DNA of 64,000 bases, taken from Syntrophobacteraceae bacterium (GTDB taxonomy: Bacteria > Desulfobacterota > Syntrophobacteria > Syntrophobacterales > Syntrophobacteraceae). The stretch spans positions 1 to 64,000 of the forward strand of contig JALOOX010000011.1 of NCBI GenBank assembly GCA_025454175.1. The letters are read 5' to 3'. Both the position numbers and the translations under genes were made by a program. Positions 1 to 64,000 of this stretch are shown here, one piece after another. Position 1 is the first letter of the stretch, and each line of letters starts with the position of its first letter. Below the pieces are notes generated by a model, which had not been told where the DNA came from, made no database searches, and was given only the letters and a program-made list of their open reading frames with translations.

Positions 1-62
1 GTCGTCCATCGCCATGCCGCACCCATCATTCAATTCCTTCCAATCTTAGCCTGGGATCTCGG

Positions 63-245
63 GTCTCAATCCCCTCGAATCGGGGCGGTGTTTCCTACGC
101 TCTAGATGTAATAAGCATTAGTGGCAGCATGGCTCGGTAGGAAACACCGCCCCGATTCGAGGGGATTGAGACTGTTCACGAGCCTCTCCACCGCTTCCTG
201 TACTGCTGCGTAGGAAACACCGCCCCGATTCGAGGGGATTGAGAC
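63..245. CRISPR. CRISPR array edge: 36-nt repeat GTAGGAAACACCGCCCCGATTCGAGGGGATTGAGAC at 137-172 (+) and 210-245 (+), plus an exact reverse-complement copy at 63-98
   Basis: Three identical 36-nt repeats (one inverted) separated by 38 and 37 nt of unique sequence; a truncated repeat start GTAGGAAA at 279-286 follows a 33-nt spacer-like segment. No cas genes in the window. Confidence 0.85.
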
Positions 246-278
246 TCGAAGAATAGCGCCTTTGCCAATGGTCAATTC

Positions 279-551
279 GTAGGAAATCTTACTTCAGATA
301 ACTTCGCACATAAAGGTTATTTGTATCAGATGGGAAGGCCCCCTTTGAGAGTTGATATTATGATGTCGATACCTGGGATCGAGTTCGATGAGGTTTGGAA
401 AAATCGTGAAGTTGTTCAACTGGATGATCTTAAAATATTCTTCATCTCCCGATCTGACCTTATTAGGGCAAAGGAAGCGAGCGGAAGGCCGCAAGATAAA
501 CTTGATATTGAGAAGCTCAAAGAGGCTGAAAAACTGGAGACACCTTACTGA
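279..551 (+). pseudogene. 5'-truncated nucleotidyltransferase (AbiEii/DUF6036-like C-terminal part)
   Basis: Frame reads ..NLTSDNFAHKGYLYQMGRPPLRVDIMMSIPGIEFDEVWKNREVV..FISRSDLIRAKEASGRPQDKLDIEKL, typical of the C-terminal half of this family; the N-terminal half is missing at the CRISPR boundary. Confidence 0.6.
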
Positions 552-692
552 AAACATGGGTGACATCTCAGCTGATGCCGAGACATGCGGCTTGACCCCT
601 GGGATCGTGGAATTTCCCCTCCGTGGCTGGTGAGTCTCGCATTTTCCTTGATACGGGCCAGCGAATGGCCCGCCCCCATGACTGCCGAATGA

Positions 693-1478
693 CTACCCGG
701 TGAGCTCGATGCCGTCTGCGACGGCGTTCTGCTGTCCGATCTGGAAGCTGACCCGGCACCAGCGCTCCGAGGCCTGGAGGTCGAGAATGCTTTGGGCGAC
801 GAGCCGCGGGTTGTTGTTGACTTCACTGAGATGGGCGAGCACCACGGCGCGCAGGTGGACGTGGTGGAGGTGCTCCAGGAGGGCGAAGGAATCTTCATTG
901 GAGAGGTGCCCGTGGCGGCTGCGGATGCGCTGCTTGAGCTGCCAGGGGTAGGGGCCATCGATGAGGAGCCGCATGTCGTGGTTCGCTTCGAGAACCAGGC
1001 CGTGGCAGCCGGCCAGGCGCGCCTTGACCAGCTCCGTGGCGATGCCGAGATCGGTGCAGACGCCCAGCCGGCATCCGTCGTGCTCGATGATGAAGCCCGC
1101 GGGCTCGCCGGCGTCGTGGGAGATGGCGAAGGGATGCACCGACAGATCGCCGATGGTGAAGCCGTTTCCCGACTGGAATACCTGGCGATGGGGAAGGGTC
1201 CCCACCTGGGATGGCAGGTTCTCAAGGGTCCCGCTGCTGAGGTAAACCGGGCAGCCGCAGCGCCGGCTGAGGGTCCCGCAGCCCCGCACGTGATCCTGGT
1301 GCTCGTGGCTGATGATGATGCCGTTCAGCTCATTGGGCTTCACGGGCGTTCGATCGAGCCGCGCGCAAAGCTCCCTGGCACTCAATCCCGCATCCACCAG
1401 GATTCGGGTCCGCTCACTGCAGACCAGGGTCGCGTTTCCCTTGGAGCCGCTGGCCAGAACCTGGAAGAACAGCGCCAT
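693..1478 (-). CDS. MBL-fold metallo-hydrolase (YycJ/WalJ-like)
   Basis: MALFFQVLASGSKGNATLV..VDAGLSARELCARL..ISHEHQDHVRG metallo-beta-lactamase motifs. Confidence 0.9.
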   Translation of the reverse strand: MALFFQVLASGSKGNATLVCSERTRILVDAGLSARELCARLDRTPVKPNELNGIIISHEHQDHVRGCGTLSRRCGCPVYLSSGTLENLPSQVGTLPHRQVFQSGNGFTIGDLSVHPFAISHDAGEPAGFIIEHDGCRLGVCTDLGIATELVKARLAGCHGLVLEANHDMRLLIDGPYPWQLKQRIRSRHGHLSNEDSFALLEHLHHVHLRAVVLAHLSEVNNNPRLVAQSILDLQASERWCRVSFQIGQQNAVADGIELTG

Positions 1479-1489
1479 GGATCCCGCCC

Positions 1490-2752
1490 TCAGGAAGCAC
1501 AGAGAATGTTTTGCAGTTCCTCTTCGGTCACCTCGGCGGGCCCCAGCAGGACCAGGGCCAGTCGGTCGGGCTTGAACACGCTCTGAAACCAGTCATGGAT
1601 CTCTTCGGAACTGACGGCGTCAATCCGCCCCTCGCTTTCCTCGAAAGGGATGTACCTTCCGAACAGCATCTCGTTTTTGGCGAGCCGGTTCATGCGGGAG
1701 TCGGTGCTTTCGGCATTGAGGTACATGCTGCCCTTGAGCTGCTCCTTGGCGGCGCTGAGCTCGCTCTCAAGAATCGAATTCCTGGCCAGGAGCTCCAGCT
1801 GCTCCCGAGCGACCTTGAGGGTTTCGGTCGTGTTGTCGGGGCTGATGCCCGCGTAGACGCCCAGGAGCCCTGTATCCTCATGGCTGTTGGCGAAGGAGTA
1901 GACTGAATAGGCCAGCCCCCGTCTTTCGCGGATCTCCTGGAAGAGCCGGCTGCTCATGCTGCCGCCCAGGATGGCGTTGAGGAGGTAGCAGGCGAATCGG
2001 TTGTCGTCCACCTGGGCCGTGCCCCGCATCCCGAGGCAAAGATGAACCTGCTCCAGATCCTTGTTGATGACTCTGACCCGCGGCTGGTCCGGAGGCGTCT
2101 CCCGCGTCAGGACCGATTGAGGATGGTCCAGCTTTTCCATTACCGGGGCGATCAGATCCACGAACTCGATGTGCTCCAGGTTGCCCGCCGCCGTAACGAC
2201 GATGCGGTTCGGGTCAAAAGCCTTGGAAAGATAGCCGAGGATGCGGCTCCGATTGATATTCTGGATGGAATCGACACTCCCGTATATGGGCAGGCCGAGA
2301 GGGTTCCCCCTCCAGTACATTTCCTGGAAGAGGATATGAACGTACTCGTCGGGGGTGTCTTCAATCATTCGGATTTCCTGGAGAATGACCTGCTGCTCGC
2401 GCTCGATCTCGCGCTCGTCGAAGACCGAGTTGAGCACCAGGTCCGTCAGGACGTCCACCACGAGGGGGAGATGCCGGTCCAGCACCTTGGCGTGGAAGCA
2501 CACATTCTCCTTGGAAGTGAATGCGTTGGCGAAACCGCCCACCGCATCCAGCTCCTTGGCGATGTCCAGGGCACTGCGCCTGCCGGTCCCCTTGAACAGC
2601 ATGTGCTCGATGAAATGGGTGATCCCCCTTTCTTCCTCCTGCTCGTCCCGGGAGCCCGCGCTGACCCAGATGCCCGTGGAAACGGAGTGGACATAGGGGA
2701 TCTTCTCCGTGACCACCCGGATGCCGTTGCTTAGAACCGTCTTCTCGTACAA
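1490..2752 (-). CDS. M16 family zinc peptidase (processing-protease-like)
   Basis: HFIEHMLFKGTGRR (HxxEH) and RRGLAYSVYSF motifs. Likely TTG start at 2752 preceded by a GGGGGGAG RBS; the ORF-track extension to 2788 reads into a heptad repeat. Confidence 0.9.
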   Translation of the reverse strand: MYEKTVLSNGIRVVTEKIPYVHSVSTGIWVSAGSRDEQEEERGITHFIEHMLFKGTGRRSALDIAKELDAVGGFANAFTSKENVCFHAKVLDRHLPLVVDVLTDLVLNSVFDEREIEREQQVILQEIRMIEDTPDEYVHILFQEMYWRGNPLGLPIYGSVDSIQNINRSRILGYLSKAFDPNRIVVTAAGNLEHIEFVDLIAPVMEKLDHPQSVLTRETPPDQPRVRVINKDLEQVHLCLGMRGTAQVDDNRFACYLLNAILGGSMSSRLFQEIRERRGLAYSVYSFANSHEDTGLLGVYAGISPDNTTETLKVAREQLELLARNSILESELSAAKEQLKGSMYLNAESTDSRMNRLAKNEMLFGRYIPFEESEGRIDAVSSEEIHDWFQSVFKPDRLALVLLGPAEVTEEELQNILCAS

Positions 2753-2773
2753 TCTCCCCCCTCTGCTACGAAC

Positions 2774-2865
2774 AGTTTCAAGTTTCAAGTTTCAAGTTAA
2801 AAAACCAGCCCCACGAAGCCCCTTTTCATTGGTTCGGGTGCCCCATGGGGTCATGAGGGACTGCC
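2774..2865 (+). repeat. Dispersed bipartite repeat, copy A (heptad tract plus AAAACCAGCCCC..TTTTCAT..GGGTG..CATGAGGGACTGCC core)
   Basis: Aligns by eye to 14800-14897 and, in reverse complement, to 19897-19990 and 49247-49487. Confidence 0.7.
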
Positions 2866-3012
2866 GCGGGAAGCTCCAGATTTCTGGCTCGAGGCTTCAG
2901 GCCGGTAACCCCCCATGAACGGGCCGATGTTTGCCTTGTCCAGGGCGCCGCGAGATCGTGGAGAAAAACGCTCCGATAGCGCCCCGACGCCCGGCCGAAC
3001 GAGCTGCCCGCC

Positions 3013-5118
3013 CTACTTGTCCTCGGGCTTCTCCAGGGCGGCCTTGCGGCTGAGACGGATGCGTCCGTCCTTATCGATTTCGATCACCTTGACCAGGACC
3101 TGGTCTCCCTCGTTGACCACGTCGGTCACTTTCTTCACGCGGTGGTGCTCGAGCTGCGAGATGTGGATCAGTCCCTCGACATTGGGCAGAATCTCGGCAA
3201 AGGCCCCGAAGTCCGTCACCCGGACGATCCTGGACATGTAGAGCTGGCCGACCTCGGGCTCCTCGGTCAGTTTCCGGATCCGGTCTATGGCGCGGTCGCA
3301 TGCTTCCTTGTCCGGACTCATCACCACCACCCGGCCGCTGTCGTCGATGTCTATCTTGGCGCCGGTTTCCGCCACTATGGATCGGATGACCTTGCCTCCC
3401 GGTCCGATGACGTCGCGGATCTTGTCGGGGTTGATCTGGATGGTGATCACCCTCGGCGCGTACGGGGAGAGCTCCGGTCGAGGGGCGGGAAGGGCATCAC
3501 GCATCCTGCCCAGGATGTGCACCCGGCCGGCCCTGGCCTGCTCCAGGGCCCGCGTGAGGACCTCTCTCGTGATCCCCGAGATCTTGATATCCATCTGCAG
3601 GGCCGTGATGCCCTGCTCGTTGCCCGTGACCTTGAAATCCATGTCTCCGAGGTGATCCTCGTCTCCCAGGATATCCGAAAGGATGATGAAATCCTCGTCT
3701 TCCTTGATCAGGCCCATGGCGATGCCCGCCACGGAATCCTTGAGGGGAACGCCGGCATCCATGAGGGCGAGGGAAGCGCCACAAACGGTGGCCATGGAGC
3801 TCGATCCATTGGACTCCAGGACTTCCGAGACGACTCTGATGGTATATGGGAAGGACCCGTCTTCGGGCAAAACCGTCTTGACCGCCCGCTCGGCCAGAGC
3901 GCCGTGGCCGATTTCCCGTCTTCCGGGACCGCGGAGGGGCTTCACCTCCCCCACACTGTAGGCGGGGAAATTGTAGTGGAGCATGAAGGACTTGAAGGTC
4001 TCCCCCGCCAGGGCTTCGATCTTCTGCTCGTCCGAGGAGGAGCCGAGGGTCACCACCGCAAGGACCTGGGTTTCGCCGCGTCGGAACATGGCCGAGCCGT
4101 GTGTCCGGGGCAACAGTCCCACATCGATGGAAATGGGGCGCACCTCATCGAAGCGCCGGCCGTCGATGCGCCTGCGATCCTCGACCATCATGCGGCGGAC
4201 CGTCGTCTTCTCGATTTCATCGAGGGCGTTATCGATCTCCTTCTTCCGATCGGGAAAAGCCTCGGCGAGGTCCGCCAGGACTTTTTCCTTGAGCGCTCTT
4301 TTGCGGTCGCGCCTCACCATCTTGTCCGGCGTGGTCATGACGGCCCGCATTTCGTCGGTAGCCGCGCGAATCACGGCGTCCAGGAGCTCGGAATCCTTCA
4401 CCACCTCGGGAGGAAGCTCCTTGTTGACACCCACCATGCGCATCAGGCGATCCTGAGCGTCGATGATGGGAAGGATGGCCCGGTGGGCAAAGTCGATGGC
4501 TTCGATCATGTCCGCCTCGGACAGGAAGCTCGCGCCTCCCTCCACCATCACCACCGCTTCCCGGCTTCCGGCGACCACCAGGTTCAAATCGCTCTTTTCC
4601 AGCTGCCTGATGCTCGGGTTGATGACCAGCCCGCCATCGATGCGCCCCACCCGGACCGCGGCCACGGGACCGCCGAAGGGAACGGGAGAGATGTGCAGGG
4701 CGGCCGATGCGCCCGTCAGGGCAATGACGTCGGGCTCGTTGTCGAGGTCCACCGAAAGCACCGTCGCCGTCACCTGCGTTTCGAAACGATACTTTTCGGG
4801 GAAAAGGGGCCGAATGGGCCTGTCGATGAGGCGGGAGGTCAGGGTCTCCTTCTCGCTGGGACGGCCGATTTCCCTTCGAAAGAAACTGCCGGGAATGCGC
4901 CCGACAGCGTAGCTCATCTCTTGATAATCCACCATGAGGGGAAGAAAATCGATCCCTTCCCGAATCCGGTTCTCTTTTGTAGCGGCCACGAGAACCACCG
5001 TGTCGCCGTAGCGCATGACGACGGAGCCGCTGGCCTGAGTAGCCATGTGGCCGCATTCCATGGTCATGGGGCGACCGCCCACCTCAACTTCAACTGAGCA
5101 CTTCATAGACTGTTTCAT
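3013..5118 (-). CDS. pnp: Polyribonucleotide nucleotidyltransferase
   Basis: 701 aa with RNase PH repeats, KH ([17 protein letters not shown]) and S1 domains; follows rpsO. Confidence 0.98.
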
Positions 5119-5273
5119 CCTTATGGCTAAGCGCGATCCAGGGAGCTTGAAGCCTCATCAGAATCACGACGTTTTCCATGCAGACCGCTCGACCGGGGAG
5201 CCGGAGAAAGGGGAGAACCGACTCCGCGTGGATCGGGGCTTCCATTCCTGTCGCGACCCGTGGCTCCTGGGAG

Positions 5274-5543
5274 CTAGCGGCGCAAACCGAGCCTTTCCAC
5301 TACCGTGTTGTAGCGATCGATATTCTTCCGCTTGAGATAGTTGAGCAGCTGTCTACGCTGCCCCACGAGCTTGAGGAGACCCCGGCGCGAGTGGTGGTCC
5401 TTCTTGTGGGACTTGAAATGATCGGTGAGGTAGGCAATCCTCTCGCTGAGCAAAGCGATCTGGACCTCGGGCGACCCGGTGTCCGACGGATGCATCTTGT
5501 AATCCTCAATAATGTTCTTTTTGCGCTCAGGTGTCATGACCAC
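5274..5543 (-). CDS. rpsO: 30S ribosomal protein S15
   Basis: [47 protein letters not shown]. Confidence 0.98.
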
Positions 5544-5564
5544 GGTTCATTCCTCCTTTATCCG

Positions 5565-6557
5565 TTATCCGTTCCAATGAAATGGAAATACACGCAATCG
5601 ACGCTCGGCTCCCTCCGCGGCATCGGGCCACCAAAGAGCGGCCAGCTGCATGCGGGGCGTGAGCACGCACACGGGTGAGCGCCCCTCGGGAATCCAACAC
5701 ATCTGCTCCTTCTGCCAAGCACGATCCAGATCACCGTTTCCGAGCCGCCTCAGTAGCCCCTCATCCTTCAGGCAGACACGTGGCAGGTGCGCCAGGGCTT
5801 CGGCGAGGGGCACCACTTTCCGCGCCCACTCTTCCTTCATTTTGAGCTCCTCGATCCGGTCCATGGAAAGCGCCATCTCTTCGGTGAAGGGACCGGACGC
5901 CGTACGGCGGAGCGAGTGCACATGAGCTCCACAGCCCATCTCACGCCCGATGTCCGCGGCGAGCTGCCTGATGTAAGTTCCCTTGCCGCAGCGTACCCGC
6001 AGGGTGGCAAGGGGCCATTCGTAAGCCAGGAGCTCCATCGACTCGATGTGCACCACGCGTCGGGGAGGAGTCACCTCAATCCCTCTGCGGGCCAGATCGT
6101 ACAGTCGGCGTCCCCCCACCTGGACGGCCGAAAACCGGGGGACCTCCTGTTCGAAAGAACCGGAGAAGCGTCCCATGGCGTTCTCGCAGGCCTGAGCCCC
6201 GATGGGGGGACCATCGTAGCTGGATTGAACCTGCCCGGTCCTGTCCAGGGTGTCCGTTTCCACCCCGAAACGAACCGTCACGACGTAAACCTTATCCTGC
6301 AGAGTGAGCTGATCCACGACGCGGGTCCCCTGGTTCACCGCAAGGACCAGCACGCCGGTGGCGAAGGGATCCAGGGTGCCGCAGTGGCCGGCCTTCGAAA
6401 GCGAGAGCATCCTCGCCACTCGCCGCGTCGTCTGAAAGGATGAAAGTCCCTCCGGCTTGTCCACAACCAAAACGCCGTGGATATTCGAAGGAGCCGCCTG
6501 CGACCTTCCAGGCTCCGAGGTCCGTACTCCCGCATCGAGCTGGGACATGACCATCAT
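5565..6557 (-). CDS. truB: tRNA pseudouridine(55) synthase
   Basis: GVLVVDKPEGLSSF..GHCGTLDPFATGVL; operon context. Confidence 0.96.
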   Translation of the reverse strand: MMVMSQLDAGVRTSEPGRSQAAPSNIHGVLVVDKPEGLSSFQTTRRVARMLSLSKAGHCGTLDPFATGVLVLAVNQGTRVVDQLTLQDKVYVVTVRFGVETDTLDRTGQVQSSYDGPPIGAQACENAMGRFSGSFEQEVPRFSAVQVGGRRLYDLARRGIEVTPPRRVVHIESMELLAYEWPLATLRVRCGKGTYIRQLAADIGREMGCGAHVHSLRRTASGPFTEEMALSMDRIEELKMKEEWARKVVPLAEALAHLPRVCLKDEGLLRRLGNGDLDRAWQKEQMCWIPEGRSPVCVLTPRMQLAALWWPDAAEGAERRLRVFPFHWNG

Positions 6558-6561
6558 TCCC

Positions 6562-7551
6562 CTACCTGAGACAACTCAATGCTTCGCGCGTGAACCTCGC
6601 CCTCGCCTCGCTCAACGTGGTCTCCCTCACCCGAAAGGCGGCTGCGTGATAATGGCCGCCGCCTCCAAAACTCCGGGCCAGACCCGCCACATCCACGGAC
6701 CCCTTGGAGCGCATGCTCACGTTGATGACCCCATCCTGCTCCTCCCTGAAGAGAATGGCCATCCTGGCCGTCTTGACGGACCGAAGATGGTTGATGAAAC
6801 TTTCGGTGTCCGAGGGATGCGTGCCCGTATCCTCGAACATCCGCTGGGTCAGCTCCGCAGTCACCAGTTGAGCGTCGGCGTGAAACTGCACCGTGGCGAG
6901 CACGCGGGCCAGGAGCTGAATGCGCTGGGGCGAGGAGGAATCGTAGACCTGCTCGGCGATGAAGGATGGCTGCGCGCCGCAGTTGACCAGGTTCCTGGCA
7001 ACCTCCAGAACCCGCTCGGTGGTGTTGGAGAAACGGAACGAGCCCGTGTCCGTCAGCACTCCCGTATAGAGCTGGGTGGCGATGTCGGCGTCGGGAGCGA
7101 GCGGGATGGAAGCAGCCAGATCATAGAGCATCTCGCACGTGCTGCTTGCGGTGGGCTTCACCCAGAAAATATCTCCAAACGGCTCCTCGTTGATGTGGTG
7201 ATCGATGTTGATGAGAAAAGGAACGCGGCCGATGGATTCCTCAAGCGAAGGGCCCACCCGGTGAAAGTCGCCGCAATCGACCATGATGGCCGCATCGTAG
7301 GATTCGGGGGCGTCAACTCTATGACGGATGGAGCCGCTCCCGGGCAGGAATTCGTGGGCTGCGGGGATCGGGTCCTGGCAAAACGGATCGGCCTGCTTGC
7401 CCAGGCGCCTCAACAGATAGGTCATGGCGAGAAGCGAGCCCACGGCATCCCCGTCGGGCCTCACATGAGTGGCCACCAGGTAGCGGCTGCGCGAATCCAG
7501 CGCCTTCAGGATCCTGGGGATTTCGTTGTGGTTATGATTGTTGCTCTTCAT
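6562..7551 (-). CDS. nrnA: DHH-family phosphoesterase (NrnA-like oligoribonuclease/pAp phosphatase)
   Basis: VATHVRPDGDAVGS..DHH (INIDHHINEEPFGD) and a C-terminal GGGGHYHAAAF (DHHA1). Confidence 0.9.
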   Translation of the reverse strand: MKSNNHNHNEIPRILKALDSRSRYLVATHVRPDGDAVGSLLAMTYLLRRLGKQADPFCQDPIPAAHEFLPGSGSIRHRVDAPESYDAAIMVDCGDFHRVGPSLEESIGRVPFLINIDHHINEEPFGDIFWVKPTASSTCEMLYDLAASIPLAPDADIATQLYTGVLTDTGSFRFSNTTERVLEVARNLVNCGAQPSFIAEQVYDSSSPQRIQLLARVLATVQFHADAQLVTAELTQRMFEDTGTHPSDTESFINHLRSVKTARMAILFREEQDGVINVSMRSKGSVDVAGLARSFGGGGHYHAAAFRVRETTLSEARARFTREALSCLR

Positions 7552-7897
7552 CTGTGTGGATTGCTTTCAGCAAGCGCTCGATCTTCTCCCCATAGTCGAA
7601 GGATTGATCGTATCGAAAAGCCAGCTGAGGCAGGTGCTTCATATGAAGCCGCTTGCCCAGCTCCTGGCGGATGAATCCCGTGGCCTTGATCAGCCCTTCG
7701 GCGACGGCCTTCCTTTCCTTTTCTCCCGGCTTTCCCGTGATGCAGTAGAATACACTGGCATGCTGCAGATCCCGGGACACCTCGACGCCGGTGATCGTCA
7801 CCATCCGGGTCCGCGGGTCCTTGACGCGCCGGAAGATGAGCTCCGCAATCTCGCGGTGCAGCAGATCAGCTATACGATCCGAGCGTTTGTATTCCAT
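7532..7897 (-). CDS. rbfA: Ribosome-binding factor A
   Basis: RSDRIADLLHREIAELIFRRVKDPRTRMVTITGVEVSRDLQHASVFY. Confidence 0.95.
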   Translation of the reverse strand: MEYKRSDRIADLLHREIAELIFRRVKDPRTRMVTITGVEVSRDLQHASVFYCITGKPGEKERKAVAEGLIKATGFIRQELGKRLHMKHLPQLAFRYDQSFDYGEKIERLLKAIHTDEEQQS

Positions 7898-7908
7898 GGC
7901 TTTTCCGA

Positions 7909-8198
7909 TCAGTCTCCGAGGGGGATCAGCTCGATCTCCCGGTCCACGAGATCCGCCACGCCCATGGCTTCCATGAAATCCAGTATGTGATCCAGCAATG
8001 AGTTGAGCACACGACCGTCACTGCCGATCACGGCCACACCGATGGTGGCCCTCTGGTGTACATCCTGGTCCGCCACCTCCGCCACGGAGACGTTGAACCG
8101 GTGCCGACTCTTGTCGACCAGGCTTTTCACGACTTTCCGCTTCTCTTTCAGCGATTGATTGCCGTGGAGGCGGAAGGTCACACGGGCGATTCCAACGG

Positions 8199-8202
<4 letters not shown>
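7909..8202 (-). CDS. DUF503 (YlxP) family protein
   Basis: [40 protein letters not shown]; located between infB and rbfA. Confidence 0.93.
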
Positions 8203-11138
<2,936 letters not shown>

Positions 11139-11291
11139 GAACACTTCCCCCTTGATCAACCGATGCAAACCGCCCCGATACTCTAAGCAGATCCAATATC
11201 TAACGAGACAACCATCCCGCTCCTCCGCAAGCAGCCCGCACATTCCGCAATGGGAGCCAGGCCGCCGGCTTCACTGTCCTTCTCCATCTCT

Positions 11292-11564
11292 TCATCCGGG
11301 AGTATCGCGACTCCCGGTCAACTCGTCCGAAAGCCCGCGCGCCCTGCCCCGGAAAGCCCTTCGAGCCCGATGCCCGGTTCTGATCTCCGGCAGGCACTTA
11401 GCACAAACATAAGCACCCCGGCCCGGCAACCGCTGCAAATGATCCAGGACAATCAATCCCGTTCCGGGATCCATGGCCAGCCTGAGGAGACTCCCCTTGC
11501 TCCGCCTGGATCGACAGACCAGGCATGTTCTCATCGGGTCGTGGGCTGTGGTCACGCTCTTCAT
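11292..11564 (-). CDS. YlxR/DUF448 family RNA-binding protein
   Basis: RTCLVCRSRRSKGSLLRLAMDPGTGLIVLD..GRGAYVCAKC; located between nusA and infB. Confidence 0.92.
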   Translation of the reverse strand: MKSVTTAHDPMRTCLVCRSRRSKGSLLRLAMDPGTGLIVLDHLQRLPGRGAYVCAKCLPEIRTGHRARRAFRGRARGLSDELTGSRDTPG

Positions 11565-12919
11565 TCCACTTCAAGTGCGTCCTCGGGGGCCTGATCCGCC
11601 TGCGACTGCTCCGAAAGGAGCTCGTCGGCCGACTCGATCTCGCCCGCCGGCTCTTCCTCGTTCTGGTCCTCGAAAGGCATACCCCTCATTTCCATCATGG
11701 TCCTGGCTCGCTGCACCAGTTCCTCGATCTCCGATTCGGGGAGCCGGGTCAGCTCCTGGAGCTCCGTAACGGCGGCGCCAACGAAGAATTCCAGGGAGGT
11801 GATTCCCGCCTCGTACAGGCGATCGGCCATCTCGGCCGTGAGCCCCTTCACGCCCAGCAGCAGCTGATAACCCTCCTGCTTCTGTCGCTCGTGGCGGGTT
11901 TCGCTCTTCACATCGATATGCCAGTTCGTCAGCTTGGAGGCCAGCCGCACATTCTGTCCGCGCTTGCCGATGGCCAGGGAAAGCTGATCGTCGGGGACGA
12001 TCACTTCCATGTTTCGATTGGCCTGGTCGATGATGACCTTGGAAATGATAGCCGGCGCCAGACCATTCACCACGAACTTGGCCGGGTCCATGTTCCAGGG
12101 AACGATGTCGATCTTCTCCCCGCGGAGCTCCTGGACCACGTTCTGAACGCGGGTGCCCTTCATCCCGACGCAAGCCCCCACGGGATCCACATCGGGGTCC
12201 TTGGAGATGACGGCGATCTTGGCCCTGGATCCCGGTTCACGCGCAGCCCCGATGATGCTCACGATCCCCTCGGCAACCTCGGGCACCTCCCCGTGAAAAA
12301 GCTGGATCAGAAAATGGGGATGAGTTCGACTGAGCACGATCTGGGGACCCTTGCTGATCTTCTTCACATCGAAGACGTAGGCGCGGATGCGATCGCCCTG
12401 GCGATAAATCTCCTTGGGGATCTGCTCCTTGGGCGGCAGAATCGCCTCGGCATGGCCGATGTTGACGACCATTCCGGACCTGTCGATCCTCTGGACGATG
12501 CCGTGGATGATCTCCCCCTTGCGCCCCTTGAACTCGTCGTAGACCACTTCACGCTCGGCATCCTTCATCTTCTGAATGATGACCTGCTTGGCCGACTGAG
12601 CCGCAATGCGGCCGAGGGTCTCGGTGTCCATGCGGATGCCCAGCTCGTCCCCCACGGTGGCCTCGCAATCCAGCCTGAGAGCTTCCTCCAGCGAGACCTC
12701 CTTGTCTGGATCGGCAACGACCTCGACCACCTCCTTGAACTGAAAAGCCTCGATCTCGCCGAATTCCTCATTGAAGGTGACGTCCAGGTCCAGCTTGCTG
12801 CCATACTTCTTTTTGATGGCGGACTTGATGGCCTCCTCGAGGGTCTGGATGAGTGTCTGGCGGTCAATCCCCTTTTCTCGGCTCACTTGATCGATCAAGA
12901 GCTTGAGCTCGGTGGTCAT
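11561..12919 (-). CDS. nusA: Transcription termination/antitermination protein NusA
   Basis: KGIDRQTLIQTLEEAIKSAIKKKYG..VGACVGMKGTRVQNVVQEL..IGKRGQNVRLASKL. Confidence 0.97.
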   Translation of the reverse strand: MTTELKLLIDQVSREKGIDRQTLIQTLEEAIKSAIKKKYGSKLDLDVTFNEEFGEIEAFQFKEVVEVVADPDKEVSLEEALRLDCEATVGDELGIRMDTETLGRIAAQSAKQVIIQKMKDAEREVVYDEFKGRKGEIIHGIVQRIDRSGMVVNIGHAEAILPPKEQIPKEIYRQGDRIRAYVFDVKKISKGPQIVLSRTHPHFLIQLFHGEVPEVAEGIVSIIGAAREPGSRAKIAVISKDPDVDPVGACVGMKGTRVQNVVQELRGEKIDIVPWNMDPAKFVVNGLAPAIISKVIIDQANRNMEVIVPDDQLSLAIGKRGQNVRLASKLTNWHIDVKSETRHERQKQEGYQLLLGVKGLTAEMADRLYEAGITSLEFFVGAAVTELQELTRLPESEIEELVQRARTMMEMRGMPFEDQNEEEPAGEIESADELLSEQSQADQAPEDALEVE

Positions 12920-12997
12920 GGTTGCTCTATCTCCCTGCGAATGGTTCCAAGGAAAACCCGGAGGCCGCCGGTTGAGGCCTGCGACGTTGGATTTCCT

Positions 12998-13477
12998 TCA
13001 TGATTCCATTGAATCAAAATAACACAGACGAGCACGCTCAACGAGGTCCAACCCGATGACATAATCCTGGCCATCGCAGTGAACCGTGATCGCGTGCTGC
13101 TCGACCATTTTCAGCACCCCCTTGAACTTGCGCCGGTTCCCCAGGGGCTCCAGAGATCGAACCTCGACGATCTTTCCCATCACGCTCTCGAAGTGGTCGG
13201 GCTTGCGCAAGGGTCGATTCAGGCCGGGGGAGGAAACCTCGAGATGGTATGGAGTCCGGATCACGTCGGCAACGTCGAGCAGATCGCCCACCACGCGGCT
13301 GATCTGCGCGCAGTCCTCGACGGTGATGCCGTCCTCCTGGTCGATGAAGAGGCGCAGAACCCACCCGTGGGATTCGCGGCGAAACTCGAGATCAACCAGT
13401 TCCTTGCCCTCCGTACGGAGAACCGGGTCGATCAGCTCGATGAGCTTTGCCGTTATTTCAGCCTGTCTGGGCTCCAT
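12998..13477 (-). CDS. rimP: Ribosome maturation factor RimP (likely start MEPRQAEIT)
   Basis: VLRLFIDQEDGITVEDCAQISRVVGDLLD..YHLEVSSPGLNRPLRKPDHF; the longer ORF to 13537 runs into a terminator. Confidence 0.92.
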   Translation of the reverse strand: MEPRQAEITAKLIELIDPVLRTEGKELVDLEFRRESHGWVLRLFIDQEDGITVEDCAQISRVVGDLLDVADVIRTPYHLEVSSPGLNRPLRKPDHFESVMGKIVEVRSLEPLGNRRKFKGVLKMVEQHAITVHCDGQDYVIGLDLVERARLCYFDSMES

Positions 13478-13510
13478 GGGGGCCATCATCCAACTGGTTC
13501 GGTCCAAGGC

Positions 13511-13540
13511 AAAAAAAAAAGTGGGTGACATACCCACTTC
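13511..13540 (-). terminator. Rho-independent terminator downstream of tRNA-Gly
   Basis: Minus strand AAGTGGGT-ATGTC-ACCCACTT followed by a T run; 8-bp perfect stem. Confidence 0.85.
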
Positions 13541-13691
13541 TCTTAGCAGACACGACCGTTATCTAAATTTTGCTACACGTAGGGTTCTCGTTCTTGCAGA
13601 ACCTGGAGGCTGCTCACAGAATCTAGAGGTCTTGTCATCCACTAATCGAAGTTTGCATGCCGCCGCTTCCGCGCGTCAGCCCGCAGCCACC

Positions 13692-14786
13692 TCAATAAGG
13701 GAAGCCTTCGCGAAACGAAGGAGCACCTAAACAACTGGAGCGGGCGACGGGATTCGAACCCGCGACCCCAAGCTTGGGAAGCTTGTGCTCTACCAACTGA
13801 GCTACACCCGCTGGTCCGGAAATCCGCAGGTGGGCCAGGAAGGCCGACCCGACCAGGGCCGCATCATCCCCCAGCTCCCCCCGGCGGATGACCGTCTCGT
13901 CGGGGCCCAGCATGGAGCAGTGTCCGGCCAGGCTCTCCGTCAGAGCCGGGATGAATTGATCCCAGCCATTGCTCACACCGCCGCCTATGATCGCATGGCG
14001 AACGCCGAGACCGCTGAAGAGGCCGGCGACGGCCAGGCCCAAAGCCCAGCCCACGCGGCGGAACAACTCCCGGGCCAGCTCGTCTCCCCGGCAGGCCTGA
14101 CTGTAAATGAGCTCCGACGTCAGGGTATCCGACCGACACGCTTCGTGAAGCGGACCTCCCGTCAGCCGCCCGCAATGCACCGCGTCTCGCACTCCCTGCT
14201 TCAAGGCGGAGCTCGAGGCATGGGCCTCCAGGCATCCCGCCATGCCGCAGGCGCAGCGCGGCCCCCGGGGGTCGATGACCATGTGACCGAACTCCCCGCA
14301 AAAACCCAGATCGTCTCCGCGCCAAAGCCCGCCCCCCAGGATGACGCAGCCGCCGACCCCCGTCCCGAGAGTCAGTCCGATCCAGTTGGATATGCCGCGC
14401 CCGGCACCCAGCAGAGCCTCTCCAACGCCGAAGGCATCGGCGTCGTTTTCGAGGACGACGGGAACGGGCAGTGCCCGCCGCAGGTCTTCGGCCAAAGGAT
14501 AGCCGTTCATGGGAGGCAGATTCGGCGAGAACAGGACAACCCCCTCGCGGCGATCGATCTTGCCCGCCACGCCAAGACCCACCGCGCGGACACGCCTCCC
14601 CATGCCCCGGGCGACGTCCATCATCCCGCGACATTGATGGACCAACCGTTTCATCACGTCCGGAGCTCCGGACCGCATATCCGTGGCCGCTTTGGAATGG
14701 TGCAGGATTCGACCTTCCGGGGTCACGAGGGCGAGTCTCATGTGTGTCCCGCCCATATCACCCCCGATCACCAGGTCCCTTTCCAT
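13692..14786 (-). CDS. ROK family protein / glucokinase-like; reading frame continues through the tRNA-Gly gene
   Basis: MERDLVIGGDMGGTHMRLALVTPEG; CACGMAGCLEAHAS ROK zinc motif. C-terminal ..AGVAQLVEHKLPKLGVAGSNPVARS is tRNA-derived. Confidence 0.88.
   Translation of the reverse strand: MERDLVIGGDMGGTHMRLALVTPEGRILHHSKAATDMRSGAPDVMKRLVHQCRGMMDVARGMGRRVRAVGLGVAGKIDRREGVVLFSPNLPPMNGYPLAEDLRRALPVPVVLENDADAFGVGEALLGAGRGISNWIGLTLGTGVGGCVILGGGLWRGDDLGFCGEFGHMVIDPRGPRCACGMAGCLEAHASSSALKQGVRDAVHCGRLTGGPLHEACRSDTLTSELIYSQACRGDELARELFRRVGWALGLAVAGLFSGLGVRHAIIGGGVSNGWDQFIPALTESLAGHCSMLGPDETVIRRGELGDDAALVGSAFLAHLRISGPAGVAQLVEHKLPKLGVAGSNPVARSSCLGAPSFREGFPY
13736..13811 (-). tRNA. tRNA-Gly (anticodon CCC), CCA encoded
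   Basis: GCGGGTGTAGCTCAGTTGGTAGAGCACAAGCTTCCCAAGCTTGGGGTCGCGGGTTCGAATCCCGTCGCCCGCTCCA folds as a cloverleaf; loop TTCCCAA gives anticodon CCC. Confidence 0.95.
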
Positions 14787-14799
14787 GCCTGCTCTGAGA

Positions 14800-14897
14800 A
14801 GTTTCAAGTTCAAGGTTTCAAGTTTCAAGTTGAAAACCAGCCCCGGTGGGCCGCAATTCATGGTTCAAGGTGGCCTGAAGGGGCATGGGGAACTGCC
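14800..14897 (+). repeat. Dispersed bipartite repeat, copy B
   Basis: AGTTTCA-AGTTCAA-GGTTTCA-AGTTTCA-AGTTGAAAACCAGCCCC..TTCATGGTT..GGGGCATGGGGAACTGCC. Confidence 0.7.
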
Positions 14898-14916
14898 ATT
14901 TCCCGGGGATAGCTCT

Positions 14917-15528
14917 TCAGACAGCCAGGTTTTCAGGAAGATAGAACACGTAGTGCTCGGCCAGAACGTCAAACTGCCGGTTCGTTTCCTCCTCGATCAC
15001 CTCGTAGAGCTCCTTGAGGCTTTCGGTTCTCGAGACTCGATGCACCAGGAGGTTCGGGTTGTAATATTCGACGTGGATCGGAAACAGGAAGTAGCGGACG
15101 TTACCGCGCCACACGATATTGAGGGCCTCGCGCTCCTCCAGGATGGACTTGTAAAACCTTCGAAGCAGGTCCGTTCTCAGGATTGGAGAGGGGGCGTTGG
15201 TCACGCACTCCATCCAGCCGGCCAGCCTGTAGACCCTGCGCATGAGCCCTTCATCGCCGCGATACCGGAACAGCCCCATGAGGGTGTAATGGCAGCCGTC
15301 ATCGAGGGCGAAGTGATTGGGGACATGGGCCACGTGTGTGTGCCCCTGCCTGCTGAAAGCCTCGAGACGGTGCATCTCATGGCGGGCGGACTCCTCCCGC
15401 TTGACCATCATGGCCGTGCCCAGGTGCCAGTCTCCCCGCCTGAATTCCAGTGGGCGAAGAGTCACAATGTTGCCCGGAGGACGGTGCCGGTCTTTCATTT
15501 CGATGATGTCGGCCACCAATGTCTCCAC
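14917..15528 (-). CDS. Conserved hypothetical protein (204 aa)
   Basis: Intact ORF METLVADIIEMKDRHRPPGNIVTLRPLEFRRGDWH..; family not recognised. Confidence 0.7.
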   Translation of the reverse strand: METLVADIIEMKDRHRPPGNIVTLRPLEFRRGDWHLGTAMMVKREESARHEMHRLEAFSRQGHTHVAHVPNHFALDDGCHYTLMGLFRYRGDEGLMRRVYRLAGWMECVTNAPSPILRTDLLRRFYKSILEEREALNIVWRGNVRYFLFPIHVEYYNPNLLVHRVSRTESLKELYEVIEEETNRQFDVLAEHYVFYLPENLAV

Positions 15529-15544
15529 TCCATGGGATGCGGGC

Positions 15545-16270
15545 TCACACCCGAACGGGCAGGTAGGGAGTCAGGTCCTCCACGTAATCGGTCAGGACCT
15601 TCATGCCGTTCTCCTCGAGGGCGTGAACCGCGGTTTTGTAGTCGGCCAGGTTGACCCGGACGATGACCTGCCAGATGTCGCGCTGCCCTCGCAGCGGAAC
15701 CGTCAAGGTGCTGAGGATGTTCACCGATGCGGACTGCATGGCCCTTCCGATCCTGGCCAGGACCTCGGCCCTGTCGACCACCAGTACCGACAGACGCTTG
15801 GTGTCGTCGCTCATGCCGAGAGCCATGAGCAGGACCTCCATGAGGTCCGTGATGGTGATGATCCCCACCAGCTTGTCGTTCTTCACCACCGGAAGGGCCC
15901 CGATCCTGCTGTCGTGCATGATCCGGGCGGCCCGCTCGATGGTCATGTTGGGAGTGGCCGAGATGACTCCCTTGGTCATGATGTGAGCCACGGTGAGCTT
16001 CTGCAGCACATAGGTCAGCTCGTGGACGCTCAGGGTGGTTGCCGGGGATGCCCACGCCTCCTTCAAGTCGCGGTCGGTCACGATTCCAAGCAGCTGGGCC
16101 TTTCCATCGGTCACCGGAAGATGGGAGATTTTGTGCTGGTCCATCAGTTCCCTGGCCCGGAAGATGGACGTGTCGGGCGATATGGTGACAAGACTCGTTT
16201 TCATGTTCCAGCCGACGTACATGTTTCTCCTCCTTGGGTTTCCATGTTCAGCAACCTGCCCGTCGCACAC
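15545..16270 (-). CDS. CBS-pair domain protein with C-terminal ACT-like region
   Basis: Two CBS motifs (LVTISPDTSIFRARELMDQHKISHLPVTD; VISATPNMTIERAARIMHDSRIGALPVV) then LSVLVVDRAEVLARIGRAM. Confidence 0.85.
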   Translation of the reverse strand: MCDGQVAEHGNPRRRNMYVGWNMKTSLVTISPDTSIFRARELMDQHKISHLPVTDGKAQLLGIVTDRDLKEAWASPATTLSVHELTYVLQKLTVAHIMTKGVISATPNMTIERAARIMHDSRIGALPVVKNDKLVGIITITDLMEVLLMALGMSDDTKRLSVLVVDRAEVLARIGRAMQSASVNILSTLTVPLRGQRDIWQVIVRVNLADYKTAVHALEENGMKVLTDYVEDLTPYLPVRV

Positions 16271-16428
16271 AATAGGGAATGGCTTGTGGAAGTGTCAACG
16301 TGAAAGTCTGTCCGGTCCAGAAGCCCCGGCTGTCAGCGGGCCATTGATTTTTTGAGCCGCAGGGTTCATTCTTTTATCTGTGGCATGAAGTCCGGAGCCC
16401 TAAACCTTATTAACTCAGTTGATCCAAG

Positions 16429-16665
16429 ATGAGCGACCTTATGGGAGCGCAAAAGCGCGAGTTGAGCAGTCGTGGCAAGTGGAGGATCCGCCGGGTCTAC
16501 CAATGCTCCATTTGCGATCTAAAGCAGCCGTTCTGCTGGTCGTGCCCATGCGGATTCATGATCTGCTCGGACTGCATGGAAGAGAACTACTGGGGCATGA
16601 CCTGCAACGGTGTGGTCTGGACCTGCCCGGACTGCGGAGAGATTCGCGGCTTCGGCAACGATTGA
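16429..16665 (+). CDS. Small Cys-rich zinc-ribbon-like protein (78 aa)
   Basis: Repeated CxxC pairs: CSIC..CWSCPCGFMICSDC..CPDC. Confidence 0.65.
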   Translation: MSDLMGAQKRELSSRGKWRIRRVYQCSICDLKQPFCWSCPCGFMICSDCMEENYWGMTCNGVVWTCPDCGEIRGFGND

Positions 16666-16706
16666 TGCTCCCGCCGCCAGCGCAAGCCTGAGAAAGGAAC
16701 TGCCGG

Positions 16707-18452
16707 ATGGAAGACAAGCGAGTCTTGATTATAGGAGCCGTGGCGCTGGGTCCCAAGGTGGCCTGCCGGCTCAAAAGGCTGATGCCCGATGCCGATGTGC
16801 TCATGATCGACCAGGACGAGCATATCAGTTACGGCGGTTGCGGAATGCCGTATTTCATCTCGGGTGATGTCAGCGATGTTCGCGAGCTCATGAGCACCAG
16901 CTTTCACATGGTGCGCACCCCTGAATTCTTCGAGGACGCCAAGGGCGTTCGCGTGAGATCTCGGACCCGCGCACTGTCCATCGACCGAAAAGCCAAGACC
17001 GTGAGGGTCCGGGACCTGAGCACGGGGCAGGAGGAAGACCTGCACTACGACCAGCTGGTCCTGGGCATGGGGAGCCTGGCCAACAAGCTGCCGATCCCGG
17101 GAGGGGATCTGCCCCAGGTGATGAGCCTCTCGAATCTGCGCTCGGCCATCGCCATCAAGGAGAGCATCTCCAGGGGAGAGGTGGACAAGGCCGTCATCAT
17201 CGGGGCGGGAGCCATCGGCTGCGAGATGGCCGAAGCCCTGGCCGACCTCTGGGGCATCGAGACCACCATGGTGGAAATCGCGGACCAGGTGCTGCCTGTG
17301 ATCCTCGATCCGAGCCTGGCCCGCATGGTCCAGAAGCACATGGAGGAAAAGGGGGTGACCATCCATCTCGACGAGATGGTCCGGGAGATCAGGGCTGACG
17401 GCGGGGAGACGGCCCTCCGCCTAATGACCTCCAAGGGCGAGATAGGCGCCGACCTGGTGATTTCGGCCATCGGCGTTCGCCCCAACTCGCAGCTTGCCCG
17501 CGATGCGGGCCTCCTCGTTTCCCCCCGGGGCGGCATCACCGTGAACGGCAGGCTCCAGACCTCGGACCCGGACATCTACGCCGGCGGCGACTGCATCGAG
17601 GTGCCGCACCTGGTGACGGGGAAGCCCGTCTTCTTCCCGCAGGGGTCCCTCGCCAATCGCCAGGGGCGGGTGATCGGGACCAACCTGGCGGGGGGATTCG
17701 CCACCTTCAAGGGCGTGGTGGGAAGCTTCTCCATAAAGATCTTCGACCTGGCGGTCTCAGCCACCGGCATACCCCTGACCATGGCCCGGCGCGAAGGGAT
17801 CGACGCCATGCACGCCTTCGTGGTCCAGGCGGATCGCGCCCATTTCTACCCAACCCAGGACCTCATGTACCTGCTCCTCACGGTGGACCGGAAAACCCGG
17901 CGCATACTCGGGGCCCAGGGCGTGGCGGCGAACGGCGATGCCCTGGTGGGGCGCATCAACTCCATCGCCGGAATACTTCCCTTTCACGCCACCCTGGACG
18001 ACCTCTCGAACCTCGAGGTGGCCTATTCTCCGCCCTATGCATCGGCCCTCGACATCGTCAATGCCGCCGCCAACACGGCCGAGAACATCCTGGACGGCTA
18101 CAACCGGCCCATGGACGTGGATGAATTCGAGCGGTGCTTCCTGGACGAGAAGGCCGAGGACACCCTCTGCCTCGATGTCCGCGGCCCGGCCAACGCCGCA
18201 CCCTTCGTGGCCCGATTCGGAGACCGCTGGATCAATATACCCCAGGAGACTCTCCAGGCCCGAATGGCGGAAGTCCCGCGGGACCGGAGGCTGGTCCTGG
18301 TGTGCAATTCGGGAGTCCGGTCCTACGAGGCCATGCGCCAACTGGAAAACGCCGGCATCTGTCGGACCGCGAACCTCCAGGGTGGAGTGGCCGCCTTGAA
18401 GAAGACGGGCATGATTCAGCTCGAGGAGGCCAGGGAAGAATCCGGCGAATGA
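16707..18452 (+). CDS. FAD/NAD-dependent disulfide oxidoreductase fused to C-terminal rhodanese domain (CoA-disulfide-reductase/NADH-oxidase type)
   Basis: VLIIGAVALGPKVACRL; GGCGMPYFISG; VIIGAGAIGCEMAEAL; IYAGGDCIEV; C-terminal LDVRGPANA..VLVCNSGVRSYEAMRQL. Confidence 0.88.
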   Translation: MEDKRVLIIGAVALGPKVACRLKRLMPDADVLMIDQDEHISYGGCGMPYFISGDVSDVRELMSTSFHMVRTPEFFEDAKGVRVRSRTRALSIDRKAKTVRVRDLSTGQEEDLHYDQLVLGMGSLANKLPIPGGDLPQVMSLSNLRSAIAIKESISRGEVDKAVIIGAGAIGCEMAEALADLWGIETTMVEIADQVLPVILDPSLARMVQKHMEEKGVTIHLDEMVREIRADGGETALRLMTSKGEIGADLVISAIGVRPNSQLARDAGLLVSPRGGITVNGRLQTSDPDIYAGGDCIEVPHLVTGKPVFFPQGSLANRQGRVIGTNLAGGFATFKGVVGSFSIKIFDLAVSATGIPLTMARREGIDAMHAFVVQADRAHFYPTQDLMYLLLTVDRKTRRILGAQGVAANGDALVGRINSIAGILPFHATLDDLSNLEVAYSPPYASALDIVNAAANTAENILDGYNRPMDVDEFERCFLDEKAEDTLCLDVRGPANAAPFVARFGDRWINIPQETLQARMAEVPRDRRLVLVCNSGVRSYEAMRQLENAGICRTANLQGGVAALKKTGMIQLEEAREESGE

Positions 18453-19816
18453 GCACGGCGGGCAGCGACATTCAATGGGACAGGCCCCCCGTCGCCATCC
18501 TGTGGGACCAGTCCCTGGTCTGGGGCCTCATCTGCATCGACACTTTGGAGGCCCTGGGCATTCCTCACCACCTGCTGAGCGGGCGGGATGTGGCCGAAGG
18601 AGCCCTGGATTCCTACCGGGTCCTCCTGGTGCCCGGTGGATGGGCCACTCACAAGGTCCGGGCCCTGGGGGAGACCGGAAGGCAGCGGCTGCTTAAGTTC
18701 ATCACCGGGGGCGGCGGATACATCGGCTTCTGCGGAGGAGCCGGAATGGTGCTGTCCCCGTCGCCTTCCCTCGGGATCGTGCCCCTGGAGAGGATGGCCC
18801 TTTCGGAGCGGCTGCCCAATGCCAGCGGGCACGTGGTCGTTCGGGGCATTCCGGGTCATCCGGCGTGGGCCGGCCTGCCCGAGACTCTTCCCCTCTCCAT
18901 CTGGTGGCCTTCCCAGTTCGCCTGGCATCCCCTGCCGCAAAGCTTCCCTCTGGCCACCTACCTGAGTCCGGGGGAGGACTTCACCCTTGCCGACCTCTCC
19001 TACTCCGATCTGAAGCACCTGGATGTCCCGTGGCGGGAGTGGGAATCCGCCTACGGAATCAACCTGAACCCCGTGAGAATCCTGGGCCAGCCCGCCATGG
19101 TGGAGATCAGGAGAGGAAAAGGGAAGCTCATTCTTTCCTACCCGCACCTCGAAACCCCGGGGGACGCCATGGGAAACCGCCTGCTGGCCAATATCCTGGC
19201 ATACCTCGGCGATTCCGGGGGGCGCTCCCGGTCCGCCGCCGTTTCCCATCCCAGGCCGCCTGGCCCGTCAAGCAGAAGGCCTTCGGCGGATGCCGTGCCC
19301 TGGCTTCGGGCCTCCCTCGAAGCGGTGGAGTCCCTGATTCGTTTCGGAGAGCGCAATCTCCTCTGGAGCTGGCGAAATCCGTGGCTCCTTCAGTGGCGCC
19401 GGGGACTCCGGGGCCTGGAATACAGCATGCTGGCCGTCGTGATGCGCAGGGTGTTCGAGGAGGCTCGATCCTGCGCCGTCGACGGTGATGGGGAGGGGGA
19501 CGGCTCGTGGCTGGAGAGCACGCGGCGACTGGAGCGCGACGCAAGGGACTTCTGCCGCCTGGCCGCTCGGCTGCTCATCGAGGAGAAGGTGGCCATTCAG
19601 GGGGGGCAGCTTTCAAAGCTTGGAAGCGTCAACCCAACGGTGGACCGTCTGAGGCGGGAGCTTTTCGGCGGGAAGATGAGCCACTCCGGGCTCTGCGGGA
19701 CGCTCTTGGACCGTCTGGACCGCATACTCCTGGATCTGTTGCGCCATTCGCGCACCGCTGCGGGTAACGACTGGCTCGAGCGCGGGCATGGGAGCCAAAA
19801 GCCCTGGAATCCTTAG
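18449..19816 (+). CDS. BPL_N-domain (glutamine-amidotransferase-like) protein with uncharacterised C-terminal region
   Basis: VAILWDQSLVWGLICIDTLEALG..LLVPGGWATHKVRALGETGRQRLLKFITGGGGYIGFCGGAGM; ATGA overlap with the preceding gene. ORF-track start at 18134 rejected. Confidence 0.75.
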   Translation: MSTAGSDIQWDRPPVAILWDQSLVWGLICIDTLEALGIPHHLLSGRDVAEGALDSYRVLLVPGGWATHKVRALGETGRQRLLKFITGGGGYIGFCGGAGMVLSPSPSLGIVPLERMALSERLPNASGHVVVRGIPGHPAWAGLPETLPLSIWWPSQFAWHPLPQSFPLATYLSPGEDFTLADLSYSDLKHLDVPWREWESAYGINLNPVRILGQPAMVEIRRGKGKLILSYPHLETPGDAMGNRLLANILAYLGDSGGRSRSAAVSHPRPPGPSSRRPSADAVPWLRASLEAVESLIRFGERNLLWSWRNPWLLQWRRGLRGLEYSMLAVVMRRVFEEARSCAVDGDGEGDGSWLESTRRLERDARDFCRLAARLLIEEKVAIQGGQLSKLGSVNPTVDRLRRELFGGKMSHSGLCGTLLDRLDRILLDLLRHSRTAAGNDWLERGHGSQKPWNP

Positions 19817-19896
19817 GGCAAATGAGCGCAACAGAGTGTCCACCTCTCGATATGTCATGGCAAAAATGGACAACTTATTCTGTGGCGTTGCGCTTA

Positions 19897-19990
19897 GCAG
19901 TCCCTCATGCCCCTCCGTGTCACCCGCAACAATGAAAAGACCCCCCGGGAGTGGTTTTCAACCTGAAACTTGGAACCTTGGACTTGAAAT
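19897..19990 (-). repeat. Dispersed bipartite repeat, copy C (reverse orientation)
   Basis: Reverse complement ..GGTTGAAAACCACTCCCGGGGGGTCTTTTCATTGTTGCGGGTGACACGGAGGGGCATGAGGGACTGC. Confidence 0.7.
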
Positions 19991-20031
19991 TTCTTATGGC
20001 AGTCCGCAACCGGCAATCTCTCGATCCCACG

Positions 20032-21261
20032 CTATTTGCCTCGAATGCCGGTGAGTATGCGCTCGGCACGATCGAGGGATTCGAGGTAGGCCGCGACCAC
20101 GTCCCGCGAGGAAAGCCCGAGATCCGTGATGGTCGTGGAAAGCTCCTGCAACTGGGCTTTTTCATAGTGAAGCACAAGGTCCAGCACGTTCCTGTGCCGG
20201 TTGGCTTTCGAACCGCCGAGGGCGTCCCTGATGTCCGGGCTCACCGGTATTTCGGCGAGGATCTCGCTCAGGGGCCGTCCCACGAGCACATCCAGAAGCG
20301 AAAGCAGGCCCGTCATGTAGAGCTCGCTCTCCTTCCCCTTCAACCCGGCTCCCGCGGCCATGGCTTCGCAGAACTGCGCCCGCGCGAGCGAAACGATCAT
20401 GAGCTCCTGGGGCTTGTCCTGCCCCAGGCCCGTGAGAGTGACCAGGGAGGCCCACTTGCGGACTTCATCCTCTCCGAGGAGCAGAATGGCCTGGGCCACG
20501 GATGAGACGGCCCTGCGCAATCCGAAATAAGCGGAGTTGATGTAGTTCAGCAGCTTGTAGCTGAGGGACAGATCCTGCTGAATCGTCCCGGCCAGCTCCT
20601 TGTAGTCCAAATCCCTCCGGCTCACCTGCTCGAGCATCCTCAGATGGTTCAGCTTGTAGCCGGGGATATCCTTGCCGGAGATCATCTCGGGCTTGCTGAA
20701 GAAGAATCCCTGGAAATACATGTAGCCGCAGTCCAGGGCGAGCTCGAAGTCCCGCCGCGTCTCTACCTTCTCCGCGAGCAGCAGCGGCCCGCGCCCCCCC
20801 AGCGCGCGGGCAATGGACGACTTCTCCGCGTCGCTGTTGCCCATGAAATCCACCTTGATGATGTCGGCAAGCTGGATGAGCGGCCTCAGGCCGCGCTGCC
20901 TGACCACGAAGTCGTCCAGGGCGAGGGTGTAGCCAGCGTCGCGAAGCCTCCTGCAGACCTCGATGAGGCGGGGGTCGGGCTCCACATCTTCCAGGATCTC
21001 GATGACCGTCAATTCCCTGGGAAGGTTGAGCCCCACCTCCTCAAGGAACAGGTTTCGGGTGAAATTGATGAAGGCTCGCTTTCCTCCGGTGAGACGATGC
21101 AGCCCCATCTTGAGAAAAGTGTTGCCGATGACATTCCTGGAGGCATCATCCCCGTCGATGCATGAAAAACAGTTTTCGCCGCCGTCTCGAAAAAGGATTT
21201 CATAGCCGTAAACCTTCAGGGTTCTGTCGAATATGGGCTGCCTGGCGATGAATAGTTCCAT
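20032..21261 (-). CDS. EAL + HDOD domain signalling protein (YuxH-like)
   Basis: MELFIARQPIFDRTLKVYGYEILFRDGGEN..; HDOD region LGEDEVRKWASLVTL; EAL partially degenerate. Confidence 0.87.
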   Translation of the reverse strand: MELFIARQPIFDRTLKVYGYEILFRDGGENCFSCIDGDDASRNVIGNTFLKMGLHRLTGGKRAFINFTRNLFLEEVGLNLPRELTVIEILEDVEPDPRLIEVCRRLRDAGYTLALDDFVVRQRGLRPLIQLADIIKVDFMGNSDAEKSSIARALGGRGPLLLAEKVETRRDFELALDCGYMYFQGFFFSKPEMISGKDIPGYKLNHLRMLEQVSRRDLDYKELAGTIQQDLSLSYKLLNYINSAYFGLRRAVSSVAQAILLLGEDEVRKWASLVTLTGLGQDKPQELMIVSLARAQFCEAMAAGAGLKGKESELYMTGLLSLLDVLVGRPLSEILAEIPVSPDIRDALGGSKANRHRNVLDLVLHYEKAQLQELSTTITDLGLSSRDVVAAYLESLDRAERILTGIRGK

Positions 21262-21585
21262 CTCTTCCTCTGGAGCTCCCGGTGTCGCTGTCGCGATGCG
21301 CATGAATAAGGCCGGATGTGCGATCCATCGGCATGACCTCGGGCTGCATGCTCGTGCCCGTTGATTCCGGCCGAGAGGCCTGTTTCGCGATGCCGCGTTG
21401 AAACCGGAGTCGTGCAGCCGCCCGGGTCTCCGAGCCGGCCTCAGTAGCCCGCGAGCTGGAGCAAGGAATATGCCACGCATTTCCTTGAGCTGAATGGAGT
21501 GGTGGGAGCCGGTTCGAGGAGGATGCCGGTGTCTCTCCGCATCCGTAATGTCTGGGAGGGTCTTCCCGGAAACGCTTCGTCCGTC

Positions 21586-22629
21586 TCACACGTTGAAGCG
21601 AAAGTTGATGACATCCCCGTCCTGGACCGGATAGGTTTTGCCCTCCAGCCGGACGAGCCCCAGTTTGCGCGCGGCGTTGTGGTCGCCGGCCCGGCGGAGG
21701 TCCTCGAAGGCAACCACTTCGGCCCGAATGAAGCCTCGCTGGATATCCGAGTGCACCGCGCCCGCGGCCTCCTGGGCCGGAAGGTTCCGCGGAATGGTCC
21801 AGGCCTTGACTTCGTCGTCTCCCACCGTCAAAAACGTTGCGAGCTTCAGGAGCGCGAATGAGCTCTGAATGACCCGGGTCAGGGCCGACTCCCTGATCCC
21901 GAAGTCCTCCCGGAATGCTTGAGCCTCGGATTCCGAAAGCTGAGCCATTTCCATCTCGAGCTGGCCGCGCAGCACCAGGATTTCCCCTTCCTCCACGCCG
22001 ATCTCGGGAAGTTGATCATCCTCGTCCGCGTTGTTGGAGACCACCAGGAGGGGCTTGGCCGAGAGCAGGGTGAAGCCCCTGAGCTCCGGAGCCCCGGCCA
22101 GCCCGGGTTCGCATCGGAGGGGCTTTTCCTGGTTCAGCAAATCGAGGCAGGCCTGAAGCATCTGCTTCTCCGACTCGGGGACCTTCCTGCCCCTTTTCTG
22201 CTCCATGGAAAGCTTCTCGATGCGTTTCTCCACCGTGGCGAGATCGGCGATGATGAGCTCATCGGCCAGATCCCGGTAATCCCTGGCTGGAGCCGGCTTC
22301 CCGAGGACCGGGTCCTGGAAGTTCCTCACCACCATGAGAAAGGCATCCATGGGGCGCATGTGATTCAGGAGGAGCGACATGTACTCCTGCTTGCTCTCGG
22401 CCATGCCCGGCATGCCCTGGAGATCCATGTAGGTCACCTGAGCATGGGTCGTCTTCTGGGGCTGATACAATTGACTCAGCCAATCGACTCGATGGTCCGG
22501 AACAGGCACCACCCCGAGGACGGGCACGACCTGGCCTCCCGGCGGGGCCGATTCACCGGTACGCCGGGTGAGGGCATTGAAGATGGTGGTCTTTCCGGAA
22601 CGCCCCAGGCCGACAATGCCCAGTTTCAT
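21586..22629 (-). CDS. YchF-like Obg-family GTPase
   Basis: MKLGIVGLGRSGKTTIFNALT; C-terminal TGS-like VRLEGKTYPVQDGDVINFRFNV. Confidence 0.88.
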   Translation of the reverse strand: MKLGIVGLGRSGKTTIFNALTRRTGESAPPGGQVVPVLGVVPVPDHRVDWLSQLYQPQKTTHAQVTYMDLQGMPGMAESKQEYMSLLLNHMRPMDAFLMVVRNFQDPVLGKPAPARDYRDLADELIIADLATVEKRIEKLSMEQKRGRKVPESEKQMLQACLDLLNQEKPLRCEPGLAGAPELRGFTLLSAKPLLVVSNNADEDDQLPEIGVEEGEILVLRGQLEMEMAQLSESEAQAFREDFGIRESALTRVIQSSFALLKLATFLTVGDDEVKAWTIPRNLPAQEAAGAVHSDIQRGFIRAEVVAFEDLRRAGDHNAARKLGLVRLEGKTYPVQDGDVINFRFNV

Positions 22630-22711
22630 ATCGAATTTTCCTCAATGAAGCCATACGAGGGAAAGATCTCTCAGACCCGACACGTCCGTCAATCCAGGCC
22701 TGGCTTTCCTG

Positions 22712-22727
22712 TGGCATGGAAATCGCT
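22712..22727 (+). promoter_or_regulatory. Candidate sigma-54 promoter
   Basis: TGGCATGGAAATCGCT versus TGGCAYRNNNNTTGCW: one mismatch; about 80 nt upstream of the 22805 ORF. Confidence 0.35.
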
Positions 22728-22804
22728 TCACTCCCGCTCGAAACCGGGAGTCATTCTCCCGGAAACACGGAAAAGCTGCCATCAACCATGGAACAATAGG
22801 ACAA

Positions 22805-24424
22805 GTGGCTTCGGAACGTCAACCGCCGGCTTGCATGGGAGCATCATGGGACGAAGTCCTCCAGGGCTCGGAATCCCGAAGCCCCCGGGGATCGAGCCGC
22901 TTCACTCCGCTTGTGGACGAGGCCGGCCGCATGCTGGTCATTTTCGCAAACCTCCTGGAGAGCAGCTCCTCCAGGCCCATGGCAGGGCCTGTCTTGCAGC
23001 ACCATCTGGACCAGTGCCTTCGGAACGGAATCGTTACGGAGGAGGAGCTGTGGCGGTGGCTCAGAGAACAAGCGGCGCCGCGGCGCCTCCGCCGGTCTTT
23101 CTTCGACGCCGCGCGTCGCAAGGCTGCCGGATTTGCCGTGGGCGGGCTCTGGGCTGCCTCCGTCGCAGCTGATGATAAGGCTGTTTCGTGCCCTCGCATC
23201 GTTTTCGGACGGGGGCGGAAAACCATGGAAAATCAGGCGGTCGCCTGGTTCAACTCGGGGAAGTCCCGGATCGTTCAACCCGATGCATTGTGGCTTAGAG
23301 CGCTCAGACTGACTCTGGAGGAGATGAGGACGCTGTCGGGCACATTCGTGGCCAGCACGGGGACTCTCACCTACGATCTCGTCTCGGCTTTCGCCATGGC
23401 AGCGTCGTCGCCGCTGCTGCAAATCATGCCCGATGGTTTGAGATCCGAGCTCCCTTCGGATGAGCACGCCCAATGGAAGACGCAGCACCCCTTCATCACG
23501 GCCCTGAGCTGCCATTTCGGCCGAAACCGGTGTCCCAAGGCCGTGCGGTGGACCTGCCGGGACCGGTTGGCGGCTCACCTGGCCGATGTTCACATCGTGC
23601 TGGAACTGCGACCTTCCAGCCGGCTGGCTCAGATCCTCGCCGATCAGCATCGCCGAGACCCCCGGGCCATCTGGGTTCTGGAGGGGACCCATGAAGACGG
23701 CTCTCCCCACCCGGGCAACCAGGAGCTCGTGGAACAGCTTCCGGTGCAGCCGCGTTTTTTCCATGTGGGCGGGGGCCCGTCCGAAGAGCCGCGCCGGAAG
23801 CCCGCAGCCGGCATTTCGGCTCTCATCGTGGGGGAAGGTTGGGCCCCTTGCTGGGAGGAATACCTCTATCACTACACCCGAGCCTGCAACGGTCCGTGGC
23901 CGGGCCAGGACCTCCACCATTACTGCATCAGCATCCTGAAGGGAGATCCTCTTTCATCGCACTCGGCGCTGGCCACCCTGGCCCGAATCCTCAACGAGCG
24001 GCGGATCAGGGCCAGTCATCTGCTCGTGCGGGGACAACAGTCCGTTGTGTCGCTCACGTCCAGGCCCCCCCGCGAGCTGCACCTCTTCAGGCGCTATAAC
24101 CGTTCACAGGCTCGATGGACCCTCGATCCCTACGGAATTGCCCTCAGGAAGACCATCGTCAAAAGAATGGGCGCCAGACCCACCATCTATGGCGGTGAAT
24201 TCGTCTACCGGAGGCTTGGACCCGAGGATCGCTACCGGTTCCAGAGCCGCGGCGGGCGGACCTCATGGATGGGCGAGCGGGAGTGGCGCCTGAATGGGGA
24301 TCTCCTGCTTCAGGATCTTGCCCCGGGGGACTATTTCGTCTTCGTGCCCACCCGCGACGAGGCCGGACAGCTCGCCGACCTCGCCGAGCTTCCCGTTCCC
24401 TGCGTCACCCTGGACAGGGCTTGA
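22805..24424 (+). CDS. Uncharacterised 539-aa protein
   Basis: Long intact ORF with no recognised motif; start uncertain. Confidence 0.65.
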   Translation: MASERQPPACMGASWDEVLQGSESRSPRGSSRFTPLVDEAGRMLVIFANLLESSSSRPMAGPVLQHHLDQCLRNGIVTEEELWRWLREQAAPRRLRRSFFDAARRKAAGFAVGGLWAASVAADDKAVSCPRIVFGRGRKTMENQAVAWFNSGKSRIVQPDALWLRALRLTLEEMRTLSGTFVASTGTLTYDLVSAFAMAASSPLLQIMPDGLRSELPSDEHAQWKTQHPFITALSCHFGRNRCPKAVRWTCRDRLAAHLADVHIVLELRPSSRLAQILADQHRRDPRAIWVLEGTHEDGSPHPGNQELVEQLPVQPRFFHVGGGPSEEPRRKPAAGISALIVGEGWAPCWEEYLYHYTRACNGPWPGQDLHHYCISILKGDPLSSHSALATLARILNERRIRASHLLVRGQQSVVSLTSRPPRELHLFRRYNRSQARWTLDPYGIALRKTIVKRMGARPTIYGGEFVYRRLGPEDRYRFQSRGGRTSWMGEREWRLNGDLLLQDLAPGDYFVFVPTRDEAGQLADLAELPVPCVTLDRA

Positions 24425-24640
24425 AACCGGACCGTGGGCTGGAACCGTCTGAGTACATTTCCACACCGTTGAGTGTCCAATACTTGGGTCGTCCGGCGGT
24501 TTTCAAGCCGGAATCCACAAAAGAAACCTGGATGCCGGCCAGAAGACCGCCGGCATGACGAGGTGAAAACGGACATACTCTTCCGTGAAACCGTACTGAC
24601 AAGCTGCCGTGCTTGTCGAAGTGCCGCAGACTCCTCGGCC

Positions 24641-25108
24641 TCAGCGAGGGTCGAACCGCAGGAGCTGGAAACCCGTTTCGGGGTCCTTCCGGCGAACCCC
24701 GTGGGTCCCGAGAATCTCCATCACCACCGCCTCGCCCACCAGCCAGACCTTCACCCCCGCCCGAGTGCACCCCACCGTGGCTTTCCCCTCTCTCCCCGCG
24801 GCTGCATGCATGTGAAGCACCGGCCGGCCCGATTCGTCGGGAAAGAGAGTCCCCATGGCCGCAATCTCCTGGCTCCCGGCCAGGATGTGAATCATGGGGA
24901 CGATGCCCAGGCCCCGATCCGGCTCGGGACCCACCACCAGGCGACTTCCGTCCCCCGCGCCTCCGAGGAGAGCCACCAGGGCGCATTCCACACCATGCTC
25001 GGCCGCAAAGCTCTCGATGGATTCCGGCAAGCGGTCCCCATCTTCCAGTCGAAGGGTAAACACCCGTCCCATCCTGCCTTCGGCGACCTGCATCAGCGAT
25101 CCCCCCAT
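24641..25108 (-). CDS. PPC/DUF296 domain protein
   Basis: GRVFTLRLEDGDRLPESIESFAAEHGVECALVALLGGAGD..PVLHMHAAAGREGKATVG..VWLVGEAVVMEI. Confidence 0.85.
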   Translation of the reverse strand: MGGSLMQVAEGRMGRVFTLRLEDGDRLPESIESFAAEHGVECALVALLGGAGDGSRLVVGPEPDRGLGIVPMIHILAGSQEIAAMGTLFPDESGRPVLHMHAAAGREGKATVGCTRAGVKVWLVGEAVVMEILGTHGVRRKDPETGFQLLRFDPR

Positions 25109-25133
25109 CTCAAAGGTTTCATCAGCAGACGGC

Positions 25134-25565
25134 TCACTGGATCTCCACCAGGTGAATGTCAAAAACCAGGTCATGGCCCGCCAGGGGGTGGTTGGCATCC
25201 AGGGTCACACTCGAGTCCGAGGCTTCCGTGATCATGAAAAGCTGGGTGACTCCGTCCGGACGCCGCACCTCCAGCTGCAGCCCCACCTCCGGGTTCATGT
25301 CCGGCGGAAATCGATCTCGATCCACCTCGAGCACCAGGTCCTCCCGGTACATGCCATAAGCCTCCGCGGCCTCGATCCTTGTGCTCCGGGACTCTCCGGG
25401 GCTCATTCCGACGACGGTCCGTTCAAAGGCGGCGATGAGCTGGCCGCCGCCAATGGTGAACTCCAGAGGCTCCCGCTCCGTCGAGGTATCGAATACCGTC
25501 CCATCATCCAATTTGCCCGTGTAGTGAACTCTAACCGTGTCACCCTGCTTTGCGGGTGCCGCCAT
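25134..25565 (-). CDS. FKBP-type peptidyl-prolyl isomerase (SlyD/SlpA-like)
   Basis: MAAPAKQGDTVRVHYTGKLDDGTVFDTSTEREPLEFTIGGGQLI..NHPLAGHDLVFDIHLVEI. Confidence 0.93.
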   Translation of the reverse strand: MAAPAKQGDTVRVHYTGKLDDGTVFDTSTEREPLEFTIGGGQLIAAFERTVVGMSPGESRSTRIEAAEAYGMYREDLVLEVDRDRFPPDMNPEVGLQLEVRRPDGVTQLFMITEASDSSVTLDANHPLAGHDLVFDIHLVEIQ

Positions 25566-25921
25566 GCCATCCTCCGATCTGTTCTCCCGAAATACGCCAA
25601 TTCCCTGAAAAGACTCCGGATGCACTCTCCCGCAGCCGTGTGGATCCAATGGCCGATGAGGATCAACGGCCGGCCTCGGAACACACTCATAACACCGGGA
25701 GCGGCGAACCTCCAAGGACAGTTTCGCCGACAGGACGTCGGAGAAGCAGAGAAGAGCATTAATGGGCCGGTTCAACTGGGAGCGGAGCCATCTCGGGCTC
25801 TTTGGGGAGGGGGGAGTGCAGTCGTCAAAAGAGTGTCACCCGCGGACTCATGACGTCAGTCGCGGGATAGGGATGCGAGATGGCGAGCTGGGAATCAACA
25901 CGCCGCAAAAGCACTTGAATC

Positions 25922-26374
25922 TCAGGAAGCCTCGGCGCCGAGGGCCACGAAATGCCCTTCGAGGAGACCGGCTTTCCGGCCTTCGGAGAAAAGCATGACG
26001 TTCACGGGGATGCGGGCCCGATGCTTTCGCTTCAGGATCCTGACAAATTTTTGCCACTCCGCCGAGTCCCCGACAGACGAGAGGGCCGTGAAGTCACCCG
26101 AAATGGGGCGCTCATAATTCATGGTGTTTCTCTGGATGACGACGCTGCCGCGGATTCCCTCCTGCCTCAGGCGAACATGGACAAGAGCCCATCCCGCGAG
26201 AATGGCCACGGCGGACATGCTCCCGCCGAAGACCGTGTCCCGGTGATTGATGTTGGGACGAAGAGGCGCCGTCAGCTTCACCTCGTCCCAGCCGGCGTTG
26301 AGCACTTGAACCCCCATCGTCTTGGACAGGGGAATCTGCTCGTACAGATATTCCTCAAGTTCGCGGCAGTCCAC
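25922..26374 (-). CDS. Thioesterase-domain (YiiD C-terminal-like, hotdog fold) protein
   Basis: PLSKTMGVQVLNAGWDEVKLTAPLRPNINHRDTVFGGSMSAVAILAGWALVHV. Confidence 0.85.
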   Translation of the reverse strand: MDCRELEEYLYEQIPLSKTMGVQVLNAGWDEVKLTAPLRPNINHRDTVFGGSMSAVAILAGWALVHVRLRQEGIRGSVVIQRNTMNYERPISGDFTALSSVGDSAEWQKFVRILKRKHRARIPVNVMLFSEGRKAGLLEGHFVALGAEAS

Positions 26375-26884
26375 AAACCCTCCTTTCGTGTCAGGGATCA
26401 GCCGGAGTTGCCGCCGGATTGCCTCAGAGCCATCAGTTATTCTTCTTGAGGATCGAAATCTTCATTTCTCTGAACAAACAGATGGACACCGCGGCAAATA
26501 CCAGGGCAAAAAGGCCGTTCCGGAATATCCAGGAAACACCTCTCACCTGCTCAATCGATCCGGCTCCCGCCGGTTTCGTCACTGGTTTAAGCAATATCAG
26601 GACCAACTATCGTCCAGACCGGTTTTTCCATGTGCGCCGAAATGGTCCAGGGCCCTTTTGAAGCAATCTTGTATACGGTGTTGTATGCGGTTGTCAAATC
26701 GAGGGACGCCGTATACCATCGGAGCCATGATCAGGACTCTGTCCCTGCAGTCGCCGCCTCCGCCTCCGAGGCTCCAGGCATGGGCAGGAGATGATCTCGC
26801 ACAGGCTCACCACGGGCAACATGGCGCCCGGCGGCAAGGAGCGAGGGTGATTTGGGAGACGGGTTCAGAGACGGGTTCAGCTCC

Positions 26885-27577
26885 ATGACAGACCACTACG
26901 GTGATTTCGGGCTTCTTCGGGCCGCCCAGCGCGAGGGAGCCGATTACCGAATCCACTTGCGCCGCGGGGTTTCAGGGGTGGCCGTGATGGCCATCCACGG
27001 AGGAGACATCGAGCCGGGTACCTCCGAGGTGGCTGCCGCCATGGCCGCAAACGGCCACAGCCTGTATCTCTTCGAAGGCATCAAAAACCGGGGGAACAGT
27101 GAGCTCCATCTGGCCAGCACCCGGTTTGACGAGCCCAGGGGGCTCCGCCTTGCCCGGGAATCGGAGACGGTCATCGCCGTCCACGGCTGCGGCGAAAAGG
27201 ATGCCCTGGTTCTTGTGGGAGGTCTGGCGGACCACCTGGTCCGGCGCATGGGTGAAGCCCTTGCAGATGCCGGCTTCCCCGTGGACAGTCGGGACGGGCT
27301 CAAAGGTATTCACCCAATGAACGTCTGCAATCTCGGAAAGAGGGGAGGAGGGGTCCAGCTGGAGCTCTCGTCGGGTCTGAGGAAGGCCATGTTCCTCGAT
27401 CTCACCCGGTCCGGGCGAAGCTTGACCATGAACATTTTTCATCGTTTTGTGGCGGTGCTCACTTCCACGCTCCATGAGATCGAGCGCTTCCCCACGACGA
27501 CGCCTTTTCAAACAGAGCGCCATGCTGAAAAACACTTTCTGCCATCTGCAGGGAATCGGGGTCCGGACAGAGCGTAA
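26885..27577 (+). CDS. Poly-gamma-glutamate hydrolase family protein
   Basis: VAVMAIHGGDIEPGTSEVAAAMA..SLYLFEGIK..ETVIAVHGC..NVCNLGKRGGGVQLELSSGLR. Confidence 0.85.
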   Translation: MTDHYGDFGLLRAAQREGADYRIHLRRGVSGVAVMAIHGGDIEPGTSEVAAAMAANGHSLYLFEGIKNRGNSELHLASTRFDEPRGLRLARESETVIAVHGCGEKDALVLVGGLADHLVRRMGEALADAGFPVDSRDGLKGIHPMNVCNLGKRGGGVQLELSSGLRKAMFLDLTRSGRSLTMNIFHRFVAVLTSTLHEIERFPTTTPFQTERHAEKHFLPSAGNRGPDRA

Positions 27578-28463
27578 ACTCTGGAATGCAGGCATCACGA
27601 CCTGGGAGCAGCTGGCGGCTTCCTACCCCTCGGACGTTCCCATGCCGCCGGGGCGATTGAGGCTGGCCCAGCTGGGCCTCGACGAATCCTTCGCTCAGTT
27701 CGAGAGACGCAATCCGCTCCATTTCCACCGGAGCCTCCCGTACGATCAACAGTGGCGGCTCTTCGGGGATTTCCGGGACCGGACCGTTTATCTGGATATC
27801 GAGACCACCGGCATGGGGAGCTCATGGGACCACATCACGACCATCGCCCTTTACGATGGGCGCGGGATCACCTGCTACGTCCACGACGACAACATCCTCC
27901 AGTTTCGGGAAGACATCGAGCAGTACGGTCTCGTCATCACGTACAATGGAAAGAGCTTCGATGTGCCGTTCATCCGCCGAAATCTGCACGTCCCCATGGA
28001 GCATGCCCACATCGACCTGCGCTACGTTCTCAAAAGCCTGGGGTACCGGGGCGGACTCAAGGGCTGTGAGAAGCAGCTTGGGATCCACCGGGATGAGCTC
28101 GATGGCGTGGACGGTCTCTTTGCCGTCTTCCTGTGGCGGGATTTTCAGCGGTCCCGGGACCGGCGAGCCCTCGAAACCTTGCTTTCCTACAACGTGCTGG
28201 ATGCCGTCAACCTCGAGATCCTGATGGTCGCGGCCTACAATGCCAAGCTCCATGACACCCCCTTTCATCAAGCACACCTCCTCGGCATACCGCCGAGACC
28301 GGACCTGCCTTACCTGCCCGATGGGGAGACAATGGAAAGAATCAGGCGCGAGATGGGTACATCAATCCAGCCCCCCTGGATCTCGAGGCCGGCCGATACC
28401 GATCCCGCAGTCGTCCCGTCCGGGGAATCTGGACGATTTGACCGCCGCGGACCGCCGGTGTGA
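27522..28463 (+). CDS. RNase H-like exonuclease-domain protein (YprB-like)
   Basis: HLQGIGVRTERKLWNAGITTWEQL helix-hairpin-helix-like; VYLDIETTGMGSSWDHITTIALYDG; VITYNGKSFDVPFI. Confidence 0.83.
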   Translation: MLKNTFCHLQGIGVRTERKLWNAGITTWEQLAASYPSDVPMPPGRLRLAQLGLDESFAQFERRNPLHFHRSLPYDQQWRLFGDFRDRTVYLDIETTGMGSSWDHITTIALYDGRGITCYVHDDNILQFREDIEQYGLVITYNGKSFDVPFIRRNLHVPMEHAHIDLRYVLKSLGYRGGLKGCEKQLGIHRDELDGVDGLFAVFLWRDFQRSRDRRALETLLSYNVLDAVNLEILMVAAYNAKLHDTPFHQAHLLGIPPRPDLPYLPDGETMERIRREMGTSIQPPWISRPADTDPAVVPSGESGRFDRRGPPV

Positions 28464-28579
28464 AGGCTGGTCGTGCTCGCCCCTTGCCGTCTCCCGAGCG
28501 ATGGGTTCTATTGAGCCGGCCATGTGCCGAATATCGGAATGCACATTGTGCACAACGAAAGTCGGGCCCCGTGCCTGCC

Positions 28580-28606
28580 GCTTCCGGTTAAAACAGGGCC
28601 GGAAGC
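28580..28606 (+). other. Perfect 8-bp hairpin downstream of the exonuclease gene
   Basis: GCTTCCGG-N11-CCGGAAGC. Confidence 0.4.
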
Positions 28607-29077
28607 CCGAGGCTATGTCAGCATTATTTGTTTGACAAAGGGGGTGGGCCTCATCTAGCCTACCTCCCACTTCGCCAAAGCAGGGCTTACCAAGCCATCC
28701 CCTGGATCGACGGGCCTCGGTTCGGCCGGTTCCACCGCCAGCGCCGTGGAACCCCCGCCCGCCTCGATCCTACCGGATGAGCATCCATACCCCGGTCCAG
28801 ACGCGCCTACCCGACGCTGCGTCGCCTTTCAACGACAGGATGTGAACCCCTCCGGCTGGTCACTTGCGAGGACACAACCCGCTCATCCGCCATTACACAA
28901 GCAGCGCGGGCAAGTTCGTTCCAGTGGATTCATCCAGGTTGATTCGGCGGTGACTTGCCCAATGGTACCGCTGAAGGTTGCTCCAGGTTGACATGAAGCA
29001 CGCCGGCAGGTCCCTCAAGGGGAGAGCGCTGCTTTTTCCATTCAGCATCACGGGTCATAGCTAAGGAGATCCAGCCC

Positions 29078-32000
29078 ATGAGCCAGGACATTTCCATCGA
29101 AATGCTCAGAGACCAGCTCCCTTACTATCAGCTGCGCAAGAGCCGTCAAAGCCGTATCCAGTTGAACTGGCTGTCCGAGTGGGACCGCTTCGACGCGCGA
29201 GCGCTCTTCTCGTTCGACCTCAACTCCATCCCTTCCGAAAAGCTCGCCGAACTGCGAAAGCGAACCGACTCCCTTCAGGATGGAAATCATGCGGCCCTTT
29301 CGGTCCTCACCCGCCTGGTGGACGGACTCTGCGGCTATCCCATCACGCCCTCGACGCCCATAGCCGAGGATTTTGCCCGGGCGGCCGCCAATGGGACCAA
29401 CAACCTGTTCGGCCACGAGCTGATGTATTTTCAGCCGAGCGACGAGCTCTCGGCCATCGCCGCCGTCGAGGCCATGGCCGGCCAGGGCGGGCGCTACGTG
29501 GACAACACCTCCTCCCAGGGGCTGGTGCTCAAGACCAAGAACCTCTTCTCGGTGGCCGGGAAGCGGCTGCCGGTCGTCATGACCGTCATGGCCCGGGAGG
29601 TGAACAAGGGGTCCCTCAGCATCCACTGCGGCCACACGGACTTCTACGGAGTCCGCAATGCCGGCTGGGCCCAGCTGGTCTCGGCGGACAACCAGGAGCT
29701 TCACGATCTGCTTCCCATTGCTTTCAAGGTGGCTGAGCTGAGGCAGGTCATGCTGCCCTGCATGGTGATCGGCGACGGATTCATCAAGAGCCATGCCCTG
29801 GAGAACATCAAGGAGCTTTCGGACGCTTTCCTGAGGGAGTTCGTCGGTCCTCCCAACCGGCTCTATCAGCCCAGGTTCGGGCAGAGCACCCTGGTGGGCA
29901 CCTTCACGGATACGGACCTTTCGATGGAAGGTCAGGTCTCCCAGGACTTCGCCTACCGCTTCTTCAAGAAGGGCTTCGTGGCGGCCATGAACGTCATGAA
30001 CCAGGTCATGGAAACCAACCACAAGGTGGTCGAGTGCTATCGAACGGAGGATGCCGAGATGGTGCTCGTCATTCTCGGCTCGGGTGCGGGAGTCCTGAAG
30101 GACGTGGTGGACCATTACCGGGAGAGCAAGGGGTGGAAGATCGGTGTCGTGAGGCCGGTCCTTTTCAACCCGCCCTGTTACGAGGAGCTGGCTTACGGCA
30201 TGCGCAACGCCAGGGCGGTGGCGGTGCTCGAGCGCTCGGCCATGGCCCACAACCAGCTGCTCCTGGCGGATGTGCAGGCGGCGCTCCAGGTTTCCATACG
30301 GGCCGGACGGGAGGGCCGTGAGGAGCACCGGGCCTACGGGCGGGACGACATGCCGGCGCTCCTCCATGGGGTCTACGGCATCGGCAGCAAGGACTTCAAC
30401 AAGCACGACGCGGCTGCCGTCATTGAAAACATGAGGGCCTGCATGGACCTGAGGCGCGGCGAGTTCATCCGCGATTTCTACTGCGGCATCGAAGGCCCTT
30501 ACACCTTGAAGCCCCAGCCCATGGAAGGCTATGTGGAGCGGGAGCTGGGCATGACCTTCATCGGCATCGGAGCCGAGGGTGTCAAGACGGCCCTCGAGAC
30601 GGCCGCCTACATTTATGCCGAGGACAGCGGCAACGGCTGCAAGTTCGTCCAGTCCGGAGCCCGCTACGGGGCTGCCCGCAAGGGATCGGCCGTCTTCATG
30701 AACCTGCGGATCAGCGATCATCCCATTCGGAACAGCTCGGAGCTCACCGAGCGCGATGTGCTGGCCTTCTTCAACGAGAAATTCCTGATGGACCAAATCC
30801 TTAAGGAGTACGTGGGGGGGCTGAACGTGGGGGGGCTTTTCGTCATCAACACTCCCAAGACCGCCGAAGACCTCATGGGCTCCTTCTCGCCCGAGGTGCA
30901 GGCCATGATCCGCGACCGTAACATCCGCCTGGTGGCCATGGACGCCACCCACGCCGCCCTGGAGCATCTCAAGCGCAATCTGCCCGGGGCAGCCATCGTG
31001 GGCCTCATCAACCAGGCCATGGGGATCCTGCCCGCCGAGGATTTTGAAAAGCGGTTCAAGAGCCAGCTGGAAAAGAAGATCGGCCGCAAGAAAGGGCAGG
31101 CCATCATCGACTCCAACCTGGGCCTTCTGCGATACGGGGCCGACGTGGCCTCGGCCACGGGCGGCAATGGAGGGGCAGCGGACGCCGTCGCCCGGTCGGG
31201 AGCTTTCGGATCCACCTGCGCCCCGTCCTTCGTCCCGCCCCCCGCTGATTTCGGGCAGCCCTTCCGGTCGGCCGGATTGCCGGTCGTTCTCACGGAAAAG
31301 GACGAGCTGGGGGCCATTAAGCCCGACAACCTGATCGAGAACTACCAGGAGGTGTTCCACGAGGAGATGGTCAAGCCCATCTCCGAAGGCCGCAAGGTCC
31401 CCTGGGACCATTTTCTGCCCGTGGTGCCGGCGGGCACGAGCAAGTATCGGGACATGAGCCACATCGGGGCCCAGCTTCCTCTGTGGAATCCCGAAAGGTG
31501 CACGGCCTGCGGCACCTGCACCGCCAGCTGCCCCGATTCGGCTCTCTTCTGCACCATCAGCGACCGTCCCATACCGGCCGAGGCCGACCGGTACTTCAAG
31601 ACGTTCAAGAAGCCCCCCAAGGGCTTCCCCTGGGAGCGCTTCGCCATGAATCTCAACGCTATCCCCAGCGCGTGCAAGGGCTGCGGCATCTGCGCCGAGG
31701 TCTGCCCCACCAACGCCCTGAGGATGGTGGCCAAGACGGACATTCGCGAGAGCGACATGCTCCCAGAGCGATACAAGGAATGGGACAACACCTTCGATGC
31801 GGCCCGCTTCGTGGACCAGCTGCCCATCATGCAGCAGGTGCTGTTTGTCCTCTCCAAGATGTATCCCGGCAAGCACACCCTTTGTCCCGGCTGCAGCGAG
31901 GGAACCATCAGCCTCCTGACCTTCTTCGCCGCCGAGTCGCTGAGGAACCACCCCCAGGGGATCGAGACCTTCTACCAGGGCATCAAGGTCCTCTCTGAAA

Positions 32001-32974
32001 AGAGCCGCCAGCACATCGAGCACATGCTGGACCACGGATTCAACCTCTACACCATCAATTCCACGGGGTGCAGCCAGGTTTCGGAGCTGGTGAACCCTTA
32101 CAACTCCAGGATGTACCAGTCCGGTCATTACGGGTTCGGAACGGCTTCGGCCGCCGCCCTCGGCTCCAAGTTCAGCCTGGATCAGGCCTACCAGAACGGC
32201 TACAAGGACGTCCTCACCAAGATCATCGTCTTTGCGGGAGACGGAGCCATCTACGACATCGGCAACGGTCCCTTCAACTATGCCCTGGGTGAGAATTTCG
32301 ACATCACGTGGGTCATCTACAATAATGAAGGGTACATGAACACCGGCGGCCAGAAATCGGGAGCCAGCCGCTTCGGCGTGGACCGGTCCACCTCCCCCAT
32401 CGGCAGTGCCTATGCCGGGAAGAACACACTGCACCGCCGGATCATCACTCAGGCCATGGGGATTTCGCACGTTTACGCGGCCAAGCTTTCCATAGACAAC
32501 CCGCGCTACGCCATGAACATCCTCAAGGAAGCCATCGCTTACAACGGCCCGTCGGTGGTCGAGTTCTTCTCGGCCTGCCCCCAGGGCCACCAGAGCCCCG
32601 ACTGGGCGGGTCCCCTCATCTCGAGGATGATGGTGGAGGCCAGGAAATGGCAGATCGCCGTGAGGCGGCCGTTCCAGCGAGTCGACATCTCGGCCAATCC
32701 AGAGCCGGAAAAGATCTATCCCTCCCAGGGCAAGTCGTTCAAGAAAGGCGTCGAGCGCGACCCGGCCACGTTCTATGACGTTGTCAGCATGCTGGGCCAG
32801 TACAATCAGCACATCAAGACCCAGCAGGGAGACGAGATCCCCGAGATGATCGAGGTGAACGAGACCGTGAGCCTGTTCCGCTGGCTCAGGAACCAGTACA
32901 TGGCGGGTTACCGGGACACGATGCCGACGGAGGACGAGGTGGAGCGCATCGTGGCCGAGCGGTACGGATCATAG
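29078..32974 (+). CDS. Single-chain 2-oxoacid (pyruvate):ferredoxin oxidoreductase with N-terminal extension
   Basis: alpha domain GYPITPSTPIAEDF; gamma domain; two 4Fe4S sites CTACGTCTASCP and CKGCGICAEVCP; TPP domain HTLCPGCSEGTI..VFAGDGAIYDIGNG. Confidence 0.92.
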   Translation: MSQDISIEMLRDQLPYYQLRKSRQSRIQLNWLSEWDRFDARALFSFDLNSIPSEKLAELRKRTDSLQDGNHAALSVLTRLVDGLCGYPITPSTPIAEDFARAAANGTNNLFGHELMYFQPSDELSAIAAVEAMAGQGGRYVDNTSSQGLVLKTKNLFSVAGKRLPVVMTVMAREVNKGSLSIHCGHTDFYGVRNAGWAQLVSADNQELHDLLPIAFKVAELRQVMLPCMVIGDGFIKSHALENIKELSDAFLREFVGPPNRLYQPRFGQSTLVGTFTDTDLSMEGQVSQDFAYRFFKKGFVAAMNVMNQVMETNHKVVECYRTEDAEMVLVILGSGAGVLKDVVDHYRESKGWKIGVVRPVLFNPPCYEELAYGMRNARAVAVLERSAMAHNQLLLADVQAALQVSIRAGREGREEHRAYGRDDMPALLHGVYGIGSKDFNKHDAAAVIENMRACMDLRRGEFIRDFYCGIEGPYTLKPQPMEGYVERELGMTFIGIGAEGVKTALETAAYIYAEDSGNGCKFVQSGARYGAARKGSAVFMNLRISDHPIRNSSELTERDVLAFFNEKFLMDQILKEYVGGLNVGGLFVINTPKTAEDLMGSFSPEVQAMIRDRNIRLVAMDATHAALEHLKRNLPGAAIVGLINQAMGILPAEDFEKRFKSQLEKKIGRKKGQAIIDSNLGLLRYGADVASATGGNGGAADAVARSGAFGSTCAPSFVPPPADFGQPFRSAGLPVVLTEKDELGAIKPDNLIENYQEVFHEEMVKPISEGRKVPWDHFLPVVPAGTSKYRDMSHIGAQLPLWNPERCTACGTCTASCPDSALFCTISDRPIPAEADRYFKTFKKPPKGFPWERFAMNLNAIPSACKGCGICAEVCPTNALRMVAKTDIRESDMLPERYKEWDNTFDAARFVDQLPIMQQVLFVLSKMYPGKHTLCPGCSEGTISLLTFFAAESLRNHPQGIETFYQGIKVLSEKSRQHIEHMLDHGFNLYTINSTGCSQVSELVNPYNSRMYQSGHYGFGTASAAALGSKFSLDQAYQNGYKDVLTKIIVFAGDGAIYDIGNGPFNYALGENFDITWVIYNNEGYMNTGGQKSGASRFGVDRSTSPIGSAYAGKNTLHRRIITQAMGISHVYAAKLSIDNPRYAMNILKEAIAYNGPSVVEFFSACPQGHQSPDWAGPLISRMMVEARKWQIAVRRPFQRVDISANPEPEKIYPSQGKSFKKGVERDPATFYDVVSMLGQYNQHIKTQQGDEIPEMIEVNETVSLFRWLRNQYMAGYRDTMPTEDEVERIVAERYGS

Positions 32975-33004
32975 AAAAAAGAGGTGGACCGGAAGGTCCA
33001 CCTC
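32974..33004 (-). terminator. Rho-independent terminator for the 33035 minus-strand gene
   Basis: Minus strand GAGGTGGACC-TTCC-GGTCCACCTC-TTTTTTC. Confidence 0.88.
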
Positions 33005-33034
33005 GCTCAATCATTTTCTCAGGCGCCAAAGACC

Positions 33035-33637
33035 TCAGTTAACGGCTTCGGACTTGCCTCCATCCCCTTCGCCGTTCCGGTGCCCCGTATGGTGCTCCGT
33101 ACCGCCCATCATGGGGCACTTCCCCTTCATTCCGCCATGCCCCATTCTTCCGTGGTGGCCACCTCCGCCCATCATTCCGCACATGGCCTGGTGGTGATGC
33201 ATGTCGCCGAGCTTCTCCCGCATTTCCTTCCGCTGGGACACGAGCTCGCCGAGGACCGCCTCCATGGCCGCCATCTTCTGATCACCCGCGGCGTTCCGCA
33301 GGGCGGCCATCTTCACTTCGATGCGGCCGTCCATGGCCTTGATATCCTCCATGGCCTTGTCGCTCTTCTCCTTCATGGCCATGCACTTCCGCGTCATGCC
33401 GTGGCGTCCTCCCCTGTGTCCTCTATTCTGTTCTTCGCCATGGCCGCCGTCGTGGCCCTTGTGCATATCATGACCCTGCTGATGGTCATGCCCATGAGGG
33501 CGACCGTGCTCCGCGCCGCTCTCGGCCGGAACCGATCCAGCGGGCTCGGTTGCGCTCTGTTGGGCCCAGGCCATTACTGGAAAGGCAACAAGGGCAAGAA
33601 GTGTTATCGTCAAACCAATTCTTTTGATCATCTTCAT
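33035..33637 (-). CDS. His/Met/Gly-rich periplasmic protein, CpxP/Spy-like, putative metal binding
   Basis: Signal peptide (LVAFPVMAWAQQ), HGHDHQQGHDMHKGHDGGHG, MCGMMGGGGHHGRMGHGGMKGKCPMMGG. Confidence 0.7.
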   Translation of the reverse strand: MKMIKRIGLTITLLALVAFPVMAWAQQSATEPAGSVPAESGAEHGRPHGHDHQQGHDMHKGHDGGHGEEQNRGHRGGRHGMTRKCMAMKEKSDKAMEDIKAMDGRIEVKMAALRNAAGDQKMAAMEAVLGELVSQRKEMREKLGDMHHHQAMCGMMGGGGHHGRMGHGGMKGKCPMMGGTEHHTGHRNGEGDGGKSEAVN

Positions 33638-33800
33638 CTCCTCACGCTCGCGTCATGCATTAGCGGTGATTGTCCGTTGATTTCTTTACCTCGCTCCTGA
33701 AACATATAATCTCGGTGCCCCGAATTCAACACGTCTGCCTGCTTGTGGCTCGACGACATCGATCATCAGAAGAAGGGGCGGTCCGGCTCTGGAGTGACTC

Positions 33801-33934
33801 GGAGGTTGTCCGAGAACACCTCTTTGTCATTTCGAACGGAGCATAGCGAAGAGAGAAATCTCGAAAAGTCTAGGTGTTACTGCGAGCGAGATTTCTCGCT
33901 ATCGCTCGAAATGACAGTTCTCGGACCAGCCTCC
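33801..33934 (-). mobile_element. MITE-like palindromic element, copy 2
   Basis: Termini GGAGGTTGTCCGAGAAC..GTTCTCGGACCAGCCTCC; the reverse complement is near-identical by eye to 49321-49459. Confidence 0.75.
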
Positions 33935-34084
33935 TCCCCGAGGACTCGCGCAGTCGTGAAAAATTGATGGCATTGCAGGGGGAGTGTACTTTCATCAAGG
34001 CTGGATGAAATGCGGCGGGCGATGGAGGCGGCATCCACCGTCAACCATGTCAGCAAGGAGGACGATTCACTGGGCGATCTTAAT

Positions 34085-34112
34085 TTGAAACTTGAAACCT
34101 TAAACTTGAAAC
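34085..34112 (+). repeat. Heptanucleotide tandem repeat (TTGAAAC)4, degenerate
   Basis: TTGAAAC-TTGAAAC-CTTAAAC-TTGAAAC, exact 7-bp period. Confidence 0.75.
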
Positions 34113-34154
34113 CTTTCGTACCAGTTCTCAAACCGGCGTTTTGGGGAGCGAAGC

Positions 34155-34364
34155 ATGTCCAAAACTTCAGCGATAGTGCAGATCATCTTCATCGTGATGA
34201 TCCTGGTCTACAGTACCTTTCACTTCTACAAGGGGAACCTGGAGCTGGCCTTTTCGACTCTGCCGCTGCTGATGCTCTACTATGTTTTCACCATTGGACG
34301 ATCCAGGCGGGCGCCACCGTCGGATTCCGATCCGCCCGACGGTCACAACGACAAGCCCACCTGA
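34155..34364 (+). CDS. Small membrane protein (69 aa)
   Basis: Two hydrophobic segments (VQIIFIVMILVYSTF; LELAFSTLPLLMLYYVF). Confidence 0.55.
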   Translation: MSKTSAIVQIIFIVMILVYSTFHFYKGNLELAFSTLPLLMLYYVFTIGRSRRAPPSDSDPPDGHNDKPT

Positions 34365-34386
34365 AGCGCCCTCCAACGGAGAGGGC

Positions 34387-35454
34387 TCACGCCGCCTTGC
34401 GGACCGGCGCCCTTTTGACCCGGGTCCAGTCTTCGTAAAGGATGAGCAGCGGACTGGCTATGAACACTGAGGAATAGGTTCCCGTGACGATGCCGATGAG
34501 CATCGCCAGTGCGAAGTCCTGGATCACCGTGCCGCCGAAGAAGAACAGGAATACGAGCGCGAACAGCGTCGTTCCACCCGTCAGGATGGTTCGGCTCAGG
34601 GTTTGGTTGATGCTGGAGTTGATCATCTCCATGAACGGCTGCCTGCGCTCCTTCTTCAGGTTCTCCCGGATCCGGTCGAACACGACGATGGTGTCATTGA
34701 GCGAATAACCGGCGATGGTCAGGAGGGCCGCCAGGATCTCGAGGGTGAATTCCTTGTCGAGGACCACGAACACTCCCACCGTGATGAGGACGTCATGGAC
34801 GAGGGCGATGACTGCCGCCAGGGCGTAGGGCAGCTTGAGCACCCAGCACAGTCCCAGGGTGACCAGGAGGCCCCCCACGATGAGGATCAGAGCGTTCAGG
34901 CCCACGGCCTCGAGCAGGTACACCCCGAAGAGCATCACGACGACCATGATGGCAGCGGTGCCCCATTTCATCTCGAAGCGCCCCGATATGTAGATGGCAA
35001 TGAACAGCATGGCGTAGAAGATGGCGAAGAGGGCCTTCTGGCGAAGGTCCTGGCCGACCTTGGGCCCCACCATTTCGGCGCGGCGCACGGTGCCCTGGCC
35101 CTCGCCGAAGGTCTTGTTCAGGGCCTCTTGCACCTGGTCGGACAGATTGGCCATTTCCTCCGTGGAGATGTCCGTCCGGATCATGTACTCGTTGTCGGCA
35201 GCGGCCCCCACCTGCTGGATGGCGCTCTGATCCATGCCGAGATCCTTGAGGGCCGCGCGGATCTCGTCCGGGGACACAGTCTTTTTGAACTGGATTTGAA
35301 CCAGGCTGCCTCCGGCGAAATCCACTCCCAGATTGAGGCCTCCCCGCACCACCATGAGGGCCACACAGGCGACGATCAGGGCGATGGAAAGCGCGAAGGC
35401 CTTGAAGCGCATCCCCACGAAGTTGATGTTGATGTCCGGTCTGATGAGTTCCAT
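34387..35454 (-). CDS. secF: Protein translocase subunit SecF
   Basis: GLNLGVDFAGGSLVQIQF..SLNDTIVVFDRIREN. Confidence 0.96.
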   Translation of the reverse strand: MELIRPDININFVGMRFKAFALSIALIVACVALMVVRGGLNLGVDFAGGSLVQIQFKKTVSPDEIRAALKDLGMDQSAIQQVGAAADNEYMIRTDISTEEMANLSDQVQEALNKTFGEGQGTVRRAEMVGPKVGQDLRQKALFAIFYAMLFIAIYISGRFEMKWGTAAIMVVVMLFGVYLLEAVGLNALILIVGGLLVTLGLCWVLKLPYALAAVIALVHDVLITVGVFVVLDKEFTLEILAALLTIAGYSLNDTIVVFDRIRENLKKERRQPFMEMINSSINQTLSRTILTGGTTLFALVFLFFFGGTVIQDFALAMLIGIVTGTYSSVFIASPLLILYEDWTRVKRAPVRKAA

Positions 35455-35491
35455 GCTGTCGGCCTTGTTCCTTTTCGCTTCGAACCGGTTG

Positions 35492-37090
35492 TTAGATGCT
35501 GAGGGTTTTGACCCGCCCGTAGGTCAAGAGGTAATCAAAGATGACCCGGGTGGCGATGATGGCGGTGAACATACTCGCGCAGATGCCTATGGTCAGCGTG
35601 ACCGCGAAGCCCCTCACGGGCCCGGTGCCGAACTGGAAGAGCACCACGGCTGCGATGAGGGTGGTGATGTTGGAGTCCAGGATGGTCCAGGTGGCCCTCT
35701 CGAAGCCCGCATCCACGGCTGCCCGGGGAGTCTTGCCGAGACGAAGCTCCTCCCTGATCCGCTCGAAAATGAGCACATTGGCATCGACGGCCATGCCCAC
35801 GGTGAGGATGATGCCGGCGATGCCGGGCAGGGTCAGGGTCGCCTCGAAGGCCGCGAGACACGCGAGAATCAGCGGGATGTTGAGGAGCAGGGCGAAGGTG
35901 GCGATGAGGCCCGAATGTCTGTAGTAGATGATCATGAAAACGATGGTGACCAGCCCTGCAAGCATGGACGCGACGAGCCCCTGCCGGATGGAGTCACTCC
36001 CGAGGGAAGCCCCGACCGTGCGCTGCTCGAGAATCTTCACCGGAGCCGGAAGAGCGCCGGCCCGCAATACGATGGCCAGGTCCCGGGCCTCCTCCATGGT
36101 GAAGGTCCCGGTGATGCTGGCCTTTCCGCCGCTGATGCGCTCCTGGATGACCGGCGCCGAGTACACGGTTCCATCCAGAACGATGGCCAGCTGCCGCTTC
36201 ACGTTTTCGCCGCTGATGCGCTCGAACTGGCGCGCCCCCTGGGAGTCGAACTCGAGGGACACGTAAGGCTTGTTATACTGGGTATCGATTGCCACTCCAG
36301 CATTGGTGATGGATTCCCCGGTCATCAGCGTGCGGTCCCGCAACGGAATCTGCCGTTCGGAAGTCTGTCCGGTTACCGCGTCCGTATGCCTCATGGGATA
36401 CATCCTGACTCCCGCCGGAAGTCTCCCGTCCCTCAACTGCTCGCTGCCGGCCTCCTCGGCAACCAGCTTGAACTCGAGGAGCGCCGTCTTTCCAATGAGC
36501 GCCACCGCCCGTTGCGGATCCTGGACCCCGGGAAGCTGGATCAGAATCCGGTCCTCTCCCTGGGGCCGGATATCGGGCTCGGTAACGCCGAACTGATCCA
36601 CGCGGTTGCGAATGGTTTCGAGGGCCTGCTCGGCGGCCAGTTTCTTCAGGTAACTGACCTGAGCCTCGGTGAAGGTGAAATCGGCCACCGCCCCTTCCGC
36701 CGTCGTTTGGGCACCTGCCGCCCTCAAAATCGGGTAGTCCTTTTCCATCAACCGGGTGAGATCGCCTTGAGCCTCGGTGCCGGCCAGCTGAATCTGGATA
36801 TCCCAGTTCCTGACGCGCTCGACGCGGGTGAAAGGGATCCGCTGCTGTCTCAGGGAATCCTTGATATCCTCCACCATGCGCTCAGCCTGATTCTGAACGG
36901 CCTTCTCCGCCTCGACCTCGAGGATCAGATGCATTCCACCCTGAAGATCCAGCCCCAGATGAATCCTTTCCTTGGGAAGGATCTTTGCCCACCAGGCGGG
37001 CAGTTCGGAACTGATCGACGGAATCAGCCAGACGATTCCCGCGAGCACAACCCCCGCCACCAGCAAAGCACGCCACTTGAGATTCTTCAA
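35492..37090 (-). CDS. secD: Protein translocase subunit SecD
   Basis: HLGLDLQGGMHLILEV..TVGMAVDANVLIFERIREEL. Confidence 0.96.
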   Translation of the reverse strand: MKNLKWRALLVAGVVLAGIVWLIPSISSELPAWWAKILPKERIHLGLDLQGGMHLILEVEAEKAVQNQAERMVEDIKDSLRQQRIPFTRVERVRNWDIQIQLAGTEAQGDLTRLMEKDYPILRAAGAQTTAEGAVADFTFTEAQVSYLKKLAAEQALETIRNRVDQFGVTEPDIRPQGEDRILIQLPGVQDPQRAVALIGKTALLEFKLVAEEAGSEQLRDGRLPAGVRMYPMRHTDAVTGQTSERQIPLRDRTLMTGESITNAGVAIDTQYNKPYVSLEFDSQGARQFERISGENVKRQLAIVLDGTVYSAPVIQERISGGKASITGTFTMEEARDLAIVLRAGALPAPVKILEQRTVGASLGSDSIRQGLVASMLAGLVTIVFMIIYYRHSGLIATFALLLNIPLILACLAAFEATLTLPGIAGIILTVGMAVDANVLIFERIREELRLGKTPRAAVDAGFERATWTILDSNITTLIAAVVLFQFGTGPVRGFAVTLTIGICASMFTAIIATRVIFDYLLTYGRVKTLSI

Positions 37091-37156
37091 CCCAAACCCC
37101 TTGCTAGATCAAAGGCTTCATCGGATGAACACCGAGCCTCGACTCTCGCGGCTTCT

Positions 37157-37498
37157 CTATTCTTCGGGCTCACCCTTGGAGACCACGCTCACGATATAAG
37201 CCCTCTGAATTTTGACTCGAACCTTTTCGGCGATCTCCACGGTGATCACGGTATCGGTCAATCCGGTGACCTTGCCCTGGAGTCCTCCCTGGGTGAGAAC
37301 GACGTCGCCCTTCTGAAGGGACGCGAGCATGGCCTTGTGGTCTTTTTGACGCTTCTGTTGAGGCCTGATGAGGAGGAAATAGAAGATCACCATCATGATG
37401 ATCAATGGACCAAACAGGCCCAATCCACCCGCGGCACCCTGTCCAGCTCCACCTTGTCCAGCCCCACCCATGGCATACGCCACGCTCATCCAATCCAT
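37157..37498 (-). CDS. yajC: Preprotein translocase subunit YajC
   Basis: IIMMVIFYFLLIRPQQKRQKDHKAMLASLQKGDVVLTQGGLQGKV. Confidence 0.94.
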   Translation of the reverse strand: MDWMSVAYAMGGAGQGGAGQGAAGGLGLFGPLIIMMVIFYFLLIRPQQKRQKDHKAMLASLQKGDVVLTQGGLQGKVTGLTDTVITVEIAEKVRVKIQRAYIVSVVSKGEPEE

Positions 37499-37667
37499 CG
37501 TATTCCTCCCTCGGAAGCCATCAAATCCAAACCATTCCCATTGATAAAACGTGCGTTTTTCCGCACAATCCAACCCACACGGCAGGCCAAGCGACGACAT
37601 GCCCAATCAAATCAAGTCGATACTTAAACGACATTTCGGCTTGAATGTCAACGGACTATGGCGCTCC

Positions 37668-38012
37668 TCACGGATTCCGGGAGAATCCCTTGAGGGACTC
37701 GTCCAGGTCCGGACGAATGGGCAGGAAGGAAGAAAATCCGGACATGTCGAAGACTTCCTGGATGTAGTCCCGGATGGAGCAGAGGCACATCCGACCACTC
37801 GTCTTTTTGAGCTCTTTCGTCGCCTTCAAGAGGACTCTCAGACCCGCGCTGGAAATGTAATCCAATTCCTGGAAATCCAGGATGAACCGATTTTCGCCCT
37901 CGTGCACCCTGTCCAGCAGCAACCTCTCAAATTCATCCGAGGTGTTGGAATCGAGCCGGCCTTTTACCGAAAGTACCACCACGCCTTCCATCCGCTTTTC
38001 CATTACATCCAT
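37668..38012 (-). CDS. STAS-domain anti-sigma factor antagonist
   Basis: VVVLSVKGRLDSNTSDEFERLL..FILDFQELDYISSAGLRVLLKATKELK. Confidence 0.9.
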   Translation of the reverse strand: MDVMEKRMEGVVVLSVKGRLDSNTSDEFERLLLDRVHEGENRFILDFQELDYISSAGLRVLLKATKELKKTSGRMCLCSIRDYIQEVFDMSGFSSFLPIRPDLDESLKGFSRNP

Positions 38013-38179
38013 GGAGCGCTCCTTCCACGCGGGATTATCAAGCTTTTCACCAACATATAAACCGCTTGTCACTTCGTCAACAAACATGTAAAGACCAGAA
38101 GGGCTTCCAAGGCCCCCATTCAATCTCTCTCGATCAAAACGCCCCTGTTCAACCCACTTCACAACAAGGCTCCCGGCCC

Positions 38180-40687
38180 ATGATCACCAGGCGTCCACTA
38201 TTCTACTGGGTCAAGACGAGCAACTGGAAACTGCAGATTCTGCTGCTCATCCTGATTGCAATCGGCGTTGCCACGCGGGTCTTTCCCCTGGAAATGCAGA
38301 AGCGCATCGTCAATCAGGCCATCGGCCTCGGCAGGGTCAACCTGCTTTTTCTCTATTGCGGACTTTACCTGGCGGCCGTCATTCTGGCCAGCGGGATCAA
38401 GTTCGTCATCAACGTGATACAGACACATCTCGGACAGCAGACCCTGGCCCGTCTGCGCAAGGAGCTCTATGCGCACATCCTCACGCTGCCCATGGGCTTT
38501 TTCAGGAGAACCTCCTCGGGGATGGTGGTTTCATCGCTGGTGACCGAGGTGGTGTCGGCGGGGGAGATGGTCGGCCAGGCCATCGCCGTGCCGGTCAACA
38601 ACATTCTCACCCTCCTGGCCTTCACGGGATACATGTTCTACCTGAACCCGCTCCTTGCGGGGCTCAGCCTGGTGATCTACCCGCTGATCCTGTTCTCCAT
38701 TCCGGCGCTGCAGCGGCGCGCCAACATAGAAAATAAGAACCGGGTGGACGCAACCCGCACCATGAGCAGCAAGATCGGCGAGACCATCTCGGGAATCCAC
38801 GAGGTCCACGGCAACGGGAGCTATCATATCGAAAACAGACGCTTCGCCGAGATCGTGGACCTGCTCTACCGCATCCGGGTGCGCTGGAACGTTTACCGCT
38901 ATGCCATCAAGGTGTTGAACAACCTCTTCCAGAACATGGGTCCTTTCATGCTGTTCATCGTGGGCGGGTATCTGGCCATCAGCGGTCGCTTTGACCTGGG
39001 TGCGCTGGTGGCCTTCCTTTCGGCCTACGAGAAGCTCTACGACCCATGGAGGGAGCTCATGGATTATTACCAGACTTATCAGGAGGCGAGTGTGAGCTAC
39101 CGGCGTTTGATGGAATACTTCGACGATCAGCCGGAGTTTGCCCTGTCGCCGCCGGATCGCCCACCATACGAGCTGGCGGCCTCGGTTCAGGTGCGCGACC
39201 TGTCCTTCAGCGTGGCTCCGCGCGTCCACCTGCTCCAAAAGGTGAGCTTTGACCTGGAGCCCGGCGAGTCGATGGCGCTGGTGGGCTTCTCGGGAAGCGG
39301 CAAGAGCACGCTGGTGCACTGCATCGGCCAGTTGTATCGGTACACGGGGGGAAGCGTTCAGATCGGTGGTCGTGAAGTGCATGAGCTCACCAAGCAGGAT
39401 TTGGTCCGCAATGCCGGCATTGTGGCCCAGACACCCTACATCTTCGACGGAACCATCAGGGAGAACCTGCTCTATGCCTGTCAGGCCATCCACGACCCGG
39501 AGGACGAGGATGCCCGCAAAAAACTCCCCAGCCTCGATGAGATGATCGAGGTCATCCAGCAGGTCGGATTGTTCGTCGATGTCCTGCGATTCGGCCTCAA
39601 CACGGTCATCGGAGAAGAGGAAGGCCAGGAGCTGCACGAGAAGCTCATCCGGATGCGGTACGGGTTCCAGAGCGAATTCGGAGAGGTCCTGGCCGATGAC
39701 ATCGAGTTTTTCGACATCAAGAGATACATGCTCTACTCGTCCGTCGCCGCCAACCTCACCTTTGGAACGGCCCTGCGGCAGGCTTTCGACCCGGAAACCC
39801 TCTCGATCAACGAATACTTCCTATGGTTTCTGGACAAGGCGGACCTCAAGGGGCCGCTGCTGGAGCTTGGGCGTGACGCAACCCTGCAGACCATGGACAT
39901 TCTGGGCAACATCGAGCCCGATGCCCTCTTTTTCGAGCAAAGCCCCATGGAGCCCGATGAATTCGATGAATACAGGGAGCTGTCCCAGCGGCTGGTCTCG
40001 TCGGGCATCGATGAGCTGAGCAGCGCCGACAGGGCCATGCTTCTGAGACTGGCCCTGAGATTCGTGGTCGGCAGCCATATGACGGGCGAGCTTCATCCTG
40101 GGCTCCAGGATGCTCTGGTGCGGGCAAGGAAGCAGTTCAGGGATCAGGTCCAGGCGGATCACCCCGATGCGTTCAGCTTTTACCGCATGTCGGGCTACCT
40201 GCCGACGCTCTCGATCCTCGACAATATCCTCTTCGGAAGGATCAGGGCCGATCTTCCCGGCGCCCAGGAGCGCATTGCGCAAAGCCTCATGCAGTTGCTC
40301 ATCGAGGAGGACCTCCTCGAGCGGATCGTGGAGATCGGCATGGACTTCCGGGTGGGTCCCAAGGGCGACAGGCTTTCGGGAGGGCAGCGGCAGAAGCTGG
40401 CCATCGCCCGGACCTTCCTCAAGCATTCGCCGCTCCTGATCCTGGATGAAGCCACCTCGGCCCTGGACAACGCCTCCCAGAAAAGGATTCAGAGCGTGCT
40501 GGAGACCCGATGGAAGGGCAGAAGCACCATCATAGCCGTGGCCCACCGGCTGGACACCATCCGGAACTATGATAAGATCGCCGTCATGAAGGCCGGCAGG
40601 ATCGTGGAGATGGGCGCATTCGAAGAACTTCTCGAAAGGAAAGGAATCCTGTATGAGCTCGTCCACGGAGTCAAGGCAGACCTCTAA
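38180..40687 (+). CDS. ABC exporter (TMD-NBD) with large insertion between Walker A and the signature motif
   Basis: TMD; Walker A GFSGSGKST; signature LSGGQRQKLAIA; Walker B LLILDEATSALD; about 355 aa between Walker A and signature. Confidence 0.87.
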   Translation: MITRRPLFYWVKTSNWKLQILLLILIAIGVATRVFPLEMQKRIVNQAIGLGRVNLLFLYCGLYLAAVILASGIKFVINVIQTHLGQQTLARLRKELYAHILTLPMGFFRRTSSGMVVSSLVTEVVSAGEMVGQAIAVPVNNILTLLAFTGYMFYLNPLLAGLSLVIYPLILFSIPALQRRANIENKNRVDATRTMSSKIGETISGIHEVHGNGSYHIENRRFAEIVDLLYRIRVRWNVYRYAIKVLNNLFQNMGPFMLFIVGGYLAISGRFDLGALVAFLSAYEKLYDPWRELMDYYQTYQEASVSYRRLMEYFDDQPEFALSPPDRPPYELAASVQVRDLSFSVAPRVHLLQKVSFDLEPGESMALVGFSGSGKSTLVHCIGQLYRYTGGSVQIGGREVHELTKQDLVRNAGIVAQTPYIFDGTIRENLLYACQAIHDPEDEDARKKLPSLDEMIEVIQQVGLFVDVLRFGLNTVIGEEEGQELHEKLIRMRYGFQSEFGEVLADDIEFFDIKRYMLYSSVAANLTFGTALRQAFDPETLSINEYFLWFLDKADLKGPLLELGRDATLQTMDILGNIEPDALFFEQSPMEPDEFDEYRELSQRLVSSGIDELSSADRAMLLRLALRFVVGSHMTGELHPGLQDALVRARKQFRDQVQADHPDAFSFYRMSGYLPTLSILDNILFGRIRADLPGAQERIAQSLMQLLIEEDLLERIVEIGMDFRVGPKGDRLSGGQRQKLAIARTFLKHSPLLILDEATSALDNASQKRIQSVLETRWKGRSTIIAVAHRLDTIRNYDKIAVMKAGRIVEMGAFEELLERKGILYELVHGVKADL

Positions 40688-41171
40688 GGAATTCAACGAG
40701 AATCTGCAGCTTCTCATGCATCTTCCCATGCTTTCCGGCCTGCCCATGGAGCCGCTCAAGCTGCTGGCCTATCTGTGCCGCCGCCAGGTCTTCAGGCCCG
40801 GCGAGATCATCTTCCACCAGGAAGACCTCGACCCCAACGCCTACCTCATCATCTCGGGCAGAGCGCAACTGATGCTGGAGCATCCCCAGGAGCTGGAGCT
40901 CATCGAAATCGGCGAGCGGCAGCTTGTCGGGGGGCTCTCCCTGTTCTGCGAAATGAAGAGGATCTACACCCTGAAGGCTCAAACCGAGGTGGTGACCCTC
41001 ACCCTGTCCCGCGAGAAATTCCAGAAGACCCTGGAGCAGTATCCCGACATAGGCCCCCGAATCTTCGAGGCAACGGCGAGATCCGTCATCCAGTGGGAGA
41101 CTCACTTCGTGAGGGAGCACCTCTCCAGGTGCACCGAATGTCGAAATCGCATGGGAATTCCCCCCACATAG
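40653..41171 (+). CDS. Cyclic-nucleotide-binding-domain protein
   Basis: CRRQVFRPGEIIFHQEDLDPNAYLIISGRAQLML..LVGGLSLFCEMKRIYTLKAQTEVVTLTLSREKF. Confidence 0.82.
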   Translation: MSSSTESRQTSKEFNENLQLLMHLPMLSGLPMEPLKLLAYLCRRQVFRPGEIIFHQEDLDPNAYLIISGRAQLMLEHPQELELIEIGERQLVGGLSLFCEMKRIYTLKAQTEVVTLTLSREKFQKTLEQYPDIGPRIFEATARSVIQWETHFVREHLSRCTECRNRMGIPPT

Positions 41172-41175
41172 GGTC

Positions 41176-41589
41176 TTGAGAGCCATGACCAGTCTCCGAA
41201 TGCCTGCCAAGCCGGAAAACCTCCACCAGCTCCAGGCCTGTGTCATGGACACGGTCGGGCAAATGGGCGCTTCATCCAAGGGGTTGTTCAGGATCGAGTT
41301 TGCGCTGGAGGAAATCCTGAGTAATGTCAACAAGTATGCCTATGCCGACGGAGAAGGGGACGTCGAGGTCGAGTGCCGCATCGAACCGAAGGGTGTGCTC
41401 AGGATCAGCATTCGAGACTGGGGCGCTCCATTCGATCCCACCGCGTGCCCGACCCCGGATATCTGTCAGGATGCCTGTGAGAGGCCCCTTGGCGGAATGG
41501 GCGTTTTTCTGACCCGACAGTTGGCGGGGGAGCTGATCTACGAGCGACTCCCCGATGGAAACAGGCTGACGATCCTTTTTCAAATCTGA
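41176..41589 (+). CDS. RsbW-like serine-kinase-type ATPase
   Basis: GLFRIEFALEEILSNVNKYAY..LRISIRDWGAPFDP..GGMGVFLTRQL (HATPase N/G boxes). Confidence 0.88.
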   Translation: MRAMTSLRMPAKPENLHQLQACVMDTVGQMGASSKGLFRIEFALEEILSNVNKYAYADGEGDVEVECRIEPKGVLRISIRDWGAPFDPTACPTPDICQDACERPLGGMGVFLTRQLAGELIYERLPDGNRLTILFQI

Positions 41590-41603
41590 AGAAGGGCTTC
41601 CCT

Positions 41604-42230
41604 TCATTGAGGAAGGAACCACTCGATGTCGATCTTCTCAGGCATGAGCGCGGGGTGGGTCTCGGCTTTCTGCTCCTGTCGTTTCTCCCTGTAGCACGCG
41701 GTCTCTTCGTCGATGAAGCTGCTGTTGGTCAGACGAATGGAGTTGCCCGGAGTGAACGAGTCGTCATCGCCGACATAGTGCTGCAAAATGATGCTCACTC
41801 GTTTGCCTTCCGAGTCTCTGAGGGACCATTTCCAGATTCTGAGGGTCCCGAAGGGGTTTCCGCGCCACTCCGTGGGTTTGCCGTAGCGCTTGGTGATGGC
41901 GGAATGGAGCTTGTTGTAGAAGGCCTGGCTGTCGTCTTCGTAGGTGAGCTTGACGCGGACGACTCTGCCCTTGCGAGCACAGTTGCCATAGACAACGTAG
42001 CCGCTCTGGTAGCCGCGCGCCGGTCGGAGGGGGGCACGCATCAGGTACTGGCTTCCCCAAAGCGGGACCGCCGAGCCCAGGTCCACCATGTCCTTGATCT
42101 CCTCGATCTGGCTGCCCAGCCGAACACCCACAATGGATTGAGGAGCGGCGGCCTGGGCCTGTGAGACACAAAGCGCCAGGCCGACGAGAATCCCGCAGAA
42201 AACGGATGGCACTGCTCGACTCATATTCAA
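41604..42230 (-). CDS. Secreted hypothetical protein
   Basis: Signal peptide VFCGILVGLALCVSQAQAA; family not recognised. Confidence 0.65.
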   Translation of the reverse strand: MNMSRAVPSVFCGILVGLALCVSQAQAAAPQSIVGVRLGSQIEEIKDMVDLGSAVPLWGSQYLMRAPLRPARGYQSGYVVYGNCARKGRVVRVKLTYEDDSQAFYNKLHSAITKRYGKPTEWRGNPFGTLRIWKWSLRDSEGKRVSIILQHYVGDDDSFTPGNSIRLTNSSFIDEETACYREKRQEQKAETHPALMPEKIDIEWFLPQ

Positions 42231-42356
42231 CCTCCCCCAGAAACAGGTTTGAGATTCACGTCCAAGCCACGGGATCGGGGCCAGCCGGCAGATTGTGGAT
42301 TTGACCGCGTGCCTGGCTCAACAATGCTCAAAGCCCTTCCCCGATGATGATCACCC

Positions 42357-43295
42357 TTGATTTTTAGCCTTTATCGTTCCATTGTGCAATGGAGGCCGTC
42401 GGAATTTGGCTCTGTCTTTGGGGGCGGCCGTTCGGTGCTGGACAAGCCCGGCGAGGATGCCGATCCGGAGGTGACTGGAGTGATTGATCTGGACTATCTG
42501 GGAAAACTGGCCAGGGAGGCGGGCCGGGCCATCCTTGAGGTGTACCGTACCGACTTCGCGGTGGAAGACAAGGACGACAAATCTCCCCTGACCCTGGCGG
42601 ACACGCGATCCCACCACATCATCTCCGAGGGTCTCAGGGGCAGGTACCCCGACATCCCCGTGCTTTCGGAGGAAGGCAGGGAAACCTCCTACGACATTCG
42701 AAGACGTTGGCCTCGATTCTGGCTGGTGGACCCGCTGGACGGAACCAAGGAGTTCGTCAAGCGCAACGACGAGTTCACCATCAACATCGCTCTCGTGGAA
42801 GGGCGGTCACCTGTTTTGGGGCTCATCTACCTGCCTGTTTTCGACAGGCTTTACGTGGGGGATATGGCCGAGGGCTGCTGGGAGGTGGCCGAAGGCGAAG
42901 CTCGACGCCTGCGGGTCCGGGAGCCCGAGGGCACGGCCCCGGTTCGGGTGGTCAAGAGCCGCTCCCATCCATCCCCCAACCTGCAGCTGCTCCTGGAAAA
43001 GCTTCCGGGGCATGAGGTCCTCACCCGCGGAAGCGCATTAAAGTTTTGTGCCGTGGCTCGGGGCGACGCGGATTTCTATCCGCGCTTCGGCCCCACCTGG
43101 GAATGGGATACGGCAGCGGGCCAGGCCATCGTCACGGCGGCAGGCGGGGTTTTGGTGGACCCGTGGGGCCAGCCTTTCCTTTATAACAAGGAAACTTTGC
43201 TGAACGGTCCCTTCCTGGTCGCCGGCAGCCTGGGATGGCTCAACACCACGGGGATTCTCGAAGTCGCCGCAAGTATCGCCCGGGACCGCCCATGA
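42357..43295 (+). CDS. cysQ: 3'(2'),5'-bisphosphate nucleotidase / inositol-monophosphatase family (CysQ-like); true start possibly GTG near 42480
   Basis: SPLTLADTRSHHIISEGL..VLSEEGRETSYDIR..FWLVDPLDGTKEFVKRNDEFTINIAL. Confidence 0.88.
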   Translation: MIFSLYRSIVQWRPSEFGSVFGGGRSVLDKPGEDADPEVTGVIDLDYLGKLAREAGRAILEVYRTDFAVEDKDDKSPLTLADTRSHHIISEGLRGRYPDIPVLSEEGRETSYDIRRRWPRFWLVDPLDGTKEFVKRNDEFTINIALVEGRSPVLGLIYLPVFDRLYVGDMAEGCWEVAEGEARRLRVREPEGTAPVRVVKSRSHPSPNLQLLLEKLPGHEVLTRGSALKFCAVARGDADFYPRFGPTWEWDTAAGQAIVTAAGGVLVDPWGQPFLYNKETLLNGPFLVAGSLGWLNTTGILEVAASIARDRP

Positions 43296-43298
43296 AGT

Positions 43299-44135
43299 TC
43301 AAATCTCCTGCGCAGCCTCGGGCGGGAGGTTCAGCTCCGGAACCGACCGCGTCACGGTCAGGGCGACGACCTCCCGGGCACCGGCGCGCTTGAGCTCCCC
43401 GGCGCATTCGCTGAGAGTGCTGCCGGTGGTGTAGACGTCATCCAGAAGAAGAATCCTGCCACCTTTGACTTCCCCTGGGAGTACGACCTGAAAGGCATTC
43501 CTGACATTGCTCAGCCGCTCCTCCCGATTGAGACGCGTCTGAGGCTCGGTCCACTGCTTTCGTTGGAGCACGTCGAACCGCACGGTTCCTTGGAGGCGCC
43601 TGCCGAGCTCTCGTGCCAGAAGCCCGGCCTGGTTGAAGCCCCGCTGCCGCAGGCGCCTTGTGTGGAGCGGCACGGGGACGATGATGCCCTCCCAGGCATC
43701 CGGTGCGAGCTCGATGTACTCGATGAGCAGTTGCACGAGGGCGGGCACGTGATGGAGACGGCCTCCGAATTTCAGAGCATGAATCGAATCCCGGACTGCT
43801 CCCGCGTGAACGGCTGAGGACCGGGCCACATCGAACTGGAAAGTCGAGAGCAGGCATTCTCCGCACAGGTGGTCCGGGGACTCGGGGCTCTTGGGGAAGG
43901 GTTTGCCGCAGAGGGTGCAGAGGGGGGAGCGAATCCACTGAATGCGGCTCCGACAGGCAGAGCACCAGAATCGATCCTGGTCTGGAAGTCCGCCCTGCTC
44001 GCATCCCGCGCATCTTCCGGGAAAGACGAGATCGAAGAGGGAGCTTCCGACGCCGCGGAGGCCGCTGAGGATGCCGGCTCCCAGCCGCGCCGGGAAGCTG
44101 TTTCGGGACGGCGTCACTTCAATCACCCCCATCAT
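43299..44135 (-). CDS. ComF family phosphoribosyltransferase
   Basis: CAGCEQGG..CSACRSRIQ..CTLCGKPF; RILLLDDVYTTGSTLSECAGEL. Confidence 0.92.
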   Translation of the reverse strand: MMGVIEVTPSRNSFPARLGAGILSGLRGVGSSLFDLVFPGRCAGCEQGGLPDQDRFWCSACRSRIQWIRSPLCTLCGKPFPKSPESPDHLCGECLLSTFQFDVARSSAVHAGAVRDSIHALKFGGRLHHVPALVQLLIEYIELAPDAWEGIIVPVPLHTRRLRQRGFNQAGLLARELGRRLQGTVRFDVLQRKQWTEPQTRLNREERLSNVRNAFQVVLPGEVKGGRILLLDDVYTTGSTLSECAGELKRAGAREVVALTVTRSVPELNLPPEAAQEI

Positions 44136-44153
44136 CTCTGAACATGCGGCGGG

Positions 44154-45116
44154 TTATCCTTTCCGAGCCCTTGCGAGCCGGACCAGGTCTTCCACCACCT
44201 GGGGCACAGTCTTGAAATCATGGGCGAGCCAGGTCCTCAGGAATTGAGCGTCCGCCACGAGCTCCGGCGGGTCTCCGGGGCGACTGGGGTGCTCCTGGAC
44301 GTTGAGCTTCTTCTGAAGCGCCGCCTCGACGGCCGTGAGCAACTCCCGGACGGAGGTGCCTTCTCCCCGGCCCACGTTGGAGACGAGCCTCGGCCGCTCC
44401 TGGATCACGTCGATGGCCCGGATATGGGCCTCGGCGAGATCCATGACGTACACGTAGTCCCGGATCGCCGTCCCGTCCCGCGTGGGGTGGTCCGTCCCGA
44501 AGAGGTTGAACGGAGCCCCGGTTTCGGCGGCCTTCATGAGATTGGGAAGCACGTGGGTCTCGGGCTCGTGTCGCTCGAACACTTCGCCGTCCGGGTCGTT
44601 TCCGACGACGTTGAAGTAGCGCAGCGCCGCGAAATGGATCCCCGCAACGGGTGCCACCGCCTCGATCACCTGCTCGCACTGCCACTTGGAGAGACCGTAA
44701 GGATTCGTGGGCTCGTGGGGATGATCCTCCCCGATGGCGGGGGTGACGGCGTTGCCGTAGGTGGCGCAGGAGCTGGAGAAGACGAGACGCTTCGTGCCCG
44801 CCCGCTTCATGGCCTTGAGCAGGGCGATGGTGCCGCCGACGTTGTTGTCGAAATACTCCTCGGGAAGCCGGGTCGACTCCTCCACGTAGGCCTTGGCCGC
44901 GAAATGAATGACGGCGTCCACCTGGAAGCCCTTCAGGGCCTGGTACAGGGCATCCTCGTTCCGGATGTCTCCGAAGACGAAGGGACCGAACTTCACCCAC
45001 TCAGCCCAGCCATTGGAGAGATTGTCGAACACGATGGGCACATGACCGTTCTTCTTCAGCAGTTTGGAGGTGTGCGAGCCGATGTAACCGGCTCCCCCCG
45101 TGACAAGAATGTTCAT
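44154..45116 (-). CDS. galE: UDP-glucose 4-epimerase
   Basis: MNILVTGGAGYIGSHTSKLL..SSSCATYG..NPYGLSKWQCEQV. Confidence 0.94.
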   Translation of the reverse strand: MNILVTGGAGYIGSHTSKLLKKNGHVPIVFDNLSNGWAEWVKFGPFVFGDIRNEDALYQALKGFQVDAVIHFAAKAYVEESTRLPEEYFDNNVGGTIALLKAMKRAGTKRLVFSSSCATYGNAVTPAIGEDHPHEPTNPYGLSKWQCEQVIEAVAPVAGIHFAALRYFNVVGNDPDGEVFERHEPETHVLPNLMKAAETGAPFNLFGTDHPTRDGTAIRDYVYVMDLAEAHIRAIDVIQERPRLVSNVGRGEGTSVRELLTAVEAALQKKLNVQEHPSRPGDPPELVADAQFLRTWLAHDFKTVPQVVEDLVRLARARKG

Positions 45117-45468
45117 TCCATTTTCCTCCGAGATCCATTGGGTTCCAGTTGGCTGCCGTGAAGGCCGGGTTACCCTGTCAGCTCCAGGCATGGCGCCCGA
45201 GGGGCTTTCTTCCGCACACCCCATGGGAGCCGGCCGCCACTCGAACCCTAACCCTGCCGATCATGCACGCGCACGCTACCATAAACCATGCCCGAGGCGG
45301 TAGCCCAAGAAGCGGATGCAGATCAAGAGCCCGCCCCTTCACACTTGTCATCGGCTCCAAATCCGCTTATACGGTGAATCAGGCGGTGAGCCGGCGTCCG
45401 CATCCTCCGGAACCGACTCCTGGCCGATCCGAGGCGTGCGAGTCAACCCCATCAAGGAGATTCCAGCG

Positions 45469-46017
45469 ATGTCCCAATACGTCACCCAATGCGAGGGATA
45501 CTCCTTCACGCTGGTCAATATCGACTGCATCCGTGATTCCACCCACTTCAACATCGTCATGGACCTCGAACGGCCCATCGAGGAGCTGCTTCCCTATCTT
45601 GCATCCCGGCTCCCCGGATGCACCTACACCCACGGCACGGGGGTCGTCAACCTGATGGATACCGGCCATATCGTTGGAATTTACCCGGACCGCATCACCA
45701 TCACCGACGTGGCCGGCATCGAGGAAGCCCGGGGGCTTTGCGCCAGGTATTTCGGCATCATCCGGGAGGTTGAGGTCAATCGCTCGTCCATCACGCCGGT
45801 TCTGAGGAAGCGGTCCACGGTCTCGGTCATGACTATTTTGCGGGCGCTCCCCGGCACCAACTGCGGGCTTTGCGAATCGGCCACCTGCATGGCTTTTGCC
45901 GCCAGTGTCTATCGTCGCGAGGCGTCCATGGCGGCCTGCCCGCCGCTGCGGATGAACCTCGAGGATTGCGAGAGCCTTTTTGAGCAACTTCGAGAAAACG
46001 GGTATCCAGTGCCATGA
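45469..46017 (+). CDS. (Fe-S)-binding domain protein (CoFeSP-like Cys motif)
   Basis: LPGTNCGLCESATCMAFAASVYRREASMAACPPL. Confidence 0.75.
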   Translation: MSQYVTQCEGYSFTLVNIDCIRDSTHFNIVMDLERPIEELLPYLASRLPGCTYTHGTGVVNLMDTGHIVGIYPDRITITDVAGIEEARGLCARYFGIIREVEVNRSSITPVLRKRSTVSVMTILRALPGTNCGLCESATCMAFAASVYRREASMAACPPLRMNLEDCESLFEQLRENGYPVP

Positions 46018-46901
46018 CCGACGCAGACCATCGATTCGTGCCAGTCCACACCCTCTCGAACCGGTTCGAGGCCGACGCCCTGCTCCAGGCCCTCGAGCAG
46101 GAGGGAATTCCGACGCTGCTCCGGACCTTCGAAGAGACGCCATACGACGGACTTTTCGTGTCCCAGCGCGGATGGGGACTGATTCTGGTCCCCGAGGGGC
46201 TCCTGACCCAGGCCAAGGAGACCGTCCGGTCGCTGGCCAGTGAAATCGAGAGCAGGAGGCTCTACACGGACCCCGAGGATGTTGATCCCCTGCTCTGGAA
46301 GACTCTGCGGGAGATGGACTCTGCCTCGGTCAGCGCCAGCGCCATGGTTCGCTTCGATGAATCGAGGCGCGCCTACCGGGTTCCCTTCCTGGACGTCGAG
46401 CTGCTGTGCTTTATCGACGAGGAGCGCATCGAGATCGACGGGCCGAGCACCATCCATCGGCTCAATTTCGAGCTGGTCCTGGCGGTCCTCCACTACCTTC
46501 TGGAAGCTCAGCTGAAGCCCCTTGTCGGGCAATGGGTCAGCGAAAAGGACCTGCCCGGCGGCGAGCTTTTCTTCCGCGGTCCCCACGCGATTCCGACGGA
46601 TCGGCTCCTCGGTCTCTTCGGAAGGAATCCCGATCTTTTCCGCCGGGCTGCCGAGCGCCTTGGCGGGTCTCCGGTCCCCATGGCCGACGCGGGCTACCGC
46701 TTGTGGGCTTTCCCGAGGACCCCCATCCTGTTTCTCCTGTGGCAGGGCGACGACGAGTTCGAGCCCGCGCTGCACCTCCGGTTCGATCGGAGCATCACCG
46801 AACAGCTTCACACTCTGGACACGCTCTGGGCGCTCATGAATGTGGTCTGTCGCAGCATGAAGGTTGCCGGAAAGCTCATCCAGGACGAATCGGATGCATG
46901 A
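46014..46901 (+). CDS. DUF2007-like / DUF3786-like fusion protein
   Basis: N-terminal FVPVHTLSNRFEADALLQALEQEGIPTLLR; C-terminal PILFLLWQGDDEFEPALHLRFDRSITEQLHTLDTLWALMNVV; ATGA overlap with the upstream Fe-S gene. Confidence 0.7.
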   Translation: MTDADHRFVPVHTLSNRFEADALLQALEQEGIPTLLRTFEETPYDGLFVSQRGWGLILVPEGLLTQAKETVRSLASEIESRRLYTDPEDVDPLLWKTLREMDSASVSASAMVRFDESRRAYRVPFLDVELLCFIDEERIEIDGPSTIHRLNFELVLAVLHYLLEAQLKPLVGQWVSEKDLPGGELFFRGPHAIPTDRLLGLFGRNPDLFRRAAERLGGSPVPMADAGYRLWAFPRTPILFLLWQGDDEFEPALHLRFDRSITEQLHTLDTLWALMNVVCRSMKVAGKLIQDESDA

Positions 46902-47234
46902 GGTCCGCACCTCGGATCATGAACTGGCGGGCGGTCACCACCCCGGGTCCTGGCTCGTTTCGGAGCGCTTTCATGAAATCCTGTTCGGCGAGCCGCCCCT
47001 GACGGGCAGGTCAGGACGATGGAGGCTTGTGATACCGGAGGAGGGTATTGCGAAACCGCCAGCCGGGCATGGAACCTCGGGGATAGCCGATCTCATGGAC
47101 TTCCTCGGGGGAGATGGCTCCTCCCTCCAGTATTCGAGCTCGTCGGCCACCATGTCGAGCCAGGAATCTTCCCGGGTGAGCAAAGGATCCCGCACTCCGG
47201 ATGCCTCTGTTCCGGCGGTACGGAAGGCCCCTTG

Positions 47235-47567
47235 CTAGACCAGAAGTCCCAGGCGCTCCAGCGTTTCATCCGCGAATCGCAGGATGTAGTCCCGCTGTTC
47301 GGGAGTTGCGTAAGCGATGCAGCTGCAGCGAATGATCTGGCGGCTCCGAATGAGCAGCTCGAAAGCGATTCGGTTGAAATCCAGGTTCACGGCGAAGTAG
47401 TGAGGCTGGCACTGCACATGCTCCCGTTGGACCGCGCTGTAAAGCCGTTCCGGCAGGTTGACCCAGTAGATGCCCTCAAGACCCGTCTTGTCGGCCTTCA
47501 GGTCCAGGAGTCCCAGCACCTTTTCATAGTCCGATTCTCTCAGCTGATCGATGACATACTGTTTCAT
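47235..47567 (-). CDS. Conserved hypothetical protein (110 aa)
   Basis: Intact ORF MKQYVIDQLRESDYEKVLGLLDLKADKTGLEGIYWVNLPERL. Confidence 0.65.
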   Translation of the reverse strand: MKQYVIDQLRESDYEKVLGLLDLKADKTGLEGIYWVNLPERLYSAVQREHVQCQPHYFAVNLDFNRIAFELLIRSRQIIRCSCIAYATPEQRDYILRFADETLERLGLLV

Positions 47568-47844
47568 GGCTGGCGATCTTTTCGTTTGTGTTGACGAAGG
47601 CGGACCTGGCGACGAAGCAACGTGTCGGACCGACGGACCGACGGACCGTCTTTATCAGACAAGGGGCGGCGAGGTCAATTCGAAGTCTTTTCATCGGATT
47701 GCGGCATTCGCGGCTCAGACAAAAAGACGGCGTCGACTCCATTCCATGAGGGGGATAGTTGTTGACACAGGGGTGACTCATTTCTATAGAGTGACTGACC
47801 AGCAAATTCACGTAAGAGAACCAGGCCTTTGAGGCGGGTAATTC

Positions 47845-48681
47845 ATGTCGAAGCCGGAATACAGCGTAAAGGAAATCCCGAGCAACCTCACGGGTCCCAT
47901 GCTCCAGCTGCTCAGCCACGTTCACGTGAACATGCCATGGAAGGTCCTGCCCCAGCACCTCCTGACGGTCCTCACGCTCAAGATGAACGTCGAAATAGGC
48001 TTCGAAGCCACCGAACTGGACGCGTTGGCGCCGCGGGAATTCGAGCCGGTGGCGGAGCGGCTTCACGGCAGGGGCTGCCGCATCACCCTGCACGGCCCCT
48101 TCTGGGGTCTGGAGCCGGCCGGCATGGACCCCATGATTCGCCAGATTTCGAGGTACAGGATTCAGCAGTTTTTCGATCTGATTGCGGTCTTCGACCCTGT
48201 GCAGGTGGTCTGCCACACGGGTTACGACCCCCGGCATTATGTGAATCACGAGCAGTCCTGGGTGGCTCAGAGCGTTGCCTTCTGGGAGCCTTTCGTCAAG
48301 CGTGCGGAGAGTCTCAAGACGCCGGTTCTCCTCGAAAACGTCTGGGAAGCCGGGCCGGGCTTCCATCGCGGAGTTTTCGAGAGACTGAGATCCCCCTGCT
48401 TCGGGTTCTGTCTGGACGTTGGACACCAGAACAGCTTTTCCACGACTCCCATGGCCGAGTGGCTGGAGGGGCTGGGGGACTTCCTTATGGAGCTCCATCT
48501 CCATGACAACGACGGGAGCCTGGATCAGCATCGCCCTGTGGGGAGCGGAAATGTCGACTTCCAAACGCTGTTTCGGTTCCTGCGGTCGGCAGGCAAGGAC
48601 CCGCTCATGACCCTCGAGCCCCACCGTGAGGAGGATCTGGCGGAGACCCTGGAGGGCCTCATTCGAGTCATGGGGGTGTGA
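47845..48681 (+). CDS. Xylose-isomerase-like TIM-barrel (sugar phosphate isomerase/epimerase family)
   Basis: VCHTGYDP..PVLLENVWEAGPGFHRGVFERL..CFGFCLDVGHQNSF..LHLHDNDGSLDQHRPVGSGNVDF. Confidence 0.87.
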   Translation: MSKPEYSVKEIPSNLTGPMLQLLSHVHVNMPWKVLPQHLLTVLTLKMNVEIGFEATELDALAPREFEPVAERLHGRGCRITLHGPFWGLEPAGMDPMIRQISRYRIQQFFDLIAVFDPVQVVCHTGYDPRHYVNHEQSWVAQSVAFWEPFVKRAESLKTPVLLENVWEAGPGFHRGVFERLRSPCFGFCLDVGHQNSFSTTPMAEWLEGLGDFLMELHLHDNDGSLDQHRPVGSGNVDFQTLFRFLRSAGKDPLMTLEPHREEDLAETLEGLIRVMGV

Positions 48682-48683
48682 CC

Positions 48684-48986
48684 ATGGCCATCGTCGAGGT
48701 GAGCATCGTTCCCATCGGAGGAGCCGGAACCAGCCTGAGCGAGCACGTCGCCAGGGCATTGAGGGTATTGGAGGAAAGCAGCCTCCGTTATGAGCTGACC
48801 GCCATGGGAACGATCATAACGGGTGACCTCGACGAAATCATGATTATTGTCAGGAAGATGCACGAGAGTTGTTTCGAGGGTGGCACCTCCCGGGTCCTGA
48901 CGACCGTGAAGATAGACGATCGGCGGGACCGGGCCGCGACGCCCGAGGAAAAGGTGAAATCGGTGCGGGAAAAGCTGTACCGTTGA
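48684..48986 (+). CDS. MTH1187 family thiamine-binding-like protein
   Basis: MAIVEVSIVPIGGAGTSLSEHVARALRVLEESSLRYELTAMGTIITGDLDEIMIIVRKMHE. Confidence 0.88.
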   Translation: MAIVEVSIVPIGGAGTSLSEHVARALRVLEESSLRYELTAMGTIITGDLDEIMIIVRKMHESCFEGGTSRVLTTVKIDDRRDRAATPEEKVKSVREKLYR

Positions 48987-49014
48987 ATGTGGACATACCG
49001 AGAGGTCCTGTATT

Positions 49015-49245
49015 GTGAAAGAATTGGTCGAGTACCTGGTCAAATCGCTCGCGGAGCATCCTGATGAGGTGGTTCTGAGCTCGCAGGAGGACGAAGACGG
49101 TGTTTCGCTCGAGCTCAGAATTTCGCCCGAGGACGTGGGAAGGATCATAGGAAAGAACGGCAACACCATCAACGCCATCAGAACGGTGCTCCAGGCCGCC
49201 GCGTCCAGTAACAGGAAGCGGGCAAAGCTGGAGGTGCTGACCTGA
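49015..49245 (+). CDS. khpA: KH-domain RNA-binding protein (KhpA-like)
   Basis: LVEYLVKSLAEHPDEVVLS..LRISPEDVGRIIGKNGNTINAIRTVL. Confidence 0.9.
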   Translation: MKELVEYLVKSLAEHPDEVVLSSQEDEDGVSLELRISPEDVGRIIGKNGNTINAIRTVLQAAASSNRKRAKLEVLT

Positions 49246-49246
49246 A

Positions 49247-49487
49247 GGCAGTGCACTATTCCATATGGCCCCAGGGCCACCCGAAACTATGAAAAGGCCC
49301 ACGACCGGGCTGGTTTTCGACCAGGAGGCTGTCCGAGAACTGTCATTTCGAGCGATAGCGAGAAATATCGCTCGCGGTAGCACCTCGACTTTTCGAGATT
49401 TCTCTCTTCGCTACGCTTCGTTCGAAATGACAACGAGGTGTTCTCGGACAGCCTCCTGGAAACCAGAAACTCGAAACTAGAAACTTT
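49247..49487 (-). repeat. Dispersed bipartite repeat, copy D (reverse orientation), interrupted by the MITE at 49321-49459
   Basis: Core 49247-49320 (reverse complement AAAACCAGCCCGGTCGTGGGCCTTTTCATAGTTTCGGGTGGCCC) and heptads GAAACCA-GAAACTC-GAAACTA-GAAACTT at 49459-49486. Confidence 0.65.
49321..49459 (+). mobile_element. MITE-like palindromic element, copy 1 (139 bp, 20-bp perfect terminal inverted repeats)
   Basis: CCAGGAGGCTGTCCGAGAAC..GTTCTCGGACAGCCTCCTGG; internal GTCATTTCGA../..TCGAAATGAC arms. Confidence 0.8.
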
Positions 49488-49567
49488 TCAGAGCTGCAGG
49501 TCGCAACCCATGCTGTGTTGCGCTGAACGTTCAAAATTCGATCAACCCCCACGGGGAAGGAGCTGAT

Positions 49568-52042
49568 ATGAGCATTGAGATCAAAGAGCTGGCCCCTGAG
49601 CAGCTGCGCGCCTATGTGCCTCAGGATTCCCTGCCGTTCGACGACACGTCCTCCCTCGAGGTTCCCGAGAAGAAGGTGGTTGGTCAGGAGCGGGCCATCG
49701 ACGCCATCAATTTCGGCATGGGGATGAAGGAGCGGGGATACAACATCTTCGTGGCCGGCCCCGCCAAGGCAGGACTCACCTACACCGCCAAGACCTTCAT
49801 CGAGGAGCAGGCCAGGAAGGAACCGACGCCACCTGACTGGTGCTATGTCTACAATTTCAAGGAGCCCGACAAGCCCAAGAGCCTCAACGTTTCGGCCGGC
49901 ATGGGCAAGGTGCTCAAAAAGGATCTCCAGGAGTTCATCCAGACCCTTCTCGCCAAAATTCCGGAGGTTTTCGACAGCGATGATTACCGGGCCAAGGAGG
50001 CCGAAGTCCACCAGGCTTTCGAAAAGTCGCGCCGCGAGATCATCGACAGTCTCTCCCAGGTGGCCAAGGACGAAGGCTTCATCTTGCAGTTCTCCCAGGT
50101 GGGCATGGTGATCATCCCGGCCAACAAGGAAGGGGAGCCCATGACCCAGGAGGATTTACGGCACCTGGAGGAGGAGGAGCGAAAAGTCCTGCGGGAGAAA
50201 AGCGACCAGCTCCATGAGAAGATGAAGGAGGCCATCAAGAAGATCCGGGTCTCCGAAGAGGAATTCAAGGAGAAGCACACCAAGCTCGACAATGAGATCG
50301 CGCTTTTCGTGGTCGGACAGCTCATGGACTCCTACGAGGACAAGTACAAGGAAGAGCCCCATGTGCTGGAATACCTGAAGGGGGTTCAGGAGGACATTCT
50401 CGAGAACATCGACGATTTCAAGAAGAAGCCCGAAGCCCAGCAGCAGCAGGCTCCGCAGGGGGCGCCGTTCCCGGTCCCCCCCCGGGAAGCCACGTTCAGG
50501 AAATATGAGGTCAATGTCCTCATCGACAATTCCGAGACCGAGGGCGCTCCGGTGGTGGTGGAGTCAAACCCGGCCTATCCCAATATCTTTGGCTCCATCG
50601 AGCGGCAAGCGTGGTTCGGTGCCCTTTTCACCGACCACACCATGATCAAGCCGGGGGCCATCCACAAGGCCAACGGCGGCTATCTGGTCATGAAGGCCCT
50701 GGACCTGCTGAGATGGTACATCTCCTACGAAGCCCTCAAACGGGCACTGCGGGACGGTGAAATCCGCATCGAGGACCTGGGAGAGCTGTACGGCATTTTC
50801 AGCACCCGCACCATCCGGCCCGAGCCCATTCCCTTGAACGTGAAGATCGTTCTCACGGGCGACCCGTACATTTATCAGCTCCTCTACATGTACGACGACC
50901 GGTTCCAGAAGCTGTTCAAGGTGAAGGCCCACATGGACAACCAGACGGACCGCAAGGATGACTCCCTGGTTGAATATGCCAAAATGATGGGCCGATACGT
51001 CGAGGAGCGCAAGCTGAGGCACCTGGATCGCTCGGGGGTGGCCCGGGTCATCGAGTATGCCATGGAGGTCACCGAGGATCGGGACAAGCTGACCCTGGAG
51101 CTCGGGGACATCGGCGATCTCCTGAGGGAGGCCAACTACTTCGCGGGACTCGACGGCGCTGAAAAGACCCAATACAGGCACGTCCAGGAGGCCATAGACA
51201 AGCGGATCTATCGATCGAACCTCATCGAGGAGCGCGTCAAGGAGCTGACCGAAAAGGACATCTTCTGGGTGGAGACCGATGGCTACAGGGTCGGCCAGGT
51301 GAACGGCCTCTCGGTCCTGATGGCGGGCGACCACGAGTTCGGAAAGCCCAACCGCATCACGGCCGTGGTCTCCGTCGGGCGCGAGGGAATGGTGTCCATC
51401 GACCGTGAATCCAAGATGAGCGGAAACATCCACACCAAGGGGCTGCTCACCCTGTCCAGCTTCTTCAAGGACCGGTTCGCCCACAACAAGCCCATCTCGC
51501 TGAGTGCTTCGCTGTCCTTCGAGCAGAGCTACGGGATGGTGGAAGGCGACAGCGCATCGAGCACGGAGCTTTACGTTCTGCTCAGCGCGCTGTCCGAAGT
51601 CCCCATCTACCAGGGGATCGCGGTGACCGGGTCCGTGAGCCAGAAGGGCGAGATCCAGCCCATCGGCGGGGTCAACCAGAAGATCAAGGGGTTCTTCGAC
51701 ATCTGCAAGCACAAGGGGCTCACGGGAAAGCAGGGGGTCATGATCCCCGAAAAGAACGTGCGGAACCTCATGCTGAAGCAGGAAGTCATCGATGCGGTGA
51801 AGGAGGGCATGTTCCACATCTGGCCCGTTTCCACCATTGAGCAGGGCATACAGATCCTGACCGGCATGGAAGCCGGCCAGCGTCAGCCGGACGGCAGCTA
51901 CCCCGAAGGGACGTTGTTCCGGAAGGTGGACGAACGGCTGCGGCAGATCACCGAGATCGTCAAGGAGTTCGGAAAGGATTCCGGCGAAAACGGCAGGAAG
52001 CGCGAGGAGGACACTGGCGGAGGCTGCCCGCACTGCAACTGA
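49568..52042 (+). CDS. Lon-like AAA/S16 protease
   Basis: N-terminal domain ERAIDAINFGMGMKERGYNIFVAGPAKAGLTYTAK; S16 motif MVEGDSASSTELYVLLSALS; GEIQPIGGVNQKIKGFFDIC. Confidence 0.92.
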   Translation: MSIEIKELAPEQLRAYVPQDSLPFDDTSSLEVPEKKVVGQERAIDAINFGMGMKERGYNIFVAGPAKAGLTYTAKTFIEEQARKEPTPPDWCYVYNFKEPDKPKSLNVSAGMGKVLKKDLQEFIQTLLAKIPEVFDSDDYRAKEAEVHQAFEKSRREIIDSLSQVAKDEGFILQFSQVGMVIIPANKEGEPMTQEDLRHLEEEERKVLREKSDQLHEKMKEAIKKIRVSEEEFKEKHTKLDNEIALFVVGQLMDSYEDKYKEEPHVLEYLKGVQEDILENIDDFKKKPEAQQQQAPQGAPFPVPPREATFRKYEVNVLIDNSETEGAPVVVESNPAYPNIFGSIERQAWFGALFTDHTMIKPGAIHKANGGYLVMKALDLLRWYISYEALKRALRDGEIRIEDLGELYGIFSTRTIRPEPIPLNVKIVLTGDPYIYQLLYMYDDRFQKLFKVKAHMDNQTDRKDDSLVEYAKMMGRYVEERKLRHLDRSGVARVIEYAMEVTEDRDKLTLELGDIGDLLREANYFAGLDGAEKTQYRHVQEAIDKRIYRSNLIEERVKELTEKDIFWVETDGYRVGQVNGLSVLMAGDHEFGKPNRITAVVSVGREGMVSIDRESKMSGNIHTKGLLTLSSFFKDRFAHNKPISLSASLSFEQSYGMVEGDSASSTELYVLLSALSEVPIYQGIAVTGSVSQKGEIQPIGGVNQKIKGFFDICKHKGLTGKQGVMIPEKNVRNLMLKQEVIDAVKEGMFHIWPVSTIEQGIQILTGMEAGQRQPDGSYPEGTLFRKVDERLRQITEIVKEFGKDSGENGRKREEDTGGGCPHCN

Positions 52043-52119
52043 TGTCGACCCCGCGGGCAAGAGCGGGCGGAAGATGCGAACCGCCAACCTGACCCGCTGA
52101 TGTGACCCAAGGCATTCAA

Positions 52120-52154
52120 GGGAATCCCGCCCAAACCGCGGGATTCCCTTTTTT
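52120..52154 (+). terminator. Rho-independent terminator after the Lon-like gene
   Basis: GGGAATCCCGC-CCAAACC-GCGGGATTCCC-TTTTTT. Confidence 0.92.
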
Positions 52155-52517
52155 GGGTTCCTGCGCCAGAGTCCATCCCGAGGCCGCGCCTTGACTCCGT
52201 TGCATTTCCACTGGGGGAGTCCCGGAGTCCTGGTCCTGTTGAAGGACTGCCAAGGTAATTCCTCCATGGGTTGTTCCCAATCTTCCCGTCACGTAGTCTC
52301 CAAGTCGACTCTTGTTGAGCTTCCCCTCCGATAATTATGCGCGGAATCCCGCTATGTCGGGCTGTCCTGAGTGATTCATGATCGCGGTTTGAAGATGAGA
52401 TATCATGGACAGGGGGGGAATGAAGGATCCCCCAAGGGATGCTCTCGGAAATCGAGATACCCCCCTGGCTTTTTGGATGGTATCCTGAATTCCAGCTCCT
52501 ATGCACCAACATGTTGC

Positions 52518-52545
52518 TTGACTTACTCGGCGCATGCCCTACAAT
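52518..52545 (+). promoter_or_regulatory. Candidate sigma-70 promoter upstream of the kor/hdr cluster
   Basis: TTGACT-N16-TACAAT, about 195 nt upstream of 52740. Confidence 0.4.
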
Positions 52546-52739
52546 CACTCTCGCGAGTTCGTTACCAGCCGGATGCGCAAAAGGATGGAGGGTCGGGAGT
52601 CGGCTTAGGCGAAGGGCTGTTCCCGACCTCAACCCATCCTGGAGTTTATTTGCCGGCCGGTCCTCACACGGCAATGAGGCGGCCGACGGCTCACTGGCGC
52701 CCGACTCACGTTCCATTACCCATCGAAAGTCATCCTGTA

Positions 52740-53021
52740 ATGAAATACTGGCGAACCCCTCTGGACACCGAAGAGGTTTTTGTAACTCGGGGCATTGTGC
52801 ACATCATCGAGGATCGCTGCAAAGGCTGCGGCTACTGCATTGAGTACTGCCCCAAGGATGTCCTCGTCTTTTCCAGCCGTTTCAATGCCAAAGGGTATCA
52901 CCCGCCCGAGGTGAGCCGGCCGGACGACTGCGTCAACTGCCACTACTGCGAGATCATCTGCCCGGATTTCGCCATTTACTCCGTGGAGGACCCGTCGAGC
53001 CAGGCGGAGTCCGGAGCATAG
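52740..53021 (+). CDS. 2x[4Fe-4S] ferredoxin subunit of 2-oxoacid oxidoreductase (KorD-like)
   Basis: IIEDRCKGCGYCIEYCPKDVL..DDCVNCHYCEIICPDFAI. Confidence 0.88.
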   Translation: MKYWRTPLDTEEVFVTRGIVHIIEDRCKGCGYCIEYCPKDVLVFSSRFNAKGYHPPEVSRPDDCVNCHYCEIICPDFAIYSVEDPSSQAESGA

Positions 53022-53104
53022 CGCGTCGTCTGGATGTGGCGCCATGTCCCGCGAGACGCACCCTGAAACCAGTTTGTGGATTCTGACGAATTCGGATTTT
53101 AGCC

Positions 53105-54247
53105 ATGAAACCAGCTGTACTGACCGGTGAGCACTTTTTCACGGGAGACGTGGCCTGCGCCGAAGGGGCTCTGGCCGCCGGCTGTCGCTTCTTTGCCGGC
53201 TATCCCATCACTCCGGCCACGGAGATTGCCGAGCACATGGCGTCGCGCCTGCCCGGCGTGGGCGGGACTTACATCCAGATGGAAGACGAGATCGCTTCCA
53301 TGGCGGCCATTCTGGGTGCGTCCTGTGCCGGTGCCAAGAGCATGACGGCCACATCGGGCCCTGGCTTCAGCCTGATGATGGAAAACCTCGGCCTGGGCAT
53401 CTGCACGGAAACGCCCTGCGTGGTCGTGAACGTTCAGCGTGCCGGCCCGTCCACGGGCCTCCCCACCCTCGCGGCTCAGGGCGACATGATGCAGGCCCGG
53501 TGGGGCTCCCACGGACATTACGAGGTCATCGCCCTGGCCCCATCGTCCCCCCAGGAGATCTTCTACCAGACCATCACGGCATTCAATCTGAGCGAGACTT
53601 ATCGGGTGCCGGTTCTGGTCATGACTGACGAGGTGGTGGGGCATCTGAGCGAGCGGGTCATCATCCCGGAGGCGGGCAAGATCCGGACCGTGAATCGCGT
53701 GCTGGCCAAGGGGCGAAAGGATCGTTTCAAGCCCTTCCGGCCGGGTCCCGATGGAGTGCCTCCCATGGCCATCGCGGGTGAGGGATATGGCATTCACGTG
53801 ACCGGTCTGACCCACGACGAAAAGGGCTACCCCGTCATGGCCCCCGAGGCCCAGGTGGCCATGATGGAGCGGCTTGTCGGAAAGATCAGGAACAACCTGG
53901 ACGACATCATCCTCACGGAAGCTTACCGGATGGAAGATGCTGACGTGGCCATCGTATCCTATGGAGTCTCGGCGCGAAGCAGCCTGGCCGCCGTGGACGA
54001 GGCGCGCGACGCGGGCATCAAGGCCGGGCTTCTGAGGCTCATCACCGTATGGCCCTTCCCGGAAGCGCGGATCCGCGAGCTGGCCGGGCGGGTGAAGGCC
54101 TTCGTGACCGTCGAGCTCAACCTCGGCCAGATCCACCTGGAGGTGGAGCGCTGCGCGGGAGGTAAGGCCCCGGCGTTCCTGGTGGGCCATGCGGGCGGGA
54201 CGGTGATTCCGCCGGAGCGCATCATTGAAACCTTGAAGGATATTTAG
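53105..54247 (+). CDS. 2-oxoacid:acceptor oxidoreductase subunit alpha (KorA-like)
   Basis: FAGYPITPATEIAEHMASRLP..MEDEIASMAAILGASCAGAKSMTATSGPGFSLMMEN. Confidence 0.94.
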   Translation: MKPAVLTGEHFFTGDVACAEGALAAGCRFFAGYPITPATEIAEHMASRLPGVGGTYIQMEDEIASMAAILGASCAGAKSMTATSGPGFSLMMENLGLGICTETPCVVVNVQRAGPSTGLPTLAAQGDMMQARWGSHGHYEVIALAPSSPQEIFYQTITAFNLSETYRVPVLVMTDEVVGHLSERVIIPEAGKIRTVNRVLAKGRKDRFKPFRPGPDGVPPMAIAGEGYGIHVTGLTHDEKGYPVMAPEAQVAMMERLVGKIRNNLDDIILTEAYRMEDADVAIVSYGVSARSSLAAVDEARDAGIKAGLLRLITVWPFPEARIRELAGRVKAFVTVELNLGQIHLEVERCAGGKAPAFLVGHAGGTVIPPERIIETLKDI

Positions 54248-54249
54248 CC

Positions 54250-55095
54250 ATGGAGAAGTTGAAGACTCGGCCGGAGCACCCGTTGGAGGATCTGCTGCGG
54301 ACCGACCGCATTCCGCACATCTGGTGCTCGGGCTGCGGCATCGGAACGGCTTTTTCCTCGTGTCTCATGGCCGTCAAGAGCAGCGGGCTGGATCCCATGA
54401 AGACGGTGGTGGTTTCCGGGATCGGCTGCTCTGGGCGGGCCGCGGGATACATCAAGCTCGACTCGTTCCACACCACCCACGGTCGCGCCATTCCTTTCGC
54501 GACGGGGATGAAGCTGGCAAGACCGGACCTCAATGTCATCGTGTTCAGCGGGGACGGGGACCTTTTCGCCATCGGCGGCAATCATTTCATCCACGCGGCC
54601 CGCAGGAACATCGATCTCACGGTGATCTGCGTGAACAACCTCAACTACGGGATGACGGGTGGACAGGCCGCCGCCACCACCCCGCGCCGCGCCAAGACGA
54701 CCACGTCCCCCATGGGCAATCCCGAGACGCCCTTCAATCTTCCTCTCCTGGCGTACGCGTCGGGAGCGAGCTACGTGGCGCGATGGACCATTCTGCACAC
54801 CCGGGACCTGACCAAGTCCATCGAGGAGGCTTTTTCGCGCAGCGGGTTCTCGTTCATCGAGGTGCTGGCGCCCTGTCCCACGGGCTATGGTCGCCGCAAC
54901 AAGCAGAATTCCCTGCAATCCTTGAAGATTTATCAGGAGAAGTCCGTCACGAAGCACGGGGCCCATCCCTCGGAGATCATCCTGGATTTCGATCGCGGCA
55001 TCACCCTCGGCAAGTTCGTGGACCAGGAACGCCCCACTTTCACGGAATGCTACGAAGACACTTGCCGCCCGCCGCTTTCTCTGGTGAAGGAATAG
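54250..55095 (+). CDS. 2-oxoacid:acceptor oxidoreductase subunit beta, TPP-binding (KorB-like)
   Basis: HIWCSGCGIGTAFSSCLMAV..VIVFSGDGDLFAIGGNHFIHAARRNIDLTVICVNNLNYGMTGGQ. Confidence 0.94.
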   Translation: MEKLKTRPEHPLEDLLRTDRIPHIWCSGCGIGTAFSSCLMAVKSSGLDPMKTVVVSGIGCSGRAAGYIKLDSFHTTHGRAIPFATGMKLARPDLNVIVFSGDGDLFAIGGNHFIHAARRNIDLTVICVNNLNYGMTGGQAAATTPRRAKTTTSPMGNPETPFNLPLLAYASGASYVARWTILHTRDLTKSIEEAFSRSGFSFIEVLAPCPTGYGRRNKQNSLQSLKIYQEKSVTKHGAHPSEIILDFDRGITLGKFVDQERPTFTECYEDTCRPPLSLVKE

Positions 55096-55100
55096 GTTCC

Positions 55101-55706
55101 ATGACCACCGCAAAGGCTGTTGCCTCCCGCAAGGAGATCCTCATCACGGGTTTTGGAGGCCAGGGCATTGTTCTGGCCGGCCAGATCGTCGGCAGGGCCG
55201 CGAGCCTTGGCGATCACAAGGAGTCCACCCTCACCCAGTCCTACGGGCCCGAGGCGCGCGGAGGCGCGTGCAGTGCCCAGGTGATCATCTCCGACGACGC
55301 CATTCACTACCCCTACGTGCGCTCCCCCGATGTGCTGGTCTGCATGTCCCAGGGGGGATTCGACAAGTATGCTCCCCTGGTGCGCGAAGACAGCATTCTG
55401 CTCACGGACCAGGACCTCGTCCGGGCGGAGTCGGTCAATACCCCCGAGTTTTTCACCATCCCGGCCACGCGCATGGCCGAGGAGCTCGGACGGAAAATGA
55501 TGGCCAACATCGTCATGGTGGGATTCCTCACGGCCATCTCCAAGGCGCTGTCGCTGGAGGCCGCCCGAGATGCGGTGCTCGACTCGGTGCCCAAGGGGAC
55601 GGAAAAGCTCAACACCACTGCCTTCACCAAGGGGTATGACTACGGCGTCGCGGTGCTCAAAGGCCGTCAGAAGAAGGCCGAGGGCAGGAAAGGAGCCCAG
55701 GCATGA
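55101..55706 (+). CDS. 2-oxoacid:acceptor oxidoreductase subunit gamma (KorC-like)
   Basis: EILITGFGGQGIVLAGQIVGRAASLGDHKESTLTQSYGPEARGGACSAQVIIS. Confidence 0.93.
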   Translation: MTTAKAVASRKEILITGFGGQGIVLAGQIVGRAASLGDHKESTLTQSYGPEARGGACSAQVIISDDAIHYPYVRSPDVLVCMSQGGFDKYAPLVREDSILLTDQDLVRAESVNTPEFFTIPATRMAEELGRKMMANIVMVGFLTAISKALSLEAARDAVLDSVPKGTEKLNTTAFTKGYDYGVAVLKGRQKKAEGRKGAQA

Positions 55707-58700
55707 GGACCCCCAAGGAACGGCTTTACAAGGTTCTCGTCATCGGGGCGACTCCCGCCGGGATCGCGGCGACGAACAAGCTTGGCGAAATGGGCATTCC
55801 GGTCACCCTGGTCGATTCCGAGGCCGATCTGGATCGGAAGCTCTCGGGAGAGGAGTGCCGGCTCGATTCGGGAGTGACCCTCAACTATGCATGGCGTCCC
55901 GGCCTGCTCCGCATCCTGAGGAATCCGAGAATCCGGTGTGCCCTGCCCGGCAGGGTCACCTCCGTCAAGCACACCCCCCAGGGCTTCGCGGCCCGGCTCG
56001 AAATCCCGCCCACCTATGTGGACGCCCAGCGCTGCACGCTCTGCGGCCGCTGCGTGGAGGCCTGCCCGGTGACCTGCGCCGACGGCTCGCGACCGCTGCT
56101 TTTCAATGGCAGGGCAAGTCTGCCGGGGCGCCCGGTCATCGACAAGCGGCAGGAGCCCCTCTGTCAGGCCGGCTGTCCGCTGGGGGTCCATGCCCAGGGT
56201 TACATGGCCCTGGTCCGGTCCGGGCGGTTCGCCGAGGCACTGGAGCTCATCCGGCGCGACAATGTGCTCCCGGGAATCTGCGGCCGCGTGTGCAATCACC
56301 CGTGTGAGGAAGCATGCCGCCGGGCTGGGGTGGATCAGCCCCTGGCCATCCGTGACATCAAGCGATTCGTGGCCGACTATGCCCTTTCGGCCGAGCGGGA
56401 TGCCGGGTCTGCCGTGACCGGATCGGACCGGGCAGGAGGAAGCGCGGTCTCCATCGACCCCTCGCCGCGGACGGGGAAGAAAGTGGCGGTCATCGGGTCG
56501 GGACCCGCCGGTCTTGCGGCGGCTGCGGACCTGGCCCGCAAGGGTCACGCCGTTGTGGTTTTCGAGAGGGAAAAGGAGGCCGGCGGCCTCCTGCGCTACG
56601 GCATCGGGCCGCACCGTCTGCCCCGGGACATCCTCGACCATGAGCTGCGAATCATCGAGACCATGGGGGTCGAATTCCGGACGGGCCAGGCCGTGTCGGT
56701 GAGCTCGGGCCTTGACGGGCTGAAATCCGAGTTCGATGCCGTCATCCTGGCAACGGGCTCCTGGAACGACCGGAAGCTGGGGGCCGTCGGAGAGGACCTG
56801 GAGGGAGTCGTGGGATGCCTGAGCTTCCTCGGCCGGTTCTACCGCGGCGAGATCACGGAGCTCAGGGAGAACGTTGCCGTCATCGGGGACGGAAACGCGG
56901 CGTTCGACCTGGCCAGGGTCCTGGTGCGGCTGGGGGCCCGGGTGACGGTCATTTCCTGGTTTCCCCGGGAGCTGATCCCGGCGGATCCCGAAGAGCTCAA
57001 GGCTGCCGTGGAAGAGGGAATCCAGATCATCGACCGCTCCCAGGTTGTCGCATTCCTCGGGGAGAGCGGCCGGCTCAAAAGCCTCCGGACCGTTCCCACC
57101 GAGCCCGGCCCGCCGGACGCCAGCGGCATTCCCTGGCCGGTGAAGGTCAAGGGGGGCGAGGCGACGGTTCTCGATTTCGATCGGGCCTTCGTGGCCATCG
57201 GCCAGTGCTGCGATTCCTGCACACCTTCGGTCGAAGGAGGCGTTCAAAGGAATGCGCGCGGTGCCTTCGAAGTGGATGAATTCTGCAGGACCAGCATTCA
57301 TAAGGTGTTTGCCGCCGGGGATGCGGCCAGCGGGCCTTCGTCGGTGGTTCAGGCCATGGCTTCGGGCCGCCGTGCGGCTGCGGCGGCTCATCAGTCGCTC
57401 ACCGGAGAGATCCGTGCATGCATTGGCTCAAGCCGCCCCGCGGACCGGGATTTCTGTGCCATACCCGCCGATCTGCCCACCATGCAGCGCGCCACCATGC
57501 CCGAACGGCAGGCGGCCATCCGACGGGAGGGCTTTGCCGAAGTGGCCCTGGGCCTGAACGCCGTGCAGGTGACGGCCGAAGCCGAAAGATGCCTCCAGTG
57601 CGGGGTCTGCTCCGAGTGCTTCCAGTGCCTCGAGGTCTGCCGGGTACCCCGGGCCATCGTCCATGACGACCGGTTGAGCGAGGAGATCGAGCAGGCAGGG
57701 GTGGTCATCATTGCCGACCCCGGCATGGCGCCCTCCATCAAGGGGGAGGACGTCATCCGGGCCTACAGCTCCCGGTCCTCCCGCAACGATCTTTACGCCG
57801 ACATGCTGCGCGGTTTCGCCGCCGCGGCGGAGGCGATGATCGTTCTGGGCGGAAAGGCCCAGCAGCTCAAGGGGCATGGCCTGTCCTTCACTCCGCCCGA
57901 CCCGAGCCTCGCTTCGGACCTGCGGCTGGGAGTCTTCGTCTGCCGATGCAATGACTCCCTGGGATGGGCTCCGGAACTGGACGGTTATGTGGCGTCGCTC
58001 CCCGACAGAGCTCATGTGGCCCATGCCGAGGTGGTCCCGACGGCGTGCACGCCCGAAGGGTCCGCCGCACTCCTGCGGGTGATCCGCGAAAAAGGCCTGA
58101 CCCGGGTGGTCATGGCGTCGTGCGTCTGCTGCCCCCTCGATTTCGTGTGCAGCGCGTGCACCGACCAGAGAAGCCGCCTCAAGGACGCCCTGTTCAACGG
58201 GACCGGCGTGAGCCGGGCCATGGTGGAAACCTGCAACCTTCGGGGCGAGGCCCTCAGGCTTCTGGCTGAAGACCCGGTGACGGCGGTGGAGCGTTTCGTG
58301 GGATTGATGGACCGATCCATCAACCGGGCCACCCGGCTGAAGACGATGCCTTCCCCCGCGCGTCCGTACAACTTCACGACGGCCGTCATCGGCCAGTCCG
58401 AGGCGGCCCTGAAAAGTGCCCTGACCCTGGCCGAATCCGGCATGGACGTCTTTCTCTTCGGAAGCAGCGACAAGCCATTTCCCATGAGCCTCGACCACCC
58501 CAATATCCACCTTTTTCAGAACATCCGGGTGAGGGGCATTCGCGGCACCGTGGGGAATTTTCAGGTATTGGCGGAGCAGGAGGACGGTGAGCAGGTCTTT
58601 CATGTGGGGGCCATCATCCTGGGCGAGCAGGCCCGAAAGACCATTCCCTACATGCCGTCGGCCGATCTGCCCGCGCACCTGGTGGAGTCGTCCATGCAGC

Positions 58701-59104
58701 GCAGGGGGGTGGCCGGTGCTCCCTTTTTCAACCCGGGGGCGACGTCCATACCGGGACTGTTTCTGGCCAATCCGCCCTCCATTCACGCCTCCGAGAGGGT
58801 GAAAGGGGCCGCCTCGGCCATCCTGGCCGCATCCGTCATGCCGCGCCGCCCGCGGCAGAACAAGGGCTACACGGTGGTGGTGGATGAAAGCCGCTGCCGT
58901 GGGTGCGGTCGCTGTCAGGTATCCTGCCCCTACCAGGCTGTGAACTTCCGAGCCAACAACATCGGGGGGTGGACCGCCGTGGTGGATGAAGCCCTCTGCA
59001 AAGGGTGCGGCAACTGCATTTCGGCCTGCCCGTCCAACGCGGCGGACAGCCCGTACCGCAACCGGCTGTATCTCGAGCAGATGATCGATGAGATATTTGG
59101 GTGA
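55703..59104 (+). CDS. Large FAD/Fe-S oxidoreductase: GltD-like module fused to HdrA-like module with terminal 2x[4Fe-4S]
   Basis: CTLCGRCVEACPVTC; CGRVCNHPCEEACRRAGVDQPLAIRDIKRF; VAVIGSGPAGLAAAADLARKGHAVVVFE; LGVFVCRCNDSLGWAPELDGYV; CRGCGRCQVSCP; CKGCGNCISACP. Confidence 0.85.
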   Translation: MRTPKERLYKVLVIGATPAGIAATNKLGEMGIPVTLVDSEADLDRKLSGEECRLDSGVTLNYAWRPGLLRILRNPRIRCALPGRVTSVKHTPQGFAARLEIPPTYVDAQRCTLCGRCVEACPVTCADGSRPLLFNGRASLPGRPVIDKRQEPLCQAGCPLGVHAQGYMALVRSGRFAEALELIRRDNVLPGICGRVCNHPCEEACRRAGVDQPLAIRDIKRFVADYALSAERDAGSAVTGSDRAGGSAVSIDPSPRTGKKVAVIGSGPAGLAAAADLARKGHAVVVFEREKEAGGLLRYGIGPHRLPRDILDHELRIIETMGVEFRTGQAVSVSSGLDGLKSEFDAVILATGSWNDRKLGAVGEDLEGVVGCLSFLGRFYRGEITELRENVAVIGDGNAAFDLARVLVRLGARVTVISWFPRELIPADPEELKAAVEEGIQIIDRSQVVAFLGESGRLKSLRTVPTEPGPPDASGIPWPVKVKGGEATVLDFDRAFVAIGQCCDSCTPSVEGGVQRNARGAFEVDEFCRTSIHKVFAAGDAASGPSSVVQAMASGRRAAAAAHQSLTGEIRACIGSSRPADRDFCAIPADLPTMQRATMPERQAAIRREGFAEVALGLNAVQVTAEAERCLQCGVCSECFQCLEVCRVPRAIVHDDRLSEEIEQAGVVIIADPGMAPSIKGEDVIRAYSSRSSRNDLYADMLRGFAAAAEAMIVLGGKAQQLKGHGLSFTPPDPSLASDLRLGVFVCRCNDSLGWAPELDGYVASLPDRAHVAHAEVVPTACTPEGSAALLRVIREKGLTRVVMASCVCCPLDFVCSACTDQRSRLKDALFNGTGVSRAMVETCNLRGEALRLLAEDPVTAVERFVGLMDRSINRATRLKTMPSPARPYNFTTAVIGQSEAALKSALTLAESGMDVFLFGSSDKPFPMSLDHPNIHLFQNIRVRGIRGTVGNFQVLAEQEDGEQVFHVGAIILGEQARKTIPYMPSADLPAHLVESSMQRRGVAGAPFFNPGATSIPGLFLANPPSIHASERVKGAASAILAASVMPRRPRQNKGYTVVVDESRCRGCGRCQVSCPYQAVNFRANNIGGWTAVVDEALCKGCGNCISACPSNAADSPYRNRLYLEQMIDEIFG

Positions 59105-59109
59105 AAGGC

Positions 59110-59137
59110 AGCTGTTAGCCATTAGCTGTTAGCTAAT
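59110..59137 (+). repeat. Heptanucleotide tandem repeat (TTAGCTG-type) before the MvhD-HdrCB gene
   Basis: ..AGCTGTTAGCCATTAGCTGTTAGCTAATAA.. 7-bp period. Confidence 0.65.
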
Positions 59138-59154
59138 AACCGAGAGAGCTCTAG

Positions 59155-60738
59155 ATGAACAAATTGAACATCGTCATATTCATGTGCAACTGGGGGCCCC
59201 ACGCGGCTTTCCTGGCCTTGCAGGACAATGGCTCGAAGATTCCCCTCGAAGTCCGAATGGTGAGGGTGCCCTGCAGTGGAAGGATGAGCAAGTCGCTCAT
59301 CTTCCGGGCTTTCGAAATGGGAGCCGACGGCGTGGCTCTCATCGGCTGCGCGGAGGGGTCCTGCCGCTACGGGAGCGGGTCCCTCATCGCTTCCCACCAC
59401 GTGGAAGACACCCGGGGCATCCTCGACCTCCTGGGGCTGGGCAAGGAACGGCTGCGCTGGGTGACTTTCCTCCCCGAGGAATCCGAGGGGCTCCTCTCCT
59501 TTCTCAAGGGCTTCCGGGCGGACATCGAATCCATGGGCAAGAGCCCGGTTCAGCCCCAGCCCAGGATGCCGGTTGAGGCCATGAACGAGGCCGAGGCCCG
59601 GAGAATCGTGGCGGCCCATGACGTATACGCCTGCCAGGACTGCGGCAAGTGCTCGTCGTCCTGTCCCTTGACCCTCGCGGGGAAGCCGTTCTCCCCCCGG
59701 GCCATGGCCAATGCCATCATCATGGGGCATCTCGACTCGGCCGACCTGGAGCGGGACCTCTGGTCCTGCCTCACCTGCGGCCTGTGCTACGACCGCTGCC
59801 CTTCGGCCGTGGACTTCCCGGATTTCGTGCGGGACATGCGCGCCCTGCAGAGGACCTGCGGGTCCACGGGGCAGCAGGCTCACGGCGGTTTCTTTCAGTC
59901 GCTCATGCGGAGCATGACTTCACCGGGGCTCAAGCCGGATCACTGGGGATGGCTCCCCGAAGGTTTGAAGACCGACCCCGAGAGCAAGCTGCTGTTCTTC
60001 GGCGGTTGTGCACCCTATTTTGACCACTATTTTCGGCAGCACCTGGGGCCCGCCACGCGAAACATCCTGGTGGACAGCCTCCGCGTCCTGAACTTCCTCG
60101 ACATCACCCCGAGGCTCCTGGCCGACGAGCGCTGCTGCGGCCACGACCTCCTCTGGTCAGGGGACCGCGAGAACTTCGTCAGGCTGGGCCGGCTCAACGT
60201 CGAGGCCATCGAGGCGGCGGGCATCGAGGAGGTCGTCACCACCTGCCCCGAGTGCTACCGGACCTTCGCCCATGATTATCCCGAGCAGGGAATCCCGGTC
60301 AGTTTCAAGGTCACGCACCTCTACGACCTTGTGGAGCGGGAGATCGACAAGGGGGCCATCGGATTCGAAAGTCTCGACCGGTCCCTCACTTTCCAGGATC
60401 CCTGCCGCCTGAGCCGCCTCGAGAACCGCCCGGATCTGCCCCGGAAGCTGATGGCTCGCCTGAAGCCCCGCCAGTTTCGCGAAATGAAGGAGAGCGGGCT
60501 TTCGGCCCTGTGCTGCGGCAACTGCGCCTGGACGGGCTGCGACAGCTACACCAAGGCCCTCCAGGTGAAGCGGCTCCGGCAGGCCCACGAGGCGGGCAGC
60601 GATCTCCTGGTCACGGCCTGCCCCAAGTGCCAGATCCACCTGCGGTGCGCCATGCAGGACCCGTTCCGGGGCGAGGAGCTCACGATCGAGATGAAGGATC
60701 TGGTTTCGCTGGTGGCCGACACCATCCGCTGGGAATGA
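59155..60738 (+). CDS. MvhD/FlpD-like subunit fused to HdrC- and HdrB/HdrD-like domains
   Basis: [81 protein letters not shown]-type CCGHDLLW and [11 protein letters not shown]. Confidence 0.87.
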
Positions 60739-60754
60739 ATCTCATCAACCGACC

Positions 60755-63214
60755 ATGAAACGAGAACGGAACATGGACAAAGCAGAACTTCAGGCGAGCC
60801 GTCCCCGCATCGGGGTTTACGTCTGCCATTGCGGACTGAACATCGCCCGGACCGTCGACTGTGGAAAGATCGCGGAGATGGCTTCCGGCATCGAGGACGT
60901 GGTGGTGGCCCGCGAGGTGTCGTATGCCTGCTCCGAGCCCGGGCAGCAGTCCATCAAGGAAGACATCGTGGACCAGAAGCTCGACCGCATCGTGGTGGCT
61001 TCCTGCTCCCCCCGACTTCATGAGCCCACCTTCCGACAGACGGCCCTGTCCGTCGGCCTGAATCCGTACCTGCTCGAGATGGCCAATCTGCGGGAGCACT
61101 GCAGCTGGGTGCACATGAACGAGCCCGAGGCCGCCACGCGGAAGGCCATGGATCTCACCCGGATGGCCGTGGCGCGTGTGAGGGACCTGGCGCCCCTCGA
61201 GCCCGAGACGCTCCCCCTCACCCAGCGGACCCTCGTGATCGGAGGAGGCGTTGCGGGCATCCAGGCCGCCCTCGACCTGGCGGACAACGGCTACGAAGTC
61301 GTGCTCGTGGAGAAAAAGCCCTCCATCGGCGGCATGATGGCCCAGCTCGACAAGACGTTTCCGACCATGGACTGCTCCATCTGAATACTCGGGCCGAAAA
61401 TGACGGATGTCGGTCGACATCCCCGAATCAAGCTCCATACCCTGAGTGAAGTGGTGGACGTCAAAGGCTACGTGGGCAACTTCGAAGCCCGGATCCTGAA
61501 GAAGGCCCGCTACGTGGACGAAAAGGAGTGCACGGCGTGCGGCGACTGCGCCAAGGTCTGTCCCGTGGTGCGGCCGGACGAGTTTAACCTGGGCCTTTCC
61601 TCGCGCAAGGCCATCCATTCGCCTTTTCCCCAGGCCGTTCCGTCGGCTTACGTGCTCAATCCCAACGAATGCCTGGGCCACAATCCGGCCGTTTGCGCCA
61701 AATGCGTCGAAGCCTGCCAGAAGGGCTGCATCAATTTCCACATGTCCGACGAGGAGATCGTGGAAAAAGTGGGCACCATCGTGGTGGCCACGGGGCTCGA
61801 GCCTTACGATCCCACCCAGATGGACGAGTATGGCTACACGCGGTTCGAGAATGTCCTGACGAGCCTCGAGCTGGAGCGGCTCGTCAACGCGGGAGGTCCC
61901 ACCCGGGGCGAGCTCGTTCGCCCGACGGACCACAGGCGGCCCCGATCCATCGGGTTCGTCCAGTGCGTGGGCTCACGCCAGGCACGCAAGGGGGGCTCCT
62001 ATTGCTCCAACGTCTGCTGCATGAACACGGTCAAAAGCACCCTGGTGCTGAAGGAGCATTACCCCGACATCGACATCAAGGTGTTTTACATGGACATCCG
62101 GGCCTTCGGAAAAGGCTTCGAGGACCTCTACATGCGGAGCCGGCGCCTCGGGGTCCAGTACATCCGGGGGCTCCCCGGGTCGGTGGAGGAGGCGGAGGAC
62201 CGCAGCCTGCGCGTGGCCGTCGAAAACGGGGCGGGAGGGGCTCTCGACTTCCACGCCCTGGACATGCTGGTCCTGGCCGTGGGGATGATGCCCTCGGCGA
62301 AGACTCAGAAAATTCAGGAGATGCTCGGGCTGCAGCTGAGCCCCGACGGGTTCTTCCTGGAGGCTCATCCCAAGCTGCAGCCGGTGGACGCCGCCACGCG
62401 CGGGGTGTTCTACGCCGGCTGCGCCGAAGGTCCAAAGGACATCAAGGAGAGCGTCACCCAGGCTTCCGCCACGGCGGCCCGGGCCATCCGGCTCATGCAC
62501 CGGGGCGTGATCCAGACGGAGCCCATCACGTCGGAGGTCATGGCGGAGCTTTGCAAGTCGTGCGGCAAGTGCGCCGAGGTGTGCCCGTACAACGCCATCA
62601 CCGTGGATGTGAAAAAGAAGACTCCGGCGGTGGTGAGGACGGCGGCATGCGCCGGATGCGGGACCTGCGCCGCCGAATGCCGCTTCGGGGCCATTTCCAT
62701 GAATCACTTTACCGACCGGCAGATCACCAACCAGGTCGATAGCCTGCTGGCCGAGGAGCCCGGCGAGAAAATCCTGGCCTTCGCCTGCACCTGGTGCTCG
62801 TACGCCGGAGCCGACTACGCCGGAGTCTCGAGGCTCCAGTACCCGCCCAACGTGCGGCTCATCCGCACCATGTGCTCGGGCCGCGTGGACGAGGACTTCA
62901 TCTGGCGTGGATTCGAGCAGGGGGCCCCCGTGGTCCTGGTGAGCGGCTGCCACATCGGCGACTGTCACTACATCGATGCCAACAAGTGGACGGTGAAGCG
63001 GGTGGAGCGGGTCCGGAAGAAGATGGAAAAGCTCGGCCTCCGCCCCGAACGCCTCCAGCTCGAATGGGTCAGCGCGGCCGAAGGTGCTCGATTCGCCAGG
63101 GTCATGCAGCAGATGGAGGAGCTCCGCGGGAGCGTCACCGCCGGGGAGATCGCCGAAACCATCCGGATTCTGAGGGAGAAGCCCGGCACGGACGGTGCGG
63201 AGCCGGTTCAATGA
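60755..63214 (+). CDS. hdrA: HdrA fused to C-terminal MvhD domain, with in-frame TGA (61382-61384) read as selenocysteine (proposed)
   Basis: ORFs 60755-61384 and 61400-63214 are in the same frame; readthrough gives [37 protein letters not shown], the HdrA Cys motif. C-terminal [27 protein letters not shown] is MvhD. Confidence 0.88.
61385..61425 (+). promoter_or_regulatory. Candidate bacterial SECIS element
   Basis: GGATGTC-GGTC-GACATCC (61405-61422); loop begins about 27 nt after the TGA; loop carries GGU. Confidence 0.7.
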
Positions 63215-63365
63215 GCATCTGTGAGTACGGCTCCACTGAAGAAGATGCCCATTTCGTCACTCGAGTGGTGGACATTCAATGGTGTTGAGCTGTAATGAGC
63301 GGATGCCGCTGAACCCTTTCAGCCTCGACGGGTGACACTGCAGGCAGGGGTGACGAGGTGGACCG

Positions 63366-63821
63366 ATGAAGGTGATTGACCCCAGCGTGCCGCGCCGACG
63401 GTACTGGTCCGACGATGTGGGGGGCAGGGAAGTGTGCCCCAGGTGCGGGCATGCGCTGATCAACGAGCAGCAGACCTACATGATGGTCGTCCGCCAGGGG
63501 GGAGAAACCGTGCCGTTCATCGTCGGGGCCAGGGCCGGGTATTTCTGCACCGAGTGCCCCACCGTGGTTCTGGACCGTCCCGGCTTCGAGGAGTATGCGC
63601 GCACGGGCATCAAGAACAACAGGCCGGCGGAGTTCACGATTTTCGGTCTGCTGGATCTTGCCGCGATCCCCCCGGAAAGGCGGAGTCAGCCCATCGGCGC
63701 GGAGGGGAACCCGATCCCCCTGGTGAAGTTTCTCCCCGACGACGGCCAGCCCAAGGCAGGGGTCGCGGGTGGAAAACCCTCCGCCGGCAAGCGCAAGGGA
63801 AGAGGGAAGAAGCGAAAATAG
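63366..63821 (+). CDS. Hypothetical protein with zinc-ribbon-like Cys pairs and a basic C-terminus
   Basis: CPRCGHAL..YFCTECPTVVLDRPGFEEYA; C-terminal KRKGRGKKRK. Confidence 0.65.
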   Translation: MKVIDPSVPRRRYWSDDVGGREVCPRCGHALINEQQTYMMVVRQGGETVPFIVGARAGYFCTECPTVVLDRPGFEEYARTGIKNNRPAEFTIFGLLDLAAIPPERRSQPIGAEGNPIPLVKFLPDDGQPKAGVAGGKPSAGKRKGRGKKRK

Positions 63822-63832
63822 GTTGATTCGCC

Positions 63833-64000
63833 CTACAAGGAATAGTCGAGCCGCTTGACTTCCTCGAGGTGGGGTCCAACGCTTTCCCCGCCAACGATGG
63901 CAATGTTTCTGAAAATGCCGACCACCGTGACCCTACTCTTTGACTCGGGGATGGAGTCCTTCGGCACGACCAGGATTTGTCGCCCCTCGTCACTCAGTAT
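63833..64000 (-). CDS. C-terminal fragment of an uncharacterised gene truncated by the window edge
   Basis: Open frame ILSDEGRQILVVPKDSIPESKSRVTVVGIFRNIAIVGGESVGPHLEEVKRLDYSL* running off the edge. Confidence 0.5.
   Translation of the reverse strand: MLSDEGRQILVVPKDSIPESKSRVTVVGIFRNIAIVGGESVGPHLEEVKRLDYSL

Follow-up and report, generated by a model that had tools for sequence, protein, structure and literature searches.

The exporter gene and its surroundings

The window analyzed here, a stretch of 64,000 nucleotides from a Syntrophobacteraceae bacterium, carries a gene for a half-size ABC exporter with a single nucleotide-binding domain (NBD), set among genes for cNMP-fold, HATPase and STAS proteins. 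The features of the locus are as follows.

37668..38162, minus strand: STAS/anti-sigma-factor-antagonist-type protein, divergent from the exporter (Pfam PF01740, 6.4e-22)
38180..40687, plus strand: half-size ABC exporter of 835 aa with a tripled helical module in the NBD (open reading frame, Pfam and homologue alignment)
38249..39025, plus strand: transmembrane domain (TMD), PF00664 ABC_membrane, residues 24-282 (Pfam, 7.1e-27)
39284..39310, plus strand: Walker A GFSGSGKST, residues 369-377 (K375 in 95/95 Desulfobacterota-type homologues)
39392..39658, plus strand: Unit 1 (U1), residues 405-493, with the true Q-loop Q417 and the invariant N429 and R493, without a signature
39659..40129, plus strand: Unit 2 (U2), residues 494-650, with a Q-loop-like stretch lacking the Gln and the invariant N525 and R650
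40130..40414, plus strand: Unit 3 (U3), residues 651-745, with the signature, a Q-loop-like stretch lacking the Gln and the invariant N682 and R744
40373..40387, plus strand: ABC signature LSGGQ, residues 732-736 (sequence and homologue alignment)
40430..40450, plus strand: Walker B and catalytic Glu, PLLILDE, residues 751-757 (homologue alignment)
40544..40546, plus strand: H-loop His789 (homologue alignment)
40653..41171, plus strand: cNMP-binding-fold protein (PF00027), the conserved partner, whose start overlaps the exporter stop by 35 nt
41176..41589, plus strand: HATPase_c_2/RsbW-like anti-sigma-type kinase (Pfam PF13581, 7.1e-20)
41604..42230, minus strand: uncharacterised protein of cluster 5, without a Pfam match and of uncertain membership in the system

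By family, the window protein is an ABC exporter. Its ABC_membrane TMD followed by one NBD is the arrangement of type IV, ABCB/MsbA-like exporters, with which it shares the common TMD fold, the half-transporter layout and the Walker A, Q-loop, signature, Walker B, D-loop and H-loop. From this layout we assume that it forms a homodimer. The best NCBIfam match was MsbA (TIGR02203) at 337.5 bits, which is under the equivalog cut-off of 602, and the exporter differs from MsbA/ABCB proteins by about 255 surplus residues between the Q-loop and the signature and by its linkage to a cNMP gene. The first Q-loop is AQTPYIFDGTIRENLLY, which contains Q417, and the PF00005 ABC_tran match (1.5e-27) is split into two stretches. 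From the start of Walker A to the signature the exporter spans 363 aa, compared with 104-108 aa in 16 ordinary exporters of related genomes, which leaves about 255-260 surplus residues in the NBD. The original prediction had put this distance at about 355 aa rather than the usual 100 or so and the insertion at about 250 aa, and both estimates agree well with the computed values. A distance of about 100 aa is usual but non-defining, and the long spacing is thus a departure inside the ABC superfamily and no ground for exclusion from it.

The extra region (residues 441-665) is acidic, with a pI of 4.43, and a search with this region alone, a check that had been suggested with the original prediction, returned no match in Pfam or among PDB sequences, in line with its earlier description as an acidic uncharacterised segment. 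An Rfam search of window positions 36000-43000 also returned no match. Misassembly, a frameshift or chance as the source of the long spacing was ruled out because the tripled architecture recurs as an open reading frame in 24 homologues, drawn from 20 of the 297 genomes sampled across the phylum, and in 95/95 near-full-length homologues compared.

Three related units within one NBD

In an ABC protein, ATP binding is coupled to the membrane domain through the helical subdomain. The 24 homologues could be aligned over their whole length, and this alignment was cut into U1, U2 and U3 at the boundaries listed above (residues 405-493, 494-650 and 651-745) and the resulting profiles were compared with hhalign. 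Comparison between units gave 2.6e-5 for U1-U2, 1.9e-6 for U1-U3 and 1.1e-10 for U2-U3, and comparison with the Q-loop/helical region of ordinary NBDs gave 1.8e-10, 1.7e-4 and 5.9e-22 for U1, U2 and U3, respectively. Controls with four other segments of the exporter scored 0.019 or worse, the exception being the true match between the C-terminal core and ordinary NBDs. The same repeat test on 17 alphaproteobacterial sequences yielded 5.8e-6, 2.2e-7 and 9.4e-13, with a weak similarity of the alphaproteobacterial U2 to ordinary NBDs (0.0025). Similarity between units is confined to the first 60-75 residues of each, and the likeness of U2 to ordinary NBDs to about 43 residues. The strongest similarity is that between U2 and U3, a pattern suggesting, as far as sequence comparison goes, that the triplication arose stepwise.

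Across 113 homologues, the fully invariant positions of region 405-745 are N429, R493, N525, R650, N682, G686, G729 and R744, so that every unit has a single invariant Asn and a single invariant Arg, and U3 has two invariant glycines besides (113/113). The three Asn are matched to each other by the profile alignments, and the three Arg are taken as equivalent because each lies in the helix that closes its unit. Ordinary exporters have the matching Asn (..TIxxNI) and Arg (LSGGQ....AR) once only, in 16/16 cases each. The Q-loop Gln is invariant in U1 only and the signature occurs in U3 only, while U2 additionally has extra helices and the conserved residues P589 and H633. A second pseudo-Q-loop, SGYLPTLSILDNILFG, had been noticed originally and is real, but the middle stretch, EFFDIKRYMLYSSVAANLTFG (residues 509-529), had been overlooked, so that the NBD holds three such stretches and not two.

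An AlphaFold2 model built on the NBD alignment (pLDDT 91, pTM 0.84; residue = model number + 327) contains three matching strand/N-helix/R-helix units. Each is predicted to have one strand (412-415, 508-510 and 665-667), a short Asn-bearing helix (426-437, 522-527 and 679-684) and a long Arg-bearing helix (483-500, 640-660 and 734-748). Foldseek aligned the model with a single NBD of human TAP1 (TMt 0.88, 504 columns over 251 residues), so that the canonical core fold is retained and the remainder is an excursion from the core. When U2 was predicted alone it reached a pLDDT of 88.9, with a second half that has diverged and gained helices, and no solved fold matched this model in a search against PDB folds. 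Support for the repeat therefore comes from the profile comparisons, from the invariant N/R pairs and from the order of secondary-structure elements in the NBD model.

We conclude that the extra region is shown by computation to be two further divergent Q-loop/helical-subdomain copies within one otherwise complete NBD, with an N/R pair in each of the three units. The two explanations offered originally were each right in part: the surplus does lie in the helical subdomain, although as further copies of it rather than as an inserted foreign domain, and the copies are indeed NBD-derived, although the single Walker A, Walker B and H-loop leave no room for a second NBD. That a foreign regulatory domain entered the helical subdomain and resembles a Q-loop by chance is very improbable in our view, since all three units are significantly similar in two clades with clean controls and the N/R residues are invariant at matching places in every unit; such an origin would nevertheless accommodate the roughly 60 extra residues of U2 with their conserved P589 and H633, the lack of a solved-structure match and the restriction of profile similarity to the first 60-75 residues. 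If two or three partial NBDs had fused, each contributing to nucleotide binding, the three Q-loop-like stretches would be accounted for, yet the protein has a single Walker A, signature, Walker B and H-loop, lacks the Q-loop Gln in U2 and U3, and aligns as a model with one NBD only, and we give this explanation almost no credence.

Distribution, partner genes and ATP sites of the family

An alignment of the TMD scanned against 84,980 species genomes found 238 relatives, and the best 80 of the 238, which were retained, all came from Desulfobacterota or delta-labelled records bar one Aminicenantes record. This record (L052, Candidatus Aminicenantes) was rejected as a sign of spread, because it is identical in the tree to a Desulfobacteraceae contig (L053) and is thus probably misbinned. 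Several genomes carry two copies, from clade A, the window's own, and clade B. In a plasmid collection, 243 records, nearly all Rhizobium and Sinorhizobium, were found with the insertion as query. Querying with the S. meliloti protein gave 263 records, among them Ruegeria, Azospirillum, Sulfitobacter, Methylobacterium and Tritonibacter; these plasmid records make up the alphaproteobacterial evidence. In the tree, a branch with full support separates the alphaproteobacterial rows from the others; the placement of the long Methylobacterium and Azospirillum branches is uncertain. A search of viral contigs for the family found none. An apparent fusion of the ABC protein to a 590-aa N-terminal part in L072 was rejected by inspection as an out-of-frame reading of GC-rich DNA. 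In S. meliloti 1021 pSymB (L168, 5001-7710) and S. fredii NGR234 (L182) the N-terminal part of the homologue lies in a different frame from the rest, unlike other strains in which it is intact (e.g. L166), which reflects either a true frameshift or a sequence error.

Computation shows a near-universal pairing of the exporter with a cNMP gene. It adjoins the exporter on the same strand at 86 of 90 loci (65/67 in clade A, 15/16 in clade B and 6/7 elsewhere), mostly overlapping the exporter stop codon, and it also follows the rhizobial homologues. The cNMP domain is fused to the C-terminus of the ABC protein in Ruegeria, Tritonibacter, Azospirillum and Hyphomicrobiales UR115, as established by Pfam for two Ruegeria proteins and by alignment for the others; near the Methylobacterium homologue, no cNMP gene was found. 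This adjacency is a sign of functional linkage rather than of a docking site. The Glu of the phosphate-binding cassette is present in 2/69 cNMP partners in Desulfobacterota and in 10/10 in rhizobia, and in the window's cNMP protein GG replaces GE with the Arg kept, so that the G-E plus Arg pattern of CRP-type receptors is incomplete. The loss of this residue suggests that a cyclic nucleotide may not be the ligand in Desulfobacterota and that the ligand may differ between the branches. A class III cyclase-type gene lies upstream of the UR115 homologue (an open reading frame whose domain was read by eye), and an adenylate-cyclase-type gene is annotated near the R. daejeonense homologue.

Genes of the partner-switching type are also shown to be frequent neighbors in clade A, with STAS at 52/61, HATPase at 47/64 and SpoIIE phosphatase at 27/61 loci. 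The STAS gene lies downstream of the exporter on the same strand in most relatives, whereas in the window it is divergent and upstream. The window's genome has three SpoIIE domains, all on other contigs and none adjoining the exporter. Clade B has the cNMP gene but STAS/HATPase at 0/15 loci and SpoIIE at 1/17, which indicates that the design can do without partner switching.

Several other neighbors recurred. Cluster 5 (~205 aa, without a Pfam match) was present at 30/55 clade A loci, among them L089 and L057, and is accompanied there by two further proteins, one PqqD-like (28/58) and one of ~298 aa that likewise has no Pfam match (26/54); in L152 all three are encoded downstream on the exporter's strand. 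Directly 3′ of the ABC-cNMP fusion in Ruegeria L170 and L177 is a CAAX-type endopeptidase gene. Clade B exporters L147, L151 and L156-L158 have rubrerythrin-like, flavoprotein-like and Fur/PerR-like genes nearby (identified by eye), suggesting an oxygen-stress neighborhood. The rhizobial homologues L165, L167, L175 and L181 sit downstream of three glycosyltransferase genes, and this branch may be tied to surface glycan.

The state of the ATP site separates the two branches. K375, Q417, SGGQ, D756, E757 and H789 are kept in 95/95 Desulfobacterota-type homologues. The Walker A Lys is gone from 16 of 17 alphaproteobacterial proteins and the Walker B Glu from all but one, and none of the 17 retains the Q-loop Gln, the signature Ser or the H-loop His. 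All three Asn and all three Arg nevertheless persist in 17/17. When dN/dS was computed for six pairs, no measurable segment exceeded 0.22, destroyed motif regions included, with some dS near saturation, and these low values argue that the proteins are maintained and are not decaying genes. Because the ATP sites are destroyed and the modules intact in relatives from root-nodule bacteria, the extra modules probably regulate rather than power the protein.

Proposed regulated export and alternative explanations

The reading we favor, and consider rather probable, is that of a regulated exporter whose extra helical subdomains dock and gate cNMP- and STAS-type regulators, with a non-pumping branch. 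The protein is an exporter of the MsbA/ABCB type in which the segment from Q-loop to signature, the helical subdomain, has been triplicated; U1 would provide the working Q-loop and U3 the working signature, and U2 together with the non-catalytic halves of U1 and U3 would form an extra acidic helical platform on each NBD. The cNMP-fold partner may sit on these extra units and control how the NBD dimer opens and closes. In clade A the STAS protein probably docks as well, with its phosphorylation presumably set by the HATPase kinase against the SpoIIE phosphatase. These regulators would switch an ATP-driven, putative exporter on and off in Desulfobacterota, and the alphaproteobacterial version of this scaffold is probably a nucleotide-responsive membrane switch that needs no ATP hydrolysis. 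The regulation, docking and gating set out here, along with any ligand and substrate, are what we infer.

Two characterized systems make parts of the docking and gating model plausible. In MlaFEDB, the STAS protein MlaB binds the helical subdomain of the NBD MlaF (PMC7367683), a precedent for the STAS genes found near clade A exporters; MlaFEDB has an MlaE-type permease TMD where the exporter has PF00664, and the neighbors here, putative interaction partners of the exporter, form a fuller STAS/HATPase/SpoIIE set. HetC of Nostoc PCC 7120 is a peptidase-containing ABC exporter whose cNMP domain binds ppGpp and is required for function (PMC10986499), and by analogy nucleotide regulation is plausible for the window exporter too. 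HetC differs in having a C39 peptidase and an N-terminal cNMP domain, whereas in this family the cNMP protein is encoded separately downstream or is joined to the C-terminus of the exporter, and no peptidase domain, such as the N-terminal C39 of HetC/PCAT proteins, was among the Pfam matches of the window exporter. The neighborhood of clade A exporters also resembles RsbU/RsbV/RsbW in its set of STAS, HATPase_c_2 and SpoIIE, of which STAS and HATPase_c_2 are present in the window; here the exporter is the constant companion, the set is absent from clade B, and no sigma factor was seen in the recurrent neighbor clusters.

It has to be considered that the extra units are purely structural or substrate-specific, bracing an unusual TMD or holding the dimer, and that the cNMP and STAS genes regulate something else nearby. 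The Asn/Arg pairs do look fold-stabilizing, because ordinary exporters have them too, and U2 is predicted with confidence to fold alone. We nonetheless regard this as unlikely, given that the cNMP gene adjoins or overlaps the exporter at 86/90 loci in clades with otherwise different neighbors and, in several Alphaproteobacteria, has become part of the ABC gene itself. More doubtful still is the proposal that the whole family is primarily a membrane signaling device and not a pump, in which hydrolysis would serve signaling in Desulfobacterota and was dispensed with in Alphaproteobacteria. The conserved dead-ATPase branch, the cNMP fusions, the partner-switching neighbors and the class III cyclase-type genes near the UR115 and R. 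daejeonense homologues are compatible with it, but 95/95 Desulfobacterota members have an intact TMD and a full set of ATPase motifs.

The original prediction had left room for the insertion being common to a well-described ABC subfamily; the subfamily proved widespread, and in the open-access literature searched, where absence is no proof, we found no description of a tripled-helical-module ABC family with an N/R pair in each module, a cNMP partner at nearly every locus and a dead-ATPase branch that is conserved. It is possible, and we propose it tentatively, that these proteins constitute a new ABC family whose tripled helical subdomain serves regulators as a docking platform, and that its alphaproteobacterial members have become an ATPase-dead, cNMP-controlled membrane switch or gated pathway.

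CFTR and SUR-type proteins are ABC proteins that no longer pump. The alphaproteobacterial branch resembles them as an exporter-derived ABC protein retained with degenerate ATP sites, and differs in that essentially every ATPase motif is gone and a channel function is putative. If the alphaproteobacterial proteins do act as such a switch or gated pathway, bacteria would have arrived independently at a counterpart to these non-pump ABC proteins. A family with three helical subdomains per NBD and a cNMP-type sensor nearly always beside or fused to it lends itself to asking how NBD-bound proteins switch ABC transporters. In the ATP-dead branch, where the modules are untouched, regulation can be told apart from catalysis, which suggests that the modules have a function in their own right. 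Since several laboratory rhizobia carry a homologue, the question is open to genetic testing.
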